Shown piece by piece: positions 1 through 64,000 of a stretch of 64,000 nt of DNA (positions are counted from its first letter, which is position 1; every line of letters begins with the position of its first letter). Position numbers and translations under genes: made by a program. The stretch is from Rhodobacter viridis (GTDB taxonomy: Bacteria; Pseudomonadota; Alphaproteobacteria; Rhodobacterales; Rhodobacteraceae): positions 1 through 64,000 of the forward strand of contig NZ_QJTK01000010.1 in assembly GCF_003217355.1 (NCBI RefSeq), read 5' to 3'. Below the pieces are notes generated by a model. The model saw only the letters and a program-made list of their open reading frames with translations. It ran no database searches and was not told where the DNA came from.

Positions 1-490
1 GGGCAACGCGGCGGCCGGAAATCGAGGTGTCGACCACCGCGGCCAAGCTCTCCTTGGTGACATCGTCGATCACGTTCAGAATGCGGAAACGCCGCCCGTC
101 GGCGAACTGGTCCTGGACGAAATCGACCGACCAGCGCGCGTTCGCCACAGCCTCGGTCACCAGCGGTGCCCGTGTGCCGATGGCACGTTTGCGGCCGCGA
201 CGCCGACGCACCGCAAGCCCCTCCTCACGGTAGAGCCGCTGCGTGCGCTTGCGGTTCAGCACATGGCCATCGCGGCGCAGAATGACATGCAGGCGTCGAT
301 ACCCGAACCTTCGGTGCGTCTCGGCGGCGGCGCGCAGCACATCGCGCAACGCAGCATCATCGGGGCGCCGATGCCGATACCGCACCGACGACCGATCTGC
401 CCCGATCACGGAACACGCCCGCCGCTCGCTCATCTCGTAGCCCTTTTTGAGATGGGCGACGGCCTCGCGCCTGGCGGCGGGCGTCACCAC
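1..490 (-). CDS. IS3-family transposase OrfB (DDE integrase), C-terminus beyond the edge
   Basis: This frame lies -1 relative to OrfA and is entered at the AAAAAAG heptamer at 490-496; I find no good independent start. The translated part contains KKGYEMSERRACSVIGADRS and FGYRRLHVILRR, typical of IS3 OrfB, and then WSVDFVQDQFADG, where the Asp of WSVDF is the first catalytic acidic residue of the DDE triad. The second Asp and the Glu would lie beyond the left edge, so integrity of the catalytic core cannot be judged. Confidence 0.88.
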   Translation of the reverse strand, partial: MVTPAARREAVAHLKKGYEMSERRACSVIGADRSSVRYRHRRPDDAALRDVLRAAAETHRRFGYRRLHVILRRDGHVLNRKRTQRLYREEGLAVRRRRGRKRAIGTRAPLVTEAVANARWSVDFVQDQFADGRRFRILNVIDDVTKESLAAVVDTSISGRRVA

Positions 491-750
491 TTTTTTGACA
501 GAAGATCCTTCAGCGCGGTGTTGTCGAGCATCGCCTCGGCAAGCAGCCGCTTCAATTTGCCGTTCTCGTCTTCGAGGGCCTTCAGACGCTTCGCCTCCGA
601 CGGCTCCATGCCGCCGAACTTCGCCTTCCAGGCATAGAAAGTGGCGCTACTGATCCCGTGCCTGCGGCAGACCTCTGCCGTCGTCGCACCCGCCTCCTGC
701 TCTCGCAGGATCGCAATGATCTGCTCTTCGGTGAACTTCGATCTCTTCAT
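484..750 (-). CDS. IS3-family transposase OrfA (helix-turn-helix subunit)
   Basis: An 88-residue protein starting MKRSKFTEEQIIAILRE, the usual opening of IS3 OrfA. It contains the helix-turn-helix stretch TTAEVCRRHGISSATFYAWK and then a leucine-rich coiled region (LKALEDENGKLKRLLAEAML) that mediates multimerisation in this family. OrfA binds the element ends and, fused to OrfB by frameshifting, forms the active transposase. An in-frame start 11 codons upstream exists, but the ATG at 750 gives the family length. The last codons contain the A-AAA-AAG slippery heptamer. Confidence 0.92.
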   Translation of the reverse strand: MKRSKFTEEQIIAILREQEAGATTAEVCRRHGISSATFYAWKAKFGGMEPSEAKRLKALEDENGKLKRLLAEAMLDNTALKDLLSKKW

Positions 751-810
751 GTCCGGTCCTCTCATTGGGACGGACTCTAGCATCAGATGGACGAGTTATC
801 GGGGGTCACA

Positions 811-888
811 GCACATTTTTTGCAAAAAACTCGCTTCATCCAGTTTGTCCTCGTAGAGAATGTTCTGGCTCCCCCCGGTCGAATACAT
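811..888 (-). pseudogene. 5' fragment of a small gene interrupted by the IS
   Basis: Reading leftwards from an ATG at 888 there are 26 sense codons giving MYSTGGSQNILYEDKLDEAS and then FLQKMC, after which the IS end begins. Composition and codon choice look protein-coding rather than random. It starts 45 nt after the stop of the nucleotidyltransferase gene and on the same strand, so it may have been the third gene of that operon. I do not recognise the family. No strong ribosome binding site is visible, so a chance frame is possible. Confidence 0.35.
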
Positions 889-933
889 CGCAGGTGCAGC
901 CCGTGACCATCTGCGTGAGTCTGAGAGCGCGTC

Positions 934-1653
934 TCAGGTCGAAGACACCGGACCGCCATGCACCGCCAAGATCTCCGTCTCAAGGTCAGAGTCCATCGCC
1001 ATGTCGCGCATGCACTTTCGAAGCCACTCGGGAGCGCGAATGCGCTCGGCCGCCTTGTCGTAAGCCTTGCGCACGGTGTCCCCATAGGCACCCTCGGCGA
1101 TCACCCAAGCCGCCGCCGGAATTGGCCCCCACCGCGAGATCATCATCGACAGATCGAGGATGTCGCGACTGAGCACCCCTGCGTCATTCCAACGATCGGC
1201 ATTCGCCAGGAGCTTTTCGGCAAACATGTGATCACGGCAAAGGACCGGAACGCCGTAGCGCGGATCGATTTCTCCGGTCAGTTCGATCCGAGCTTCGCGA
1301 ACGATTTCAAACTTGATCGCGACATCGCCCACACCGATCAGGGTGCGGATACCGTATTGATCCATCCGGACATCGCGCAATAGCCGCAGCCCCGACCCCG
1401 GACGCAAGAAGCCCGCAAGGTCCGATCCGCCCCAAAGCGCCTGACGCAGCTTGCGATACCCCTCTTGCGACGCGCAGAGAAAGTCGACGTCCACGCTCTC
1501 GCGATATTCATCGAGCTCAAGAACGATCGCCGTTCCACCACCGAAGTAGCATTCAGCCTCGCGCAGGAAGTCGCCGTTCAGGCAGCGCAGAACATGAAGG
1601 ATGTCGTTGTGATGACGGCGTGTGAAGAGTTCCGCCCCCTGCGGCGCAGCCAT
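934..1653 (-). CDS. AbiEii/AbiGii-type nucleotidyltransferase (putative toxin)
   Basis: A 239-residue protein of the DUF1814/AbiEii family, a nucleotidyltransferase fold whose best-studied members are toxins or abortive-infection effectors that modify RNA or tRNA. The signature is visible: FGGGTAIVLEL near residues 37-47 (the GG[ST] loop), then SVDVDF at 53-58 giving the paired metal-binding aspartates D55 and D57. Later LLANADRWNDAG and SRDILDL match the family's C-terminal helices. The ATG at 1653 overlaps the upstream stop as TGATG; an in-frame TTG one codon earlier is less likely. No AbiEi-type winged-helix antitoxin is adjacent, only a 68-residue protein, so a toxin role is inference. 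Confidence 0.75.
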   Translation of the reverse strand: MAAPQGAELFTRRHHNDILHVLRCLNGDFLREAECYFGGGTAIVLELDEYRESVDVDFLCASQEGYRKLRQALWGGSDLAGFLRPGSGLRLLRDVRMDQYGIRTLIGVGDVAIKFEIVREARIELTGEIDPRYGVPVLCRDHMFAEKLLANADRWNDAGVLSRDILDLSMMISRWGPIPAAAWVIAEGAYGDTVRKAYDKAAERIRAPEWLRKCMRDMAMDSDLETEILAVHGGPVSST

Positions 1654-1859
1654 CAAGCGACCATCAGATGCCCGTTGCCATAGTCGGCAACGAGGCGATC
1701 CAGAAGCTCCTGTTCACGCGGGGTGAATGCATCCTGATCGACAAACCGCCAGTTGCGCTCATAAAGCGCAAGCGCAGTTTGCCCGTCCAGGACCGCGCCA
1801 TCGGGCCGGTTCCAGCAAAGCTGGCGCAACTGCGGATAGTCGTTCACATTGATGGTCAT
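1653..1859 (-). CDS. Small partner protein of the AbiEii-like nucleotidyltransferase
   Basis: A 68-residue acidic protein of no family I recognise (starts MTINVNDYPQLRQLCWN, ends DYGNGHLMVA). It carries no visible helix-turn-helix or signal peptide. Its stop overlaps the start of the nucleotidyltransferase gene by one base, implying translational coupling. A GAGG ribosome binding site precedes the ATG at 1859, and a promoter-like pair lies about 40 nt upstream. By position it could be an antitoxin, although it is far smaller than AbiEi. It could equally be an accessory or targeting subunit. Confidence 0.65.
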   Translation of the reverse strand: MTINVNDYPQLRQLCWNRPDGAVLDGQTALALYERNWRFVDQDAFTPREQELLDRLVADYGNGHLMVA

Positions 1860-1895
1860 GTCATCCTCGGATGGCTCAGGATCATCCGCCCTCCC

Positions 1896-1923
1896 AATAT
1901 AAGCGCCGCGCCCCCTGTTTCAA
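1896..1923 (-). promoter_or_regulatory. Sigma70-like promoter for the small gene/nucleotidyltransferase pair
   Basis: On the minus strand TTGAAA (1923-1918) is followed after 16 nt by TATATT (1901-1896), close to the -35/-10 consensus. It lies 37 nt upstream of the ATG at 1859, in the 324-nt gap that separates this operon from the divergent Xre operon. The rest of that gap shows no gene. Confidence 0.5.
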
Positions 1924-2183
1924 AGTCATTTTGCGCCCCAGACCTTGGCACTGCGTTAATGTGGCATTCCCTGACCCGGCGCGCTTCGTTTCACCGGGAG
2001 TGGAGGGTTCAGACGCCCCCAACCGGCTGGCACCGGCTGCATCCCCATCACCACCAAGCGTTTTTTCTAGGACTTCGGTCGTGCATTCATATCCCGGTCT
2101 TTCATGCGCAACTCCCACCCGACGCGCTCGGTGCGGTTCGTTACGGTCGTTTCATCAGCAACAACAGCGAGACGAACACAACA

Positions 2184-2582
2184 ATGACGACCCCTTTCAA
2201 AACCAGCGAAGTCGCCCGGCTCATCTCCGACCGCGTCGATGCGCTCGCACATCGCAAGACCCAGAACGAAATCGCGGCCGAGGCCGGCTTCGCGAATGCG
2301 AACTTCATCTCGATCCTGAAGTCGGGGAAAAGCAAGTTACCACTCGACCGGGTGCCGTCGCTCGCGAAGGCGCTCGAGGTCGACCCGGCGTATCTGATGC
2401 GCATTGCGCTTGAACAGGCGGTGGGCGTGACGGCGGCGAAGGCGATCACCGAGATCTTCGGCACGCCCATTACCGCGAACGAGAAGGCTTGGCTGGACGA
2501 ACTGCGCGATGCATCTGTCAACAGCGACCCTCGGATCACGGCGCGGGGGCGGAGCACGCTGCGTGGGATCTTCGGCAAATGA
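2184..2582 (+). CDS. Xre-family helix-turn-helix regulator
   Basis: A 132-residue DNA-binding protein. Residues 8-75 form a Cro/CI-type helix-turn-helix (KTQNEIAAEAGFANANFISI followed by LPLDRVPSLAKALEVDPAYL). The rest is a short C-terminal segment with ANEKAWLDELRDAS and DPRITARGRSTLR. The ATG at 2184 is chosen because the domain begins there; the frame is open further upstream, but that stretch has no domain character. Its stop overlaps the next start by four bases (ATGA). It diverges from the nucleotidyltransferase operon and may regulate the shared intergenic region; that is inference. Confidence 0.8.
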   Translation: MTTPFKTSEVARLISDRVDALAHRKTQNEIAAEAGFANANFISILKSGKSKLPLDRVPSLAKALEVDPAYLMRIALEQAVGVTAAKAITEIFGTPITANEKAWLDELRDASVNSDPRITARGRSTLRGIFGK

Positions 2583-2809
2583 GCGATCTCTTCATGGTGC
2601 CGACGGGACCGCTGGGACCGTGGGACCAGCTGAGCGAGAACGAGAAGGCATGGATCGAGTTCATCCGCGTGATCAGTGGTGGTCGCGATCCGAAGGTGAC
2701 GCCCGCGCGTGTGCGAGCGTTACGCGAGCTTCTTGACGCGGGATGCGGCGTCGCAACGGTGAAGGTCAGCCCCTCCTCTTTCGATTGCACCTCAACCGGG
2801 ATACGATGA
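2579..2809 (+). CDS. Small protein related to the C-terminal segment of the upstream Xre regulator
   Basis: A 76-residue protein overlapping the regulator by four bases. Residues 19-55 (SENEKAWIEFIRVISGGRDP, then KVTPARVRALRELL) match residues 97-128 of its neighbour (ANEKAWLDELRDASVNSDP, then RITARGRSTLR), sharing the NEKAW, DP, T and R positions. It has no helix-turn-helix of its own. The pattern suggests duplication of a partner-binding or dimerisation segment, so it may form a complex with the regulator. The last 20 residues look degenerate, so the true C-terminus may be disturbed. Function is unknown. Confidence 0.6.
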   Translation: MSDLFMVPTGPLGPWDQLSENEKAWIEFIRVISGGRDPKVTPARVRALRELLDAGCGVATVKVSPSSFDCTSTGIR

Positions 2810-2953
2810 ACCGAGCTCGGGGTGGTGCCGTTTCGTTCGAATGGAGCGGCTTCGAAATGTGTCTTTACGCCGCGTCATCTTTTGCCAGAATGCTCGCCTG
2901 CCAGTTTGCCAGAACCTCATCTAAGTCATTGATTCGCAAGGAGCGCTCGATAA

Positions 2954-2976
2954 TTCAATCCTCTCTTGCAGCACCA
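2954..2976 (+). other. tRNA 3'-end-like 23-mer, possible attachment-site scar
   Basis: The sequence TTCAATC-CTCTC-TTGCAGC-A-CCA has a canonical 7-nt T-loop, 5-nt T-stem strand, 7-nt acceptor strand, discriminator and CCA in exact tRNA spacing, but no tRNA body precedes it. Such 3' fragments are left by tRNA-targeting integrases. It sits in the 284-nt gene-free gap between the accessory genes and the conserved pirin gene. The rest of that gap shows nothing recognisable. Confidence 0.3.
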
Positions 2977-3093
2977 TCCCATCCCCTTGAACACCATGAC
3001 ATTCGGCCAAAACAGGCTGTACTCCACCTCATGCTGCGCCCTTGATGGTTCTCGACCGAATCCGGGCGAGGAACCGTTTTCTGTAAGCTTGGC

Positions 3094-4038
3094 TCAGGGC
3101 TTCGGCTGCAGCGCCTCGGGCAGCGGGATGAATTCGGCGTTATCGCCGGGGGGAAGGCGGAAGCGGCCGTGATCCCAGTCGCCCTGCGCCCAGGCCTCTT
3201 GGGCGGCCTCGATCTTTTCGCGCGACGAGGCCACGAAGTTCCATGACACATAGCGCGGGCCATTGAGCGTCGCACCGCCGAGCGCCATCAGCCGGGCGCC
3301 CTGCGGCCCGGCGGTCAGGCTGATCCGGTCGCCGGGGCGAAAGATCATCATCCGACCCGCCTCAAACGTGTCACCCGCGACTGTCACCGCGCCCTCGACC
3401 ACATAGACACCGCGATCTTCGTGCTCGTCGGGCAGCGGCAGTTGCGCGCCAGCGGCCAGTACGACATCGGCATAGAACGTCTCGGAGAAAGTTTTCACCG
3501 GCGCGGTCGCGCCCCAGGCATGGCCGAGGATCAGCCGCACCTGCTTGCCTTCGTCTTCCAGGAACGGCAGCGCCTCCTTGCCGTGATGCTCGAAACTCGC
3601 CGCGCGGTCCTCCTCGGCTTCGGGCAGCGCAACCCAGGTCTGGATGCCGAAGAGCGATCCGGGCCGGGCCCGCATCTCGAGGCTCGTGCGTTCGGAATGC
3701 GTCACGCCACTCCCCGCGATCATCCAGTTCACCGCACCCGGATGCACGATCTGATGCGCGCCGGTGCTGTCGCGGTGTTCGAACGCGCCCTTGTAAAGAT
3801 AGGTGACGGTGGCCAGCCCGATATGCGGATGCGGGCGGATGTCGATGCCGCCGCCGGTCAGAAACTCGGCCGGGCCGACCTGATCAAAGAAGATGAAGGG
3901 GCCGACCATCTGCCGCGCGGGGGCGGGCAACGCGCGCTTGACCTCGAAGCCGCCGATGTCGCGGGCGCGGGGGATGATCAGGGTCTCGATCGGGCCAAGA
4001 CCGGGGGCGTCATGCGCTTGCGTCGGGTTCCAGCTCAT
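3094..4038 (-). CDS. Pirin family protein
   Basis: A 314-residue bicupin. The N-terminal cupin carries the pirin metal-binding pattern: HPHIG (two His), then GVTHSE (His and Glu), equivalent to the iron ligands of characterised pirins. The C-terminal cupin (GRMMIFRPGDRISLTAGPQG) is metal-free in the family. Pirins include quercetinase-like dioxygenases and redox-sensing cofactors, and no specific substrate can be read here. The ATG at 4038 has a GGAGG site; a start 14 codons upstream would lie before that site. It is a single gene, not in an obvious operon. Confidence 0.88.
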   Translation of the reverse strand: MSWNPTQAHDAPGLGPIETLIIPRARDIGGFEVKRALPAPARQMVGPFIFFDQVGPAEFLTGGGIDIRPHPHIGLATVTYLYKGAFEHRDSTGAHQIVHPGAVNWMIAGSGVTHSERTSLEMRARPGSLFGIQTWVALPEAEEDRAASFEHHGKEALPFLEDEGKQVRLILGHAWGATAPVKTFSETFYADVVLAAGAQLPLPDEHEDRGVYVVEGAVTVAGDTFEAGRMMIFRPGDRISLTAGPQGARLMALGGATLNGPRYVSWNFVASSREKIEAAQEAWAQGDWDHGRFRLPPGDNAEFIPLPEALQPKP

Positions 4039-4149
4039 CCGTGCCTCCTGTTGCGGGGATGAGCAGAATATAGGGCGCATTCGGCGCGCGTCTCGGCCAA
4101 GACGCGCGCGGGTTCTGTGCAGGCGTGCACCGATCCTGGCGGCCGGGCC

Positions 4150-5106
4150 TCAGCGGCGCGGGCGTTGCGAAAGGAAGGCGCAGACCAGAAGCTGGCTCAT
4201 GTGGTAAAGCATCGCGGGCAGGACGATGGCGCCGACCTGATCGGGCGGAAACAGGGCGGCCGCGATCGGCAGGCCGGTGGCGATGCTTTTCGTCGCGCCA
4301 CAAAAGAGCAGCGCCGATCGATCCGCCTCGGGCAGACGGAAGAATTTCCCGGCGCGGATCATGATGATGAGCGCGAGCGCCAGGAAAAGTGCGATCACCG
4401 CGGCGAGCGTGACGAGACGCAAGGCCGGGATCGCCTGCCAGAGCCCCGCCACCGTCCCCGCGCTGAAGGCCGCGTAGACGATCAGCAGGATCGAGCCGCG
4501 ATCGACCACCATCGTCAGCAGACGATGCCGCGCGACAAAGCCGCCGATGCGCGGGCGCAGGATCTGCCCCAGTGCGAAGGGCACAAGGATCTGCTTTGCG
4601 ATGCCGATGATCGCCTCGGGGCCGGTGCTGACCCCCCCGCGGTTCAGCAACAGGGTCACCAGAAGCGGCGTCAGGACGACGCCGATCAGGTTCGACAGCG
4701 AGGCGGCGCAGATCGCGGCAGGCACATTGCCGCCCGAAATCGCGGTGAAGGCGATCGAGGATTGCACGGTCGAAGGCAGGACGGCAAGGAACAGCACGCC
4801 AAGCGTCACCTGCGCCCCCAGCAGCGGGCCGAAGACGGTGCAGAAGATCAGGCCAAGCACCGGAAACAGCAGATAGGTCGCGGCGAGCGTCAGCCCCTGC
4901 AGGCGCCAGTTCATCAACTGGCTGCGCACCGAGCGTGGATCGAGTTTGGCGCCGTAGAGGAAGAAGAGCAGCGACACTGCCCACCAGGTGACCTGCTTCA
5001 GCCCGACCGCAATCAGCCCCTGCGCGGGAAGAAGGACCCCTGCCCCCACCATGGCCATCAAAAGCAGCATGTAGGTATCGATGCCGAAGCGCTTGAGCGG
5101 GTTCAT
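4150..5106 (-). CDS. Bile acid:sodium symporter family (SBF-like) carrier
   Basis: A 318-residue integral membrane protein with about ten hydrophobic helices. It matches the SBF-like group (YfeH/Rch1 type), as in LLFFLYGAKLDPRSVRSQL near the start, LPSTVQSSIAFTAISGGN in the middle and FCGATKSIATGLPIAAALF near the end. These carry the family's crossover-helix pattern. The substrate is unknown. The ATG at 5106 has AAGGA upstream and is preferred over an in-frame GTG at 5121. The gene follows bioY on the same strand, but a stem-loop lies between them, so it may be a separate unit or a read-through product. Confidence 0.82.
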   Translation of the reverse strand: MNPLKRFGIDTYMLLLMAMVGAGVLLPAQGLIAVGLKQVTWWAVSLLFFLYGAKLDPRSVRSQLMNWRLQGLTLAATYLLFPVLGLIFCTVFGPLLGAQVTLGVLFLAVLPSTVQSSIAFTAISGGNVPAAICAASLSNLIGVVLTPLLVTLLLNRGGVSTGPEAIIGIAKQILVPFALGQILRPRIGGFVARHRLLTMVVDRGSILLIVYAAFSAGTVAGLWQAIPALRLVTLAAVIALFLALALIIMIRAGKFFRLPEADRSALLFCGATKSIATGLPIAAALFPPDQVGAIVLPAMLYHMSQLLVCAFLSQRPRR

Positions 5107-5127
5107 CGCGGGTCCTTTCACGCAGGT

Positions 5128-5155
5128 GCCGGGCCTTCCTTGCGGAAAGCCCGGC
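5128..5155 (-). terminator. Stem-loop after bioY
   Basis: GCCGGGC..TTCC-TTGC-GGAA..GCCCGGC forms an 11-bp interrupted GC-rich stem with a 4-nt loop, 28 nt after the bioY stop. There is no T-run, so it may be a weak terminator or an mRNA-stabilising hairpin at the end of the mad-bio transcript. Confidence 0.45.
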
Positions 5156-5182
5156 GCGGTTGCAACTGTCTTCGTGCAGGCG

Positions 5183-5758
5183 TCAGGCCGAAGCTTGGCC
5201 GCGGGTGCCGATGATCGGCCAGGCGCGTTTCACCGCGACGGCAATCACGCCGGTGATCACCGCCTTGACCAGATCGCCCGGGATGAAGGGCGCCGAGCCA
5301 AGCGCCGCGGCCTTGAGCGACAGCCCCGCCTGCACCGCCAGCACCGGGATGCCCGCGCCGTAAAGCACGACGATGCCGCCAATCACCGCGAAGGCAAAGG
5401 AGCGGATCGCGGTCAGGCGCTTCCAGCCGAGTTCATGCAGCAAGCCCGTCACATAGGCGGCGGGGATCCAGCCCAGCAGGAAGCCGACGGTCGGCCCGGC
5501 AAAGACGCCAAGGCCGCCGCGCCCGCCCGAGAGGATCGGCAGGCCGATGGCGACCAGCGCCACCACAAGGCACATCGCCAGCGCCCCGCGGCGCGCGCCG
5601 ATGATCGCCCCGGCCAGCATCGGCCCCATGGATTGCGCGGTGATCGGCACGCCGATCAGCGGCAGGGTGATCGGCGGAAAGATCGAAAGCGCCGCGGTCA
5701 GCGCCGCAAAAAGCGCGATCAGAACGATGTCGCGGGTGTCGATACGAGAGGAGGACAT
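5183..5758 (-). CDS. bioY: BioY, biotin-binding S component of an ECF transporter
   Basis: A 191-residue membrane protein with six hydrophobic segments that binds biotin for high-affinity uptake. The BioY pattern is clear: ALTAALSIFPPITLPLIGVP near residues 18-37, ITAQSMGPMLAGAIIGARRG next, and LSGGRGGLGVFAGPTVGFLL in the middle, all typical of the substrate-binding S unit. It is the last gene of bioM-bioN-bioY, starting 18 nt after bioN with AAAGGA upstream. In R. capsulatus BioY is reported to work alone with lower affinity and with BioMN at high affinity (established knowledge). Confidence 0.95.
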   Translation of the reverse strand: MSSSRIDTRDIVLIALFAALTAALSIFPPITLPLIGVPITAQSMGPMLAGAIIGARRGALAMCLVVALVAIGLPILSGGRGGLGVFAGPTVGFLLGWIPAAYVTGLLHELGWKRLTAIRSFAFAVIGGIVVLYGAGIPVLAVQAGLSLKAAALGSAPFIPGDLVKAVITGVIAVAVKRAWPIIGTRGQASA

Positions 5759-5776
5759 GGAGGGGTTCCTTTAGGG

Positions 5777-6385
5777 TCAATGGGTCGCGCGAGCGCTGTC
5801 GCGCTCGGGCAGGTCCTCGATCGCGCGGGCCTCGATGGCGGCGGCGACGTCGTCGGCCGCCTTCAGCACGCGCACGATCAAGGGCACGATCAGCGCCACG
5901 GGATGCGTGCCAAGGCCACGGGCGGCCTGCGCCTCGCGCACGCGCTCGGCCTCTTCGCCGATCACCGGCAGGAAACGCAGCGCCAGCGAAAAGGCGAGGC
6001 CGACCTTGGCCGGGTTCACGCCAAGGGGGGCGAGCGGGGCCAGCAACCGCTCGACGGTGGCGATCATCGCCTCGGTCCGGGTGGTCAGGGTGACGAGGCT
6101 CGCCAGCAGCATCAGCGCCGCGATCCGGGTCACGACCAGCGCCGCGACGGGCCAGGAGGCGAGCCAGCCCTGCGCGAGAAAGAGCAGCGCAAGCATCCAC
6201 AAAAGCGGCCGGATCTGCGCCAGAAGCACCCGCGGGCCAAGACCCGCCAGCGGAAAGCCGAGCGCGACGAGCGCAAGGAAGACCGTCATCAGCCGCCAGT
6301 CGCCGATCGCCATCGCGGCCGTGCCGCACAGCGCCAGCGCGGCCAGTTTCGCGCTGGCCGGCAGACGATGCAGGGGGGAGGTCAT
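5777..6385 (-). CDS. bioN: BioN, transmembrane T component of the biotin ECF transporter
   Basis: A 202-residue EcfT-family membrane protein that couples the ATPase BioM to BioY. About five hydrophobic helices are visible. The two cytoplasmic coupling motifs of EcfT proteins appear near the C-terminus: EAQAARGLG (Ala-Arg-Gly at 155-157) and AIEARAIE (Ala-Arg-Ala at 186-188, a variant of the usual ARG). Its start overlaps the bioM stop by four bases (ATGA), so the two are translationally coupled. Confidence 0.95.
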   Translation of the reverse strand: MTSPLHRLPASAKLAALALCGTAAMAIGDWRLMTVFLALVALGFPLAGLGPRVLLAQIRPLLWMLALLFLAQGWLASWPVAALVVTRIAALMLLASLVTLTTRTEAMIATVERLLAPLAPLGVNPAKVGLAFSLALRFLPVIGEEAERVREAQAARGLGTHPVALIVPLIVRVLKAADDVAAAIEARAIEDLPERDSARATH

Positions 6386-7140
6386 TGCATCCTCCGCACA
6401 TAGGCGTCGAGCGCGCGGTTCGGCACGTCATCGGCGACGACGCGGCCCTTGTCGAAGACCAGCACCCGGTCGAACGCGGCCACAAGACCCAGATCGTGGG
6501 TGACGACGACCGCGGTCTGCGGCAGCTCCGCAATCGCCTGCGCCACCTTGCGGGCGTTGCGCAGGTCCAGAAGCGTCGTAGGTTCGTCGAAGATCACGCA
6601 ATCGGGCTTGGTGATCAGCACCCCGGCAATGGCCAGAAGCTGCTTTTGCCCGCCCGAAAGCTTGTGCGCCGATTGGCCACGCAGCGCGCCAAGGCCGTAG
6701 TGATCCAGCACCGCCTCGACCCGCGCGGCACGCTCGGGCGCGCTCAGCTTCAGCCCCTTGAGGCCGAAGGCCACGTCTTCCTCGACCGTCGGAAAGACGA
6801 TCTGGGTATCGGGGTTCTGAAACACGAAGCCGACCTTGCGCCGCACCGCCTTGGTGTCGCGCGCGGTGCACAGCCCGTCGATGCGCACCGTTCCGGCACT
6901 GGGCAGCACGAGTCCGTTCAGAAGCCGCGCGAAGGTGCTTTTGCCCGAGCCATTCGCCCCGACCACCGCGACGCGACGTTGCGTCACCTCAAGATCGATG
7001 CCGCACAGCACCTCGGCCTCGGCAAATCTTTGGAAAACAGAGGATATTTCGATCCTCGTGGCCGCAGGCGGGGAGAGGATCTCTCCGCCTGCGGCACCCT
7101 GCGCGCAAGTGTGAAACGTCGCGACACTTGAATATGACAT
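6382..7140 (-). CDS. bioM: BioM, ATPase of the biotin ECF transporter
   Basis: A 252-residue ABC ATPase energising biotin import. Motifs in order: Walker A GANGSGKST (61-69), Q-loop FVFQNPDTQ (Q108), signature LSGGQ (161-165), Walker B CVIFDEP (181-187) and H-loop VVVTHD (H205). The ABC fold begins only at about residue 29; the preceding 28 residues are encoded largely by an inverted repeat (7061-7095) and look like an acquired N-terminal extension. The ATG at 7140 has GGAG upstream. A longer frame to 7170 lacks such a site. It begins 66 nt after madM with no terminator visible, so the malonate and biotin genes may share transcripts. Confidence 0.93.
   Translation of the reverse strand: MSYSSVATFHTCAQGAAGGEILSPPAATRIEISSVFQRFAEAEVLCGIDLEVTQRRVAVVGANGSGKSTFARLLNGLVLPSAGTVRIDGLCTARDTKAVRRKVGFVFQNPDTQIVFPTVEEDVAFGLKGLKLSAPERAARVEAVLDHYGLGALRGQSAHKLSGGQKQLLAIAGVLITKPDCVIFDEPTTLLDLRNARKVAQAIAELPQTAVVVTHDLGLVAAFDRVLVFDKGRVVADDVPNRALDAYVRRMQ
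7061..7095 (-). repeat. Inverted repeat inside the 5' coding end of bioM
   Basis: GCCGCAGGCGGGGAGA at 7061-7076 is mirrored by TCTCCGCCTGCGGC at 7082-7095, forming a 14-bp stem with a two-base bulge and a 5-nt loop. It lies within codons 16-27 of bioM, before the ABC domain. It could fold in the mRNA just after the start codon and damp translation, or be a palindromic repeat that entered the coding region. Confidence 0.6.
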
Positions 7141-7206
7141 CTTGGTGCTCCATTTCACTTTCGGTTGCATGGCTTGAGTGTCCGGTTGAGCGTTCCTGGA
7201 AGAAGA

Positions 7207-7968
7207 TCAACCAAACAGGGCAGCGAGGGTCATGTAACCAACCGACGGAACCATCAGGCAGCCAAAGCCCGTGTAGAACGTGGCCGTCAGCGCGCCGTAG
7301 GGCACGAGTTTCGGATCGGTCGCGGCAAGGCCCGCGCTCACGCCGCTCGTGGTGCCCATCAGACCGCCGTACACCGCAGCGGCCGCCGGAGTGGTCAGGC
7401 CCGCAGGTTTCGCCAGAAGCGGCGTCAGGATCATCACGGCGATGGATTTCACCACACCGGCCGCCACCGAAAGCGCGATCACCTCGGACGAGGCGCCCAG
7501 CGCCGCGCCGGTCACCGGGCCGACGATGAAGGTCGTCGCGCCGCCGCCGATCGTCGCCATGTCCACGACGCTGGTGTAGCCAAACGCATAGGCCACGGCC
7601 GCGCCGACCGCGGTCGAGATGATGACCGAGATCACAAGGGCGATGCCGCCCGCCAGACCGGCCTTTTTCACTTCTTCAAGTTTCACGCCGAAGGCGGTCG
7701 ACACGATGGCGAAGTCGCGCAGCATGGCGCCGCCCATCAGCCCGAAGCCCGCAAACAGCGAGATGTCCGAGATGCCCTTGGTGCCGCCGGAGACCTTGCC
7801 GCCGATATAGGCCAGCACAAGCCCCGCGACGATGGCGATGGCCGAGCCGTGGATGCGGTTGTTGACCAGTTTGCCGATCGCATAGGAGATCCACATGATC
7901 ACGCCGACGATGGCGAAAGCGGTGATCAGCGGCAGTTTCTCGAGCGTTCCTACGATGATGTCGAGCAT
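7207..7968 (-). CDS. madM: Malonate transporter subunit MadM
   Basis: A 253-residue integral membrane protein, the larger of the two MadLM subunits that import malonate, described as malonate:Na+ symport in Malonomonas. It is glycine/alanine-rich with about eight helices, including GFGLMGGAMLRDFAIVSTAF and IGGGATTFIVGPVTGAALGA. The ATG at 7968 has AAGGAG nine bases upstream and lies one base after the madL stop, so the two are coupled. It closes the mad operon and is followed by bioM. Confidence 0.92.
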   Translation of the reverse strand: MLDIIVGTLEKLPLITAFAIVGVIMWISYAIGKLVNNRIHGSAIAIVAGLVLAYIGGKVSGGTKGISDISLFAGFGLMGGAMLRDFAIVSTAFGVKLEEVKKAGLAGGIALVISVIISTAVGAAVAYAFGYTSVVDMATIGGGATTFIVGPVTGAALGASSEVIALSVAAGVVKSIAVMILTPLLAKPAGLTTPAAAAVYGGLMGTTSGVSAGLAATDPKLVPYGALTATFYTGFGCLMVPSVGYMTLAALFG

Positions 7969-7969
7969 G

Positions 7970-8380
7970 TCATTTCGCTCCTTGCGCAGCGCGTTTGGCC
8001 GGTTTGGCCGCATCTTCGGGTTCGGACGAGCCGCTGAGCGCCGAGAGCGGACGGATCAGCAGGAAGCCCGCGACCACCGGCAGGAAACCGGCGATGAAGG
8101 CCATGGTGCCCGCATCGAAAGCCGCGACGACGTTCTGGCTGGCGGCCATCGCAACGACGATCGGGATATACATCGCCGACCAGAACTTGATGCCGTCCTG
8201 CGCCAGTTCCGACATCCGCTCGCGATCGATGAACCAGCGCGAGATGACGACGAGCAGCAGCATGGCGATGCCGACGCCGCCGACATCGGCGTCGATGCCG
8301 ACCATATGCCCGATCAGCTTGCCGATGATCACACCCGCGATCAGGCAGCCGCTCATCAGCGAGACCCCGTAAATCAACAT
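7970..8380 (-). CDS. madL: Malonate transporter subunit MadL
   Basis: A 136-residue membrane protein with about four helices and a charged C-terminal tail (EPEDAAKPAKRAAQGAK). It pairs with MadM, whose gene follows after one base, to form the malonate carrier. The N-terminus MLIYGVSLMSGCLIAGVIIG matches the MadL family. A 64-nt gap with a perfect stem-loop separates it from madF, so the transporter genes may be expressed at a different level from the enzyme genes. Confidence 0.92.
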   Translation of the reverse strand: MLIYGVSLMSGCLIAGVIIGKLIGHMVGIDADVGGVGIAMLLLVVISRWFIDRERMSELAQDGIKFWSAMYIPIVVAMAASQNVVAAFDAGTMAFIAGFLPVVAGFLLIRPLSALSGSSEPEDAAKPAKRAAQGAK

Positions 8381-8409
8381 GTCTTGTCCTCCTTGATCGG
8401 CGGAGAAGA

Positions 8410-8430
8410 GCGCCTGCCCCGTGCAGGCGC
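8410..8430 (-). promoter_or_regulatory. Intercistronic stem-loop between madF and madL
   Basis: GCGCCTG-CCCCGTG-CAGGCGC gives a perfect 7-bp stem and 7-nt loop in the only sizeable gap among the last enzyme and transporter genes of the operon. No T-run follows in either direction, so an mRNA processing or stability role is more likely than full termination. Confidence 0.45.
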
Positions 8431-8444
8431 CCGTCCGCCTGTCC

Positions 8445-8654
8445 TTATTCGATGCTCATGATCACCGCACCGGGTTTCAGACGATCACCGGCAGCGACGG
8501 CGATCGATTTCACCGTGCCGTCGAGCGGCGCGGGCATTTCGTTCTTCATCTTCATCGCCTCGACGACGGCGAGGCATTGCCCCTTGGTGACGGTGGCGCC
8601 CACCGCGACCTCGATCGACACGACGACCGACGGCATCTTCACTTTCACATCCAT
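8445..8654 (-). CDS. madF: MadF, biotin carboxyl carrier protein of malonate decarboxylase
   Basis: A 69-residue biotinyl domain, complete as a free-standing carrier. The biotinylation motif is EAMKMKNE with Lys35 as the attachment site, flanked by the usual GATVTKGQCLAVV and PLDGTVKSIAV strands. MadC/MadD transfer CO2 from malonyl-ACP to this biotin, and MadB then releases it with Na+ export. Its start lies inside the 3' end of madK (10-nt overlap). The adjacent biotin ligase and biotin transporter genes presumably supply and attach its cofactor. Confidence 0.95.
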   Translation of the reverse strand: MDVKVKMPSVVVSIEVAVGATVTKGQCLAVVEAMKMKNEMPAPLDGTVKSIAVAAGDRLKPGAVIMSIE

Positions 8655-9397
8655 GGCCTTCTCCTTTCGGCTTGTTTCATTGGGTGTTGCGGGGCGGCCC
8701 GCCCTTGGGACGGGACCGCGAAAACGGTGTTCAGGCGCTCGCGTTCGATCAGCTCGACGCCGGTGATGGTCTTGCCCAGCACCGTGGCCGCGCCCGACAC
8801 GAGTTCTGTCAGCTTGACGCCGATGCCCCCCGCCAGATCGGCCTCGGCATCGATGGCAATCGCCTGACGATAAGACAGCCGCTCCAGCGCCCGGGCGGCG
8901 GCGGCCAGCGGCGGCAGGCTGTCGGCCCGCACCACCAGATCGATGTCCGAACCCGGCCGCAGATAGGGCAGCCCGGTCACCGTCTGCAGCGCGGCCGAGC
9001 CGATCAGGCCGATCTCGACCCCGGTCACCGCGCCGATCCGGGCGATCTCGGGCAGGGCCGGATGCAGGCTCGCGCCAAGGATCAGCGCGCGCTCCATCAC
9101 CTCGTAGGGGGTGAAGAAGGCGGTGACCTGACCGCGCCGCACCGGCACCGCCGCGCGCACCCGTTCGGCGCCGTGGCGGAACGGGAAGGCAAAGCCGAGC
9201 TGGCCGCCGCCATCCGGGCAGGGGCCGGTCGGGCGGCAGACGATGCCGGGAATATGCGCCTTGCTCATCGCGTCGCGCACGAGTTTGCGGGTCGCCCCGT
9301 CGCGCATCTGCTCTGGCAGGGCGTCGAGGACGGCAGCAAGGATGCCCGGGCGCGAGGCGGGCGAAACATGGGCAAGGCTGTGTCGATTGCGAAACAT
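8645..9397 (-). CDS. madK: MadK, phosphoribosyl-dephospho-CoA transferase (holo-ACP synthesis)
   Basis: A 250-residue MdcG/CitX-like nucleotidyltransferase that attaches the 2'-(5''-phosphoribosyl)-3'-dephospho-CoA group to the acyl carrier MadE. The nucleotidyltransferase core is visible as GLIGSAALQTVTGLPYL followed by GSDIDLVV with the paired metal-binding Asp residues (residues about 133-160). N-terminal RHSLAHVSP is also typical of MdcG. It follows the madH stop by one base and overlaps madF by ten. MadG supplies its substrate. Confidence 0.88.
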   Translation of the reverse strand: MFRNRHSLAHVSPASRPGILAAVLDALPEQMRDGATRKLVRDAMSKAHIPGIVCRPTGPCPDGGGQLGFAFPFRHGAERVRAAVPVRRGQVTAFFTPYEVMERALILGASLHPALPEIARIGAVTGVEIGLIGSAALQTVTGLPYLRPGSDIDLVVRADSLPPLAAAARALERLSYRQAIAIDAEADLAGGIGVKLTELVSGAATVLGKTITGVELIERERLNTVFAVPSQGRAAPQHPMKQAERRRPWM

Positions 9398-9398
9398 C

Positions 9399-10487
9399 TC
9401 AGCGCCTCTTGATCCAGGCGGGGTCGGTCTTGGCGGTGCGGCTCATCTCGCGCTGCGCCAACACCATCGTGTCGAAAAGCGCGGTGGCCGTGGGCCCCTC
9501 GATCACGATCGGCGCGGCGGGGGTGGCGAGGGCGGGCACCAGTTCCAGCCGCGTCGCCGCAGCCCCCGTCACCAGATCGGGCGAAACCTTCACCACCCGG
9601 CTCTTGATGCGCAGGATCGTGCGGGCGGTCTTTTCGACCGTCTCGGCGGCGCTCATCGGGGTGTGGGTGACGATCACCTCGTATTCGGGATAGGTGCGCG
9701 CGCGGCGATAGGTGATGATCTGGCCGGTCCGGTCGCAGACATGGCCCGCCTCCGAGACGACGAAACTGTCGCCCATCGGCAGCCCGCCCACCACCAACTC
9801 GCGCCAGGGATCGCCAAGCGGCGAGGCGACCAACGCGATATCCTCGCGCAGCGGCAGGCCATCGAGCGTCAGCCAGCCGAATTCCTGACAGCCGTAAAGA
9901 TCGTGGACGCTGTAGCCGAAGGCCTCGGCCACCGGCAGCAGTTCGGCATCAAGCGGCGTGCCCGCGCACAAAAGCACGCAGTCCTTCGGCATCTCGCGCT
10001 TCAGCCCCAGCTCCAGCGCCTGTTCGAGGCTCGCCCGCAGGAAGGACGATTCCCCAAGGATCACGCGCGGTTGCGTGCGGCAGGCGGCGACCAGCAGCGC
10101 ATCGCGGCTGGAGCGGTGCAGATGGCTCCAGTCGATGCCGCAGACATCCAGCGCCAGTTTCGAGAACACATTGACCAGCGGCGGATAGGTGACCAGCATC
10201 CGCGCCCCCTGCCCCACCTGCAGCCGCCCGAAAATCTCCCGGGCGACGGCGGTGCGGTTGGGCAATTCGGCATGGGTGACGCCGACGATGGTCTGGAAAG
10301 CGGACGAGCCCGTGGTGAAGGTCAGATAGGCCAGATTGAAGGGGGTGTGGACCTCCTCGATCACATGCGCCGCGGTGGGGCCGTCGATACCCTTCTGGGC
10401 AAGCGACCGGCGCGGCATCTCGGCCAAGGTCGGCGCCGACCCGAACAGGGTCAGCGCGTCTTCAAGGGCAGCAAGATCGTCAGGCAT
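9399..10487 (-). CDS. madH: MadH, ACP-SH:acetate ligase
   Basis: A 362-residue adenylate-forming enzyme that acetylates the free thiol of the MadE prosthetic group, priming the cycle. The first adenylation-type signature is visible as YLTFTTGSSAFQTIVGVTH; later DLYGCQEFGWLTLDG and the typical GDSFVVSEAGHVCDRTGQI segment match AMP-binding enzymes. The length is shorter than a full acyl-CoA synthetase, as expected for the family. The gene position between madD and madK matches the Malonomonas order. Confidence 0.88.
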   Translation of the reverse strand: MPDDLAALEDALTLFGSAPTLAEMPRRSLAQKGIDGPTAAHVIEEVHTPFNLAYLTFTTGSSAFQTIVGVTHAELPNRTAVAREIFGRLQVGQGARMLVTYPPLVNVFSKLALDVCGIDWSHLHRSSRDALLVAACRTQPRVILGESSFLRASLEQALELGLKREMPKDCVLLCAGTPLDAELLPVAEAFGYSVHDLYGCQEFGWLTLDGLPLREDIALVASPLGDPWRELVVGGLPMGDSFVVSEAGHVCDRTGQIITYRRARTYPEYEVIVTHTPMSAAETVEKTARTILRIKSRVVKVSPDLVTGAAATRLELVPALATPAAPIVIEGPTATALFDTMVLAQREMSRTAKTDPAWIKRR

Positions 10488-10516
10488 CTGTTTCGTCCTT
10501 CGGGCTCGTCAGTCTT

Positions 10517-11410
10517 TCAGCGGGCGGGCGCGTAACGCCCGGCCACTTCCGCGAATTCGCGGTTCATCAGCGCGATGACGCGCGGGCGCTCGGTGCGGCC
10601 GCCGCGGGCTTCGCCCAGCTTGCCGCGGCCCCAGGGGCCCAGATCGTCCTGCCGCCCCTCGGCCTTGGCCGTGCGGACCTCGGCGATGCGGGCGGCGATG
10701 GCCGGACGCATCCCCTCGACCGTTTCGACCAGCGCTTCGACGCCGCCGAGCGAGTGGAAGAAGCGCGGACCGGCGGCGAAGACGGCGCTGGCCTTGGACA
10801 GATCTTCGAGCGTTTCCAGATCCTTGCGGATGATCCGCGAGACCGATGTCAGCGGCATGACATGGATCATCGTGCCGAATTGCGCATCAAGCGACAGGAT
10901 CGCATCGGCTTGCAGCCCGTGGCACAGGAACGCCCCCGAGATCGCCCGGCCGATCACCATGGCGATGATCGGATGGCCCTTCAGCCGCGCCTCGGCCAGC
11001 GCCAATTGATAGGCGGCGGTCGATTTGTTCATGCCGAAGATTTCCTCGACCTTGCCCGGGCCGTTGCCGGGGGTGTCGACGATCAGCACCAGCGGCCGTT
11101 TCTCGGCGAGCGGCTTTTCGGCATCGGCCGCGATCGAGGCATAGACGGCTTCCGCCATCTTGTAGCCTTCCTCGAGCCCGATGATCCCGGCGTAGACGAC
11201 CGGGAATTTCTCGTTCATCGCGCCACCGTCCGAGGCGATGATCGTGCAGAGCGTGCCCTGCACCGTCGCTGTGCCGACGACCGCGCCCGGCCCGAATTCG
11301 GGATCGGCGAAGGCCTCGGTGCCCACCGTGCCCTCGGCAAAGCTGCCAGCATCCACGATCATCTCGATCGCGTCGCGGCCCCGGCCCATCATGCTTTCTT
11401 GCATTTCCAT
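10517..11410 (-). CDS. madD: MadD, malonyl-ACP:biotin carboxyltransferase gamma-like subunit
   Basis: A 297-residue crotonase-fold carboxyltransferase subunit related to MdcE. It begins MEMQESMMGRGRDAIEMIVD and carries PLVLIVDTPGNGPGKVEEIF and AMVIGRAISGAFLCHGLQAD, where backbone amides form the oxyanion hole in this fold. With MadC it moves the carboxyl group of malonyl-ACP to the biotin of MadF. The ATG at 11410 is preceded by AAAGGAG; an upstream in-frame start overlapping madC is less likely. Confidence 0.9.
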   Translation of the reverse strand: MEMQESMMGRGRDAIEMIVDAGSFAEGTVGTEAFADPEFGPGAVVGTATVQGTLCTIIASDGGAMNEKFPVVYAGIIGLEEGYKMAEAVYASIAADAEKPLAEKRPLVLIVDTPGNGPGKVEEIFGMNKSTAAYQLALAEARLKGHPIIAMVIGRAISGAFLCHGLQADAILSLDAQFGTMIHVMPLTSVSRIIRKDLETLEDLSKASAVFAAGPRFFHSLGGVEALVETVEGMRPAIAARIAEVRTAKAEGRQDDLGPWGRGKLGEARGGRTERPRVIALMNREFAEVAGRYAPAR

Positions 11411-11430
11411 GATTTCACTCCTTTCCGGGG

Positions 11431-12387
11431 TCACACGCTGAGCCGCTCGACGCGGGCGAGGAAGTCGCTCAGGGGCAGGTCGATCAGCCCCCAGGCGTCG
11501 GTGTTGCCGGCATGCGACCAGACTTCGGTCGCGTCGCCCGGCTGCATCTGCGCGGCCAGCGCCACGGCGCGCAGCTGCGCCTTGACCTTGGCGGAAGAGC
11601 CGATGCGGCGCATTTCCTCAAACGCCTCGATCGAGAGGCCGGTCAGCGCCGAGACCTGTTCGCGGAAGGCGGCGATGCTGTTTTCGACAAGGAAATTCGC
11701 GTCGCCCATGATGTATTTGTGCCGCCCGCCGGTGGTGCGGAAGACAAGCGCGCGGTCGGAGGCGTCGAATTCCTCCTTGCCCATTTCCTGCTCGATCACC
11801 TCCGGGCCGGTCAGGCCAAGGCGGCCGAATTCCGACATGATGATCACGTCGGTGGCGGCGGCGACGAAGCCCATGCCGCCGAAGGCACCGACTTTCGAGC
11901 CGATCAGCGCAATCACCGGCACCTTGCCGCGGGCCTTTTGCAGTTGGTCCATCACCTCGGCATGGGCCAGAAGCCCGGCGTTGGCTTCATGCAGCCGCAC
12001 GCCGCCGGTCTCGAAGGAGATCACCACCATCGGCTTTTCTTCCTCGTCGAGATCGGCGAATTTCGCGACCAGCTCGTCGTGGAAGTCGATGGCGAGCTTG
12101 ATCGTGTTCACCATCTTGGCGCCGCCGATCTCGCCCACCGAGCCGCCGATGAAGCGACCCTCTTGCGAGATCACGAACACCGGGGTGCGGCCGATTTGGC
12201 CCACGCCGGTGACGATGCCGTCGTCAAAGGCCACGGCGTCGCCGAGCAGTTTCAAGTGCGGGCTCGTCACCCGGTCGAACGGCCCGGCGAGTTCGGTGAA
12301 GCTGCCCTCGTCCACGAGGCCGATGGCACGCTCGCGCGCCGAGGCTTCGATGAAGCGGCAGGATTGCAGGTCTGTCCAGTTGGTCAT
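11431..12387 (-). CDS. madC: MadC, malonyl-ACP:biotin carboxyltransferase beta-like subunit
   Basis: A 318-residue carboxyltransferase subunit related to MdcD and AccD. Characteristic stretches are VISQEGRFIGGSVGEIGGAK, VISFETGGVRLHEANAG and ALIGSKVGAFGGMGFVAAAT, which build the CoA/ACP-binding crotonase fold. It works with MadD. The ATG at 12387 starts 13 nt after the madE stop; the open frame upstream overlaps madE and has no family character. Confidence 0.92.
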   Translation of the reverse strand: MTNWTDLQSCRFIEASARERAIGLVDEGSFTELAGPFDRVTSPHLKLLGDAVAFDDGIVTGVGQIGRTPVFVISQEGRFIGGSVGEIGGAKMVNTIKLAIDFHDELVAKFADLDEEEKPMVVISFETGGVRLHEANAGLLAHAEVMDQLQKARGKVPVIALIGSKVGAFGGMGFVAAATDVIIMSEFGRLGLTGPEVIEQEMGKEEFDASDRALVFRTTGGRHKYIMGDANFLVENSIAAFREQVSALTGLSIEAFEEMRRIGSSAKVKAQLRAVALAAQMQPGDATEVWSHAGNTDAWGLIDLPLSDFLARVERLSV

Positions 12388-12400
12388 TGTCGTCTTCGCC

Positions 12401-12712
12401 TCAGAGCGCCGCGGCCAGCGCCTGTTGCAGGCGCAACAGCACGACGGCGGGGGTGGCGTTGTTGTCGTTGATCTCGATGGCGGTGTCGTAAAGGCCCGTC
12501 TCATCAAGGAATTTCTGCATCACGCGGGCCCAGAGCGGGTCGAAGCCGGTGACCGGGGTGACGATCTTGACCGTCACCCGGCCCGAAAGGGGCGCGGGCG
12601 TCAGCATGATTTCCAGATCGCTCGACCCGGTGACACCGGTGTGGCTGGGGGCGGGAAGGGTGACCTTGGCCGCGCTGGCGGCAAGGTCGAGCTCAAGGGT
12701 ATGCAAAGCCAT
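12401..12712 (-). CDS. madE: MadE, acyl carrier protein of malonate decarboxylase
   Basis: A 103-residue carrier of the MdcC/CitD type. The prosthetic-group attachment site is the serine of GVTGSSDLEIML (Ser30 or Ser31), which receives phosphoribosyl-dephospho-CoA rather than phosphopantetheine. The thiol carries acetyl and then malonyl groups through the catalytic cycle. It starts 14 nt after the madA stop. A much longer overlapping frame through madA is a shadow; the ATG at 12712 gives family length. Confidence 0.93.
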   Translation of the reverse strand: MALHTLELDLAASAAKVTLPAPSHTGVTGSSDLEIMLTPAPLSGRVTVKIVTPVTGFDPLWARVMQKFLDETGLYDTAIEINDNNATPAVVLLRLQQALAAAL

Positions 12713-12726
12713 GATCTGGGCCTTTC

Positions 12727-14400
12727 TTACCAGTTGCGGAAACGGGCGGGCGGGTTGTAGAGGCCGCCGGACCAGGTCACGAGATCGCGCATGCTCTTGG
12801 CCGCGAGCAGGTCGCGGGTGGCGCGGTTGGGATCGACGCCAAGGTCGGCCGGGGTTTTCACGATGCCCGCCTCGCGCAGCGCCCGGGTTTCCTCGGGTTT
12901 CGCGGCAAGGCCGATCTCGGTGAAGCCCGCGACGGCGCGGATGGCGGCCATGCGGGCCTCCATGTCCTTGCAGCGGTTGAGGTAGGCGATGCCGTCCTCG
13001 GTGACGATATGGGTCAGGTCGTCGCCATAGATCATCACCGGCGGGATCGGCAGGTTCGCGCTTTTCGCCAGTTTCCAGGCGTCCAGTTCCTCGACAAAGA
13101 CCGGCTTGCGGCCCTCGCCGAAGGTCTCGACGCCCTGCACGACCAGACGTTTGCCGCGCGGGATGTTGCCGATGTCGCGCTCGAGCGAGGGCAGTTCCTG
13201 CCCGCATTTGAGCCAGGCATCGGTCGGATGGCGCCGCCCCTTGGCATCGCAGCCCATGTTCGGCGCGCCGCCGAAGCCCGCGACCCGGCCCGCCGTCGCG
13301 GTCGAGGAGTTGCCGTATTTGTCGATCTGCAGCGTGCCGCCGATGAACATGTCGATGGCGTAATGCCCGGCCGTCTGGGCAAAGGCGCGGTTCGAACGCA
13401 GCGAGCCATCCGGCCCGACGAAGAAGATGTCCGGCCGTGAGGCGACATAGTCTTCCATGCCGAGTTCGCCGCCGAAGCAGTGGATCGTGTCGACCCAGCC
13501 CTCTTCGATCGCCGGGATCATCGTCGGATGCGGGTTCAGGATCATATGCGTGCAGCATTTGCCCTTGAGCCCCAGTTCCAGCCCATAGGTCGGCAGGATC
13601 AGCTCGATCGCCGAGGTCAGGAAGCCGATGCCGTGGTTCATCGAGGTCACGCCATATTCGGCGTAAATGCCCTTCAGACACAGCATGGCGAGCAGGATCT
13701 GGCTGTCGGTGACCAGTGCGGGATCACGGGTGAAGAGCGGCTCGATGAAGAAGGGCTTCGGCGATTGGATGACCGCATCGACCCAGTCGCCCGGGATGTC
13801 GACACGCGGCAGTTCGTCAACGATTTCATTGACCTGCGCGATGACGATGCCTTCGCGGAACTTCGTCGCCTCGACGATGGCCGGGGTGTCTTCGGTGTTG
13901 AAGCCGGTATAGAGGTTGCCCTTGCGGTCGGCCTTGTAGGCGCAGACCAGCGAGACGCGCGGCGTCAGGTCGAGGAAGTAGCGGCCGAAGAGTTCCAGAT
14001 AGGTGTGGATGGCACCGAGCTCGATCTTGCCGTTCTCGATGAATTTCGCCACCCGCCCGGCTTGCGGGCCGCCAAAGGCGAAGTCGAGTTTCTTGGCGAT
14101 GCCGTTTTCGAACAGATCAAGATGTGCGGGCAGCGGCACGGCCGATTGCACCATGTGCAGGTCGTGGATCTTGCCGCGGTCCACCTTGTTCAGGCAGTCG
14201 GCAAGGAAATCGGCCTGTTTCTGGTTGTTGCCTTCGATGTTGACGATGTCGAAGGGGCGGATCACCGCTTCCAGAAGGGCCACGGTATCCTTGGCCAGCA
14301 CTTCCTTGCCCTTGACGAAGAGGGGTGCTGCCGCCTCCTTGCGCGCGGCGGTATCTGCCGCCCGCTTACGCCAGCTGTTGCGCTTGTCGTCGTTCGTCAT
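12727..14400 (-). CDS. madA: MadA, acetyl-ACP:malonate ACP transferase
   Basis: A 557-residue homologue of MdcA, the alpha subunit, which exchanges acetate for malonate on the carrier MadE. The protein is full length and CoA-transferase-like. Recognisable segments are PFDIVNIEGNNQKQADFLAD at residues about 49-68, EYGVTSMNHGIGFLTSAIEL near the middle and PTMIPAIEEGWVDTIHCFGG after it. It follows the biotin ligase gene by 30 nt. Acetate is the product released each turn. Confidence 0.94.
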   Translation of the reverse strand: MTNDDKRNSWRKRAADTAARKEAAAPLFVKGKEVLAKDTVALLEAVIRPFDIVNIEGNNQKQADFLADCLNKVDRGKIHDLHMVQSAVPLPAHLDLFENGIAKKLDFAFGGPQAGRVAKFIENGKIELGAIHTYLELFGRYFLDLTPRVSLVCAYKADRKGNLYTGFNTEDTPAIVEATKFREGIVIAQVNEIVDELPRVDIPGDWVDAVIQSPKPFFIEPLFTRDPALVTDSQILLAMLCLKGIYAEYGVTSMNHGIGFLTSAIELILPTYGLELGLKGKCCTHMILNPHPTMIPAIEEGWVDTIHCFGGELGMEDYVASRPDIFFVGPDGSLRSNRAFAQTAGHYAIDMFIGGTLQIDKYGNSSTATAGRVAGFGGAPNMGCDAKGRRHPTDAWLKCGQELPSLERDIGNIPRGKRLVVQGVETFGEGRKPVFVEELDAWKLAKSANLPIPPVMIYGDDLTHIVTEDGIAYLNRCKDMEARMAAIRAVAGFTEIGLAAKPEETRALREAGIVKTPADLGVDPNRATRDLLAAKSMRDLVTWSGGLYNPPARFRNW

Positions 14401-14430
14401 TTGCTTTCGTCTTCCTCCTTCAGAGGGTTT

Positions 14431-15261
14431 TCAAAGGGTTGCTTGCGTCGCGACGAGGGGGATCTCGCCGAAGATGACGCTGTGAAGGGTGCCGTCGGCG
14501 TCGCGCAGGCACAGCGCCCCATCCGGGCCAAGCGCTTCGGCGATGCCCTGACGGGGGGCATGCGGCGCGGCGAGGATGACGGGGCGGCCGAGCGTGCAGG
14601 AGCGCACCGACCAGGCGTGGCGGGCGGGTTCGAAACCGAGGCGTTCCCATTCGGAAAGCCGGTAATCGAGCCGGTCGATGAGCGCCGTGAACAGTTCGAA
14701 GCGATCCACCTTGCGGCCGGTTTCGGCGCTGATCGAGGTGGCGATGGCTTGCAGTTCCGGCGGGAAATCCGTGCGGGCCTGGGCAAGGTTGATGCCGATC
14801 CCCGCGATGATGTGGTCCAGATCGCCCTCGGGGGTCATCACCATTTCGCACAGGATGCCCGAGAGCTTGCGGCCTTCGACCATCAGGTCGTTCGGCCATT
14901 TGATTTGCGGTGCCAGACCCGTGGTGCGGGCGATGGCCTCGGCCGCGGCAACGGCGATGACAAGCGTCACCTGTGCCAGATCGGCGAGAGGGCGGGAGGG
15001 ACGCAAAAGCACCGAGGCGAGCAGACTTTCACCGGGACGCGAAACCCAGCGACGGTCGTATTTGCCCCGTCCTGCCGTCTGATGATCGGCAAGGACGACG
15101 GTGCCTGTCGGTGCGCCCCTCCGCGCCAGACCGGCCAGGAAGGTGTTCGTCGAGGAGAGAACAGGCCGGTGGTGGACCGCGCAGCCGATCCCGCCCCGAC
15201 GCCGGAAGGGAAGCGCAAGCGTCGGGAGGTTCGGGAGAAGGTCGGGATGGTGCGCGGTCAT
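14431..15261 (-). CDS. Biotin protein ligase inserted in the mad operon
   Basis: A 276-residue BirA-type biotin--protein ligase without an N-terminal DNA-binding domain. The biotin/AMP motif is TAGRGKYDRRWVS (the GRG loop), the catalytic lysine motif is KWPNDLMVEGRKLSGIL, and a C-terminal SH3-like part follows. It lies between madB (29-nt gap) and madA, so its likely target is Lys35 of MadF. A second, general ligase for acetyl-CoA carboxylase would be expected elsewhere in the genome. Placement inside the mad operon is not part of the Malonomonas gene order as I recall it. Confidence 0.88.
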   Translation of the reverse strand: MTAHHPDLLPNLPTLALPFRRRGGIGCAVHHRPVLSSTNTFLAGLARRGAPTGTVVLADHQTAGRGKYDRRWVSRPGESLLASVLLRPSRPLADLAQVTLVIAVAAAEAIARTTGLAPQIKWPNDLMVEGRKLSGILCEMVMTPEGDLDHIIAGIGINLAQARTDFPPELQAIATSISAETGRKVDRFELFTALIDRLDYRLSEWERLGFEPARHAWSVRSCTLGRPVILAAPHAPRQGIAEALGPDGALCLRDADGTLHSVIFGEIPLVATQATL

Positions 15262-15290
15262 GGGAGGGCTCCTTTCAGGAGGTCAGCGGT

Positions 15291-16499
15291 TCAGTGGACG
15301 AGACCGATGGTCGAGGCGAAGACACCGACGGCGATGGCCGAGACGATCACCCCGCAGATCGAGGCACCCATGGCGAGCGGCATGATCATGGCGTAGGGGT
15401 TGACCGCGGCGGCTTCCTTCTGGGCGATCTTCGCGGTCGAAGGCACACAGGAGACGCCGGCGATACCGATGACGGGGTTGAAGTTGCCTTTCGAGATCCA
15501 CCACATCAGATAGCCGCCGCCGATGCCGCCCAGCGCCGAGAAGAAGAGCGCGGTGATGCCAAGGATCAGCAGGATGGCGACTTGCGGGTCGAGCAGGGTT
15601 TTCGCCTCGCACAGCGTCCCCAGCACCAGACCCAGGAACAGGGTCGACGCATAGGTGACCGTGTTTTCAAGGAATTGCTGGTAGGGCTCGATTTCCGCTT
15701 CCTTGATCGCAACGCCGAGGAAGAACGACAGGATCAGCGGCGTGGCGACGGGCAGCAGCAGGCAGAGCAGGCCGGCAGCGACGACGGTGAAGACGAACTT
15801 GGCTTGCGGCGTGACATCGGGGAAATCGTATTCGACTTCGATGGCACGGTGTTCGGGCTTGATCAGCCAACGCACAAGGTAGGGGTAACCGGCATAGGTC
15901 AGCGACAGGTAGAGGTAAGCGATGATCGAGATCGGCACGAAGAGGTTCTTCGCCATCATCAGCGAGCCAAAGAGCACCATCGGGCCATCGGCGCCGCCGA
16001 TCGTGCCCACGGCCGCCGCTTCACCGGGCGTCAGACCGCAATAGTAGCCGATCACCAGCGTCACGAAGGTGCCGAGTTCCGCACAGACCGCCACCGCGAT
16101 CGAGGCCCAGGGCCGCGCCAGGATGAAGGAAATGTCGGCCATCGTGCCGATGCCCATGAAGAGCATGCAGGCGACCAGCGAGTTGACGAAGGTCAGGTTG
16201 TAGACCGGCTGCAGGAAGTCGATCTGCATGATGTTCATCAGCGCGTTGGTGTCCGACACCATCGGGTCGATCACCAGCGTGCCGATCTGGCCGCCTTCGA
16301 GGATCATGACACCGGCGTTGACCGCCATCATGCCAAGGCCCATCGGCACCATGATCAGCGGCTCAAGCGTGCGCTTGAAGCCCAGATAGGCCAGCAGGAA
16401 GCCAAGACCGATCAGCGCCAGACGGGCGAAGGAAATCAGCGGGTCCTGGATGAAAAGGGTCCCGATACCGGGAAAGATGTTGAACAGGGTCTCAAGCAT
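15291..16499 (-). CDS. madB: MadB, Na+-pumping carboxybiotin decarboxylase
   Basis: A 402-residue membrane protein of the OadB/GcdB/MadB family, which decarboxylates carboxybiotin on MadF and exports Na+. The conserved re-entrant motif GTIGGADGPMVLFGSLMMAK contains the Asp used for Na+ transport. A second conserved region is NFNPVIGIAGVSCVPSTAKI, where the Asn/Ser residues bind Na+ in OadB. About eleven helices are visible. Its start lies nine nt after a 38-codon gene for a single-helix protein. Confidence 0.93.
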   Translation of the reverse strand: MLETLFNIFPGIGTLFIQDPLISFARLALIGLGFLLAYLGFKRTLEPLIMVPMGLGMMAVNAGVMILEGGQIGTLVIDPMVSDTNALMNIMQIDFLQPVYNLTFVNSLVACMLFMGIGTMADISFILARPWASIAVAVCAELGTFVTLVIGYYCGLTPGEAAAVGTIGGADGPMVLFGSLMMAKNLFVPISIIAYLYLSLTYAGYPYLVRWLIKPEHRAIEVEYDFPDVTPQAKFVFTVVAAGLLCLLLPVATPLILSFFLGVAIKEAEIEPYQQFLENTVTYASTLFLGLVLGTLCEAKTLLDPQVAILLILGITALFFSALGGIGGGYLMWWISKGNFNPVIGIAGVSCVPSTAKIAQKEAAAVNPYAMIMPLAMGASICGVIVSAIAVGVFASTIGLVH

Positions 16500-16508
16500 T
16501 TGAGCGCC

Positions 16509-16625
16509 TCAGGATGCGTTGGGGGAGGAGAGGAGTTTCGAGATGCCGACGATCACGCCGATCACGGCAAAGGAGATCGCCGCAGTGATCAGATAACTGA
16601 ACACAGCATAGGTGATGATGTGCAT
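16509..16625 (-). CDS. 38-residue single-helix membrane protein (OadG-related small subunit)
   Basis: The peptide begins MHIITYAVFSYLITAAISFA, continues VIGVIVGISKLL, and ends SSPNAS. It is one hydrophobic helix with a short polar tail. It sits 9 nt before madB and 8 nt after madG, with GAGG in the preceding madG end. Its position beside the Na+ pump and its topology resemble the small gamma (OadG-like) subunits that stabilise decarboxylase beta subunits. The role is inference from position and topology. Confidence 0.72.
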   Translation of the reverse strand: MHIITYAVFSYLITAAISFAVIGVIVGISKLLSSPNAS

Positions 16626-16633
16626 GGGATGCC

Positions 16634-17569
16634 TCAGAGGTTGGAGGAGAGGATGGGCGGCAGGCTGCCCCCCGAGAGCGTGTCGACGCCGATGGTGACG
16701 GCCAGAAGATCGGCCGCGCCGCCGGGGCTGATGTTGCGCGCGATGAAGCGGGCATCGAGGGCGTGGATGGCGGCAAGCCCCGTCCCCGTCAGCGCGCCGC
16801 CCATCGCCATGATCTCGCGCGCGGAGTTGCGCACGAATTCAAGGGCTTCCAGGCCGCCGCGCCACAGGACCGTGGTGTCTTCGGTGCCGCTCATCAGCGC
16901 CAGAAGCGTGTGCGAGAGCGCGATCGGCAGCGTCGCCCCGGCGGCGCGCGCCTCGGTGAGCGCCGGAAGGCCAAGCGTGGCCACGGTCGGAAAGCCCGCC
17001 TCGGCCTCGCCGCGGATGCCCAGCACGCCATATTGCCGGAAGAGCTTCTCGCCCGCCGTCACCGGCTCGCGGTCGAGCGTGCCGCGCAGCTCGCGGTCGC
17101 AGATACCGCTGACCATCGCGGCGGCAATGGCGAACAGCTCCCCTGCCCCGGCGATCGGCGCCTTGCGCGCGGCGATCCCGGCCGCAGCCGACAGCACCCC
17201 CGCCGAAAACAGCAGGCCGCGCTGGGTGTTGATGCCACCCGTCGCCGCAAGGAGCCGCGCCTCGTAAAGCGCGCCAATCTCGCGGACCTGCGGCAGCAGG
17301 CCAAGCGCCGGGCCGGAATGGCCCAGACCCGCCTCGGCGCATTGGTAAAGGCAGGGGGCAATGACCGCCGACGAGACCATGAAGGTCTGCAGCGTCATGT
17401 CCCGATGCGCGCCGTTCGAAAGCGGCGTCACCAGACCGGGTTTGGGATGGGTGGAGATTTCAAGCAGCGCCCCGGTCAGGAAAGCCGATCCGATGGACCA
17501 GGCGCTGGAATGCGGTGACAGGGCCATATCGCTGAACCAGTCCAGCGGCCTGCGCAACGCGTATTTCAT
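16634..17569 (-). CDS. madG: MadG, triphosphoribosyl-dephospho-CoA synthase
   Basis: A 311-residue CitG/MdcB-family enzyme that makes the precursor of the MadE prosthetic group from ATP and dephospho-CoA. The family signature HPKPGLVTPLSNGAHRDM (residues about 38-55) is intact, and a second conserved region is TGGINTQRGLLFSAGVLS. It is the first structural gene of the operon. The ATG at 17569 is preferred over a TTG at 17587; only a weak GGGAC site is visible upstream. Confidence 0.9.
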   Translation of the reverse strand: MKYALRRPLDWFSDMALSPHSSAWSIGSAFLTGALLEISTHPKPGLVTPLSNGAHRDMTLQTFMVSSAVIAPCLYQCAEAGLGHSGPALGLLPQVREIGALYEARLLAATGGINTQRGLLFSAGVLSAAAGIAARKAPIAGAGELFAIAAAMVSGICDRELRGTLDREPVTAGEKLFRQYGVLGIRGEAEAGFPTVATLGLPALTEARAAGATLPIALSHTLLALMSGTEDTTVLWRGGLEALEFVRNSAREIMAMGGALTGTGLAAIHALDARFIARNISPGGAADLLAVTIGVDTLSGGSLPPILSSNL

Positions 17570-17610
17570 GGTATTAGTCCCGCGCAACTGACGGCAGCGC
17601 GGCGCTTCGT

Positions 17611-17625
17611 GAACGCCAGGCGTTC
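17611..17625. promoter_or_regulatory. Perfect palindrome upstream of madG, possible operator
   Basis: GAACGCC-A-GGCGTTC is a perfect inverted repeat with a single central base, 42-56 nt upstream of the madG ATG. It could be a repressor or activator site for the mad operon, or an RNA hairpin in the leader. Confidence 0.45.
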
Positions 17626-17961
17626 CACGGCCAATGCAGAGATTACATCTGGTCGGGGAGACCGTCAGACATGCGCCACACCGTTGTCACTTGCTCACGC
17701 GGCGCTTTGGGTTCGTCAGCCGCACCTTCGCCCCACACGGGCAGTACGGCTCATCACGGGATCACGGCCCTTTCGGGCGGCCCCGCCTCACGTTCCTGTG
17801 ATGGTTCGTGATCCGGAGCATGGCGCAATCGTTACGCCCGTCGGTTCCGCTTGTCCAGAAGTCGTTTTCAAGGGGCAAGAGGATGCGACATTGCGCCGCA
17901 CATTTGCAATTATTCAGCGAAAAATCATGCGGTTGGCCATATGAAACGGGCCTTTGCAACA

Positions 17962-17994
17962 GCGGCGGGCGGCAGCCGACACTGCCCCCGCCGC
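17962..17994 (-). terminator. GC-rich stem-loop downstream of the HutP-like gene, possible attenuator
   Basis: GCGGCGGGCGGCAG (17962-17975) pairs with CTGCCCCCGCCGC (17982-17994) over a 6-nt loop with one bulge. It lies 68 nt after the HutP-like stop on the same strand. No U-run follows, so it is not a textbook terminator. It may end or attenuate transcription into the mad operon. Confidence 0.4.
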
Positions 17995-18061
17995 TCGCGA
18001 TTTCGTCAACGACCACAGGCGATTGCGACCCCGATCGCCGCCGCCATGCAGGTTTGACAAG

Positions 18062-18478
18062 CTAGATATGCATCACCCCAAAGCCGATGCGCTCGTGGTT
18101 GGTGATCGGATGGAAGGCCGATTCGCCATGCGCGGCGACCGCCACCCAATGGCCATCGGCCACCAGCGCCACCTTGAGCTTGAGGTTCGACTCGGCCACG
18201 ACCGACGAACTCACCCCGTTCAGGCATTCGAGCCCGGCATGGATCACGCCGTGAATCTCGCCCGGGCGATTGCGCACCACCTGCGCATTCAGCGCACAGG
18301 CCACGATCGATTTCACGAAGCCCTTCTCGATTTCCGACCGCCGCCCGGTGACATAGGTGATGCCCACCTTCCAGGTCGGGTGGCTCAGGATCTGCTCCTT
18401 GATCAGTTCTTCCTCTTCCCGGCTGCTGATCGCCGCCATGATGGCGGCCTTGCCGATACGATCCGCGACAACTTCCAT
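18062..18478 (-). CDS. HutP-family RNA-binding antiterminator-like regulator
   Basis: A 138-residue homologue of Bacillus HutP, the histidine- and Mg2+-dependent RNA-binding antiterminator of the hut operon. Family marks are in place: RIGKAAIMAA at 7-16, EIHGVIHAGLECLNGV with His76 and His80 matching the metal/ligand His73 and His77 of HutP, NHER with His128-Glu129 matching His138, and the ending GFGVMHI matching GVGINHI. The ATG at 18478 gives the Bacillus-like N-terminus; ATG at 18514 or 18538 are alternatives. The gene lies upstream of and co-directional with the mad operon, with no hut genes nearby. The inferred role is leader-RNA control of malonate genes; the ligand is unknown. Confidence 0.75.
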   Translation of the reverse strand: MEVVADRIGKAAIMAAISSREEEELIKEQILSHPTWKVGITYVTGRRSEIEKGFVKSIVACALNAQVVRNRPGEIHGVIHAGLECLNGVSSSVVAESNLKLKVALVADGHWVAVAAHGESAFHPITNHERIGFGVMHI

Positions 18479-18595
18479 TTTATGTTCCGATCCGACCCGT
18501 TTCGCGCCGTTCATAGCGGCAGGCGGGATAGGGCTCAATCGCGATGATCAAGCCGCCGTGCGCCCGTCGGGTCGGTCACGCCGGGTCAGACCGCG

Positions 18596-19015
18596 TCAGT
18601 TGATCCCGATCGAGACCATGAAAGAGGTCGTCTTGCCCTTATCGGCATCGTCGCCCATCTGATAGACGCGGATGCGGTAATCGCCCGATTTCGGCAGCTT
18701 GACCCCGGTGGCGTCGAGCCCGTCGACCGAGCCGTTGTAGATCGCCTCGCCGGTGCTGCCGGGCGGCATGATGTTGAAATAGATCGTGCCGTGGCCGTTC
18801 GAGGCCCCCGGAATGAGCGACACCGCCATCGTCTGCCCCGCCTTCGCGCCGAGCAGATAATCGACATAGGCATCGCCGACGATCGCGCCATTGATCGCAG
18901 CATTGTCGTTGCCGGGTTCGAATTTCACCCGCGAATGGCTTTGCGCCTCGGCCATCGGGGCGGCGAGGGCAAGGCAAAGACCGGCCGCGACAATCAGCGA
19001 ACGAAGATCAGGCAT
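18596..19015 (-). CDS. Secreted lysozyme-inhibitor-like protein
   Basis: A 139-residue protein with a Sec signal peptide (MPDLRSLIVAAGLCLALAAP, cleavage after AEA). The mature part contains DYLLGAKAGQTMAVSL, then YFNIMPPGSTGEAIYNGS and SGDYRIRVYQMGDDA. This pattern recurs in periplasmic g-type lysozyme inhibitor-like proteins. I assign the fold by recalled pattern, not by search, and binding to lysozyme is inference. The ATG at 19015 has AAAGGA upstream. It diverges from the MscS-type channel gene. Confidence 0.65.
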   Translation of the reverse strand: MPDLRSLIVAAGLCLALAAPMAEAQSHSRVKFEPGNDNAAINGAIVGDAYVDYLLGAKAGQTMAVSLIPGASNGHGTIYFNIMPPGSTGEAIYNGSVDGLDATGVKLPKSGDYRIRVYQMGDDADKGKTTSFMVSIGIN

Positions 19016-19213
19016 GGCGAAATCCTTTCGTCTTGGGAGCAGATGAAATCGGCGGGCGCGCACGGCTTTCCCGCGGCGTATCCTTTCCGCTTTCCGCCTC
19101 CTTGCCTATCCGCTTTGCGAAACGCCCAGCCCGCCGCCATTCGCATTCCGGCTATTGGCGCGGGGCGCAAGCTGCCAGCCTGCACCGAAAAGCGAGGCAA
19201 GGCGGGGGCCGGG

Positions 19214-21556
19214 ATGCGCGGGCGCGGGACGACAGGGCAGAACGGGGGATGGGCGCTGGCTGCGGTGATTTTCTTGTTATTCCTGATGCTTGCGGCACCG
19301 CTCCGGGCCGAGGATGCCGCCCTTTTGCCAACGCCCGAAGCGCTGGCCGATATCACCCTGCGCGCCGAGGGGGCGATCCGCGCCGGCACGGTCGAGACGA
19401 AAACGCTTGAAGCCTTGCGCCACGATCTGGCGCAGATGCGCGACAGCCTCGCCGACGCGGCGGCACGGGGCGATGTGGCGGTCCGCGCGCTGGCGGCCGA
19501 ACAGGCGGAACTGCCCCCCGCCCCCGCGAAGGACGCCACCGAACCGGCCCGGATCGCCACCGAGCGCACCCGGCTCGCCGATGCCTTGGCCGAGGCCGAC
19601 GCCCCGCTTCTGGCGCAGCGGCAGTCTTTGGCCCGGCTCAAGGTGCTGATCGCCGACATCGACGGCCAGCTGCGCGCCCGCCAGCGCGCCGAGGTGCTGA
19701 CACGCGGGCCGACACCGCTTTTGCCGGGCACCTGGAGCCGCGGTCTGGCGCAGATCGGCACGGTCGTCGGGCAGGAGGTCTCGGATCTGGCGGAATCCGC
19801 CGCCATCCCGTCGCGGCAGGCGGCGATGGCGCGCGGGCGGATCGTGGCGGCGCTGCTCTTGCCGCTGTCGATCCTTGGCTGGATCGGCGCCGCGCGCGGG
19901 CTCGCCCGGTTTGAACGCCATGAGACCCGGGGCGGGGCTCCCGGCGCGGCACGGGTGGCGCTGGCGATTCTGGCGCGCGGGCTGGTCACCCTTGGCTTTG
20001 CGCTGCTGATCGTCTTTGCGCTGGCGCAGCCGTTCCGCTGGCCCGGCCATGAGCCCGAACTGGCGCCGGAACTGCTGACCGCCGCCGTTCTGATCACCGC
20101 GGCAAACTGGCTGGCGCATCTGATCTTTGCCCCGGCCGCCGGGCATCGCCGCATCGTCGCCCTGCCTGCCGCCGCCGCCCGGCGCGCGACGCGGCTGTGC
20201 GAGGGGCTGGGGCTCGTCGTCGCGCTCGAGATGATGTCCGAGGCCTCGTTGACGCTGACACGGATCGGCGACGCGGGACAGGCGCTGGTCGCGCTGGCGA
20301 TCATGGCGCTGGCGGCGCCGCTGCTGTGGCAGCTCGGCAGCGTGCTTGGCGCGCTGGCCGGGTCCGAGCTGCGGGTGGTTCTGGCGCGGCTGCTCAAGGT
20401 GCTGGCGATCGCCATTCTGGCGGCGGTGATCCTTGGTTACAGCGCGCTGGCGCGGGCGCTGCTGGACCCGCTTCTGGTCTCGCTCTGGCTGATCGGGCTC
20501 ACTGTGGCGCTGCACCGGCTGGTGATGGGGATGCTGACGCGGCTGGGCCGGATCGTGCGGCCCCGTTTCGAAACCGCCACCGAGACCGTGCCCGAGGCCG
20601 ACGGCGCCCGGCGCAAGCTGGTCTCGATCGCGGTGGCGGCAGGGCTGGTGCTGGCCTCGGCGCCGCTGCATGCGCTCACCTGGGGCGCGCGCAGCGCCGA
20701 TCTGCGCGACGGCTTCCTGATGGCGCGCAGCGGCGTCGATCTGGGCGGGGTCCGGCTCTCGCTGACCGGCGTCGCCGTCGTCATCGGCACCTTCGCGCTC
20801 GGTCTGATCCTGACGCGCTGGGTGCAGAAACTGCTGCGCGAGGAGGTGCTGCCCAACACCCGTCTGGATCGCGGCGGGCAGATCGCCATCGTCACCGGCT
20901 TCGGCTATGGCGGGGTGATCCTGTCGGCGCTGGTCGCCGTCACCGCGGCCGGGATCAATCTGGCAAGCCTCGCCATCGTCGCGGGGGCGCTCTCCGTGGG
21001 CCTTGGCTTTGGCCTGCAGGCGATCGTGTCGAATTTCGTCTCGGGCGTGATCCTGCTCGTCGAGCGTCCGATCAAGGAGGGCGATCTCATTCAGGTGGCG
21101 GGCAACATGGGCTTCGTGCGCAAGATTTCCGTTCGCGCGACCCGGATCGAGACGCCCGATGGCCATGACCTGATCGTGCCGAATGCCGATCTGATCACCG
21201 GGCTCGTGCGCAACATGACGCTGTCCTCGGCCTCGGGCCGGATCGAGCTGCCGGTGGGGGTCGCCTATGGCACCGATCTGACGCGCGCCTGTGCCGTACT
21301 GACCGAGCTTGCCCGCGCCCACCCGGAGGTGGTGTCCTATCCCGCCCCGGTCGTGCTGATGACCGGCACGGCGGACAGCAGCCTGACGCTGGAGCTGCGG
21401 GTCTTCGTGCGCGACATCGCCCGCGGCGTCTTCGTCAAATCCGAGCTTTACCTGAAGATGGTTCCGGCCCTGAGCGCGGCGGGGATCGAGATCCCCTTCC
21501 CCGTGCGCGACCTGCGCCTGCCCGAGGGCGTCACCCTGCCCACCGGACCGGCCTGA
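19214..21556 (+). CDS. Large MscS-family mechanosensitive channel
   Basis: A 780-residue protein: signal-like N-terminus (WALAAVIFLLFLMLAAPLRA), a periplasmic helical/coiled part of about 170 residues, some eleven membrane helices, and a C-terminal MscS module. The pore helix and beta domain are seen in AIVAGALSVGLGFGLQAIVS, then FVSGVILLVERPIKEGDLIQ and NADLITGLVRNMT. It resembles MscK/YbdG-type large channels that release solutes under hypo-osmotic stress. The ATG at 19214 follows a GGGGG stretch; the open frame upstream overlaps the divergent gene and is not coding. Confidence 0.85.
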   Translation: MRGRGTTGQNGGWALAAVIFLLFLMLAAPLRAEDAALLPTPEALADITLRAEGAIRAGTVETKTLEALRHDLAQMRDSLADAAARGDVAVRALAAEQAELPPAPAKDATEPARIATERTRLADALAEADAPLLAQRQSLARLKVLIADIDGQLRARQRAEVLTRGPTPLLPGTWSRGLAQIGTVVGQEVSDLAESAAIPSRQAAMARGRIVAALLLPLSILGWIGAARGLARFERHETRGGAPGAARVALAILARGLVTLGFALLIVFALAQPFRWPGHEPELAPELLTAAVLITAANWLAHLIFAPAAGHRRIVALPAAAARRATRLCEGLGLVVALEMMSEASLTLTRIGDAGQALVALAIMALAAPLLWQLGSVLGALAGSELRVVLARLLKVLAIAILAAVILGYSALARALLDPLLVSLWLIGLTVALHRLVMGMLTRLGRIVRPRFETATETVPEADGARRKLVSIAVAAGLVLASAPLHALTWGARSADLRDGFLMARSGVDLGGVRLSLTGVAVVIGTFALGLILTRWVQKLLREEVLPNTRLDRGGQIAIVTGFGYGGVILSALVAVTAAGINLASLAIVAGALSVGLGFGLQAIVSNFVSGVILLVERPIKEGDLIQVAGNMGFVRKISVRATRIETPDGHDLIVPNADLITGLVRNMTLSSASGRIELPVGVAYGTDLTRACAVLTELARAHPEVVSYPAPVVLMTGTADSSLTLELRVFVRDIARGVFVKSELYLKMVPALSAAGIEIPFPVRDLRLPEGVTLPTGPA

Positions 21557-21558
21557 CC

Positions 21559-22053
21559 CTATTCGGCCGCGCGCAGCAGCGGCTCGGCCCGTGCGCGGCG
21601 CAGGGTTTCGACCGGACGCTCGCCGAAAGCCTGATGGTAGGAGACCGAGAACCGGCTCAGATGCGTGAAGCCTGCATCAAGCGCGATCGCGGTGACCCGC
21701 GCGCCGGGCTCCCCCGCCAGAAGCCGCTCTCGCGCTCGGTCAAGCCTGAGCCGCGTCAGCATTTCCCGCGGGGTGAGGCCGTAATGCTGGGCAAAGGCGA
21801 TCTGCAGACAGCGCATGCCGATGCCCACCCGCGCGGCGATCTCGGTGATCGAGACGTTTTCCTCGGCCTCGGCCTGCATCAGCGCGAAAGCCACTTCGGC
21901 CCGCTGCGCCCCGCGCTCGAAGGGGCGCTCGGCTCCCAGACACTCCCGCAGGGCAGTCCCGTCGATTTCAGGAGGAATGTCGACGTACCCCTGCCTCGAC
22001 AGAGTCCCATGCGCTGGCGGGCCAAGGGCCCGGGAAAATCTGGTCTTCAACAC
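21559..22053 (-). CDS. AraC-type DNA-binding domain, probably a truncated regulator
   Basis: The C-terminal about 110 residues are a clear AraC/XylS double helix-turn-helix: ITEIAARVGIGMRCLQIAFA, then YGLTPREMLTRLRLDRARER and IALDAGFTHLSRFSVSYHQA with the usual AFGERPVETLRR end. No ligand-binding domain precedes it. The frame stays open upstream to 22917, but that stretch looks non-coding and runs antisense to another gene. A GTG at 22053 is a tentative start giving 164 residues. It is either a stand-alone DNA-binding domain or the remnant of a longer regulator. It is convergent with the MscS gene, two bases apart. Confidence 0.6.
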   Translation of the reverse strand: MLKTRFSRALGPPAHGTLSRQGYVDIPPEIDGTALRECLGAERPFERGAQRAEVAFALMQAEAEENVSITEIAARVGIGMRCLQIAFAQHYGLTPREMLTRLRLDRARERLLAGEPGARVTAIALDAGFTHLSRFSVSYHQAFGERPVETLRRARAEPLLRAAE

Positions 22054-22109
22054 AATCAAACCCCGACACAAGGCCGCCCGGTTTCCCCGAACAGCCCGCC
22101 ACCCCGACC

Positions 22110-22125
22110 AAAAGCTGCAGCTTTT
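22110..22125. promoter_or_regulatory. 16-bp perfect palindrome
   Basis: AAAAGCTGCAGCTTTT lies in the 306-nt gap between the AraC-domain gene and the gene at 22360. Its AT-rich flanks and perfect dyad suit a dimeric repressor site. Nothing else recognisable is seen in this gap. Confidence 0.45.
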
Positions 22126-22359
22126 CAAAGGAAAACAAAGCTCTGCGAGTCGGTCAATCGGCAAATGGCCGGGACGGCAGCGGATTGGTCGATTTCGCTT
22201 CCCCGGCGTCATTTTCGGGCAGGCAGCGGCCTCTGGCGCGGCGCGGCACAGGGAAACCGCGCGGTGCGTCTTCGCATTCCGGATAGCGCCACGGGACGGC
22301 CCGGCTAGGCTGACGGCGGCGACAAGACACCGCATGGCAGACCGAATGAGGAGAACGTC

Positions 22360-22914
22360 ATGACGACCCGTATGGCCACGAAGACTGTCACCCTGCTTGT
22401 CAGTGCCGCTCTGGCGCTGCAGGTGACCAGCGCCCCGACCCCGGCCCGAGCCGAAATGTCGGATGGCGAAAAGGCGGCGGCGCTGCTGGCGATCATCGGA
22501 ATCGCGGCTTTGGCGGCGAGCGCGAAACACTATCCCAAGGGATACACGCCGCGCAGCGACCTTGAGAAATCCGAATTCGCGCGCGGATATTCCGACGGGC
22601 TGAAGGGGGCCCGGTATTGGGAAGACAACCAGACCATCGGCTATGCAAAAGGCTATCAGGTGGGCGAGGAGCAGCGCGATCGCGACGCACAGGCGCAGCA
22701 GGGCCAGACCGGGGCGCCGTTCCTGGCCACCAAGGGCTGCGCCGAGATCGTCGCGCGCAATTTCGGCGTCAACCCGCGCCGCGTGACGCTTGGTCAGGCC
22801 CGCCCGAGCAGCAAGCATGTCTGGATGATCGAGGCGGCCGTGGGCCGCGACTACATGACCTGCACGATGCGCGACAGCGGCGAGGTGCTGGATCTGCGCG
22901 GCGGCAGGCTCTGA
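22360..22914 (+). CDS. Hypothetical secreted protein
   Basis: A 184-residue protein with a signal peptide (KTVTLLVSAALALQ to ARA) followed by a hydrophobic stretch EKAAALLAIIGIAALAAS. The mature part has a YSDGLKGARYWEDNQTIGYA and GYQVGEEQRDRDAQ region and one Cys pair (KGCAEIV, YMTCTMRD). I do not recognise the family. GAGGAG precedes the ATG with good spacing. It is monocistronic, with rnpB downstream on the other strand. Confidence 0.75.
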   Translation: MTTRMATKTVTLLVSAALALQVTSAPTPARAEMSDGEKAAALLAIIGIAALAASAKHYPKGYTPRSDLEKSEFARGYSDGLKGARYWEDNQTIGYAKGYQVGEEQRDRDAQAQQGQTGAPFLATKGCAEIVARNFGVNPRRVTLGQARPSSKHVWMIEAAVGRDYMTCTMRDSGEVLDLRGGRL

Positions 22915-22981
22915 CACGCCCCCGCGCGGCGAAAGAGCAGGCGCGAGTGCGCCTGCGGCTCGCGGATTTCGGGAAAGTGAA

Positions 22982-23392
22982 GCGCGCGGAAGACCTGTAA
23001 GCCGGATTTTGTCCGGGGGTTGCCCCCCTGGATGACCATTCCTCTGGGTCTGCGGTCACCCGCAGCCTCAAGCCGCCAACCCGGACACCTCGGGGCGAAG
23101 CTCCCCTGCCGTCCCCCGTTTCCGGTTGCGGCGCGGCATCCCTATTCGGCGTTGCTCCCGGTGGGGCTTGCCGTGCCGGTCCTGTTGCCAGTCCCGCGGT
23201 GGGCTCTTACCCCACCGTTTCACCCTCACCCCGCAAGCGGGGCAGTCTGTTCTCTGTGGCGCTTTCCCTGGGGTTGCCCCCGCCGGGCGTTACCCGGCAC
23301 CGTTGCTTCATGGAGTCCGGACTTTCCTCGGCCGCCCAGCTATCCGTAAAACGGAGCTATGGGCCGCCGCGGTCATCCGGTCTTCCGCGCGC
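22982..23392 (-). ncRNA. rnpB: RNase P RNA (M1 RNA)
   Basis: On the minus strand the RNA opens GCGCGCGGAAGACC and closes with the complementary GGTCTTCCGCGCGC, forming helix P1. The universally conserved P4 strand appears as GAGGAAAGTCCGGACTCC. The total of about 411 nt fits an alphaproteobacterial type A RNase P RNA. It is the catalytic subunit that trims tRNA 5' ends. Ends are set by the P1 pairing. Confidence 0.95.
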
Positions 23393-23426
23393 CAGAGCCA
23401 TACGCCGCGCCCGGGGCAAAGGTCAA

Positions 23427-23547
23427 TGGGGGCGCTGCCCCCATACCCCCGAGATATTTGGGGCAAGATAAAGGAGGATCCCGGTTTCGGCTTTTATCTT
23501 GCCAAAAATATCTCGGGGGGAGGCGCAGCCGGGGGGCAGAGCCCCCC
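23427..23547. repeat. Composite palindromic intergenic element, copy A
   Basis: Three parts: hairpin TGGGGGC-GCT-GCCCCCA (23427-23443), a long inverted repeat with 27-nt arms (23446-23472 and 23493-23519, two mismatches; core GAGATATTTGGGGCAAGATA), and hairpin GGGGGGC-AGA-GCCCCCC (23531-23547). It lies at the 3' end of the amidase gene and upstream of rnpB. It shares its core with copies B to E. Confidence 0.85.
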
Positions 23548-23550
23548 TCC

Positions 23551-24239
23551 TCAGCTCGACCGCCAGGCGCCGCCATCCGAGCCGAAGCGCAGCGCCAGAT
23601 CGTTCAGCATCGCCATGTCGGTGGCATCGAGCGGGCCCGCATGGCGCGGGCGGAAACGAAGTCGAAACGCATCGAGCAGCACCTCGACCGGCGCCTCAGG
23701 GTAGCCGAAGGTTTCCGCCAGCGCAAGGAAGGCATCGGGCGTGACCGGCGGCAGGCGCCCCGCGGGCGCGGGCCAGATCGCCAGATCCTGTCGCGCTAGC
23801 CGCGCCCAGTCGAAGCGCGGGCCGGGGTCGATCTTGCGGCCGGGGGCACAATCGGAATGGGCGATCACCGCCTCGGGGCCAAGGCCCCAGCGCGCCATGA
23901 TCTCGGGCAGGAGCCGCTCCAGCGCGGCCATCTGCGGTTCGGGAAAGGGGGCGTCGCCGGTATTCGCCAGTTCGATGCCGATCGAGCGGGAGTTCACATC
24001 CTCCTGCCCCATCCAGCCGCCCGCCCGGCGTGCCAGGCGCGCATCGTTTCAGGCACAAGAGCCTCGACCGTGCCATCCTCACCGATCAGCCAATGCGCCG
24101 AGACCTCGGCCGCGGGATCGCAGAGCCGCTCACGCGCGAGCGCGCAACTGGTCATCCCGGTGTAATGCAGGACGATCAACTCGGGCTGCGCCCCGCCGCG
24201 CCGCTCTCCGAAATTCGGAGAGACGGGCGTTTCGGTCAT
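23551..24239 (-). pseudogene. N-acetylmuramoyl-L-alanine amidase (AmpD type), frameshifted
   Basis: The two halves of one amidase lie in different frames. The first (from ATG 24239) has LIVLHYTGM with the zinc His, then MRAWHAG, and stops at 23994. The second carries MGQEDVNSRSIGIELANTGD, HSDCAPGRKIDPGPRFDW (zinc His and catalytic Lys region) and runs to 23551. Restoring one G in the minus-strand run at about 24024-24026 would give HAGAGGWMGQEDVNSRS, the normal family sequence. This is either a sequencing error or a real one-base deletion. The enzyme would cleave peptide from muramic acid in wall recycling. Confidence 0.85.
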
Positions 24240-24922
24240 GGACGCGCCGCCTGGAAGGGCCGCGGGTCCCAGGCGCAGGCAAAGCCGTCGCCATCCGGGT
24301 CGAGGTTGCCCGGGTCCTTGACCGGGCCGCCCTTTTCCAGAAACGCGCGCTGCGCCAGATCGGTCGAGACGAATTTCGCGCAGGCCTTCTCGGTCGAGGT
24401 CATCTTGAAGCCGTTGCGCTCGTAGACCTTCTGGCCGAGCGTGTTGGTCGCCGACAGCGCATAAGCGGCGAGGTTCGGCCCGGCGGCGCCTGACCCCGTC
24501 ATGTCGGTGACCGGGGCGGGCTTCGTGCCATCGTAATGCGACATCGCATCCATCGGCACGCCCGGCGCGCGCGGTTGACCATTCACGCCGATATATTCCC
24601 CCGTCGCCGGATTGACCGGGGCCGATCCGGGCGTCGAGGGGGCGGTGGCGCGCAGCGCAGCGATCGCCTCGGCGCCGATCGTGCCCTGCGTCGTCTTTGC
24701 CGCCGCCGCATCAAGGGCCGCGGTATTGCCGTAGGCTGCGGTCGACTGACCGGCGGGCGGCAGCGCGGTCGAACTGACCGGCGCCCCCTGCAGAGCCGCT
24801 TCACGCTGCTGCTGATAGTTGTTGTAGTCGCCAAAGCCCACGCCCGCCGCCGAATTCGGCACCGAGGGCTCGCAAGCCGCCAGTGTCAGCCCCACCAACA
24901 CGAACCAGCCCGCATTCCGCAT
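24236..24922 (-). CDS. Lipoprotein with C-terminal Excalibur-like calcium-binding motif
   Basis: A 228-residue protein with a lipoprotein signal (MRNAGWFVLVGLTLAAC, lipobox LAAC). A long Ala/Pro/Thr-rich linker follows, then a compact C-terminal domain with two Cys and the motif DPDGDGFACAWDP, which resembles the DxDxDGxxC loop of Excalibur domains. It overlaps the amidase start by four bases, so the two wall-associated genes are coupled. The ATG at 24922 puts the lipobox at the right place; longer frames do not. Confidence 0.75.
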   Translation of the reverse strand: MRNAGWFVLVGLTLAACEPSVPNSAAGVGFGDYNNYQQQREAALQGAPVSSTALPPAGQSTAAYGNTAALDAAAAKTTQGTIGAEAIAALRATAPSTPGSAPVNPATGEYIGVNGQPRAPGVPMDAMSHYDGTKPAPVTDMTGSGAAGPNLAAYALSATNTLGQKVYERNGFKMTSTEKACAKFVSTDLAQRAFLEKGGPVKDPGNLDPDGDGFACAWDPRPFQAARP

Positions 24923-24933
24923 CGCCTGTCTCC

Positions 24934-26412
24934 TTACCACCATTTCGCCGGTTTCGCGGCAAAGCCCGCGGCGTTTTCCAGCACCAGCGCCTGATTGAGC
25001 AGATCGCCCTCTTCCCACGGACGGCCGATCAGCTGCAGCCCCATCGGCAGGCCCTTGGCATCGAGCCCGACCGGCACCGAAATCCCCGGCAGACCAGCGA
25101 GGTTCACGGTGACGGTGAAGACGTCGTTGAGATACATCTCGACCGGATCGGCATCCTTCATTTCGCCCAGCCCGAAGGCCGAGGAGGGCGTCGCAGGCGT
25201 CAGGATCGAATCGATCCCCGCCGCGAAAGCCTGATCGAAGTCCTGCTTGATCAGCGCCCGCACCCGCCGCGCACGGTTGTAATAGGCGTCGTAAAAGCCC
25301 GCCGAGAGCACATAGGTGCCGATCATGATGCGGCGCTGCACCTCGGGGCCGAAGCCCTCGGCGCGGGTCTTTTCATACATGTCGACGATGCCCTCGCCCG
25401 CCGACAGCTTCGCGCGGTGGCCGTAGCGGACACCATCGTACCGGGCCAGGTTCGAGGAGGCCTCGGCGGGCGCGATGACGTAATAGGCGGGCAGCGCGTA
25501 TTTCGTATGCGGCAGCGAGATTTCAACGATCTCGGCGCCCGCATCCTTGAGCATCGCGGTGCCGTCGGCCCAGAGCTTTTCGATCTCGGCGGGCATGCCG
25601 TCCATGCGGTATTCGCGCGGAATGCCGATCTTCTTGCCGCGGATGTCGCCGGTCAGCGCCGCTTCGAAATCCGGCACCGGAATATCGGCGCAGGTCGAAT
25701 CCTTGGCGTCGTTCGAGGCCATCGTGCCGAGCATGATCGCCGCATCGCGCACCGATTTCGTCATCGGCCCGGCCTGATCGAGCGACGACGCAAAGGCGAC
25801 GACGCCCCAGCGCGAAACGCGGCCATAGGTCGGCTTGATGCCGACGATGCCGGTGAAGGCGGCGGGCTGGCGGATCGAACCGCCGGTGTCGGTGCCGGTC
25901 GCGGCAAGGCACAGATCGGCAGCGACGGCTGCGGCCGAGCCACCGGAAGACCCGCCCGGCGTCAGTTGCCGGTCATCGACCTTCCACGGGCTCACCACCG
26001 GGCCGTAGCAGGCGGTTTCGTTGCTCGACCCCATGGCGAATTCGTCCATGGACAGCTTGCCCAGCATCACCGCGCCCGCATCCCAGAGGTTCTGCGTCAC
26101 GGTCGATTCATATTCCGGCTTGAAGCCCTCGAGAATGCGCGAAGCGGCCTGCGACGCGACGCCCTTGGTGCAGAACAGATCCTTGATGCCGAGCGGAATC
26201 CCGCACATCGCGGGGGCATCGCCCGCCTTGATCCGGGCATCGGCGGCTTTCGCCTGCGCCAGCGCGATCTCGGGCGTCTTGGCGCAGAAGGCATTCAGCG
26301 CGCCCGCGGCGTCGATTTCCGCAAGGCAGGCCTCAGTGATCTCGACCGAGGTCACTTCGCCCTTTTTCAGCGCATCGCGCGCGGCGGCGATCGTCAGTTT
26401 GTTCAGGCTCAT
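24934..26412 (-). CDS. gatA: Glutamyl-tRNA(Gln)/aspartyl-tRNA(Asn) amidotransferase subunit A
   Basis: A 492-residue amidase-signature enzyme that supplies ammonia from glutamine to convert misacylated tRNA. The catalytic triad region is complete: Lys in [15 protein letters not shown], the cis-Ser in [14 protein letters not shown], and the nucleophile Ser loop [12 protein letters not shown]. It overlaps gatC by four bases. gatB is not adjacent and must lie elsewhere. Confidence 0.95.
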
Positions 26413-26696
26413 TCGACCACCTTCGGCACGGCAAAGAAGCCCTCGCGGGCATCGGGGGCGTTCTTCAGCACGGCGTCGGGATAGTTCCCGTCCGTCACCA
26501 CATCGGTGCGCCGTTTCAGCCGCATCGGCGTGACCGAGGTCATCGGCTCGATGCCGTCCACGTTCACTTCGTTGAGCTGTTCCATGAAGGTCAGAATGCC
26601 CGAGAGCTGCTCGGCCAGTTTCGGCAGGTCGGTTTCGGCCACGCGAATGCGCGCCAGATGCGCCACCTTGCGGGCGGTGTCGATGTCGATGGACAT
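26409..26696 (-). CDS. gatC: Glutamyl-tRNA(Gln) amidotransferase subunit C
   Basis: A 95-residue subunit that clamps GatA to GatB. The family start [17 protein letters not shown] and the centre [18 protein letters not shown] are present. It is coupled to gatA by an ATGA overlap. The frame is open far upstream, but the ATG at 26696 gives the normal length. Confidence 0.94.
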
Positions 26697-26810
26697 GGGT
26701 GACTCCGGTTGACTTGGGCCGGGTTTAGCGTCCGGGGGCGGGTGATTCAAGCGCCGCTTCCCTTTCGGGCCGCCTGCGCTAGACTTTGCGCGGAAAATGG
26801 GAGGAGCGGC

Positions 26811-27503
26811 ATGAAACTGACATGGCTTGGGCATTCCGGGTTTCGGCTGGACATCGAAAGCGCGGTGATCCTGATCGACCCGTGGCTGAGCGGCAATCCG
26901 ATGTTCCCGATGGCGCGCCGCGCCGAGGCGCTGGCGGGCGCGACGCATATTCTTCTGACGCATGGGCATGGCGATCATTCGGCCGACACTCTGGCGCTGG
27001 CGCGGGAATTGGGCGTTCCGGTCGTCGGGATCTATGACACGATCAGCCATTGGGAAGCGGCCGAGGGGATCGCGGGCGTCGGCTTCAACAAGGGCGGCAC
27101 GGTCGATCTGGGGGGCGCCAAGGTGACGATGGTGCCCGCCTCGCATTCCTCCTCGATGAGCGGCCCGAATGGTCCGATCTATACCGGGACCGAGTCGGGC
27201 TACATGATCGCGGGGGAAGGCCGGATGATCTATGTCTCGGGCGACACCGGGATTTCGGCGGAGATGGGCTGGATGGGCGAGTATTTCCGCCCCGACATCG
27301 GGATCCTGTCCGCGGGCGGGCATTTCACCATGGACATGAAGGCCGCCGCCTGGGCCGCGAAGAAGTATTTCGATTTCAAGGTGGTGGTGCCCTGCCACTA
27401 CCGCACCTTCCCGTTGCTGGAGCAATCCGCGAAGGTGCTGGCCGATGGCTTGCCCGGCGTGCAGGTGATCGAGCCCGAGGTGATGGTGTCGATCGCGCTT
27501 TGA
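26811..27503 (+). CDS. UPF0173 metal-dependent hydrolase (metallo-beta-lactamase fold)
   Basis: A 230-residue metallo-beta-lactamase-fold protein. Metal ligands are seen in LTHGHGDHSADT (HxHxDH), in PASHSSSMSG, in SGDTGISAEM (Asp) and in PCHYRTFP (His). The start MKLTWLGHSGFRLDIESAVI and length match the UPF0173/YtkL group, whose substrate is unknown. GGGAGGAG precedes the ATG. It diverges from gatC. Confidence 0.92.
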   Translation: MKLTWLGHSGFRLDIESAVILIDPWLSGNPMFPMARRAEALAGATHILLTHGHGDHSADTLALARELGVPVVGIYDTISHWEAAEGIAGVGFNKGGTVDLGGAKVTMVPASHSSSMSGPNGPIYTGTESGYMIAGEGRMIYVSGDTGISAEMGWMGEYFRPDIGILSAGGHFTMDMKAAAWAAKKYFDFKVVVPCHYRTFPLLEQSAKVLADGLPGVQVIEPEVMVSIAL

Positions 27504-27587
27504 CCGGGACGATTTGACCGAGGCCATCGCCGAGGTCACGCGCCACATCGGCCCCCTGACCGCCGGGGGCCCAAAGGCCCTCGGCCT

Positions 27588-27613
27588 GCGCCCGCCCCGC
27601 CATCGGCGGGCGC
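27588..27613 (+). terminator. Stem-loop after the UPF0173 gene
   Basis: GCGCCCGCC-CCGCCATC-GGCGGGCGC is a perfect 9-bp stem with an 8-nt loop, 85 nt after the stop. Only ATTC follows, so it is a weak terminator candidate. The surrounding 287-nt gap up to ffs shows no gene. Confidence 0.4.
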
Positions 27614-27754
27614 ATTCGCGCCGCCGGGGCAGGCGCCGGCCTCTCGCGTGCTTGGGGAAATGGTCTTGCAAACCGCGTTGCCCTGTCGGGCGGGGAAAAG
27701 CGGTGCTTTTCCTGATCCGCCCGAAACCGCGACGAACAGGAGAGCACAGCCCGC

Positions 27755-27783
27755 TTGCAAGCCATCGCATCCGCCTCTATATG
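27755..27783 (+). promoter_or_regulatory. Promoter of ffs
   Basis: TTGCAA (27755-27760), a 17-nt spacer, and TATATG (27778-27783) lie 7 nt upstream of the SRP RNA 5' end, where a sigma70 promoter is expected. Confidence 0.65.
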
Positions 27784-27790
27784 AGCCCTT

Positions 27791-27884
27791 GAGAGGTTGG
27801 CGCGGGCGAGCGCCTCGCCAACCCGGTCAGGTCCGGAAGGAAGCAGCCGCAACGAGCCCCGCTTGGGTCGATGTCCAGCCTCTC
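27791..27884 (+). ncRNA. ffs: Signal recognition particle RNA (4.5S)
   Basis: The universally conserved loop GGTCAGGTCCGGAAGGAAGC is present, and the ends pair (GAGAGGTTGG with CCAGCCTCTC), giving the single long hairpin of the small bacterial SRP RNA, about 94 nt. It binds Ffh for co-translational membrane targeting. It lies directly upstream of dnaX, a common arrangement in this class. Confidence 0.95.
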
Positions 27885-27976
27885 ACCCCTCCCCCCTTCG
27901 AAGCCCCACCCGACCAAGGGATCGGTTTGACTTGCGCGCCCCCGCGCGTAAAGTGGCGCCGAACCGAGGAGACCCC

Positions 27977-29746
27977 ATGACCGACGCCGACAGCCCCGCC
28001 GCGACCTCTTCGGGCTATCAGGTCCTTGCCCGCAAATACCGCCCCGCCACCTTCGCCGACCTGATCGGGCAAGAGGCGATGGTGCGCACGCTGAAGAACG
28101 CCTTCGCGGCGTCGCGGATCGCGCAGGCCTTCATCATGACCGGCATCCGCGGCACCGGCAAAACCACCACCGCGCGGATCATCGCCAAGGGGCTGAACTG
28201 CATCGGCCCCGATGGCACCGGCCAGCCCACGACCGAGCCCTGCCTCGTCTGCGAACATTGCCGCGCCATCGCCGAGGGCCGTCATGTCGACGTGCTGGAG
28301 ATGGACGCCGCCTCGCGCACCGGGGTCGGCGATATCCGCGAAATCATCGAAAGCGTGAACTACCGGGCGGCCTCGGCGCGCTACAAGGTCTATATCATCG
28401 ACGAAGTGCACATGCTGTCGACCTCGGCCTTCAACGCGCTCTTGAAAACGCTCGAAGAACCGCCCGCGCATGTGAAATTCATCTTCGCCACCACCGAGAT
28501 CCGCAAGGTTCCGGTCACGGTCCTGTCGCGCTGCCAACGCTTTGACCTCCGCCGGATCGAGCCCGAGGTGATGATCAACCACCTCTCGAAAGTGGCGACC
28601 AAGGAAAACGCGCAAATCGCCGAAGACGCGCTGGCGCTGATCACGCGCGCGGCCGAAGGCTCGGTCCGCGATGCGATGTCGCTGCTTGATCAGGCGATCA
28701 GCCACGGCGCGGGGGAAACGACGGCCGATCAGGTCCGCGCGATGCTCGGCCTTGCCGACCGCGCCCGGGTGCTCGATCTCTTCGACATGATCCTCAAGGG
28801 CGATGCGGCCGCCGCGCTGACCGAACTTGGCGCGCAATACAGTGACGGCGCCGATCCGATGGCGGTGCTGCGCGATCTGGCCGAGATCACGCATTGGGTG
28901 TCCGTCATCAAGATCACGCCGGAGGCCGCCGAAGACCCGACCGTTCCGCCCGAGGAACGCACCCGCGGTCAGGCGCTGGCGCAGGCGATCCCGATGCGAG
29001 TGCTGTCGCGCCTCTGGCAGATGCTCTTGAAGGCGATCGAGGAAGTGTCCTCGGCGCCGAATGCGATGATGGCGGCGGAAATGGCGCTTATCCGGTTGAC
29101 CCATGTCGCCGACCTGCCCGACCCCGAAACGCTGATGCGCAAGGTGATGGCGGGCCCCGGCGCCTCGGGCGGGCATGGCCCGTCGCAAGGCGGTGGGGGG
29201 GGTGGCGGTCCGCGCGCGGAAGCCACGACGCGGCACATGCTGGGCGGGCGGCCGCTTTCGACGCAAGGCTCGGCGGCGCTGGCGGTCTCGCCCGCGGCTT
29301 CGGCCTTGGCGAAATACGCGCGGTTTGAGGATGTCGTGGCGCTGATCGGCCGGATGCGCGACGTGAAGCTTTTGGTCGAGGTCGAAAAGGGCGTGCGGCT
29401 GGTGCATTACGCGCCGGGCCGGATCGAATTCGAGCCCGCGCCGGGGGCGCCGCGCGATCTGGCGCAAACCCTGGCCCAGCGGCTGCAAGGCTGGACCGGC
29501 GCACGCTGGGGCGTTTCGGTCGTCTCCGAAGGCGGCGCCGCCACGATCGACGAGACGCGCAATGCCGCGACGCTCGCCGCCGAAGCCGAGGCACTGGCAG
29601 AAAACCGCGTCGTGCAGGCGATCTTCGCCGCCTTCCCGCAGGCCAAGTTCGAAGAAATCGTGCTCTCCGACGCGCTTGAGGCCGAACAGGCCGCCGAGGC
29701 CCTGCCCGAGGTCGAGGACGAATGGGACCCGTTCGAGGACGGCTGA
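27977..29746 (+). CDS. dnaX: DNA polymerase III subunit tau (gamma/tau)
   Basis: A 589-residue clamp-loader ATPase. Walker A GIRGTGKTTTAR, zinc cysteines in CLVCEHC, the Walker B-like DEVHML, and sensor SRCQRFDLRR are all present in domains I-II. Domain III ends near residue 390. A glycine-rich linker encoded by an eight-G tract (29195-29202, codon 407) is followed by the tau-specific C-terminus that contacts DnaB and polymerase. GAGGAG precedes the ATG at 27977. It starts the dnaX-ybaB-recR cluster. Confidence 0.96.
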   Translation: MTDADSPAATSSGYQVLARKYRPATFADLIGQEAMVRTLKNAFAASRIAQAFIMTGIRGTGKTTTARIIAKGLNCIGPDGTGQPTTEPCLVCEHCRAIAEGRHVDVLEMDAASRTGVGDIREIIESVNYRAASARYKVYIIDEVHMLSTSAFNALLKTLEEPPAHVKFIFATTEIRKVPVTVLSRCQRFDLRRIEPEVMINHLSKVATKENAQIAEDALALITRAAEGSVRDAMSLLDQAISHGAGETTADQVRAMLGLADRARVLDLFDMILKGDAAAALTELGAQYSDGADPMAVLRDLAEITHWVSVIKITPEAAEDPTVPPEERTRGQALAQAIPMRVLSRLWQMLLKAIEEVSSAPNAMMAAEMALIRLTHVADLPDPETLMRKVMAGPGASGGHGPSQGGGGGGGPRAEATTRHMLGGRPLSTQGSAALAVSPAASALAKYARFEDVVALIGRMRDVKLLVEVEKGVRLVHYAPGRIEFEPAPGAPRDLAQTLAQRLQGWTGARWGVSVVSEGGAATIDETRNAATLAAEAEALAENRVVQAIFAAFPQAKFEEIVLSDALEAEQAAEALPEVEDEWDPFEDG

Positions 29747-29825
29747 CCCCCTGCGGCGCCGACTGCCTTGCCCCGACGGCGGGCGATGCTTATCTGTGAC
29801 CCGCGAAACCGATCGGAGGACCACG

Positions 29826-30170
29826 ATGTTCAAGGGACTGGGGCAGCTTGGCGACATGGCCAAGATGATGAAGGCGGCCAAGGAAATGCAGGAGCGCATG
29901 CTGACCCTGCAGGAAGATCTGGGCCGGATGATCGTCATTGGCGAAGCGGGCGGCGGTCTGGTCAAGGCCCGCGTCACCGCCAAGGGCGAGCTGACGGGGC
30001 TCGAAATCGACCCGACGATCCTTGTCGCTTCGGAAAAGGAAGTGGTCGAGGATCTGATCGTCGCCGCGGTGAAAGACGCGCAGGCGCGCGCGCAGGACAA
30101 GGCAGGCGAGGAACAGCGCAAGCTGATGACCGAGCTTGGTCTGCCCGCCGACATGGGCCTGCCCGGCTGA
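29826..30170 (+). CDS. ybaB: YbaB/EbfC nucleoid-associated protein
   Basis: A 114-residue DNA-binding protein. The family start [20 protein letters not shown], the [20 protein letters not shown] strand region and the C-terminal helix [11 protein letters not shown] are typical. It lies between dnaX and recR as in most proteobacteria. Its stop is one base before the recR start. Confidence 0.95.
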
Positions 30171-30171
30171 G

Positions 30172-30771
30172 ATGAGCGGCCCCCGCGACGAGATCGAGGC
30201 GCTGATCGCGCTGATGGCGCGACTGCCGGGGCTTGGCCCCCGCTCGGCCCGTCGCGCGGTGCTGCATCTTCTGCGCAAACGTGAGGGGCAGATGGCGCCC
30301 CTTGCGGCGGCTCTCGCTCGGGTGGCCGAAGCCGCCCGCGACTGCCCCCGCTGCGGCAATATCGCGGTCGGCGCCACCTGCGAGATCTGCGACAGCCCCG
30401 CCCGAGCCACCGGCGAGATCTGCGTCGTCGAGGATGTGGCCGACCTCTGGGCGATGGAACGCGGCGGCGCCTTCAAGGGCCGCTATCATGTGCTGGGCGG
30501 CACGCTCTCTGCCCTTGACGCGATCGGCCCCGAGGAATTGCGCATCCCGCACCTTATCGCCCGTGTCCGCGACGAAGCGGTGGGCGAGGTGATCCTTGCG
30601 CTGAATGCCACGGTCGAGGGGCAGACGACCGCCCATTACATCGCCGAGGCGCTGGAGGGCACGGGGGCACGCGTAACCTCGCTTGCCCAGGGCGTGCCGA
30701 TCGGGGGCGAGCTGGATTATCTCGACGACGGCACGATCTCGGCGGCCTTGCGGGCAAGGCGGGCCCTCTGA
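30172..30771 (+). CDS. recR: Recombination mediator RecR
   Basis: A 199-residue RecFOR-pathway protein. The N-terminal helix-hairpin-helix is [17 protein letters not shown], the zinc finger is [16 protein letters not shown], and the TOPRIM core follows ([16 protein letters not shown]). It loads RecA at ssDNA gaps. Its stop overlaps the next start (TGATG). Confidence 0.96.
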
Positions 30772-31118
30772 TGGGCACGAGCGCGGAAACGGTTGCGTTC
30801 TTTCTGGAACAGCTCGAGGGCCGCGACGTCAGCGCGCGCAAGATGTTCGGCGAATACGGCATCTATGCCGCGGGCAAGATGGTGGCGCTGATCTGCGACG
30901 ACACCCTGTTTGTGCGCCCGATCCCCGAGGCCGCGACCTATCTTGGCACCCCGGTCGAAGGCCTGCCCTACCCCGGCGCGAAACCACATTACCGCATCGA
31001 GGCCGACCTGTGGGAAGACGCCGACTGGCTTTGGGGCCTGATCGCGTTGATGGCGCGCACACTTCCGGAACCCAAGCCGAAAGCGCGTAAACCCGCTAAA
31101 CCAAAGGGTCATGGTTAA
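30771..31118 (+). CDS. TfoX N-terminal domain protein
   Basis: A 115-residue protein matching the TfoX/Sxy N-terminal domain (RKMFGEYGIYAAGKMVALIC and a YRIEADLWEDADWLW region) but lacking the C-terminal domain of competence regulators. A basic Lys/Pro tail ends it (PKPKARKPAKPKGHG). It is translationally coupled to recR by a one-base overlap. Whether it has a DNA-uptake role is unknown. Confidence 0.85.
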   Translation: MGTSAETVAFFLEQLEGRDVSARKMFGEYGIYAAGKMVALICDDTLFVRPIPEAATYLGTPVEGLPYPGAKPHYRIEADLWEDADWLWGLIALMARTLPEPKPKARKPAKPKGHG

Positions 31119-31192
31119 GCCATCCTCAAGAAGCATTGATCCCACCCCCGCCCGGGTCTATCAGGGGGAAAAGCTTGCTGCGGGTGTTGCCG

Positions 31193-31858
31193 ATGAACCG
31201 CCTTTATCACGTTGCTCTCTCGCCCTTTTGCCGCAAGGTGCGGCTGACCTTGGCGGAAAAACGCATCGAGGTCGAACTGGTCGAAGAGCGTTACTGGGAA
31301 AAAAGCACCGACTTCCTGCGCCGCAACCCGGCCGGGAAAGTGCCTGTGCTGCGCTATGACAACCGGCTGTTTTCGGAAAGTCAGGCGATCTGCGAATATC
31401 TCGACGAGGTCGTTCCGACGCCCTCGCTGATGCCGCGCGACGCCGATGCGCGCTACGAGGTCCGCCGCCTCTGCACCTGGTTCGATGACAAGTTCAACAC
31501 CGAGGTCACCGCCAAGGTGATGGGCGAACGGGTCTGGAAAAAGGTGCAGAAAAAGGGCTATCCGGACAGCAAGACGGTCAAGGAAGGCCTTGGCGCGATC
31601 AAATATCACATCGATTACATGGCCTGGCTGCTCGATAGCCGCCGCTGGCTGGCGGGCGACGTGATGACGCTGGCCGATTTCGCCGCCGCCGCGCATCTGA
31701 GCTGCCTTGACTATATTTCGGACGTGGACTGGCACCGCTCGGAAGCGGTCAAGGAATGGTATGCGAAAATCAAGTCGCGCCCGGCCTTCCGCTCGCTTCT
31801 GGCCGATCAGCTGCCCGGCGTGCCGCCCTCGCCGCAATATGCCGAGCTTGATTTCTGA
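31193..31858 (+). CDS. Glutathione S-transferase family protein
   Basis: A 221-residue protein with an N-terminal thioredoxin-like domain (LSPFCRKVRLTLAEK, the Ser/Cys at the active-site position, GKVPVLRYDN with the cis-Pro, and FSESQAICEYLDE binding glutathione). A helical C-terminal domain follows (VMTLADFAAAAHLSCLDY). The substrate is unknown. The ATG at 31193 gives the domain start. Composite repeat element B follows the stop. Confidence 0.88.
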   Translation: MNRLYHVALSPFCRKVRLTLAEKRIEVELVEERYWEKSTDFLRRNPAGKVPVLRYDNRLFSESQAICEYLDEVVPTPSLMPRDADARYEVRRLCTWFDDKFNTEVTAKVMGERVWKKVQKKGYPDSKTVKEGLGAIKYHIDYMAWLLDSRRWLAGDVMTLADFAAAAHLSCLDYISDVDWHRSEAVKEWYAKIKSRPAFRSLLADQLPGVPPSPQYAELDF

Positions 31859-31867
31859 GACCGGAGA

Positions 31868-32001
31868 GGGGGGCTCTGCCCCCCGTCCGCAAGCGGACTC
31901 CCCCCGAGATATTTGCGGCAAGATAAATCATAACCCATTTATCTTGCCACAAATATCTCGGGGGTGAATTTGCCGTCAGGCAAAGAGGGGGCAGCGCCCC
32001 C
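31868..32001. repeat. Composite palindromic intergenic element, copy B
   Basis: From left to right: hairpin GGGGGGC-TCT-GCCCCCC (31868-31884), small hairpin GTCCGC-AA-GCGGAC (31885-31898), long inverted repeat with 28-nt arms and one mismatch (31901-31928 and 31937-31964; core GAGATATTTGCGGCAAGATA), small hairpin TTTGCC-GTCA-GGCAAA (31969-31984), and hairpin GGGGGC-AGC-GCCCCC (31987-32001). It fills the gap between the glutathione transferase gene and queG and probably acts as a terminator. Confidence 0.9.
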
Positions 32002-32012
32002 TGCCCCGGCTC

Positions 32013-33050
32013 ATGGAGGCGCATCTGGAGACGTTGAAGACCCGCCTGTTCGAGGAAGCGCTTGCGGTCGGCTTTGCGAAAGCCCGCATCACCCGTCCCG
32101 ACGCCTGCCCCGATCTGCCAGAGCGGCTGTCCGCCTTTGTCGCGGCCGGGTATCACGGGCAGATGGGCTGGATGGCCGAACGCATGGCGTGGCGGGGGAA
32201 CCCGGCCGCGCTTTGGCCCGAGGCGCGCTCGGTCATAATGCTCGCCGAAAGCTACAGCCCCGAGGTCGATCCGCGGGACGCGACGGCGCAGCCCGAGTGC
32301 GGCGCGATCTCGGTTTACGCGCAGGGCAAGGATTACCACGATCTGGTGAAGCGGCGACTGAAGCGGCTCGGGCGCTGGCTGATCGAGCAATCGCCTTGCG
32401 AGATCAAGGTCTTCGTCGACACGGCTCCGGTGATGGAAAAGCCGCTCGCGCAGGCGGCAGGGCTCGGTTGGCAGGGCAAGCACACCAATCTTTTGGCACG
32501 TGACCTGGGCAACTGGGTGTTTCTGGGCGCGATCTTCACCACGCTCGAGCTTCCCCCCGACGCGCCCGAGATCAGCCATTGCGGCAGCTGCACCGCCTGT
32601 CTTGACGCCTGCCCGACCGGGGCCTTCCCGGCGCCCTACCGGCTCGATGCGCGGCGCTGCATTTCCTACCTGACGATCGAGCACAAGGGCCCGGTCGATC
32701 CCGCATTGCGCCCGGGACTCGGCAACCGGATCTATGGCTGCGACGATTGTCTGGCCGCCTGCCCGTGGAACAAATTCGCCGTCGCCGCGCAGGACATCGG
32801 CTATGCCGCGAAACAGGGCACGCCGGAGTTGACCGAGATCCTGGCGCTCGACGATGCCGCCTTTCGCGCGCGCTTCGCGGGCAGCCCGGTCAAGCGCATC
32901 GGCCGCGACCGGATGATCCGTAACGCCCTTTATGCACTCGGAAATTCCGGCCGTCCCGATCTGGCCGAGGCCGCCCGCCCGCATCTGACCGACCCCGATC
33001 CCGCCGTGGCCGAGGCGGCCGCCTGGGCGCTGGCCCGTCTCGCCCTTTGA
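32013..33050 (+). CDS. queG: Epoxyqueuosine reductase
   Basis: A 345-residue cobalamin and [4Fe-4S] enzyme that makes queuosine from epoxyqueuosine in tRNA. Two ferredoxin-type motifs are intact: [17 protein letters not shown] and [16 protein letters not shown]. The N-terminal part has [20 protein letters not shown] and a C-terminal HEAT-like segment ([15 protein letters not shown]). The full length matches the family. It begins 12 nt after repeat element B. Confidence 0.95.
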
Positions 33051-33087
33051 CTCTTTCCTTCGCGGATCAAAGGCGTAAGGTGGCCGC

Positions 33088-34038
33088 ATGTCTGCCCCCT
33101 CGCCTGCCGCCAGCCTGCACCCGAACCCGGTCACCGGGATTGCCCTGAAAATCCTCTCGGTTCTTGTCTTCATCGCCATGTCGACGGTGATCAAGGTGCT
33201 GGCGCCGCATATTCCGCCCGGCGAAACCGTCTTCTTCCGCTCCTTCTTCGCCATTCCGGTCATTTTGGCGTGGCTGGTGTGGCGGCGCGAGCTTTCGGTC
33301 GGGCTGAAGGTGCGCGCGCCGATGGGCCATGTCTGGCGCGGTGTTGCGGGCACCTCGGCGATGGGGCTTGGCTTTGCGGGCCTCGCCTTCCTGCCGCTGC
33401 CCGAGGTCACGGCGCTCGGCTATGCCGCGCCGCTGCTGACGGTGATTTTCGCCGCGATGTTTCTGGGCGAGGAGGTCCGGGCTTTTCGCCTTTCTGCCGT
33501 CGCGTTGGGGCTCGTCGGCGTGCTGATCGTGCTCTGGCCGCGGCTGGGCAGCTTCGAGGGGGCCAATCCGACCGCCACCCTTGGCGCGATGCTGGTGATC
33601 ATGGGCGCGACCTTTGCCGCGCTCGCGCAGGTCTTCATCCGCAAGATGGTCGCGACCGAGCGCACCTCGGCCATCGTGTTCTGGTTTTCCGTCACCTCGG
33701 CGACGCTGTCGCTGATTTCGGTGCCCTTCGGCTGGGTCGCCCCCTCGCCCTACGAGGCGACACTTCTGATTTCCTGCGGGTTTCTGGGCGGGCTCGGGCA
33801 GATCCTGCTGACATCGTCCTATCGCTTTGCCGATGCCTCGATCGTGGCCCCGTTCGAATATGTGTCGATGCTCTTCGCGCTCGGCATCGGCTACTGGATG
33901 TTTGCCGAAGTGCCGACCCTCTGGATGCTGGGCGGGGCGGGCCTGATCATTGCCGCAGGCGTGATGATCATCTGGCGCGAACATGCGCTGGGGCTCGAAC
34001 GACAACGGGCGCGCAAGGCCGTGACCCCGCAAGGCTGA
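33088..34038 (+). CDS. DMT-superfamily (EamA) transporter
   Basis: A 316-residue membrane protein with ten predicted helices in two EamA repeats (ETVFFRSFFAIPVILAWLVW; FLPLPEVTALGYAAPLLTV; SFRYRFADASIVAPFEYVS-like region at 33825-33861). It resembles RhaT/RarD-type drug and metabolite exporters. The substrate is unknown. It begins 37 nt after queG and may be co-transcribed. Confidence 0.88.
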   Translation: MSAPSPAASLHPNPVTGIALKILSVLVFIAMSTVIKVLAPHIPPGETVFFRSFFAIPVILAWLVWRRELSVGLKVRAPMGHVWRGVAGTSAMGLGFAGLAFLPLPEVTALGYAAPLLTVIFAAMFLGEEVRAFRLSAVALGLVGVLIVLWPRLGSFEGANPTATLGAMLVIMGATFAALAQVFIRKMVATERTSAIVFWFSVTSATLSLISVPFGWVAPSPYEATLLISCGFLGGLGQILLTSSYRFADASIVAPFEYVSMLFALGIGYWMFAEVPTLWMLGGAGLIIAAGVMIIWREHALGLERQRARKAVTPQG

Positions 34039-34120
34039 ATTTTGCCGGAAATGATCCTGAGCAAAGACTCGGCCCCGATTCTGTGCTAGTCTTTTCCCAG
34101 ATGAAGCGAAGGAGGCTCAC

Positions 34121-34315
34121 ATGACCCGTTCCATCATCGACCATGCCGAACAAGCGGCCGAAGGCGCGCGGATGCGGCAATTCCTCGAAATCGATCGGCG
34201 TGGCGGCGTGCATCCGGCTGTGGATGCGCTGGTGCGACGTCCGGCGGAACGCTCGGAAGCTAAGGTCCGGGAATTCCTGCGCATCGATCGCGAGGAAGCC
34301 CGGAGGGACGAGTGA
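34121..34315 (+). CDS. Small 64-residue protein with an internal repeat
   Basis: AAGGAGG lies eight bases upstream of the ATG, strong evidence of translation. The protein is charged (many Arg/Glu) and contains a duplicated motif: MRQFLEIDRRGG at 18-29 and VREFLRIDREEA at 49-60. No family is recognised. It is monocistronic and followed by a strong terminator. Confidence 0.7.
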   Translation: MTRSIIDHAEQAAEGARMRQFLEIDRRGGVHPAVDALVRRPAERSEAKVREFLRIDREEARRDE

Positions 34316-34389
34316 ACCGGACCTCCTGACACCCGGGGGCCGCAGCGGTGACGGGCATGTCTCCGGCGTGCCACCGTAGCGGCGTCGTG

Positions 34390-34435
34390 AAAAAGACCAA
34401 GGCGGGCCGTGAGCAGACGGCCCGCCTTGGTCTTT
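34390..34435. terminator. Strong bidirectional terminator
   Basis: AAAAGACCAAGGCGGGCC pairs perfectly with GGCCCGCCTTGGTCTTTT over a 10-nt loop. A T-run on one side and an A-run on the other let it terminate both the 34121 gene and the convergent ilvE. Confidence 0.92.
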
Positions 34436-34504
34436 TCGGGGTGTCGCGTTTCCGCCCCCAAGGGTGCCCCGACCGCGGACAAGCCGCGGCCGGGGTTTGA
34501 TCGT

Positions 34505-35374
34505 TCAGGCCCGCACCAGCTTCTCGTAGCTTTCCGAGATGTCGCGGGTCAGCGCGCCGACTTCGAAATTGAAATCGCCGATCTGGCCCACCGGGGTCAC
34601 CTCGGCCGCGGTGCCGGTCAGCCAGCACTGCTCGAAGCCCGCCAGTTCCACCGGCTCGATGTGACGCTCGTGCACGGTGATGCCCTTGCCCTTCAGCATC
34701 TCGATCACCGTCTGACGGGTCAGACCGTTCAGGAAGCAATCCGGCAGCGGCGTATGCACTTCGCCGTCCTTGACGAAGAACACGTTCGCGCCGGTCGCCT
34801 CGGCCACATAGCCGCGATAATCCATCATCAGCGCATCCGAGCAGCCCTTGGCCTCGGCCGCGTGTTTCGACATCGTGCAGATCATGTAAAGACCTGCGGC
34901 CTTGGCGGCCGAGGGGATCGTCTTCGGATCGGGGCGGCGCCATTTCGAGATGTCGAGCTTGGCGCCCTTCATCTTCGCATCGCCGTAGTAGTTGCCCCAT
35001 TCCCAGCCGGCGATCGCCAGACGCACCGGGTTGCGACGCGCCGAAACGCCCATGTCATCGCCCGCACCGCGCCAGGCGATGGCGCGCACATAGGCGTCCT
35101 TCCAGCCGTTCGCGGCCAGCATCGCGTATTTCGCCGCCTCGATCTCTTCGACGCTGTAGGGGATCTCGAAATCCAGCAGTTCCGCCGATTTGCGCAGCCG
35201 CTTCGAATGCTCGACGCCCTTGAAGATCTTGCCGTTGTAGCAGCGCTCGCCCTCGAAGACCGAGGAGGCATAGTGCAGCGCATGGGTCAGGATGTGGACC
35301 TTGGCATCGCGCCAGTCGACCAGTTTCCCGTCCATCCAGATCTTGCCGTCACGATCGTCGTAAGCCCCGGCCAT
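34505..35374 (-). CDS. ilvE: Branched-chain amino acid aminotransferase
   Basis: A 289-residue fold-type IV PLP aminotransferase for leucine, isoleucine and valine. Landmarks: LTHALHYASSVFEGERCYNG, then the PLP-lysine region SAAKAAGLYMICTM and DYRGYVAEATGANVFFV with the phosphate-binding GLTRQTVIEM later. AAGGAGG lies six bases before the ATG at 35374; the open frame upstream covers the regulatory gap and is not coding. Confidence 0.93.
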   Translation of the reverse strand: MAGAYDDRDGKIWMDGKLVDWRDAKVHILTHALHYASSVFEGERCYNGKIFKGVEHSKRLRKSAELLDFEIPYSVEEIEAAKYAMLAANGWKDAYVRAIAWRGAGDDMGVSARRNPVRLAIAGWEWGNYYGDAKMKGAKLDISKWRRPDPKTIPSAAKAAGLYMICTMSKHAAEAKGCSDALMMDYRGYVAEATGANVFFVKDGEVHTPLPDCFLNGLTRQTVIEMLKGKGITVHERHIEPVELAGFEQCWLTGTAAEVTPVGQIGDFNFEVGALTRDISESYEKLVRA

Positions 35375-35406
35375 CACGCCCTCCTTGGCTGCTTCGTTTT
35401 CACTAA

Positions 35407-35446
35407 TTGCGCAAGGTCGGTCCGCATCGGACATAATATTGCGCAA
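35407..35446. promoter_or_regulatory. Two TTGCGCAA palindromes between ilvE and petP
   Basis: Identical 8-bp perfect palindromes at 35407-35414 and 35439-35446, 32 bp apart centre to centre (three helical turns), lie in the divergent promoter gap. They suit binding of two dimers of a regulator such as the MarR-type PetP encoded next door; that link is inference. Confidence 0.5.
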
Positions 35447-35522
35447 AATCTGCGCTTCGGTAACAATTGATTCTTGGAAAGTCAACAAGGCTGACATAAA
35501 GTCACGCAAAAGCGAGGACCAC

Positions 35523-36023
35523 ATGGCCGATACCGGAGCCCCCGGGGGCGAAACGCTCCTGTTTCTGACCGACGAACAGCTGCGCAAGGGCATCGAGGCG
35601 ATGTTCTTTGCCTATCGCGGCTTCACCGCCGATCCGGACCGGATTCTGGACCAGCACGATTATGGCCGGGCGCATCACCGCGCCATTCACTTCATCAACC
35701 GCGAGCCGGGTCTGACGGTGACGACGCTCATTTCCGTGCTGGGGGTGACGAAGCAGAGCCTGAACCGGGTGCTGCGCACGCTCATCGACGATGGTCTGGT
35801 GGAAAGCCGGGTCGGGCGGCGCGACAAGCGCGAGCGACATCTCTATCTGACCGAGAAAGGCGCGGTGCTGGAACGCGAACTGTCCGAGGCGCAGCGGGTG
35901 CGGATGCGCGCCGCCTATCGCGCGGCGGGGCCGCAGGCGGTGGCGGGCTTCCGTCAGGTGCTCGAAGCGATGATGGACCCGGCGATGCGGCGCCATTATC
36001 AGATGCTGAAGGATGGTGCGTGA
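35523..36023 (+). CDS. petP: PetP, MarR-family regulator
   Basis: A 166-residue winged-helix protein: TTLISVLGVTKQSLNRVLRT is the recognition helix region and ESRVGRRDKRERHLYLTEKG the wing. In R. capsulatus petP and petR lie upstream of petABC and petR was reported essential for photosynthetic and respiratory growth (established knowledge, as I recall it). The stop overlaps the petR start by one base. An upstream frame is open, but the ATG at 35523 follows an AGGACC stretch. Confidence 0.88.
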   Translation: MADTGAPGGETLLFLTDEQLRKGIEAMFFAYRGFTADPDRILDQHDYGRAHHRAIHFINREPGLTVTTLISVLGVTKQSLNRVLRTLIDDGLVESRVGRRDKRERHLYLTEKGAVLERELSEAQRVRMRAAYRAAGPQAVAGFRQVLEAMMDPAMRRHYQMLKDGA

Positions 36024-36736
36024 TGCCCGCCCCCTCGACGCCGCATCTGCTGATTGTCGATGATGACGAACGGATCCGGGGACTTCTGCAGAAGTTCCTG
36101 ATGCGCAACGGCTTTCTGGTCACCTCTGCGCGCGACGCGGCCCATGCGCGGCGGCTCCTCTCGGGGCTCGAGTTCAACCTGATCGTGCTTGACGTGATGA
36201 TGCCGGGCGAAGACGGGCTTTCGCTGACCCGCGATCTGCGCACCAAGATGGCGACGCCGATCCTGCTTTTGACCGCGCGCGGCGAGACCCGCGAGCGGAT
36301 CGAGGGGTTCGAGGCCGGGGCCGATGATTATCTGGCCAAACCCTTCGAGCCGAAGGAGCTGCTGCTGCGCATCAATGCGATCTTGCGGCGCGTGCCGGAG
36401 GCGGTGACGGCGGGGCCGAAATATCTGTCGCTCGGGCCGCTGCGCTATGATCTCGACCGCGGCGAGCTCAGTCAGGGCGAGCAACCGGTGCGGCTGACCG
36501 CGACGGAAGCGGCGCTGATGCGAATCTTTGCCGCCCATGCGGGCGAGGTGATCGGGCGCACGGAACTGATCGAGGAACTCGGGCGCGACCGCTCCGCCAG
36601 CGCCGAGGAAGGCGCGGGCGACCGCGCCGTCGACGTGCAGATTACCCGTCTGCGCCGCAAGATCGAGCCCGACCCGCGCGAGCCGCGCTACCTGCAGACG
36701 GTGCGCGGACTTGGCTACATGCTTGCGCCCGATTGA
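36023..36736 (+). CDS. petR: PetR, OmpR-family response regulator
   Basis: A 237-residue response regulator. The receiver has acidic D13-D15, phospho-acceptor D57 in LIVLDVMMPGEDG, and Lys in DYLAKPFEP. The C-terminal OmpR-type winged helix ends VQITRLRRKIEPD and YLQTVRGLGYMLAPD. No histidine kinase gene is adjacent; instead it is coupled to petP. The partner kinase is therefore elsewhere or absent. Confidence 0.93.
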   Translation: MPAPSTPHLLIVDDDERIRGLLQKFLMRNGFLVTSARDAAHARRLLSGLEFNLIVLDVMMPGEDGLSLTRDLRTKMATPILLLTARGETRERIEGFEAGADDYLAKPFEPKELLLRINAILRRVPEAVTAGPKYLSLGPLRYDLDRGELSQGEQPVRLTATEAALMRIFAAHAGEVIGRTELIEELGRDRSASAEEGAGDRAVDVQITRLRRKIEPDPREPRYLQTVRGLGYMLAPD

Positions 36737-36931
36737 GGCGCGCAAGCCGCTGCCCCAGCGACAAAAAAGCGCGAATCCCCCCGAGCCGCGGCATTTCGCC
36801 TCACCCTCTTGTGAATGTATGCTGGACTGCGGGTTTCCCGGGCGCTAAACGGGGCACTGTCCGGCCGCATTCTGTGTGGCCCGCAATGGCGCATCGACTT
36901 GAATTTCAAGTTCGGGGAAGGGAGAAGACAC

Positions 36932-37507
36932 GTGTCCCACGCAGAAGACAACGCAGGCACTCGGAGGGATTTCCTCTACCATGCCACCGCCGCCACCGGC
37001 GTGGTGGTGACCGGCGCGGCCGTTTGGCCGCTGATCAACCAAATGAACGCTTCGGCTGACGTGAAGGCGCTTGCGTCTATCTTCGTCGACGTCTCGGCGG
37101 TCGAAGTGGGCACCCAGCTCACCGTGAAATGGCGCGGCAAGCCGGTGTTCATCCGCCGCCGCGACGAAAAGGACATCGAGCTGGCCCGTTCGGTTCCGCT
37201 CGGCGCCCTGCGCGACCAATCGGCCGAGAACGCCAACAAGCCGGGCGCGGAAGCGACCGACGAAAACCGGACCATCCCGGCGTTCGACGGCTCCAACACC
37301 GGCGAATGGCTGGTGATGCTCGGCGTTTGTACCCACCTCGGCTGCGTGCCGATGGGCGACAAGTCGGGCGACTTTGGCGGCTGGTTCTGCCCCTGCCACG
37401 GCTCGCACTACGATTCGGCGGGCCGTATCCGCAAGGGCCCCGCACCGCGCAACCTCGACATTCCGGTCGCGGCGTTCACCGACGCTACGACGATCAAGCT
37501 GGGCTGA
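36932..37507 (+). CDS. petA: Rieske iron-sulfur protein of the cytochrome bc1 complex
   Basis: A 191-residue subunit starting at GTG. The twin-arginine-like [12 protein letters not shown] precedes its single membrane anchor. Cluster ligands are C133 and H135 in [10 protein letters not shown] and C153 and H156 in [10 protein letters not shown], with C138 and C155 forming the disulfide. It oxidises quinol and passes electrons to cytochrome c1. First gene of petABC (fbcFBC). Confidence 0.97.
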
Positions 37508-37519
37508 GGGGAAAGACAC

Positions 37520-38833
37520 ATGTCCGGAATTCCGCACGACCATTACGAGCCCAAGACGGGCATCGAGAAGTGGCTGCACGACCGCCTGCCGATCGTCGGC
37601 CTCGTCTATGACACCATCATGATCCCGACGCCGAAGAACCTGAACTGGTGGTGGATCTGGGGGATCGTCCTCGCCTTCACGCTGGTGCTGCAGATCGTCA
37701 CCGGCGTCGTGCTGGCGATGCACTACACGCCGCATATCGACATGGCCTTCGCCTCGGTCGAACACATCATGCGCGACGTGAACGGTGGCTGGGCGATCCG
37801 CTACATCCACGCCAACGGCGCGTCGCTGTTCTTCCTTGCCGTCTACATCCACATCTTCCGCGGCCTCTACTACGGGTCTTACAAGGCCCCGCGCGAGATC
37901 ACCTGGATCGTCGGCATGGTCATCTACCTGCTGATGATGGGCACCGCCTTCATGGGCTACGTGCTGCCGTGGGGTCAGATGTCGTTCTGGGGCGCCACCG
38001 TGATCACCGGCCTCTTCGGCGCGATCCCGGGCATCGGGACGTCGATCCAGGCGTGGCTCCTTGGCGGGCCGGCGGTCGACAACGCGACGCTCAACCGCTT
38101 CTTCTCGCTGCACTATCTGCTGCCCTTCGTGATCGCGGCCCTCGTCGCCATCCACATCTGGGCGTTCCACACCACCGGCAACAACAACCCGACCGGGGTT
38201 GAAGTCCGCCGCACCTCGAAAGCCGATGTCGAGAAGGACACCCTGCCCTTCTGGCCGTACTTCGTGATCAAGGACCTGTTCGCGCTTGCCCTCGTGCTGC
38301 TCGGCTTCTTCGCCGTCGTCGCCTACATGCCGAACTTCCTTGGCGAGCCGGACAACTACATCCAGGCCAACCCGCTGCAAACGCCCGCTCACATCGTTCC
38401 GGAATGGTACTTCCTGCCGTTCTACGCGATCCTGCGCGCCTTCACCGCGGACGTCTGGGTCGTGATCATCGTGGACAAGCTGACGCTGGGCATCGTCGAC
38501 GCCAAGTTCTTCGGCGTGATCGCGATGTTCGGGGCGATCCTTGCGATGGCGCTGGCGCCGTGGCTCGACACCTCGAAAGTCCGTTCGGGCGCCTATCGTC
38601 CGAAGTTCAAGAAGTTCTTCTGGCTGCTCGTCGCCGACTTCATCCTGCTTGCCTGGGTGGGCGCGATGCCGGCTGCGGAACCCTATGCGACGATCTCGCT
38701 GATCGGGGCGACCTACTGGTTCGCTTACTTCCTCGTCATCCTGCCGTTCCTCGGTGCTACCGAGAAACCGGAACCGATCCCGGCCACGATCGAGGAAGAC
38801 TTCAACAGCCACTACGGCAACCCGGCCGAGTGA
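37520..38833 (+). CDS. petB: Cytochrome b of the bc1 complex
   Basis: A 437-residue, eight-helix subunit carrying both b hemes and the quinone sites. The heme-binding histidines lie in helices B and D ([40 protein letters not shown]), and the Qo-site PEWY is present in [18 protein letters not shown]. Length matches the bacterial rather than the split b6/IV form. It begins 12 nt after petA. Confidence 0.97.
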
Positions 38834-38850
38834 GGGAAGGGAAAGATATC

Positions 38851-39690
38851 ATGAAAAAGATTCTGATCTCTGCCGTTTCCGCCCTGGTTCTCGGTTCCGG
38901 CGCGGCACTGGCGAACAACAACGTGCCCGATCATGCCTTCAGCTTCGAAGGGATCTTCGGCAAGTACGATCAGGCGCAGCTGCGCCGCGGCTTCCAGGTC
39001 TATTCGGAAGTCTGCTCGGCTTGCCACGGCATGAAGTTCGTGCCGATCCGCACCCTGTCGGATGACGGCGGCCCGCAGCTTGACCCGACGGTCGTGCGCG
39101 AATATGCGGCCGGTCTCGACACCATCATCGACAAGGACACGGGCGAAGAGCGGGACCGCAAGGAAACCGACATGTTCCCGACCCGCGTCGGTGACGGCAT
39201 GGGCCCGGACCTTTCGGTGATGGCCAAGGCGCGCGCGGGCTTCTCGGGCCCGAACGGCACCGGCATGAACCAGCTCTTCAAGGGCATCGGCGGTCCGGAA
39301 TACATCTACAACTACGTCATCGGTTTCGAAGAAAACCCGGAATGCGCCCCGGACGGGATCGACGGCTACTACTACAACAAGGTCTTCCAGGTGGGCGGCG
39401 TGCCGGACACCTGCAAGGACGCGACCGGGACGAAGATCACCCACGGCAGCTGGGCGCGCATGCCCCCGCCGCTGACCGACGATCAGGTCACCTACGAAGA
39501 CGGCACCAAGGCGACCGTGGACCAGATGGCCCAGGACGTCGCCGCCTTCCTGATGTGGGCGGCCGAGCCGAAGCTCGTAGCGCGCAAGCAGATGGGCATG
39601 GTGGCTTTCGTCATGCTCGGCCTGATGAGCGTTCTGCTCTATCTGACCAACAAGCGTCTGTGGGCGCCTTACAAGGGCCACAAGGCCTGA
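38851..39690 (+). CDS. petC: Cytochrome c1 of the bc1 complex
   Basis: A 279-residue periplasmic heme protein. Signal peptide MKKILISAVSALVLGSGAAL is cleaved after about residue 21, heme is attached at CSACH (55-59), the Met ligand lies in WARMPPPL, and a C-terminal anchor helix follows (MGMVAFVMLGLMSVLLYLTN). It hands electrons to cytochrome c2/cy. A terminator follows. Confidence 0.97.
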   Translation: MKKILISAVSALVLGSGAALANNNVPDHAFSFEGIFGKYDQAQLRRGFQVYSEVCSACHGMKFVPIRTLSDDGGPQLDPTVVREYAAGLDTIIDKDTGEERDRKETDMFPTRVGDGMGPDLSVMAKARAGFSGPNGTGMNQLFKGIGGPEYIYNYVIGFEENPECAPDGIDGYYYNKVFQVGGVPDTCKDATGTKITHGSWARMPPPLTDDQVTYEDGTKATVDQMAQDVAAFLMWAAEPKLVARKQMGMVAFVMLGLMSVLLYLTNKRLWAPYKGHKA

Positions 39691-39713
39691 GTGACGCCGG
39701 ACACATGAAACCG

Positions 39714-39738
39714 AAACGCGCCCCACGGGGCGCGTTTT
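39714..39738 (+). terminator. Terminator of petABC
   Basis: AAACGCGCCCC and GGGGCGCGTTT form an 11-bp stem with a minimal loop and a T4 end, 23 nt after petC. It can also serve the convergent TetR gene. Confidence 0.85.
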
Positions 39739-39791
39739 GCATTTCGGGGCAGGGAAAGCGCGACGGGCTCTGCCGAGACCGCCGCGAGGGG

Positions 39792-40418
39792 TCAGGGCCG
39801 CGCGCCGTAGCGGGCCAGGAACATCTCGATCGCGCCCTCGATCACCCGGGCGCGGCGTTCGTTCGGATAGTCGGAGAGTGCTCCGCAGATGAAGCCGTGA
39901 TAGGCATCGGCCTTGCACAGCTCGGCGAACTGATCGGCGGCCAGATCGAAATCCTCGATCACCAGCTCGCCGCGCTCGGTCGCCTTCCTCAGGTAGTCGC
40001 CCATCCGCGAGCGCACCAGAAGCGGTCCCGAGTCATAGAACTGCTGCCCCAGCGCCGGAAAACGGTCGGTCTCGGCCACGCACAGCCGATAGGTCTGCAG
40101 ACCCAGCGGCGAGGTGATGTAATCGATCAGCCTGTTGCCGGCATAGCGCAGAACCTCGCGCACGGGCTTGTCGCCCTGATTGATGAACTCGAGCGCCTCG
40201 TCGGCCTGCCGCTTGCACTCGCCGGTCGCGATCGCCATGAACAGCAGCCGCTTGTCCGGGAAGTAGCTGTAGAGCGTCGCCTTGGACACCCCGGCCTCGC
40301 GGGCGATGTCATCGACCGAAGCCCCTTCGAAGCCATCGCGCAGAAAGACCTTGCGCGCGCCTTCCAGAACCTGATCGAACTTGCGACCCTTCTTGATACC
40401 GACTTGGACCTGCGTCAT
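39792..40418 (-). CDS. TetR/AcrR-family regulator
   Basis: A 208-residue repressor-type protein. The N-terminal helix-turn-helix is EGASVDDIAREAGVSKATLY followed by SYFPDKRLLFMAI. The C-terminal ligand domain is not diagnostic. It diverges from the terB-like gene, so it may act on the shared 145-nt gap. Target unknown. Confidence 0.9.
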   Translation of the reverse strand: MTQVQVGIKKGRKFDQVLEGARKVFLRDGFEGASVDDIAREAGVSKATLYSYFPDKRLLFMAIATGECKRQADEALEFINQGDKPVREVLRYAGNRLIDYITSPLGLQTYRLCVAETDRFPALGQQFYDSGPLLVRSRMGDYLRKATERGELVIEDFDLAADQFAELCKADAYHGFICGALSDYPNERRARVIEGAIEMFLARYGARP

Positions 40419-40563
40419 GACAAGCCCGCCTCCACGGGCGCCTCACTTTAGACCTTGCCCAGAAACCGGGCAAGTCGCGCCGGACCGGAAAACCTCGCTT
40501 TGCGTTACGTATCGGAATGTATCGCGCCCTTGCCCCCGCGTCACAGGGCGTTAGAGTGCAGCG

Positions 40564-41007
40564 ATGTTCAAGTTCCTGACGGGCCTGCTGGCCGATCCGC
40601 ATCCGAAACCGCTGACCGCGGATGACGCCGACCTCGCCTTGGCGGCGCTTCTGGTGCGTCTTGCACGGTCGGATGGGCACTATGACGAAGACGAGCGCTT
40701 CCACATCGATCAGGTGCTCACGGCCCGCTCCGGCCTGTCGCACATCGAGGCGGCCGAGCTGCGCGCCCGCGCCGAGGAGGCCGAGGCCGAAGCCCCCGAT
40801 ACCGTGCGCTTCACCCGCGCGCTGAAGGAAAAGATCGCCTACGAGGACCGCATCGGCGTGATCGAGGCGCTCTGGCAGGTGGCGCTCGCCGATGACGCCC
40901 GCAACCCCGAGGAGGACGCGCTGATCCGTCTCGCGGCCCGGTTGCTGGGGGTTTCGGATCGCGATTCGGGGCTGGCGCGGCAAAGGGTAGCGGCCGGGCT
41001 GCCCTGA
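40564..41007 (+). CDS. TerB-like (tellurite-resistance B family) protein
   Basis: A 147-residue all-helical acidic protein of the TerB/DjlA-N type. The paired motifs VRLARSDGHYDEDERFHIDQ and VALADDARNPEEDALIRLAA are the acidic metal-binding helices. No other ter genes are nearby, so a resistance role is unsupported. Monocistronic. Confidence 0.82.
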   Translation: MFKFLTGLLADPHPKPLTADDADLALAALLVRLARSDGHYDEDERFHIDQVLTARSGLSHIEAAELRARAEEAEAEAPDTVRFTRALKEKIAYEDRIGVIEALWQVALADDARNPEEDALIRLAARLLGVSDRDSGLARQRVAAGLP

Positions 41008-41141
41008 GTGCAGGCTTTGCCCATTCCCGCGCCATCTGCCTGTGCTTTTGGCGGCTTCCCTTGGGGCAAGCACAACTCGCCCGTTGCATTTGCCCCCGAA
41101 ATCGCGCCAACTTGACCAACCGGACAAAGAGAAGCCGAACC

Positions 41142-41939
41142 GTGACCAACAGCCCGACTGCCCCGAGCCCCACTGCGCCTGTCATCGAAATCAGGGACCT
41201 GCACAAGAGCTACGGCTCCCTTGAAGTGCTCAAGGGCGTGTCGATCCGCGCCGAGCGGGGCACGGTCGTATCGCTCATCGGCTCGTCGGGGTCCGGGAAA
41301 TCCACGCTGCTGCGCTGCTGCAACCTGCTCGAGGACAGCCAGTCGGGCGAGGTGATCTTTTCGGGCGAGGCGGTGAAATGGCAGGGCACCGGCCTTGCGC
41401 GCCGCCCTTCCGACCGCGCGCAGGTGACGCGGTTTCGCACCAACCTGTCGATGGTCTTCCAGCAGTTCAACCTCTGGAGCCACATGACGATCCTGCAAAA
41501 CGTCATGGAGGCGCCGGTGACCGTGCTCGGCCACCCCGCCGCCGAGGTGGAACCGCTCGCCCGCAGCCTGCTCGCCAAGGTCGGCATCGGCGACAAGGCC
41601 GACGCCTGGCCCGCGCAGCTGTCGGGCGGCCAGCAACAACGCGCCGCGATCGCCCGCGCGCTCTGCATGCAGCCGCAGGCGCTTTTGTTCGACGAACCCA
41701 CCTCGGCGCTCGATCCCGAGCTGCAGCAGGAGGTGGTGAAGGTGATCAAGGATCTGGCCGCCGAACACCGCACGATGATCCTCGTGACGCATGACATGCG
41801 GCTGGCGGCCGATGTCTCCGATCACGTCGTCTTCCTGCATCAGGGCCGCATCGAAGAGGAAGGCCCGCCCGAAACGCTGTTCGGCGCGCCGAAATCCGAA
41901 CGTCTGAAGCAATTCCTGTCGGCAACGCTGCCGGCGTAA
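41142..41939 (+). CDS. ABC transporter ATPase, polar amino acid/amine type
   Basis: A 265-residue HisP/GlnQ-type ATPase: Walker A GSSGSGKSTLL, Q-loop MVFQQFNLW, signature LSGGQQQR, Walker B ALLFDEPTSALD, H-loop LVTHDM. The GTG at 41142 is chosen as it starts the N-terminal tail just before VIEIRDLHKSYG; upstream in-frame starts exist. First gene of an import operon whose later genes point to amine or polyamine use. Confidence 0.9.
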   Translation: MTNSPTAPSPTAPVIEIRDLHKSYGSLEVLKGVSIRAERGTVVSLIGSSGSGKSTLLRCCNLLEDSQSGEVIFSGEAVKWQGTGLARRPSDRAQVTRFRTNLSMVFQQFNLWSHMTILQNVMEAPVTVLGHPAAEVEPLARSLLAKVGIGDKADAWPAQLSGGQQQRAAIARALCMQPQALLFDEPTSALDPELQQEVVKVIKDLAAEHRTMILVTHDMRLAADVSDHVVFLHQGRIEEEGPPETLFGAPKSERLKQFLSATLPA

Positions 41940-41974
41940 ACAAGAACAACAAGACCCCAACCGTGGAGAGAGCC

Positions 41975-42694
41975 ATGAAGAAGCTGATCCTGACCGCCGC
42001 AGCCCTGGCGCTGAGCGCGGGCACCGCCTTTGCGGGCGATGTCGTGCGCATGGGCACCGAGGGCGCCTATCCGCCCTACAACTTCATCAACGACAAGGGG
42101 GAAGTCGACGGGTTCGAGCGCGAACTGGGCGACACCCTGTGCACCAAGGCTGCGCTGAAATGCGAGTGGGTGACGAACGAATGGGACAGCATCATCCCGA
42201 ACCTGCTCTCGGGCAACTATGACACGATCATCGCCGGGATGAGCATCACCGACGAGCGCAAGCAGACGATCGATTTCACGCAGAACTACATTCCGCCGGC
42301 GGCCTCGGCCTATGCGGCGAAATCGGCGGATGCGAACCTGAAAGGCGTCGTGGCCGCGCAGGTCGGCACGATCCAGGCCGATTACGTGGCGAAATCGGGC
42401 GCGACGCTTCTGGAATTCCCGACGCTCGACGACACGATCGCGGCGGTGAAGAACGGCGAGGCCGACGCGGTCTTTGCCGACAAGGACGCGATCAAGCCCT
42501 TCGTGACCGAAGGCGGCGAGCTGGTCTGGTCGGGCGCGGATGTGCCGCTGGGCGGCGGCGTCGGCATCGGCCTGCGCAAGTCGGACACCGAACTGAAGGC
42601 GAAATTCGACGCCGTGATCACCGCGATGAAAGCCGATGGCTCGCTCAATGCGATGATCAAGAAGTGGTTCGGCGACGACTCGCAAGTGTTCTGA
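41975..42694 (+). CDS. ABC transporter substrate-binding protein, polar amino acid/amine type
   Basis: A 239-residue periplasmic protein with signal peptide MKKLILTAAALALSAGTAFA. The type II binding-protein fold is seen in MGTEGAYPPYNFINDKGEVD, and the C-terminal MIKKWFGDDS is typical of His/Lys/Arg/octopine binders. The ligand is inferred from context. Repeat element C follows, between this gene and the permease genes. Confidence 0.9.
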   Translation: MKKLILTAAALALSAGTAFAGDVVRMGTEGAYPPYNFINDKGEVDGFERELGDTLCTKAALKCEWVTNEWDSIIPNLLSGNYDTIIAGMSITDERKQTIDFTQNYIPPAASAYAAKSADANLKGVVAAQVGTIQADYVAKSGATLLEFPTLDDTIAAVKNGEADAVFADKDAIKPFVTEGGELVWSGADVPLGGGVGIGLRKSDTELKAKFDAVITAMKADGSLNAMIKKWFGDDSQVF

Positions 42695-42700
42695 GATCAG

Positions 42701-42774
42701 GCCTCCGGCGGGCGTATTTGAGCCAAGAAAAAGCAGCCGTTTTTTCCTGGTCCAAATACGCCCCCGCCGGAGGC
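42701..42774. repeat. Long inverted repeat, copy C, inside the ABC operon
   Basis: Arms GCCTCCGGCGGGCGTATTTG (42701-42720) and its near-complement ending GCCGGAGGC (42774), extended inward by CCAAGAAAAAG and TTTTTTCCTGG, form a long hairpin. It shares the CGTATTTG..CCAAGAA core with copies D and E. Located after the binding-protein gene, it may hold down permease expression relative to the binding protein. Confidence 0.88.
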
Positions 42775-42784
42775 GACCTTTCCC

Positions 42785-43666
42785 ATGTTTGACAGCTGCG
42801 CCGATCCGAAATCCCTCGAGGGCCTTGCCTGGGCTCTGTGCTACCTGACCACAGGCAAGCACCTGCTTTTCTATGGCTCGTTCTTCGTGGTTCTGGCGCT
42901 GATGCTGATCGTGGCGCCGATCGCGCTGGCCTTCGGCTTTGGCGGCGCGATTGCCGCCCGCTCGCCCATCCTGCCGCTGCGCCTGTTCGGCAAGGCCTAT
43001 ACGGCGATGGTGCGCGGCATTCCCGACATCGTCTTCTTCCTGTTCGTCCCGGTCGCGATGGATCAGGGGCTCGAATATCTGCGCTATCTCTACAAATGCC
43101 CGCATGACGGCACGCCGGTCTGGGCGAACAACGAATTCGCCGTCTGCGCCGCCGCGAAACTGCCGCTGTCGACCGCACCGCAGATCTGGCACGAGGTCTA
43201 TGGCTTCTTCCTCGCCGTGATCGCCTTCTCTGTCGTCTTCGGAGCCTTTGCCGCGAATGTGCTTTATGGCGCGATGAACGCCGTGCCGCGCGCGCAGCTG
43301 GAAACCGCGGAAGCCTATGGCATGACCACCGCGCAGGTGCGCCGCCGCATTCTCATTCCACAGATGTGGACCTATGCGCTGCCGGGCCTGTCGAATCTCT
43401 GGATGATCCTGATCAAGGCGACGCCGCTTTTGTTCCTGCTGGGCGTCGAGGACATCGTTTACTGGGCGCGCGAATTGGGCGCGACGAAATCGCAGCTTTA
43501 CGACTTCCCGCATGGCGACTGGCGCGTGTGGTATGTGCTGGCGCTGCTTTGCTATTACCTTGGCATGACCAAGGTCTCGGAAATCGTGCTGGACCGGGTG
43601 ACGAACCGCCTTTCGAAAGGTCAGGCGACGATGGCGGGCGAAGCGCAACGGAAGGCCGCGGCATGA
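42785..43666 (+). CDS. ABC transporter permease (HisQ type)
   Basis: A 293-residue membrane subunit with the polar amino acid permease pattern. MVRGIPDIVFFLFVP lies in the transmembrane start, and the EAA coupling loop is ETAEAYGMTTAQVRRRILIP. An insertion of about 45 residues after the first helices (YKCPHDGTPVWANNEFAVCA) is longer than usual. The stop overlaps the next permease start by four bases. Confidence 0.9.
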   Translation: MFDSCADPKSLEGLAWALCYLTTGKHLLFYGSFFVVLALMLIVAPIALAFGFGGAIAARSPILPLRLFGKAYTAMVRGIPDIVFFLFVPVAMDQGLEYLRYLYKCPHDGTPVWANNEFAVCAAAKLPLSTAPQIWHEVYGFFLAVIAFSVVFGAFAANVLYGAMNAVPRAQLETAEAYGMTTAQVRRRILIPQMWTYALPGLSNLWMILIKATPLLFLLGVEDIVYWARELGATKSQLYDFPHGDWRVWYVLALLCYYLGMTKVSEIVLDRVTNRLSKGQATMAGEAQRKAAA

Positions 43667-44496
43667 CCGATACCTGCCCGCAGATCATCGCCGATTATGC
43701 CTTCCGCTCGCTGGGCTATGGCGAGCGCGTGCTGCCGCGCTCCGACTTCACGCTGTGCCATGAATTCACCCTGATCGGCTCCGGCCTGATCTGGAACGTC
43801 TATTTCGGCACGCTCGCGCTGCTCTTCGGCTTTTTCTTCGCCACGGCGCTGGCGCTGGCGAAAGCCTCCTCGAACGGCTGGCTGCGCCGCCCGGCCGAGG
43901 CCTTCATTTTCGTCTTCCGCGGCTCGCCGCTCTTCATCCAGTTCTTCCTGGCTTACGAACTTCTGGTGCAACTGCCGAAAGCGGGCATCACGCTGGGCGG
44001 GCTGATCATTCCGACCGACTGGACCACCTCGGCCTGGGCGGGGGCGGCTTTCGTTCTGTTCCTGAACACCTCGGCCTATTCGGCGGAGATCTTCCACGGC
44101 GCGCTGATGGCGGTGCCGAAGGGCGATATCGAAGCCGCCGACGCCTATGGCCTGACCGGCTGGCAGAAGTTCCGCCGCATCCTCTGGCCGACGACGCTGC
44201 GGCTCGCCTGGCCCGCCTACACCAACGAAGCGATTTTCCTGTTTCATGCGACGACAATCGTCTTTTTCTCGGGATTTCCGGCGTATCAGCAGCGCGGCGA
44301 CGCGCTTTATTACGCCAAGTTCTTCGCGGACAAGACGTTCAACCCATTCATCCCCTACCCGATCACCGCCTTCTATTTCATCCTGATCACGTTGACGCTG
44401 ATCGGGTTGTTCGGGATGATCAACCGCCGTCTGAACCGGCATCTCCCGGGGCAATCCCGCCCCAAGCTGAGGATCAGGCCGCAAATCATCAGGTGA
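43663..44496 (+). CDS. ABC transporter permease (HisM type)
   Basis: A 277-residue partner permease. FRGSPLFIQFFLAYELLVQL is the conserved early region and EAADAYGLTGWQKFRRILWP the EAA loop. Overlaps the previous gene by four bases and ends 4 nt before the first glutamine-synthetase-like gene, so transport and catabolism are one operon. Confidence 0.9.
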   Translation: MTDTCPQIIADYAFRSLGYGERVLPRSDFTLCHEFTLIGSGLIWNVYFGTLALLFGFFFATALALAKASSNGWLRRPAEAFIFVFRGSPLFIQFFLAYELLVQLPKAGITLGGLIIPTDWTTSAWAGAAFVLFLNTSAYSAEIFHGALMAVPKGDIEAADAYGLTGWQKFRRILWPTTLRLAWPAYTNEAIFLFHATTIVFFSGFPAYQQRGDALYYAKFFADKTFNPFIPYPITAFYFILITLTLIGLFGMINRRLNRHLPGQSRPKLRIRPQIIR

Positions 44497-44500
44497 GGAC

Positions 44501-45832
44501 ATGGACTGGCTGAAGGAGCATCCCGAGGTGCGCACCATTCGCGTGGCTGCTGCGGACCTCAACGGGGTGGCAAGGGGTAAGCGCATACCCGCACGTTTCG
44601 CAAGCAAGGTTTTTTCCGAGGGAACACGATTTCCGTTCTCGGTGATGAACCTCGACATCTGGGGCGAGGACATCGAGGAAAGTCCGCTGGTCTTCGAGAC
44701 CGGCGACTGCGATGGCCTGTTGCGCCCGACCGAGAGGGGCTTCATGCCGATGCCCTGGCTCGAGGCACCCACCGCGCTGTTGCCGATCTGGATGTTCCAC
44801 ATGGACGGCCGCCCCTATTCGGGCGATCCCCGGCAAGCGCTTGCGCGGGTCAAGGACCGCTACACCGAAAAGGGCCTGACGCCCGTGGTGGCGACGGAAC
44901 TTGAGTTTTTCCTGATCGACGATTCCGGCACGAAGCTGCGCGTGCCGCCCTCGCCCCGCTCCGGCAAGCGCCGCACCGGCGGCGAGATCCTCAGCCTGCG
45001 GGCGCTCGATGCCTTCGATGGCTTCTTCACCGCGCTTTACGAGGCCTGCGAGGTGATGGACATCCCGGCCGATACGGCGATTTCGGAAGCCGGGCCGGGG
45101 CAGTTCGAGATCAACCTGATGCATCAGGCCGATCCGCTGAAGGCCGCCGATGACACCTGGCTCTTCAAGATGCTCGTCAAGGGTCTGGCGCGGCAGCATG
45201 GCTTTGCCGCCTCGTTCATGGCCAAGCCCTATGACCTGTGGTCGGGCAACGGGATGCACACGCATTTCTCGATCCTCGACAAGGACGGCGAGAACATCTT
45301 CAACGATGGCACCGAGAAGGGCTCGGATGCGCTGCGCTCGGCGGTGGCGGGCTGTCTGGCCGCCCTGCCCGGTTCGACGCTGATCTTTGCGCCGCATCAG
45401 AACAGCTACACGCGGCTGGTGCCGAACGCCCACGCGCCCACCGGCATCGGCTGGGCCTATGAGAACCGCACCGCAGCGCTGCGGATCCCGTCTTCGGGGC
45501 CTCAGGCGCGGCGGATCGAGCATCGGGTGGCGGGGGGCGACGTCAACCCCTATCTGATGATCGCGGCGATCCTTGGCGCGGCGCTGGTGGGCCTCGAGGA
45601 CAAGATGGTTCCCGACGATCCGATCGTCGGCAATGCCTATGCGCAATATCTGCCGCAGCTTCCGGCGACGTGGAACATGGCGATCAACCAGTTCGACAGC
45701 TGCCCGCTGATCAAGCGCATCTTCGAGGAAGAGCTGATCGAGAACTTCCTGATGACCAAGCGTCAGGAGATCCACTACATGGCGGAACTGTCCGAGGAAG
45801 AGCAGACCGAGCTTTACCTCGACACCGTCTGA
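44501..45832 (+). CDS. Glutamine-synthetase-family ligase 1 (gamma-glutamylamine synthetase-like)
   Basis: A 443-residue GS-fold enzyme of the PuuA/GlnT branch, not housekeeping GlnA. The N-terminal DLNGVARGKRIPA is typical of gamma-glutamyl-polyamine synthetases. Catalytic loops ISEAGPGQFEINLMHQ, GNGMHTHFSI and ENRTAALRIPS are intact. Housekeeping features such as the adenylylation Tyr loop are not evident. With the adjoining transporter and FAD oxidase it suggests ATP-dependent gamma-glutamylation of an imported amine; the substrate is unknown. Confidence 0.87.
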   Translation: MDWLKEHPEVRTIRVAAADLNGVARGKRIPARFASKVFSEGTRFPFSVMNLDIWGEDIEESPLVFETGDCDGLLRPTERGFMPMPWLEAPTALLPIWMFHMDGRPYSGDPRQALARVKDRYTEKGLTPVVATELEFFLIDDSGTKLRVPPSPRSGKRRTGGEILSLRALDAFDGFFTALYEACEVMDIPADTAISEAGPGQFEINLMHQADPLKAADDTWLFKMLVKGLARQHGFAASFMAKPYDLWSGNGMHTHFSILDKDGENIFNDGTEKGSDALRSAVAGCLAALPGSTLIFAPHQNSYTRLVPNAHAPTGIGWAYENRTAALRIPSSGPQARRIEHRVAGGDVNPYLMIAAILGAALVGLEDKMVPDDPIVGNAYAQYLPQLPATWNMAINQFDSCPLIKRIFEEELIENFLMTKRQEIHYMAELSEEEQTELYLDTV

Positions 45833-45850
45833 GCAAAGCCATCTGAAAAA

Positions 45851-45964
45851 CCGGGGGGCTGCCGCCCCCCGGACCCCCTGCGCGTATTTCGACCAAGAAG
45901 AAGGCAGGCGCCTTGCTTTTTGATCAAATATCCGAGGGGGCACCCAAGGGGCCGACGGCCCCCC
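45851..45964. repeat. Composite palindromic intergenic element, copy D
   Basis: Hairpin CCGGGGGGC-TGCC-GCCCCCCGG (45851-45872), a more degenerate long inverted repeat (about 45882-45933; arms GCGTATTTCGACCAAGAAG and TTTTTGATCAAATATCC), and hairpin GGGGCC-GAC-GGCCCC (45948-45962). It follows the first GS-like gene in the 186-nt gap and probably ends or attenuates transcription there. Confidence 0.8.
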
Positions 45965-46018
45965 TTGCCCGGGTCGCGCCGCAGGGCTACGCTTGAGCCA
46001 CCCAATCACGAGACTTTC

Positions 46019-46705
46019 ATGCGTATCGGCATCTTGCAGACCGGCCAGTCCCCCGACATCTTGCGGGGGGAGGCGGGCGATTATCCCGACATGTTCGTGG
46101 CGCTTTTGCGCGATCACGGGCTGACATTCCAGACCTTCAACGTCGAGGCGATGGAGTTTCCCGCCTCGGTCCATGACTGCGAGGGCTGGCTGATCACCGG
46201 CTCGCGGCATGGCGCCTATGAGAGCCATCCGTTCATTCAGCCGCTCGAAGCCTTCATCCGCGAAGCGATCGCGGAAAAGGTGCCGATGGTGGGCATCTGT
46301 TTTGGCCATCAGATCATCGCGCAGGCGATGGGCGGCAAGGTCGAACGGTTTCCGGGCGGCTGGGCCGTGGGGCCGCAGGTCTATGATTTCGGCGGTGATC
46401 CGGTCACGCTGAACGCCTGGCACCGCGATCAGGTGACGGTCCGGCCCGAGGCGGCCGAGGTCATCGCCTGCAACGAGTTTTGCGAAAACGCGGCGCTGGT
46501 CTATGGCGAGACCGCGCTGACGATTCAGGCCCATCCCGAATTCCGCGATGCCTTCGTCGAGGGGCTGATGGCGACGCGCGGCCCGGGTCTGGTGCCCGAT
46601 CCGCTGATGGCGGCGGCGCGGGCGAAGATGGCCGAGGGCAAGGGCACCGATGCCGCCCGCGTGGCCGACCGGATCGCCGATTTCTTCATGGCGAAGCGGG
46701 GGTGA
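46019..46705 (+). CDS. Class I glutamine amidotransferase-like protein
   Basis: A 228-residue triad amidotransferase/hydrolase. The nucleophile elbow is GICFGHQIIAQAMGG (Cys in CFGH) and the His/Glu pair is in IQAHPEFRDAF. In gamma-glutamylation pathways a PuuD-type hydrolase removes glutamate from gamma-glutamyl-GABA; this protein sits in the matching place but belongs to the GMP-synthase-like GATase group, so that role is inference. Stop is one base before the next start. Confidence 0.85.
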   Translation: MRIGILQTGQSPDILRGEAGDYPDMFVALLRDHGLTFQTFNVEAMEFPASVHDCEGWLITGSRHGAYESHPFIQPLEAFIREAIAEKVPMVGICFGHQIIAQAMGGKVERFPGGWAVGPQVYDFGGDPVTLNAWHRDQVTVRPEAAEVIACNEFCENAALVYGETALTIQAHPEFRDAFVEGLMATRGPGLVPDPLMAAARAKMAEGKGTDAARVADRIADFFMAKRG

Positions 46706-46706
46706 G

Positions 46707-47327
46707 ATGTACCGCCTGCCCGCCTTTGCCGAGGATGACGCCGAGACGCTCTCGGCGCTGATTGCGGCGCATCCGCTGGGCCTTTTGATCAGTTCGGGCC
46801 CGGGCGGGATCATGGCGGGGCCGATCCCCTTTCAGCTGGTGACGACCGACGCGGGCCGCGTGCTGCGCGCCCATCTGGCGAAAGCCAATCCGCAACTGGC
46901 CGAGATCGCGGCGGCGCCCGAGGTGCTCGTGGTCTTTCAACCGGCCGAGGCCTATGTCCACCCCGGCTGGTATCCGACCAAGGCCGAGCATCACCGCGTC
47001 GTGCCGACCTGGAATTACGCGATGGTGCAGTTGCGCGGCACGGCGCGGCTGATCCATGACGAACCCTTCCTGCGGGCGCAGATCGACGCGCTGACCCAGG
47101 CGCAGGAAGCTCACCGCCCCGACGCCTGGGCCGTCTCTGACGCGCCCGAGGAGTTCATCGCCGCGCAGTTGCGCGGGATCGTGGGGCTCGAGATCGACAT
47201 CCTTTCGATGGAAGGAAAACTGAAGCTTTCGCAGAACCGGGGCAAACCGGACCGCGCAGGCGTTCGGGCAGGCATGATGGCCGAAGGCGTGCCATTGGCC
47301 CGCCTGATGCCCGACCCCGAGGCGTGA
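46707..47327 (+). CDS. PaiB-family FMN-binding protein
   Basis: A 206-residue split-barrel FMN-binding protein related to Bacillus PaiB, reported as a negative regulator of sporulation and protease genes and linked to polyamine acetylation by PaiA. Family marks: VHPGWYPTKAEHHRVVPTWN and the C-terminal GKLKLSQNRGKPDRAGV. Its place among amine genes agrees with a polyamine connection. The start follows the previous stop by one base. Confidence 0.85.
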   Translation: MYRLPAFAEDDAETLSALIAAHPLGLLISSGPGGIMAGPIPFQLVTTDAGRVLRAHLAKANPQLAEIAAAPEVLVVFQPAEAYVHPGWYPTKAEHHRVVPTWNYAMVQLRGTARLIHDEPFLRAQIDALTQAQEAHRPDAWAVSDAPEEFIAAQLRGIVGLEIDILSMEGKLKLSQNRGKPDRAGVRAGMMAEGVPLARLMPDPEA

Positions 47328-47365
47328 CGTCCGACTTCCCCGAAACATTTTGGAAAGCGAAAGAC

Positions 47366-48733
47366 ATGTCACGCAAATCCCCGGACTGGACTGCCCTCAT
47401 TCCCAAAGCCGCCCGCGACTACATCGCCGGGCGCCGCCTTGACGAGGTGGAATGCATCGTTGCCGATATCGCGGGCGTTGCCCGCGGCAAGGCCATGCCC
47501 GCCTCGAAATTCGCCTATCAGGACCGCTTCTACCTGCCGAATTCGATCTTTTTGCAGACGATCACCGGCGAATGGGCCGACAACCCGATGGGCGCCTTCA
47601 CCGAGCCCGACATGGTGCTGACGCCCGACTGGTCGACCACCTCGGCTGCGCCCTGGACCGCCGACATCACGCTGCAGGTGATCCACGACGTCTTCGACCA
47701 GAGCGGCGAGCCGATGCCGGTCGCCCCGCGCAACGTGCTCAAGCGCATCGTCGCGCTTTACGAGGCCGAGGGCTGGAAGCCGATCGTCGCCCCCGAGATG
47801 GAATTCTTTCTGGTCGCGCGCAACCTGGACCCGAACCAGCCGATCATCCCGCCGATGGGGCGCTCGGGGCGCCGCGCGGCGGCGAAACAGGCCTATTCGA
47901 TGTCGGCGGTCGATGAATACGGCAAGGTGATCGACGATATCTATGATTTCGCCGAGGCGCAGGGCTTCGAGATCGACGGCATCTTGCAGGAAGGCGGCGC
48001 GGGTCAGGTCGAGATCAACCTGGCCCATGGCGATCCGGTGGCCTTGGCCGATCAGATCTTCTACTTCAAGCGGCTGATCCGCGAGGCGGCCTTGCGCCAC
48101 GATTGCTTTGCCACCTTCATGGCGAAACCGATCGAGGGCGAACCCGGCTCGGCGATGCACATCCACCAGTCGGTGATCGATGCGAAGACCGGGCGGAACA
48201 TCTTCTCGAACCCCGATGGCGGCGAGAGCGAGCAGTTTTTGCATTTCATCGCCGGCATGCAGACGCATCTGCCCGCGGTGGTGGCGCTGCTGGCGCCTTA
48301 CGTGAACAGCTATCGCCGCTACGTCCCGGATTTTGCCGCCCCGATCAACATCGAATGGGGCCGCGACAACCGCACGACCGGGTTGCGGGTGCCGATCTCG
48401 GACCCCTCCGGGCGGCGGCTGGAAAACCGGCTCGCGGGGATGGATTGCAACCCCTATCTGGGCCTCGCCGCCTCGATGGTCTGCGGCTATCTGGGCCTGA
48501 AGGAAAAGAAGATGCCGCGGGCGGAATGTCAGGGCGACGCCTATATGGGCGAGACCGACCTGCCCTTCAATCTGGGCGATGCGCTCGATCTGTTTTCCGA
48601 CAGTGGCCCCGTGCGCGAGGCGCTGGGGATCGAGTTCTGCACCGTCTACGAGGCGGTCAAACGCAACGAATACAAGGAATTCCTGCAGGTCATCAGCCCG
48701 TGGGAGCGCGAACACCTTCTGCTGAACGTGTGA
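47366..48733 (+). CDS. Glutamine-synthetase-family ligase 2 (gamma-glutamylputrescine synthetase-like)
   Basis: A 455-residue paralogue of the enzyme at 44501. N-terminal VADIAGVARGKAMPASKFAY matches PuuA; catalytic regions are EMEFFLVARN, GGAGQVEINLAHGDP, GSAMHIHQSVIDA and RDNRTTGLRVP. The ATG at 47366 has GGAAAG upstream; a GTG at 47324 overlapping paiB is possible. The two ligases in one cluster likely act on different amines or form mixed oligomers. Confidence 0.88.
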   Translation: MSRKSPDWTALIPKAARDYIAGRRLDEVECIVADIAGVARGKAMPASKFAYQDRFYLPNSIFLQTITGEWADNPMGAFTEPDMVLTPDWSTTSAAPWTADITLQVIHDVFDQSGEPMPVAPRNVLKRIVALYEAEGWKPIVAPEMEFFLVARNLDPNQPIIPPMGRSGRRAAAKQAYSMSAVDEYGKVIDDIYDFAEAQGFEIDGILQEGGAGQVEINLAHGDPVALADQIFYFKRLIREAALRHDCFATFMAKPIEGEPGSAMHIHQSVIDAKTGRNIFSNPDGGESEQFLHFIAGMQTHLPAVVALLAPYVNSYRRYVPDFAAPINIEWGRDNRTTGLRVPISDPSGRRLENRLAGMDCNPYLGLAASMVCGYLGLKEKKMPRAECQGDAYMGETDLPFNLGDALDLFSDSGPVREALGIEFCTVYEAVKRNEYKEFLQVISPWEREHLLLNV

Positions 48734-48736
48734 CGC

Positions 48737-50044
48737 ATGGATCTGTTGCATGTGAATGATCAGGCGGGGGAATACCCCGCCAGCTTCTACGCATCCACGC
48801 GGGATCCCTCGCCCGAGCGGCCGCGGCTCGCGGGCGAGGTCCGCGCCGATGTCTGCGTCGTCGGCGGCGGGTATACGGGCTTGTCGGCCGCCCTGCATCT
48901 GGCGCGCGCCGGCCGCAAGGTCGTCGTGCTGGAGGCGCATCGGGCGGGCTTTGGCGCCTCTGGCCGCAATGGCGGGCAGATCGGCTCGGGGCAGCGGCTC
49001 GATGTCGGCACGCTGGAAAAGATGGTGGGCAAGGGCACGGCCCGTCGGCTCTGGGACATGGCCGAGGAGGCGAAGGCGCTGACCTATGGCCTCGCCGATC
49101 AGGCGGGCGTGCCGACCCATCGCGGCGTCGCGCATCTGGGCCGCAAGGCGTCCGAGGTGGCGTGGCTGCACGCGGAGGCAGACCATCTGGCCAGCCATTA
49201 CGGCTATGACCAGATCGAGACGCTCGACAAGGCCGCGGCGCAGGCGCTGGTGCCCTCGCCCGTCTATACCGGCGGCGATCTGGACCATGGCGCGGGGCAT
49301 GTGCATCCGCTGAACCTGTGCCTTGGGCTGGCGCGTCTGGCCGAGGCGGCAGGCGCGGTGATCTACGAGCGCTCGGCGGTGGCGAAGATCACCCACGGCC
49401 AACAGGCGGGGGCGAAAAGCCGGATCGAGACCGACGCGGGCGCCGTGATCGCGGATCATGTGGTTCTGGGCGCGAATGGCTACCTTGACCGTCTCGAGCC
49501 GCAGATCGCGGCGCGGGTGATGCCGATCAACAATTACATCGTCGCGACCGAGCCTTTGGGCGATCGGGTGCGCGAGGTGCTGACGCGCGACATCGCCGCC
49601 CATGACCTGAAATTCGTCGTCAATTACTGGCGCCTGCACGAGGATCGGCTGATCTTCGGCGGCGGCGAGACGGTCAGCTACCGCTTTCCCGCCGATATCG
49701 CGGCGAAGGTGCGCAAGCCCTTGGAAGAGGTCTATCCGCAGCTGAAAGGCGTGAAATTCACCCATGCCTGGGGCGGCACGCTGGCCATTACCGTGAACCG
49801 GATGCCCTGCTTTCGCCGCCCGGCGCCGAATTGTCTCTCGGCCTCGGGCTATTCCGGGCATGGGGTGGCGCTCTCGATCCATGCGGGGAAACTGATGGCC
49901 GAGGCGATCACCGCCACGGGCGACGGGTTTGACGTGATGGCGCGCCTGCCGCAGCCCAGTTTTCCGGGCGGCGCGGCGCTGCGGTTTCCGCTTCTGGTGG
50001 CGGGCATGGCCTGGTTTGGCCTGCGCGATCGGCTGGGCGTCTAG
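48737..50044 (+). CDS. FAD-dependent amine oxidoreductase (PuuB/OrdL-like)
   Basis: A 435-residue DAO-family flavoprotein. The N-terminal dinucleotide fold is VVGGGYTGLSAALHLARAG, followed by GFGASGRNGGQIGSGQR, typical of gamma-glutamylputrescine oxidase; the C-terminal SGYSGHGVALSIHAGKL closes the FAD site. It starts 3 nt after the second GS-like gene. It would oxidise the gamma-glutamylated amine to an aldehyde. No aldehyde dehydrogenase gene follows. Confidence 0.88.
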   Translation: MDLLHVNDQAGEYPASFYASTRDPSPERPRLAGEVRADVCVVGGGYTGLSAALHLARAGRKVVVLEAHRAGFGASGRNGGQIGSGQRLDVGTLEKMVGKGTARRLWDMAEEAKALTYGLADQAGVPTHRGVAHLGRKASEVAWLHAEADHLASHYGYDQIETLDKAAAQALVPSPVYTGGDLDHGAGHVHPLNLCLGLARLAEAAGAVIYERSAVAKITHGQQAGAKSRIETDAGAVIADHVVLGANGYLDRLEPQIAARVMPINNYIVATEPLGDRVREVLTRDIAAHDLKFVVNYWRLHEDRLIFGGGETVSYRFPADIAAKVRKPLEEVYPQLKGVKFTHAWGGTLAITVNRMPCFRRPAPNCLSASGYSGHGVALSIHAGKLMAEAITATGDGFDVMARLPQPSFPGGAALRFPLLVAGMAWFGLRDRLGV

Positions 50045-50136
50045 GCGGCGCTTGGCCGCGTCGCGAAACTTTCACTTGGCGCGCGCGGGGCACAGGTCTA
50101 AAGCATTGCTGAATGTCACATTCAGGAAAGCTGAAC

Positions 50137-51321
50137 ATGCCCCGCGACGGCCAGACCCCTCCGAATTGCTATGATGCCGAACCGATCCCCGAGGCCGCCC
50201 GCGCCGAGATCGAACGGCTGCTCGCGACCGGAGACCTGTTCCGCTACACGTCGGAGAATGCGCCGGTCGCCAAGCTCGAGGCGGAATTCGCCGAATTGTT
50301 GGGCGTGCGCTACGCGGTCTGCGTCGCGTCCTGCTCGGCGGCCCTCTTCCTGTCGCTGAAAGCGCTCGACCTGCCGCGCGGCGCCCGCGTGCTGGTGCCC
50401 GCCTTCACCTTTGCCGCCGTGCCGTCCTCGATCGTGCATGCCGATTGCGAGCCGGTGCTGGTCGAGGTGGGGGCGAATTTCCGCATCGATCTGGACGACT
50501 TCCGCGCCAAATTCGACGACACGATCGCGGCGGTGATGATCAGCCACATGCGCGGCCATACCTCGGACATGGACGTGATCATGGAGCTGGCCAACGCGAA
50601 AGGCGTGCCGGTGATCGAGGATGCGGCGCACAGCTTGGGCACGCTCTGGCACGGCAAGAAGATCGGCACGATCGGCAAGGTCGGCTGCTTCAGCTTCCAG
50701 AGCTACAAGATGGTGAACGCGGGCGAAGGCGGCGTGCTGGTGACCGACGATCCGGAGCTGGCCGCGCGGGCGATCATCATGTCGGGCGCCTACGAGCAGA
50801 ACTGGAAGAAACACCCGGGGCTCGCCAACAGCTTCGTGCATTGGCAAAACAAGCTGCCGCTTTACAACACGCGGATGCAGAACCTGTCGGCTGCGGTGAT
50901 CCGCCCGCAGTTGCCCGAGCTGGATCGGCGTGTCACGGCGGGGTTGGCCAATCACGACTATGTCGCGGAGAAGCTGAACGAAAGCCCGTGGCTTGACGTG
51001 CCGCCGCCGCTTGCCCCGGAAACCCGTGCCCCCGACAGCCTGCAATTCAATCTGGTGGGCGACTGGACCGATGCGGAAGCGATCCGGCTTCAGGACGAGG
51101 CGAAATCGCGCGGCGTCGGCGTGCAGGTCTTCGGCCTTTCGCCCGACAATGCCCGCGCGTTCTGGAACTGGCAGTTTCTGGGCGAGCTGCCCGAGCTGCC
51201 GAAAACGCGCGCGATGCTGATGCGCGCCTGCGACACCCGCCTGCCCGCGCGGCTGACCCGCCCGGAGCTTGACTTCATCGCCTCCGCCATTGTCGAGGCG
51301 GCCGCGGCGGTCAAAGGCTGA
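50137..51321 (+). CDS. DegT/DnrJ/EryC1/StrS-family aminotransferase
   Basis: A 394-residue PLP enzyme of the sugar aminotransferase family. Landmarks: VASCSAALFLSLKALD, then EDAAHSLGTLWHGKKIG and the PLP-lysine motif CFSFQSYKMVNAGEGG. Such enzymes usually act on nucleotide sugars, but no sugar genes are adjacent, so an amino-compound role with the amine cluster is possible. The ATG at 50137 has AGGAAAG; an ATG at 50113 is an alternative. Confidence 0.85.
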   Translation: MPRDGQTPPNCYDAEPIPEAARAEIERLLATGDLFRYTSENAPVAKLEAEFAELLGVRYAVCVASCSAALFLSLKALDLPRGARVLVPAFTFAAVPSSIVHADCEPVLVEVGANFRIDLDDFRAKFDDTIAAVMISHMRGHTSDMDVIMELANAKGVPVIEDAAHSLGTLWHGKKIGTIGKVGCFSFQSYKMVNAGEGGVLVTDDPELAARAIIMSGAYEQNWKKHPGLANSFVHWQNKLPLYNTRMQNLSAAVIRPQLPELDRRVTAGLANHDYVAEKLNESPWLDVPPPLAPETRAPDSLQFNLVGDWTDAEAIRLQDEAKSRGVGVQVFGLSPDNARAFWNWQFLGELPELPKTRAMLMRACDTRLPARLTRPELDFIASAIVEAAAAVKG

Positions 51322-51347
51322 CGCAGCCTCCGGTCCCAAAGGGGAAG

Positions 51348-51400
51348 AGCGTATTTGGGCCAAGAAGAAGCCCCGGGCTTTTTCTTGGGAAAAATACGCT
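51348..51400. repeat. Long inverted repeat, copy E
   Basis: AGCGTATTTGGGCCAAGAAG..CCC (51348-51373) pairs with GGG..TTCTTGGGAAAAATACGCT (51375-51400), four mismatches over 26 nt. It lies between the DegT gene and the convergent CoA-binding gene, where it can end both transcripts. Confidence 0.88.
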
Positions 51401-51470
51401 GGGGGGTTTGGGGTGAAGGGGGACCGTGGCGCCAGTGGCGCCGCGTAAGCCCCCTGAACGCCCCCCTGCC

Positions 51471-51890
51471 TTACATCCCCAGCCGCGTGATCTCGATTTT
51501 CGGGCAGCGGTCCATCACCACCAGCTTGCCCGCGGCGCGGGCTTGCGCCGCCGCCTCGGCGTGGATCACCCCCAACTGCAGCCAAAGCACCCGCGCCTCG
51601 GGGCGATGGGTCAGCATCTGCGCGACAATGTCCGGCACAGCCTCGGGGGCGCGGAAGACATCAACCATGTCGATCGCGATATCGGACGGGATCGCGGCCA
51701 GATCGGGATAGATCGTCTCGCCCAGCGCCACCTGCCCGGCCAGCCCCGGATTGACCGGAATCACCCGGTAGCCGCGCGCCTGCAGGAAGGCCGCCACCGC
51801 ATGCGAGGGACGATCAGGCTTGGCGGAAAAGCCCAAAAGGGCAATGGTGCGGACCCGGGACAGGATCTCGCGCAGCTCGGCTTCGGTCAT
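51471..51890 (-). CDS. CoA-binding domain protein (YccU-like)
   Basis: A 139-residue Rossmann-fold protein. TIALLGFSAKPDRPSHAVAA is the nucleotide-binding loop, GYRVIPVNPG and LWLQLGVIHAEAAAQAR follow, and VVMDRCPKIEI ends it, as in the CoA-binding_2 family. Function unknown. A terminator separates it from rlmB upstream. Confidence 0.88.
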   Translation of the reverse strand: MTEAELREILSRVRTIALLGFSAKPDRPSHAVAAFLQARGYRVIPVNPGLAGQVALGETIYPDLAAIPSDIAIDMVDVFRAPEAVPDIVAQMLTHRPEARVLWLQLGVIHAEAAAQARAAGKLVVMDRCPKIEITRLGM

Positions 51891-51907
51891 CGGCGCCTCC
51901 GGTCAAG

Positions 51908-51941
51908 AAAAAGCGCCCGGACCACAGGGGGCACCGGGCGC
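51908..51941 (-). terminator. Terminator between rlmB and the CoA-binding gene
   Basis: On the minus strand GCGCCCGG, a 13-nt loop, and CCGGGCGC are followed by TTTTTC. It lies about 140 nt after the rlmB stop; the intervening 186-nt gap holds nothing else recognisable. Confidence 0.8.
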
Positions 51942-52077
51942 GAAAGTGCGGAACGAGGGACAGTGACAGTCGACGCGGAGGTTCCAATGCCGCGCCCGAT
52001 AAGTGAGACATAGGGATGTAAAGGCCGCGTTAAAGGGTCGCAGAAAAAGATTCCGCAAGGATCGCCCTTTCGTGATC

Positions 52078-52872
52078 TCACGCCCCGCCCCGACCGGAGC
52101 TTGCCGCGTAAAGCGCCACCGCCGCCGCGTTCGACACGTTGAGCGAGCCGAAGGCCCCGCCAAACGGGATCCGCACCAGATGATCGCAGGTCTCGCGGGT
52201 CTTTTCGCGCAGCCCCGGCCCCTCGGCGCCCAGAACGATGGCGACCGGCCGCGTGCCGACCTCGGCCAAGCCCTCGGCCAGCGTCATCGTCGCCTCGCCG
52301 GCGAGACCGATCAGCACATAGCCCATGTCGCGCAGCTCGCCCATCGCATCGGCCAGATTGGTGATGCGCAGATAGGGCTGCCGTTCCAGCGCGCCCGAGG
52401 CGGTCTTCGCCAGCGCCCCGGTTTCGGGCGCAGAATGGCGTGCAGGCGCGACGACGGCGCGGGCGCCGAACACCTCGGCCGAGCGCAGGATCGCGCCGAC
52501 GTTATGCGGATCGGTGACGCGGTCGAGCAGCACGACCAAGGGCAGCCCCTCGCCCGTCAGCGCGACATCGGCGAGCTTGCCCCAGTCGAGCGGCTTCACC
52601 TCGAGGGCCGCGCCCTGGTGCACCTGATCGGGGCCGAGCGGCACCTGCGTGTCGAACTTGCGCGGCTCGAGGATCTCGGGTTCCAGCCCGCCCGCCGCGA
52701 TCGCCTCGGCAAGCTTGTCGGCGGCGTTCTTCGTCAGCACCAGCCGCAGCTTGACCCGGGCCGGGTTCATCAGCGCATCGCGCACCGCATGCAGACCGAA
52801 AAGCCACAGCGTTTCCGCCGCCGCCGCCCGCTTGGCGCGTTCCTTCTCGATCACCCATTCCGGTTTCTTCAT
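52078..52872 (-). CDS. rlmB: SPOUT-family 23S rRNA 2'-O-methyltransferase (RlmB/TrmH type)
   Basis: A 264-residue enzyme with an N-terminal L30e-like substrate domain (LWLFGLHAVRDALMNP) and a C-terminal knotted SPOUT domain. The three SPOUT motifs are VVLLDRVTDPHNVGAILRSA, AIVLGAEGPGL and RIPFGGAFGSLNVSNAAAVA. It methylates a ribose in 23S rRNA; distinguishing RlmB from other TrmH-type enzymes rests on general similarity. Confidence 0.88.
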   Translation of the reverse strand: MKKPEWVIEKERAKRAAAAETLWLFGLHAVRDALMNPARVKLRLVLTKNAADKLAEAIAAGGLEPEILEPRKFDTQVPLGPDQVHQGAALEVKPLDWGKLADVALTGEGLPLVVLLDRVTDPHNVGAILRSAEVFGARAVVAPARHSAPETGALAKTASGALERQPYLRITNLADAMGELRDMGYVLIGLAGEATMTLAEGLAEVGTRPVAIVLGAEGPGLREKTRETCDHLVRIPFGGAFGSLNVSNAAAVALYAASSGRGGA

Positions 52873-52979
52873 CGTGCTCTCCCGTTTCGATCTCTCTGCG
52901 CTGCGGGGCTCCTTTTGGCAAGAGGGCGCGAAATTGCTGCTTGACGCCCCCCGCCCCCTTCGTTACATCGCCCCACGTC

Positions 52980-53063
52980 GGGTGACGAGCTGCAAGGTGC
53001 GGCAGCGGACTGTAACTCCGCCGGGGAGACCCACGCCTGGTTCGATTCCAGGGTCACCCACCA
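52980..53063 (+). tRNA. tRNA-Tyr (GTA)
   Basis: Acceptor GGGTGAC pairs with GTCACCC, discriminator A and encoded CCA follow. The anticodon stem-loop GCGGA-CTGTAAC-TCCGC has anticodon GTA. A long class II variable arm (GGG-GAGA-CCC) and a T-arm CCTGG-TTCGATT-CCAGG confirm tRNA-Tyr. Confidence 0.96.
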
Positions 53064-53080
53064 CTTTCCCGCAAGTGGTG
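53059..53080 (+). terminator. Stem-loop overlapping the tRNA-Tyr 3' end
   Basis: CACCACTT-TCCCGC-AAGTGGTG forms an 8-bp stem that includes the CCA of the tRNA. It has no U-run and could mark 3' processing or termination. Confidence 0.45.
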
Positions 53081-53159
53081 ATGATACCGACAAGGCCCGC
53101 TTGTGCGGGGCGCAAATCCCGCTAGTGTGACGCCAACCAAAAAGCCAAGCGCGGGCAGG

Positions 53160-54137
53160 ATGCAGCCGATTTACAATGTTTTCTTCGTCGTGCAGGCGGG
53201 GCGTCTCGAATACGAGGCGATGATCTTCGCGGCCTCGTTCCGCGCCACGAATCCCGACTTCAAGGGGCGGCTGATCGCCGTCGAACCCTCGGGGGTGAAA
53301 TGGTCGACGCCGGTGGCGATCTCGGATCCGGTGCGGCGCTTCCTGCTCGATCACGGCGTCGAAATCCTGCGCTTCGACAACCAGCACTTCGGCGAAAGCT
53401 ATCCGCACGGCAACAAGATCGAGGCGATGGCCGCCCTGCCCGCGGGTCCGTTTGTCTTCTTCGACACCGACACGCTGTTTCTGGGACCGCTGGCGCAGGT
53501 CGGCTTCGACTTCGACCGTCCCTCGGCCTCGATGCGGCGCGAGGGCACCTGGCCCGAGCCGCAGCTTTACGGCGCCGATTACACCACGATCTGGAAGAGC
53601 CTTTACGACAAGTTCGGGCTCGATTTCGAAAGCTCGCTGGATAAGAGCCAGTATGACGACTACTGGCAGCGCTATCTGTACTTCAACGCGGGCTGGTTCT
53701 TTGGCGCCGATGCGCAGGCCTTCGGCAAGCGCTTCCTGCATTATGCTCATGCGATCCGCTGGGACACGCCCGATGAACTGGCGAGCCAGTCGCTTGATCC
53801 CTGGCTCGATCAGGTGGCGCTGCCGCTGGTGATTCACAGTTTCTGCGGCGGGCGGCCGGGGCCGGAGCTGGCGGGGCTCGATGGCGATGTGACCTGCCAT
53901 TACCGCGCCCTGCCGCTGCTTTATGCGCGCGAAAGCGATGCGGTCGTGGCGCAACTCGAAGCGATCTGCGCCCCGCAACCGATGAAGCGGATCCTGCGCC
54001 TTTACGAACCGGCGAAGAAGCTGATCTATCAGCGCAAGGGTCTGAAACTGCGCGCGAAATTCGACCGCAGCGCGCTACCCCGGCGCGAGTCGATGCTGCG
54101 CAACGCGATCAAGCGCGAGAAACTCTGGCTGCGCTGA
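53160..54137 (+). CDS. Glycosyltransferase-like protein with DXD motif
   Basis: A 325-residue cytosolic protein. The N-terminus MQPIYNVFFVVQAGRLEYEA and GPFVFFDTDTLFLGPL, with the metal-binding DTD, resemble GT-A glycosyltransferases of the GT8 type. RYLYFNAGWFFGADAQAF fits the same fold. A basic C-terminal tail (LKLRAKFDRSALPRRES) could bind membranes. Donor and acceptor are unknown. Confidence 0.65.
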   Translation: MQPIYNVFFVVQAGRLEYEAMIFAASFRATNPDFKGRLIAVEPSGVKWSTPVAISDPVRRFLLDHGVEILRFDNQHFGESYPHGNKIEAMAALPAGPFVFFDTDTLFLGPLAQVGFDFDRPSASMRREGTWPEPQLYGADYTTIWKSLYDKFGLDFESSLDKSQYDDYWQRYLYFNAGWFFGADAQAFGKRFLHYAHAIRWDTPDELASQSLDPWLDQVALPLVIHSFCGGRPGPELAGLDGDVTCHYRALPLLYARESDAVVAQLEAICAPQPMKRILRLYEPAKKLIYQRKGLKLRAKFDRSALPRRESMLRNAIKREKLWLR

Positions 54138-54238
54138 GCCGCGCCTGATCGACGCACGGCGGGTTTCCCTGACTTGCGGCTTTCGCGCAACAGGCGGACT
54201 CTTTCCCCGCGACTGAACATTCATTCTGGGGGAATGAC

Positions 54239-55711
54239 ATGACCGTAAGAATTCTGACAGTCAGCGGCACCAACACGCCCCACGGCTATTCGCTGTCGGC
54301 CGGGGACTCTCTGATCGTGGCACCCGGCACGCTGGTGGTTGGCGCGACAGGCGATGGTGTCAACGTCGCGATCACAGGCGGATCCAGCCATTACGCGCGC
54401 ATCTTCGGCAGCGTGATCGGCACCGATGACGGTCTCGAAGTTGGGGAAGGCAACACCAACTTCTCGATCCTCGTCGGAAATACCGGCCTGATTTCGGGAT
54501 ATTGGGGCATCTACGCCCCAGGGCGGGACGACCTGCGCGTGACGAACTTCGGCAGCATCACCGGCGTCAACACCGGGGTCTTTGCCACCGGCGACCGTGC
54601 CGTGATCCTCAACTACGGCGACATCGACGCCAGCGCGGGCGGTGGTGTCCAACTCGGTTCGCACACAGGCACCGACGGGACTGAATCGCGGCTGATCAAC
54701 TTCGGCACCGTTTCGGGGCCCACGCATTCCGTGTTTGGATACGGGGGATCCGACGACATCGTGCGCAACCACGGCACCTTGCAAGGCTATGTCGAGCTTA
54801 TGGGCGGCGCAGACACCTTGGCGAACCGGGGCGACATTGTCGGCAATATCGACATGGGGACTGCCGCTGACCTGCTTGACAACCGGTACGGGCAGATTGA
54901 CGGCGACATCCATATGGGCGACGGCGCCGATACGCTGTTCAACCAGGGCGGCACGATGACCGGGACCGTCTGGCTTGACGAAGGGAACGACATCTACGAC
55001 GGGCGCTCGGGAGCCGTGACCGGCGTGGTCTACGGCGGCATCGGCAACGACACATTCATCGGCAATGCGCTTGCGGCCGAAACCTTCGATGGCGGCGACG
55101 GCACGGACCAGATCGACTTCCGCTTTGGCCCCGCAGTGACGATCGCGCTGGATCAAAGCTTCGACAATGACGGCGCGGCGATCGGCGACAGCTACACCGG
55201 TTTCGAGAACGTTCTGGGTTCGGCACGGGCCGACATGATCCGGGGCAATGCCTCGGCCAACGTTCTCAATGCCCTCTCGGGGAACGACGATCTGGAGGGG
55301 GCGGCCGGCGCCGACACGCTCTACGGGCAGAACGGCAATGACACGCTCAGTGGCGGCGCTGACGTCGACGCGCTTCTGGGCGGCAGCGGCAATGACGTTT
55401 TCCTCTATGACGCGCTCGGCGATCGCGGCGATTCCATCGCCGATTTCAGCAATGTGGCGGGCAACAACGACCGGTTCTGGATCGATGCCTCGGAATTTGG
55501 CGGCGGGCTTGCGGCGGGCGCCCTTGCGGCGGCCGACTTCCGCATCCGCGTCGACAACGTCGCGCAGGATGCCAGCGACCGCTTCATCTTCCGCAGCAGC
55601 GATACGACGCTCTGGTTCGATGCCGACGGCAATGGCGCGGGCGCGCCGCTGATGGTGGCCGATCTTCAGGTGGGCGCGACAATGACCGCCGCGGACATCT
55701 TGCTGATCTGA
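54239..55711 (+). CDS. RTX-type calcium-binding secreted protein, tandem copy 1
   Basis: A 490-residue protein without an N-terminal signal. The first half is a beta-helix-like series with repeated turns (LISGYWGIYA, SITGVNTGVFATG, DIVGNIDMG). The second has glycine/aspartate RTX nonapeptides (LSGNDDLEGAAGADTLYGQN, GNDTLSGGADVDALLGGSGN) that fold on Ca2+. The end LWFDADGNGAGAPLMVADLQ and ADILLI is the C-terminal type I secretion region. GGGGGA precedes the ATG. No ABC exporter genes are adjacent. Confidence 0.85.
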   Translation: MTVRILTVSGTNTPHGYSLSAGDSLIVAPGTLVVGATGDGVNVAITGGSSHYARIFGSVIGTDDGLEVGEGNTNFSILVGNTGLISGYWGIYAPGRDDLRVTNFGSITGVNTGVFATGDRAVILNYGDIDASAGGGVQLGSHTGTDGTESRLINFGTVSGPTHSVFGYGGSDDIVRNHGTLQGYVELMGGADTLANRGDIVGNIDMGTAADLLDNRYGQIDGDIHMGDGADTLFNQGGTMTGTVWLDEGNDIYDGRSGAVTGVVYGGIGNDTFIGNALAAETFDGGDGTDQIDFRFGPAVTIALDQSFDNDGAAIGDSYTGFENVLGSARADMIRGNASANVLNALSGNDDLEGAAGADTLYGQNGNDTLSGGADVDALLGGSGNDVFLYDALGDRGDSIADFSNVAGNNDRFWIDASEFGGGLAAGALAAADFRIRVDNVAQDASDRFIFRSSDTTLWFDADGNGAGAPLMVADLQVGATMTAADILLI

Positions 55712-55837
55712 ACCAGCCGCGGCACGCGTCGCTCGGCCCGGATCGATCTTGTCAGGTCCCAAAGATGACCTTGCAAGAATCATTTCGAACCCTGACCCTT
55801 CTCCCGCGGGAAACCGTCTTATCCGGGGGAGAGAGAC

Positions 55838-57163
55838 ATGGCGCTGATCGCCACGACGACCAACACGATCTCATCGGGCGTGCTCGTCACGCTGACAAGT
55901 GTCGATCATCTCATCGTCAACACGAATGTACTGCTTGCCTCGGTGAATGACGACGCGGTCAGCAGCACCGGCGGGACGGCGCAGATTCTGGGCACGGTGA
56001 TCGGCACGAGCGCGGGCATCCGCAGCACCGGTCACGCCTTCTCGGTCTTCATCGGAGCAACCGGCACGGTGGCCAGCACAGGGGCGAGCGGCACCGGCGG
56101 CTTGCGGCTGTCGGGAAGTTTGAACACCGTGACCAATCAGGGCACCGTCACAGGCTCTTTCGGCGTCGTGATCGGCTCGACCGATGCCGGCATCACCTCG
56201 ACAATCCACAATTCGGGAGAAATCAGCGCAACCGATACGGCGATCTTGCGGGTCTTCGGTTGCACCGACACGCTGCGCATCATCAACACCGGCGCGATCA
56301 ACGGCGGCACCAATAGCGATGCGATCAACGCCAACACGAACAGCGCCTCGATCGAACAGGTCCTCAACCAAGGCACGATTGCGGGCGGTCTGCACCTTTT
56401 TGGCGGCGCGGATCTGGTGGTGAACCGCGGCTTCATCGACGCCAGCGTATTTCTGGGCACGGGGGCCGACAGCTTCGACGGACGCAGCGGCGAAGTGACG
56501 GGAACGGTCGACGGCGGAGAAGACGACGACAGCTTCATCGGCAACGCGCTGGTGAACGAGAGCTTCGACGGGGGCGACGGATCGGACCTGCTCGACTTCC
56601 GCTTCGGCGGGGCGGTCACGGTGGCGCTCGACAACAGTTTCTCGACCGATGGCGCGGCTCTTGGCGACAGTTACGTCAATTTCGAGCGCGTCCTCGGCTC
56701 GCAACGCGATGACGTGATCCGCGGCGCGGAGGGGACCAATATTCTGCTCGGACGGGGCGGGGCCGACAGTCTCGACGGCGCCGGGGGCAATGACGTCCTG
56801 AATGGCGGCGCCGGGATCGACAGGCTGACGGGCGGTCTGGGCAATGACGTGTTCCGTTTCAACATGTTGGCGGAGTTCGGCGACGCAATCACCGACTTTG
56901 GCGCAGGCGCGGGCAACAACGACAAGTTCCAGTTCGACGCCTCCGCGCTCGGGGGCGGGCTCGTCGTCGGAGCGCTGGCGGCGGGGGCCTTCGTCAGCCG
57001 CCTCGACAACCACGCACAGGATGCCAACGACCGCTTCATCTTCCGCACCTCCGACACCACGCTCTGGTTCGATGCCGACGGCAATGGCGCGGGCGCGGCG
57101 GTGATGGTGGCTGACCTGCAGGCGGGGGCGGTGGTCACCGTCGCCGACATCCAGCTGGTCTGA
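55838..57163 (+). CDS. RTX-type calcium-binding secreted protein, tandem copy 2
   Basis: A 441-residue paralogue of the preceding gene with the same layout. Shared stretches include FDGRSGEVTGTVDGG, FIGNALVNESFDGGDGSD, and the end DRFIFRTSDTTLWFDADGNG. RTX repeats are LGRGGADSLDGAGGNDVLNG and GAGIDRLTGGLGNDVF. The upstream region also resembles that of the third copy (GATGACCTTGCAAGA), so the duplication included flanking DNA. Confidence 0.85.
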   Translation: MALIATTTNTISSGVLVTLTSVDHLIVNTNVLLASVNDDAVSSTGGTAQILGTVIGTSAGIRSTGHAFSVFIGATGTVASTGASGTGGLRLSGSLNTVTNQGTVTGSFGVVIGSTDAGITSTIHNSGEISATDTAILRVFGCTDTLRIINTGAINGGTNSDAINANTNSASIEQVLNQGTIAGGLHLFGGADLVVNRGFIDASVFLGTGADSFDGRSGEVTGTVDGGEDDDSFIGNALVNESFDGGDGSDLLDFRFGGAVTVALDNSFSTDGAALGDSYVNFERVLGSQRDDVIRGAEGTNILLGRGGADSLDGAGGNDVLNGGAGIDRLTGGLGNDVFRFNMLAEFGDAITDFGAGAGNNDKFQFDASALGGGLVVGALAAGAFVSRLDNHAQDANDRFIFRTSDTTLWFDADGNGAGAAVMVADLQAGAVVTVADIQLV

Positions 57164-57276
57164 GCCGGACCCGCGAAACCGTCGACCTCCCGAGCGCCAG
57201 GCCTCAAGGGGCGTGGCAATCCGGCCGCGGCGATTGAAGGATGACTTTGCAAAAGCCCCTCTTGCATGGAGGCTGA

Positions 57277-57555
57277 AGTGTCGATCAACGTCAGTCCCGC
57301 CCCCTCAACACCACCGGCATCGGCATCGCGCTTTCCGGCTTCGGCAGCGGGCTGGTGCTCGGCGAGCGTGTCGCGACGGCCTTCGTCAGCCGCACTGACA
57401 ACCGGGCGCAGGATGCCGATGACCGCTTCATTTTCCGCACCACCGATGGCATGCTCTGGTTCGATGCCGATGGCAAGGGCGGCAGTGCGGCCGTCCAGAT
57501 TGCGGACCTGCAGGACGGCGCGGCGCTGAAGGTGGTCGACATCTGGGGGCTCTGA
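57277..57555 (+). pseudogene. C-terminal remnant of a third RTX-type copy
   Basis: The frame from 57277 yields FGSGLVLGERVATAFVSRTD, then DDRFIFRTTDGMLWFDADGK and VADLQ-like IADLQDGAALKVVDIWGL, matching only the last about 75 residues of copies 1 and 2. The beta-helix and Ca2+ repeats are gone. A stop at 57274 bounds it. A GTG at 57355 could give a 66-residue peptide. The upstream GATGACTTTGCAAAA matches the region before copy 2. Confidence 0.72.
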
Positions 57556-57593
57556 GCCCTCCATATCGGCGAAAACGAATGTGTTTGAAGGGG

Positions 57594-57621
57594 CGCGGGC
57601 GGGGGGATAGGCTCGCCCGCG
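57594..57621 (+). promoter_or_regulatory. Stem-loop in the metY leader
   Basis: CGCGGGCG and CGCCCGCG form an 8-bp stem over a 12-nt loop, 19 nt before the metY ATG and overlapping the approach to its GGGAG site. It could end the RTX remnant or modulate metY. I see no SAM-riboswitch consensus. Confidence 0.4.
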
Positions 57622-57640
57622 ACCATTCAGGGAGACCCCG

Positions 57641-58924
57641 ATGACGGACCAGGCCTTTGACACGCTTCAGATTCACGCCGGTGCAGCCCCCGACCCCGCG
57701 ACCGGGGCGCGGCAGGTGCCGATCTACCAGACCACGGCTTATGTCTTCAAGGACGCCGATCATGCGGCGCGGCTCTTCAACCTGCAGGAAGTGGGCTACA
57801 TCTACTCGCGCCTGACCAACCCGACCGTTTCGGCGCTGGCCGCGCGCGTCGCGGCGCTGGAAGGCGGCGCGGGGGCGGTGTGCTGCTCCTCGGGCCATGC
57901 GGCGCAGATCATGGCGCTCTTTCCGCTGATGGGACCGGGGCTGAATATAGTCGCCTCGACCCGGCTTTACGGCGGCACGATCACCCAGTTCAGCCAGACG
58001 ATCAAACGCTTCGGCTGGTCCTGCACCTTCGTCGATTTCGACGATCTGGCGGCGCTCGAAGCCGCGGTGGACGAGAACACCCGGGCGATCTTCTGCGAAT
58101 CGATTTCGAACCCGGGCGGCTACATCACCGACCTGCCCGCGGTCGCCGCCGTCGCGAACAAGGTCGGCCTGCCGCTCATCGTCGACAACACGCTGGCCTC
58201 GCCGTACCTCTGCCGTCCGATCGAGCATGGCGCGACGCTGGTCGTGCATTCGGCCACGAAATACCTGACCGGCAACGGCACGGTGACCGGCGGCGTGATC
58301 ATCGATTCGGGCAAGTTCGACTGGTCGGCCTCGGGCAAGTTCCCCAGCCTTTCGGCGCCGGAACCGGCCTATCACGGGCTGAAGTTCCACGAGGCGCTCG
58401 GCCCGATGGCCTTCACCTTCCATTCGATCGCCGTCGGCCTGCGCGATCTGGGTATGACGATGAACCCGCAGGGCGCGCATTACACGCTGATGGGCATCGA
58501 AACCCTGAGCCTGCGCATGGAAAAGCACGTCGCCAATGCGAAAGCGGTGGCGGAATGGCTCGAAAACGATCCGCGCATCGAGTTCGTCACCTGGGCCGGG
58601 CTGCCCTCCTCGCCCTGGCATGAACGCGCCAACCGGCTCTGCCCGAAGGGCGCGGGGGCGCTCTTTACCGTCGCGGTCAAGGGCGGCTATGAAGCTTGCG
58701 TGAAATTGGTCAACAATCTCAAGCTGTTCAGCCATGTGGCCAACTTGGGCGATGCGCGCTCGCTGATCATCCATTCGGCCTCGACCACGCACCGGCAGCT
58801 GACCGAAGAGCAGCAGGTCAAGGCGGGCGCGGCGCCGAATGTGGTGCGGCTTTCGATCGGCATCGAGAATGCCGCCGATCTGATCGCCGATCTGGATCAG
58901 GCGCTCGCCGCCGCCACCGCCTGA
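57641..58924 (+). CDS. metY: O-acetylhomoserine sulfhydrylase
   Basis: A 427-residue Cys/Met-metabolism PLP enzyme forming homocysteine from O-acetylhomoserine and sulfide. Signatures: TLQIHAGAAPDPATGARQVP at the start, VDNTLASPYLCRPIEHGATL, and the PLP-lysine SATKYLTGNGTVTGGV. The length fits the MetY group rather than MetB/MetC. GGGAG precedes the ATG. Confidence 0.93.
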   Translation: MTDQAFDTLQIHAGAAPDPATGARQVPIYQTTAYVFKDADHAARLFNLQEVGYIYSRLTNPTVSALAARVAALEGGAGAVCCSSGHAAQIMALFPLMGPGLNIVASTRLYGGTITQFSQTIKRFGWSCTFVDFDDLAALEAAVDENTRAIFCESISNPGGYITDLPAVAAVANKVGLPLIVDNTLASPYLCRPIEHGATLVVHSATKYLTGNGTVTGGVIIDSGKFDWSASGKFPSLSAPEPAYHGLKFHEALGPMAFTFHSIAVGLRDLGMTMNPQGAHYTLMGIETLSLRMEKHVANAKAVAEWLENDPRIEFVTWAGLPSSPWHERANRLCPKGAGALFTVAVKGGYEACVKLVNNLKLFSHVANLGDARSLIIHSASTTHRQLTEEQQVKAGAAPNVVRLSIGIENAADLIADLDQALAAATA

Positions 58925-58935
58925 TCGGGTGCAGC

Positions 58936-58971
58936 GAAAAGCCGCCCTCACATTCCGGTGGGCGGCTTTTC
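58936..58971 (+). terminator. Terminator of metY
   Basis: GAAAAGCCGCCC pairs perfectly with GGGCGGCTTTTC over a 12-nt loop, 11 nt after the stop. Two shorter hairpins (GGCGCC-based, near 59008-59027 and 59050-59067) follow before the next gene. Confidence 0.9.
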
Positions 58972-59092
58972 ATGCGCGGTTTTCTGCTTTACCTAGACTT
59001 CAGTGTTGCGGCGCCGGTATCGGCGCCTCTTTCCATGTGTTACTGCTGCGGCGCCCTCATGGGCGCCCCTGCCCCTGTGTTGAAGCCAAGGC

Positions 59093-62000
59093 ATGAAACC
59101 GAACTTCGCCCTCAATCTCTCGCATGACGGTATCGGACTGCTTCACCGCGGCAAAAGCGGCTGGGAGCTGGTGGGCGAGGTGGCGCTGGACGCCCCCGAT
59201 TTCGGCGAGCGCCTGACCGCGCTGCGGCGCGCCGCGAAATCGCGCGCCCCCGAGGGCGTGACCTCGAAGATCGTCGTTCCGGCGTCGCAGATCCTTTATA
59301 CCGAAGTCGAAGCCCCCGGCCCGCAATCGGCGGTGCGGCGCAAGCAGATCGCCGATGCGCTCGAGGGGATGACCCCTTACGAGGTGGCGGAGCTGGTCTT
59401 TGACTGGTCCGGTCAGGGCGAGGTGGTGCAGGTCGCCGTCGTCGCCCGCGAGACCCTGGCCGAGGCCGAGGCCTTTGCCGATGATTGCGGCTTCTGCCCG
59501 GTGTCCTTCGTCGCCGCTCCCGATCCCGCGGCGTTCGAGGGCGAGCCGTGGTTCGGCATCACCTCGATGGCGTCTGCGCATCTGCCGCAGGGCGCGCGGA
59601 TCGAACGCGACGAGGCGGCTTTGCCGGTCGCGCTGCTGCTCGGGGGCGCCGCCCCTGTCGAGATCGCCGAAGCGGCCCCGGCTGAGATCACCCAGCCCGC
59701 GCCGGAGCTGCCGCCCGCCGTGGCGCAGCCGCTGGTCCCCGAAGCTTTCGCGGCCCCCGCGCCCGAACCCGAACCTGTCGCGGAAGCGCTTCATGAGGCG
59801 CCCCCCGCGCCACTGCCCGAGCTCGCCGCCGAAGAGGTCGCGCCGATCGCGGCGCCCGCGGCGGCGGTGATCGCGCCCGAGCCGGTTTTGGTCGAAGAGT
59901 TGCAAGAGGTTGCAAGCCCGGCAGAGGTCGCGGCCCCGGCCGAGGAAAGCCTGCCCCCTGCCCCGCCCGCCGAGGAACTCGCGGCCGCGCCGGAGGCGGA
60001 AGTGCAGCCCGAAGCCGTGCCGGAGGAACCGGCCGACGCCCCGGTGCCGGAACTGGCCGCGCGCGAAAATGTCGATCTGCTCGCCGCGCTTGAGGATGAC
60101 CGGCTGAGCGGTTTCGACGCGATTGCGCCGATGACGATCGAAATGCCCGAGACCACCGCCGCGGCCGAAACCGCGCGTGCAGGCGCTGCGGCGCGCAAGC
60201 CGCTTCCCGGGGCGGCGCGTCCCGGCGCGCCGGGCAAAGGTCGCAACGGCGGTCAGGGTGGCGGCCCGCGTCAAGGTGGTGGCCAAGGTCAGGGCGCAGG
60301 CCAAGGCGGCCCGCGCCAAGGACAGCCCGGACAACGCCCGGGACAGGGGGGCGCGGGTCAGGGCGGTCAGAAACCCGGGCAGCGCAAACCGCTTGTGGCC
60401 GGGGCGGAACGTCCCGGTGTCGCGGGCCTTGGCGCGAGTGAGGCCCAGATCGAGGCGCCGCGCGCGCCGCAACAACCAAACCCGATGCTGGCGGCGCAAG
60501 ACAGCGACGCGATGGCAGCGGCAGACAAGCTGCGCAAGATGGCCGAGGACAGCCGCCGTCTTGCGGCGATGGGCACCGCGGCCCTTGGCGCGACCGCAGG
60601 CAAGGTGATTGCCAAGGCGCAGGACATGCGCCCGAAGGTCGAAATCCCGAGCCGCAGCCCGGCGCCGGGCCAACCCGAGGTCGTGCCTTCGACCGCGCGC
60701 GGCAAGACTGTCATCGGCGGACGCAAGGCCGACAAGATCGGCGGCAAGCCGAAATACATGGGCGTGTCGCTGCTGGGCGGGCTGGTGGCCTTCCTCGCCA
60801 TCGCCGCGCTGTGGTCGAGCTTCCTGATCGAGCCGGATGCGACGACATCCGCGAGCAGCACCGAAACCGCCAGCGCGCCTGCCACTCCGGCCCCGGCCGC
60901 GGCTCCGCTTGTCGCGATGCAGGACACGCCCGCGATGAGCCTCGCCGATGCCGAGGCCAAGGCGCAGGCGGCGCAAAAGCCGGCCGCGGCCCCCGCCCCC
61001 ACGACGCCCGAGCCGCAAGCGACCGTCTCGACCTCGCAGGTGACGCTGCCCGCCTTGCCGAAACTGCCCCCGGTCGAGGCGAAACCGGCCACGAAACCCG
61101 CCGCAAAGCCTGCCGCGCCGCAGACCCCTGCCGCGCCGGGCATCGCAGCCGCCCCCGCGGCACCGCCGGCCGCGGCGGCGCCGGTCGCCAATCCGACGAA
61201 GAACGGCACGCTGACCGCAAGCGGCATCACGCTCTTTGAAGGGGCGCCGCCGTCGAAATCGAAACCGCGCCCGACCTCGGTCAGTCGCGCCGCCGAAAAG
61301 GCTGCCGCAGCGGCTGCCGCGGCGGAAACCCCGGCCGTCGATCCGGCGCTGAAGAACGCCCGGCCGAAAGCCCGTCCGGCCACGGTCGAAAGCGCTGCGG
61401 CGAAAGCGGCTGCGACGCCTGCCCCCGCACCGGCCGCGACGCCGACAACAGCGACGCCCCCCGCGAACCCGGATGATGGCGCGCTGCTTGCCCCGGGCCT
61501 CTCGCCAGATCTGGCAGCGGTGCTGAACCGCGCCCAGCCGAAACCCCGTCCGGGCTCGGTCGAGAAACTGGCCGCTGCCGCAACGGCGAAAGCCGCGGAG
61601 GAAAAGGCGGCCGCCGAGGCCAAGGCCGCCGCGGATGCGAAACTGGCCGCCGACGCCAAGGCCGCCGAAGCGGCCGGGCTGGCCTCTTCGCGTCGTCCGA
61701 TGTCGCGGCCGCAGAGCCTGCAGTCTTCGGTGCAGACAGCGCTGGCGGCGGCGATTGCCGCAGAGCCTGCCCCCGCCGTGCGCGTTGCCGCCGCCCCTGC
61801 CCCGCAACCCGAGCCCGTTGCCGTCGCCGCCCCGGCGAAGCCGGTGCGCACGAAGCCCTCGCCGCCGCCCGAGCCGACCGTGATTGCCAGCCCCGACGTC
61901 GAGACGGGCGAGGTCGAATCCGCCCCGGTCGCCGCACGGGGGCCGACCGCAGCCTCGGTCGCGCGCGAAGCGACGCAGAAGAACGCGCTTGATCTGAGCA

Positions 62001-62194
62001 AGATCTCCCTGATCGGGCTTTATGGCACGCCCTCCAACCGTCGCGCGCTGGTGCGCTTGCCGAACGGCCGGTTCTTCAAGCTGCAGGTCGGCGACCGGAT
62101 CGACGGGGGCCAGGTCACCGCGATCGGCGACAGCCAGATGACCTATCAAAAGGGCGGCAACCCGATCACGCTGAAGCTGCTCAAGGGCGGCTGA
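59093..62194 (+). CDS. 1033-residue Ala/Pro-rich single-span membrane protein with PilP-like C-terminus
   Basis: Four regions are seen. Residues 1-190 form a folded domain with features of GspL/PilM-like or actin-fold proteins (LNLSHDGIGLLHRGKSGWEL; QILYTEVEAPGP). Residues about 190-560 are Ala/Pro/Glu-rich and then Gly/Gln/Arg-rich (GGQGGGPRQGGGQGQGAGQG). One helix is at about 560-580 (GVSLLGGLVAFLAIAALWSS). A long Ala/Lys/Pro-rich segment follows, and the last 65 residues (NRRALVRLPNGRFFKLQVGD, then GGQVTAIGDSQMTYQKGG) resemble PilP/GspC-type domains. A role in envelope or pilus-like assembly is inference. Confidence 0.8.
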   Translation: MKPNFALNLSHDGIGLLHRGKSGWELVGEVALDAPDFGERLTALRRAAKSRAPEGVTSKIVVPASQILYTEVEAPGPQSAVRRKQIADALEGMTPYEVAELVFDWSGQGEVVQVAVVARETLAEAEAFADDCGFCPVSFVAAPDPAAFEGEPWFGITSMASAHLPQGARIERDEAALPVALLLGGAAPVEIAEAAPAEITQPAPELPPAVAQPLVPEAFAAPAPEPEPVAEALHEAPPAPLPELAAEEVAPIAAPAAAVIAPEPVLVEELQEVASPAEVAAPAEESLPPAPPAEELAAAPEAEVQPEAVPEEPADAPVPELAARENVDLLAALEDDRLSGFDAIAPMTIEMPETTAAAETARAGAAARKPLPGAARPGAPGKGRNGGQGGGPRQGGGQGQGAGQGGPRQGQPGQRPGQGGAGQGGQKPGQRKPLVAGAERPGVAGLGASEAQIEAPRAPQQPNPMLAAQDSDAMAAADKLRKMAEDSRRLAAMGTAALGATAGKVIAKAQDMRPKVEIPSRSPAPGQPEVVPSTARGKTVIGGRKADKIGGKPKYMGVSLLGGLVAFLAIAALWSSFLIEPDATTSASSTETASAPATPAPAAAPLVAMQDTPAMSLADAEAKAQAAQKPAAAPAPTTPEPQATVSTSQVTLPALPKLPPVEAKPATKPAAKPAAPQTPAAPGIAAAPAAPPAAAAPVANPTKNGTLTASGITLFEGAPPSKSKPRPTSVSRAAEKAAAAAAAAETPAVDPALKNARPKARPATVESAAAKAAATPAPAPAATPTTATPPANPDDGALLAPGLSPDLAAVLNRAQPKPRPGSVEKLAAAATAKAAEEKAAAEAKAAADAKLAADAKAAEAAGLASSRRPMSRPQSLQSSVQTALAAAIAAEPAPAVRVAAAPAPQPEPVAVAAPAKPVRTKPSPPPEPTVIASPDVETGEVESAPVAARGPTAASVAREATQKNALDLSKISLIGLYGTPSNRRALVRLPNGRFFKLQVGDRIDGGQVTAIGDSQMTYQKGGNPITLKLLKGG

Positions 62195-62235
62195 GGCCAA
62201 TCGCCGTTCACATCCGGTAACAGGGCCGAAACCTC

Positions 62236-62266
62236 GGGCTTTTGCGCTTGGCGCAAAAGCCCTTTC
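62236..62266 (+). terminator. Terminator after the 1033-residue protein gene
   Basis: GGGCTTTTGCGC-TTG-GCGCAAAAGCCC is a perfect 12-bp stem followed by TTTC, 41 nt after the stop. Confidence 0.9.
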
Positions 62267-62349
62267 TCGTTAGGCTTGCCCCATCCCCCGCGTTTGACGC
62301 CCAACCGCGCTGCCCCGCAGCCGGAGCGTCCTTGTTTGAATGAGATTGC

Positions 62350-64000
62350 ATGGAAAGCTTCCTGCTTCAGGCCACGCTTTATCTTGTCGCCATGGTTGTG
62401 GCGGTGCCACTGGCCACACGGGCGGGTTTGGGCTCGGTGCTGGGCTATCTGATCGCCGGGGTGATCATCGGCCCCTGCCTCGGGCTGGTGCAGGGCGAGG
62501 CGCATGATCTGCAGCATTTCGCCGAATTCGGCGTGGTGATGATGCTGTTCCTGATCGGGCTCGAGCTGGACCCGAAGGCGCTCTGGTCGATGCGGGACAA
62601 GCTTGTGGGCCTTGGCGGGCTGCAGGTGCTGATCACCACGGTCGCCGTCGCCGTGGTGGCGTTGGCTGTGGGCCAGCCGCCGCGCGGCGCAATCGCGCTG
62701 GGGGCGATCCTGTCGCTGTCCTCGACGGCGATCGTGGTGCAGATGCTGACCGAAAAGCGGCTGATGCAGACGGCTGGCGGGCGCTCGGCCTTTGCGGTGC
62801 TGCTGACGCAGGACATCGCGGTGATCCCGATGCTGGCGCTGTTGCCGCTGCTCGCCCTGCCCGGCGCGCGCGAGCTGGCCCGGGCCGAGGCCTCGGGCCA
62901 CGGTGCGACCGCCTTCATGGATGCCCTGCCCGCCTGGGGGATGACGCTGATGACGCTGGCCGCGGTCGTGCTGGTGGTGGGCATCGGCCATTTCCTGGTG
63001 CATCCGCTGTTTCGCTTCGTGCAGGGCTCGAAGCTGCGCGAGATCCATACCGCCGTGGCATTGATGCTGGTCGTCGGCATCGCCTCGCTGATGAACCTTG
63101 TCGGGCTGTCCCCCGCGCTTGGCACCTTCCTCGCCGGGGTGGTTCTGGCGGATTCCGAATTCAAGCACGAACTCGAAAGCAGCCTCGAGCCGTTCAAGGG
63201 CCTCTTGATGGGGCTTTTCTTCATCGCGGTCGGCGCGGGCATCGACCTCGAGGTGTTCTTTGCCGGGCCGCTGAAGATCATCGCGCTGGTGCTGGGGCTC
63301 GTGGCGCTGAAATCGGCGGTGCTCTATGGGCTGGCACGGCTCTTCGGGCTTCTGGGCACGGATCGGTGGCTGTTCACCTTCGGGCTGGCACAGGCGGGGG
63401 AATTCTCGCTGGTGCTGGTGTCCTTTGCGACGATGCAGCGGATCCTGCCGCAGGAGACCGCGGAAAAGGCGCTTCTGGTGATCGCACTCTCGATGCTGCT
63501 CTCGCCGATGCTGTTCCTGTTGCACGAGCGGCTGTCGCGCAAGACCAAGCCTGATGCCCGCCCCGATCCCGACCAGATCGACGAGGAACAGCCGATCATC
63601 ATCGCGGGCGCCGGGCGCTTTGGTCAGGTGGTGAACCGGATGGTGACGATGTCGGGCTTTCGCACCACGGTTCTGGATGCCGATCTGAAGACGGTGCAGA
63701 CCCTGCGCACCTTCGGCTTCAAGGCCTGGTATGGCGATCCCGCGCAACCGCAGTTGCTGGCGGCCGCCGGGCTGAGCCGTGCGCGCGTGCTGGTGGCGGC
63801 GCTCGACGACAAGGAGGCGACGAACCGGCTCGTTGCCTATGCCCGCAAGGAGCGGCCCGACCTGCACATCATCGCCCGCGCCCGCGACCGCTATCACGTC
63901 TACGATCTTTACGCCGCGGGCGCCGATGACATCGTGCGCGAGATGTTCGACAGCTCGTGCCGCGCGGCGCGCTATGTGCTGGAAAACATCGGGCTGAGCG
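62350..64000 (+). CDS. Kef/CPA2-type monovalent cation:proton antiporter, 3' end beyond the window
   Basis: The visible 550 residues comprise about twelve membrane helices of the CPA2 family (GYLIAGVIIGPCLGLVQGEA; LSLSSTAIVVQMLTEKRLMQ; ALGTFLAGVVLADSEFKHEL), then a TrkA-N/RCK NAD-binding domain (IIIAGAGRFGQVVNRMVTMS with GxGxxG). This matches glutathione-gated KefB/KefC-type potassium efflux systems. No stop is reached, so the C-terminus is missing. The ancillary KefF/G gene is not in view. Confidence 0.93.
   Translation, partial: MESFLLQATLYLVAMVVAVPLATRAGLGSVLGYLIAGVIIGPCLGLVQGEAHDLQHFAEFGVVMMLFLIGLELDPKALWSMRDKLVGLGGLQVLITTVAVAVVALAVGQPPRGAIALGAILSLSSTAIVVQMLTEKRLMQTAGGRSAFAVLLTQDIAVIPMLALLPLLALPGARELARAEASGHGATAFMDALPAWGMTLMTLAAVVLVVGIGHFLVHPLFRFVQGSKLREIHTAVALMLVVGIASLMNLVGLSPALGTFLAGVVLADSEFKHELESSLEPFKGLLMGLFFIAVGAGIDLEVFFAGPLKIIALVLGLVALKSAVLYGLARLFGLLGTDRWLFTFGLAQAGEFSLVLVSFATMQRILPQETAEKALLVIALSMLLSPMLFLLHERLSRKTKPDARPDPDQIDEEQPIIIAGAGRFGQVVNRMVTMSGFRTTVLDADLKTVQTLRTFGFKAWYGDPAQPQLLAAAGLSRARVLVAALDDKEATNRLVAYARKERPDLHIIARARDRYHVYDLYAAGADDIVREMFDSSCRAARYVLENIGLS

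Follow-up and report, generated by a model that had tools for sequence, protein, structure and literature searches.

What does a HutP-like protein do in front of a malonate decarboxylase operon? As an RNA-binding protein that antiterminates the genes of histidine use, HutP has been studied in detail (PMC7430163 and PMC8934654, in excerpt). In the 64,000-nucleotide stretch of Rhodobacter viridis DNA analysed here (the window), however, the operon behind the hutP-like gene encodes malonate decarboxylase rather than hut functions. Our literature searches found no paper linking HutP to malonate. The reading we favor, to which we give slightly less than an even chance, is that this mad-type HutP regulates the Na+-pumping mad operon, and that binding of a metal and malonate would refold a leader RNA and open citG, the first gene of the operon.

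The HutP-like gene and the operon that follows it

The hutP-like gene lies at 18065..18478 on the reverse strand, with its stop codon at 18062-18064, and encodes 138 residues. Its initial annotation as HutP-type was borne out by a full-length match to the Pfam HutP family PF09021 (117 bits, E 8.3e-34, cut-off 25; model positions 1-128 of 128), and the sequence features first singled out in it are all present: the HxxxH formed by His76 and His80, the His128-Glu129 pair and the C-terminal GFGVMHI. Among solved HutP chains, the protein sequence matched 4ok9 (E 7.7e-5). Structural comparison agreed, with HutP entries, most of them titled RNA-binding or antitermination protein, taking the nine best Foldseek places for the predicted fold (1vea best, at E 4.8e-8; rmsd 4.2-5.5 and query-normalised TM 0.62-0.71 across the nine), followed by anti-sigma factors (SpoIIAB, E 5.2e-4). 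The fold model was built with five close sequences and was the only confident one of five (mean pLDDT 77; the other four, 34-40). Fold, full-length family match and metal-site histidines (HxxxH plus a late His) are shared with HutP of Bacillus (1vea, 1wmq, 4h4l, 4ok9), as is the position of the gene just upstream of a leader and an operon. Identity to the three hut-type proteins compared was 26-33%, and the protein falls far below the cut-off of the NCBIfam hutP equivalog NF002838 (32.5 vs 155 bits). By sequence, the window gene is predicted to encode a HutP-family protein, but not a hut-type HutP. It is the sole HutP match in its genome. Close HutP proteins were found in named records of R. 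capsulatus, where the RefSeq annotation already reads 'HutP family protein', R. aestuarii and Rhodobacter sp. TJ_12; a scan of genome contigs with the single protein reached close relatives only, at four loci.

The gap of 492 nt that had been noted between hutP and madG on the same strand was confirmed by measurement from the hutP stop codon to the ATG at 17569. From there the operon continues on the reverse strand with citG/mdcB (madG; triphosphoribosyl-dephospho-CoA synthase, 311 aa, 16634..17569), madB for the carboxybiotin decarboxylase Na+ pump subunit (15291..16499; TIGR03136, 784.5 bits vs a cut-off of 596.9), a biotin--protein ligase gene (14431..15261) and mdcA/madA for malonate decarboxylase alpha (12727..14400, over its cut-off). 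Next come mdcC for the acyl carrier protein (12401..12712, assigned by position and the R. capsulatus annotation), mdcD (beta, 11431..12387) and mdcE (gamma, 10517..11410), the starts of the last two being picked to fit the R. capsulatus gene lengths. An AMP-binding protein gene (9399..10487), unmatched in Pfam up to E 1 and named from the R. capsulatus annotation, we take to be madH-like. The remaining genes are mdcG for holo-ACP synthase (8645..9397), a biotin carrier protein gene with the AMKM motif (BCCP, 8445..8654) and the malonate transporter genes madL (7970..8380) and madM (7207..8013, start uncertain), both over their cut-offs; ECF biotin transporter genes come after madLM. From its gene content, this is a predicted biotin-dependent, Na+-pump-type malonate decarboxylase (mad) operon.

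The malonate decarboxylase of Malonomonas rubra is membrane-bound, biotin-dependent and coupled to Na+ transport (PMC5534430, in excerpt). Its mad cluster shares with the window citG/madG, madB, mdcA/madA, the carrier protein, beta and gamma, the AMP-binding protein, BCCP and madLM; what sets the window apart is a HutP-type gene with a leader ahead of the operon, a biotin ligase gene inside it and ECF biotin transporter genes behind it. We take the M. rubra gene order to be madYZGBAECDHKFLMN.

R. capsulatus SB 1003 carries the whole hutP-mad unit, in the same gene order, on its plasmid pRCB133. As had been reported for the window, hut genes are absent from the surroundings, with none annotated in the 37-kb region fetched from SB 1003. 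The mdc/mat malonate operons under LysR or GntR control (MdcR, MatR) share the substrate but have DNA-binding regulators. In the 37 kb of R. capsulatus neither a LysR nor a GntR gene is annotated; ROK and AraC regulator genes lie several kb away in that region.

Between citG and madB we observed an unannotated, membrane-type ORF of 38 aa (16509..16625, reverse strand). A frame of this kind (MNIIxYA...ISFAVIGVIVGISKLL, 37-38 aa) occupies the same place in 7/7 Rhodobacter loci, and the two enterobacterial mad loci described below (L015, L055) have a related small frame at this position. Pairwise codon differences within Rhodobacter were 87 nonsynonymous and 180 synonymous, and because the substitutions are of this coding type we judged the ORF a likely gene. 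It may perhaps encode a small Na+ pump subunit.

Co-occurrence with MadB and comparison with hut-type HutP

A survey for HutP beside mad operons had been suggested at the outset, and it found the linkage conserved. HutP exceeded its cut-off in 7 of the 18 genomes of the genus and MadB in the identical seven. In an even phylum sample of 398 genomes, each was found once over cut-off, in the window's own genome. One of the 343 genomes of a family taken as Enterobacteriaceae (five members match Klebsiella pnp DNA at 81-89%) carried both HutP and MadB, each over cut-off, in one operon; a second, overlapping draw of 197 relatives gave no further MadB, and the genus of G543 comprised a single genome. 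In a plasmid collection, MadB (E 1e-60 or better) was found in two records, both of which also contained HutP. In the enterobacterial-like genome hutP is the last gene, after madLM, and likewise in Klebsiella pneumoniae 176. The gene thus stands at opposite operon ends in Rhodobacter (before citG) and enterobacteria (after madLM), and the mad-linked proteins of the two share only 24% identity; the HutP-mad association has therefore outlived rearrangement. Being related, the seven Rhodobacter genomes do not amount to seven independent events; we count two to three contexts. The sequence comparisons support a conserved linkage of HutP to mad genes across two distant lineages that differ in gene order.

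Histidine use showed a different distribution. No hutH (histidine ammonia-lyase) over cut-off was found in the seven HutP genomes of the genus, while the two genus genomes (of 18) with hutH over cut-off both lack HutP. Rhodobacter HutP thus seems to travel with the malonate Na+ pump rather than with histidine use, and we rejected a histidine-regulator role for mad-type HutP on the absence of hutH over cut-off from those seven genomes. Three HutP genomes hold hutH relatives below the cut-off (G000:C6:36079-37536, G009:C1:1143999-1145501, G014:C132:17991-19526); in R. capsulatus a tyrosine ammonia-lyase is the likely identity.

Several weaker matches were set aside. First, sub-cut-off HutP matches in G046 and G098 (about 21 bits, over short parts of 540- and 551-aa frames) were treated as chance because tblastn with mad and HutP queries was empty in L008 and L013. 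Second, MadB-like proteins below the TIGR03136 cut-off, present in 99/398 phylum and 3/18 genus genomes, were left out of the MadB counts. The thirteen best-scoring of these loci (L018-L030), all from the phylum sample, encode proteins with 50-55% identity to MadB (460-508 bits), and madB was the only one of ten queried proteins to match there, within flanks of 1.5 kb or less on each side; G224 and G120 each carry several MadB-like copies close together on one contig. Third, a scan of viral contigs gave 50 stretches, none confirmed, and phage records gave three weak partial matches only. Lastly, the enterobacterial mad operon had no match in E. coli genomes. The record CP125156.1 (L015) is filed as a Klebsiella pneumoniae plasmid; it is 5.37 Mb long and carries the chromosomal genes rpsO, pnp and infB.

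Comparison with hut-type proteins separated the mad-linked ones in several respects. The reference set came from Cytobacillus, Priestia, Niallia and Peptoclostridium, whose genes all lie upstream of hutH (by annotation, or by tblastn for Niallia). The histidines of HxxxH and HE are present in all four, with Asp replacing Glu in two, and both motifs (His76, His80, His128) are present in 7/7 Rhodobacter proteins; in B. subtilis HutP we take the metal-site histidines to be H73, H77 and H138, the hut-type protein being a hexamer to which L-histidine and Mg2+ bind. Both enterobacterial homologues lack them, and among the mad-linked HutP proteins seen, the predicted metal site is kept in Rhodobacter only. 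At the positions aligned with Bacillus Thr56, Arg88 and Glu137, presumably RNA or ligand contacts, all nine mad-type proteins have Ala/Gly, Ser/Ala/Thr and Asn/Thr, whereas Thr, Arg and Glu stand there in 4/4 hut-type proteins. A stretch of 12-13 residues of hut-type HutP is missing from the mad-linked proteins of both lineages, its place varying between two alignments. Common to mad-linked HutP of both lineages are a Glu at 119 and Cys-Ala-Leu at 61-63.

The enterobacterial divergence weighs most against one common account of mad-linked HutP. In these loci a LysR gene lies downstream of hutP, and the enterobacterial protein, without the metal site and beside LysR, may work differently or serve the enzyme. 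The same two loci speak for the explanation that the HutP-like protein is an accessory or assembly factor of malonate decarboxylase or the transporter and not a regulator: hutP is there the last gene, adjoining madLM and beside LysR, and the loci lack both the metal-site histidines and, by covariance model, the leader described below. MadN of Malonomonas rubra, whose function is to our understanding unknown, presumably holds the same end position. Against this stand the nine best fold matches, all HutP and mostly titled RNA-binding or antitermination proteins, and the place of the Rhodobacter gene before a conserved leader, and we consider an accessory role improbable. Upstream of enterobacterial citG (L015:2190-2393 and the same stretch of L055) we also observed a conserved inverted repeat, TTACGTTGAGCGTAA, with a further GCGTAA, which we take to be a pattern of the LysR-site type.

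The leader RNA between hutP and citG

The 492-nt gap in front of citG contains a conserved candidate for a leader RNA. Matched by eye, a putative promoter-like site of hutP itself, TTGAGC-N17-TATGAA, lies at 18510..18538 (reverse strand), with the 17-nt spacer kept in 7/7 loci and a poor second hexamer in L002. A second putative site, TGGACA-N17-TAACGA, lies within the gap at 17829..17857 (reverse strand), 285-301 nt before citG in all seven Rhodobacter loci; 19 of its 31 columns are invariant over the seven, the second hexamer is TATCGC or TATCGA in three, and a simple consensus promoter scanner listed no site at this position. A transcript beginning there would carry a leader of about 250 nt (17570..17822, reverse strand), the start being placed from the promoter-like site. 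Between this site and citG 128/258 counted columns are invariant, compared with 492/930 in citG itself and 33/213 between hutP and the site. The GC-rich stem-loop that the initial annotation had placed in the leader exists (17956..17998, reverse strand, -33 kcal/mol, no T run), but it falls in the poorly conserved stretch just after hutP, 5' of the mad promoter-like site and so outside the conserved leader; perhaps it ends the hutP transcript.

The leader alignment folds with lower energy than 200/200 column shuffles (z -2.87), which preserve neither neighbours nor relatedness. Taken separately, the 5' half is equalled by 3 of 200 shuffles and the 3' half by 6 of 200, and the window leader alone is mildly more stable than its shuffles (z -1.55, 14/200 as stable). 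Counted without selection, it contains eight helices of 7 or more pairs (shuffle mean 0.6) and seven competing helix pairs (shuffle mean 0.06), neither count being reached by any of the 200 shuffles. Three helices, all on the reverse strand, compete. Helix A joins a 5' arm, GCGCCGCGU (17697..17705), to a 3' arm, GUGUGGCGC (17673..17681), and is paired in 7/7 loci with one G-C to A-U exchange. The 3' arm of helix A doubles as the 5' arm of helix B, whose own 3' arm, GCGCCGCGC (17597..17605), lies near citG and repeats the helix A 5' arm; helix B is paired in 97% of alignment cells. In helix C, part of the helix A 5' arm (17702-17696) can pair in 7/7 loci with UGCGCGG (17580..17586), which adjoins the ribosome-binding-site-like GGGA of citG. 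Helix A excludes helices B and C, giving competing folds with one helix beside the ribosome-binding site. Judged from this predicted layout, the leader has the anatomy of a translation switch. With seven leaders, drawn from two clades within a single genus, covariation is thin: 2/18 pairs change on both sides, a pair count that 311/500 shuffles reach.

Could such a leader be a riboswitch in its own right, sensing Na+, malonate, biotin or a precursor of coenzyme A, while HutP acts at some other site such as a different transcript? The competing helices, and the strong conservation of stretches beyond the helices, do look riboswitch-like. A covariance model of the leader core (R1, 17629..17767, reverse strand), however, had a single match below E 1e-27 in each of seven genomes out of 121, always at the mad operon, and these are the seven that carry both MadB and HutP; the best match after them had E 0.036. 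The covariance search was run with stricter filters, and the search for HutP covered 61 relatives plus the phylum sample rather than all 121 genomes. The model found nothing in the two enterobacterial loci. In Rfam 15 nothing matched 17400-18900 at E of 5 or below, on which we rejected a known riboswitch in the leader, and we hold a riboswitch independent of HutP to be distinctly improbable.

Classical antitermination would have the protein bind single-stranded repeats and prevent an intrinsic terminator, as in Bacillus hut. It draws on the shared family and on the layout of hutP, leader and operon in Rhodobacter, which is that of hut operons. Hut leaders combine an intrinsic terminator with NAG repeats in clusters of three, the array being the published target (PMC7430163, in excerpt). 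The four hut control leaders all contain terminators, of 17-23 pairs, and two of the four contain a three-NAG array. In contrast, 0/7 mad leaders have an intrinsic-terminator-like site downstream of their promoter-like site, even under limits looser than for the controls, and 0/7 have a NAG-N4-NAG-N4-NAG array; the terminator-like hairpins of L011, L012 and L002 all precede the promoter-like site. We therefore regard a regulator plus leader switch as supported and hut-like antitermination as not, reject the hut-type mechanism for these leaders and give its classical form little chance. Of the two possibilities first raised for this locus, the leader-RNA switch is supported by the conserved leader and linkage, whereas antitermination in the hut manner fell with the missing terminator and array.

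Translation-coupled attenuation by a 15-codon leader peptide has very little chance and was rejected: the frame (GTG at 17690 to TAA/TAG ending 17643, reverse strand) and its stop are kept in 7/7 leaders, but its codon differences mostly change amino acids (100 nonsynonymous vs 21 synonymous, against 87 vs 180 in the neighbouring small ORF), and the helix A arm within it explains its conservation otherwise. We judged this stretch to be RNA and probably not a gene.

A proposed regulatory mechanism

For the reading that we favor, regulation of the mad operon by HutP through its leader, the steps can be set out as follows. From its own putative promoter hutP would be transcribed separately, and a second promoter within the hutP-citG gap would start the mad transcript with its leader of about 250 nt. 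In one fold, the 3' end of the leader beside the citG ribosome-binding site would be paired to the upstream segment CCGCGUG; in the other, that segment would be locked into a local hairpin. The effector, for which malonate, biotin and acetate were first named, would most likely be malonate, chelated to a divalent metal at His76, His80 and His128. Protein carrying the effector would bind the leader and shift it towards the open form, and more expression of citG and the downstream genes would follow, by translation and/or by denying Rho access. Both promoters, the binding of HutP to the mad leader, the effector and the direction of the effect are what we infer. That malonate chelates the metal at the retained histidines is an appealing guess, and the full chain, in which the protein reads malonate by chelation at the old histidine site, refolds the leader and opens the ribosome-binding site, we rate as possible though rather unlikely.

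If the reading is right, it would add a second branch of HutP, tied to malonate decarboxylation, from a different phylum and with a different type of leader, and would show how a metabolite-sensing RNA binder changes its ligand and RNA target. HutP would then be a wider family of metabolite-sensing RNA binders in which ligand and RNA mechanism have both changed, and a protein-gated leader-RNA switch of this type would be new to Proteobacteria. It would also propose a regulator for the malonate-driven Na+ pump.

In R. capsulatus the immediate upstream neighbour of hutP is a PAS-domain gene, which could participate in regulation; the window has a different gene there, unmatched in Pfam up to E 1.
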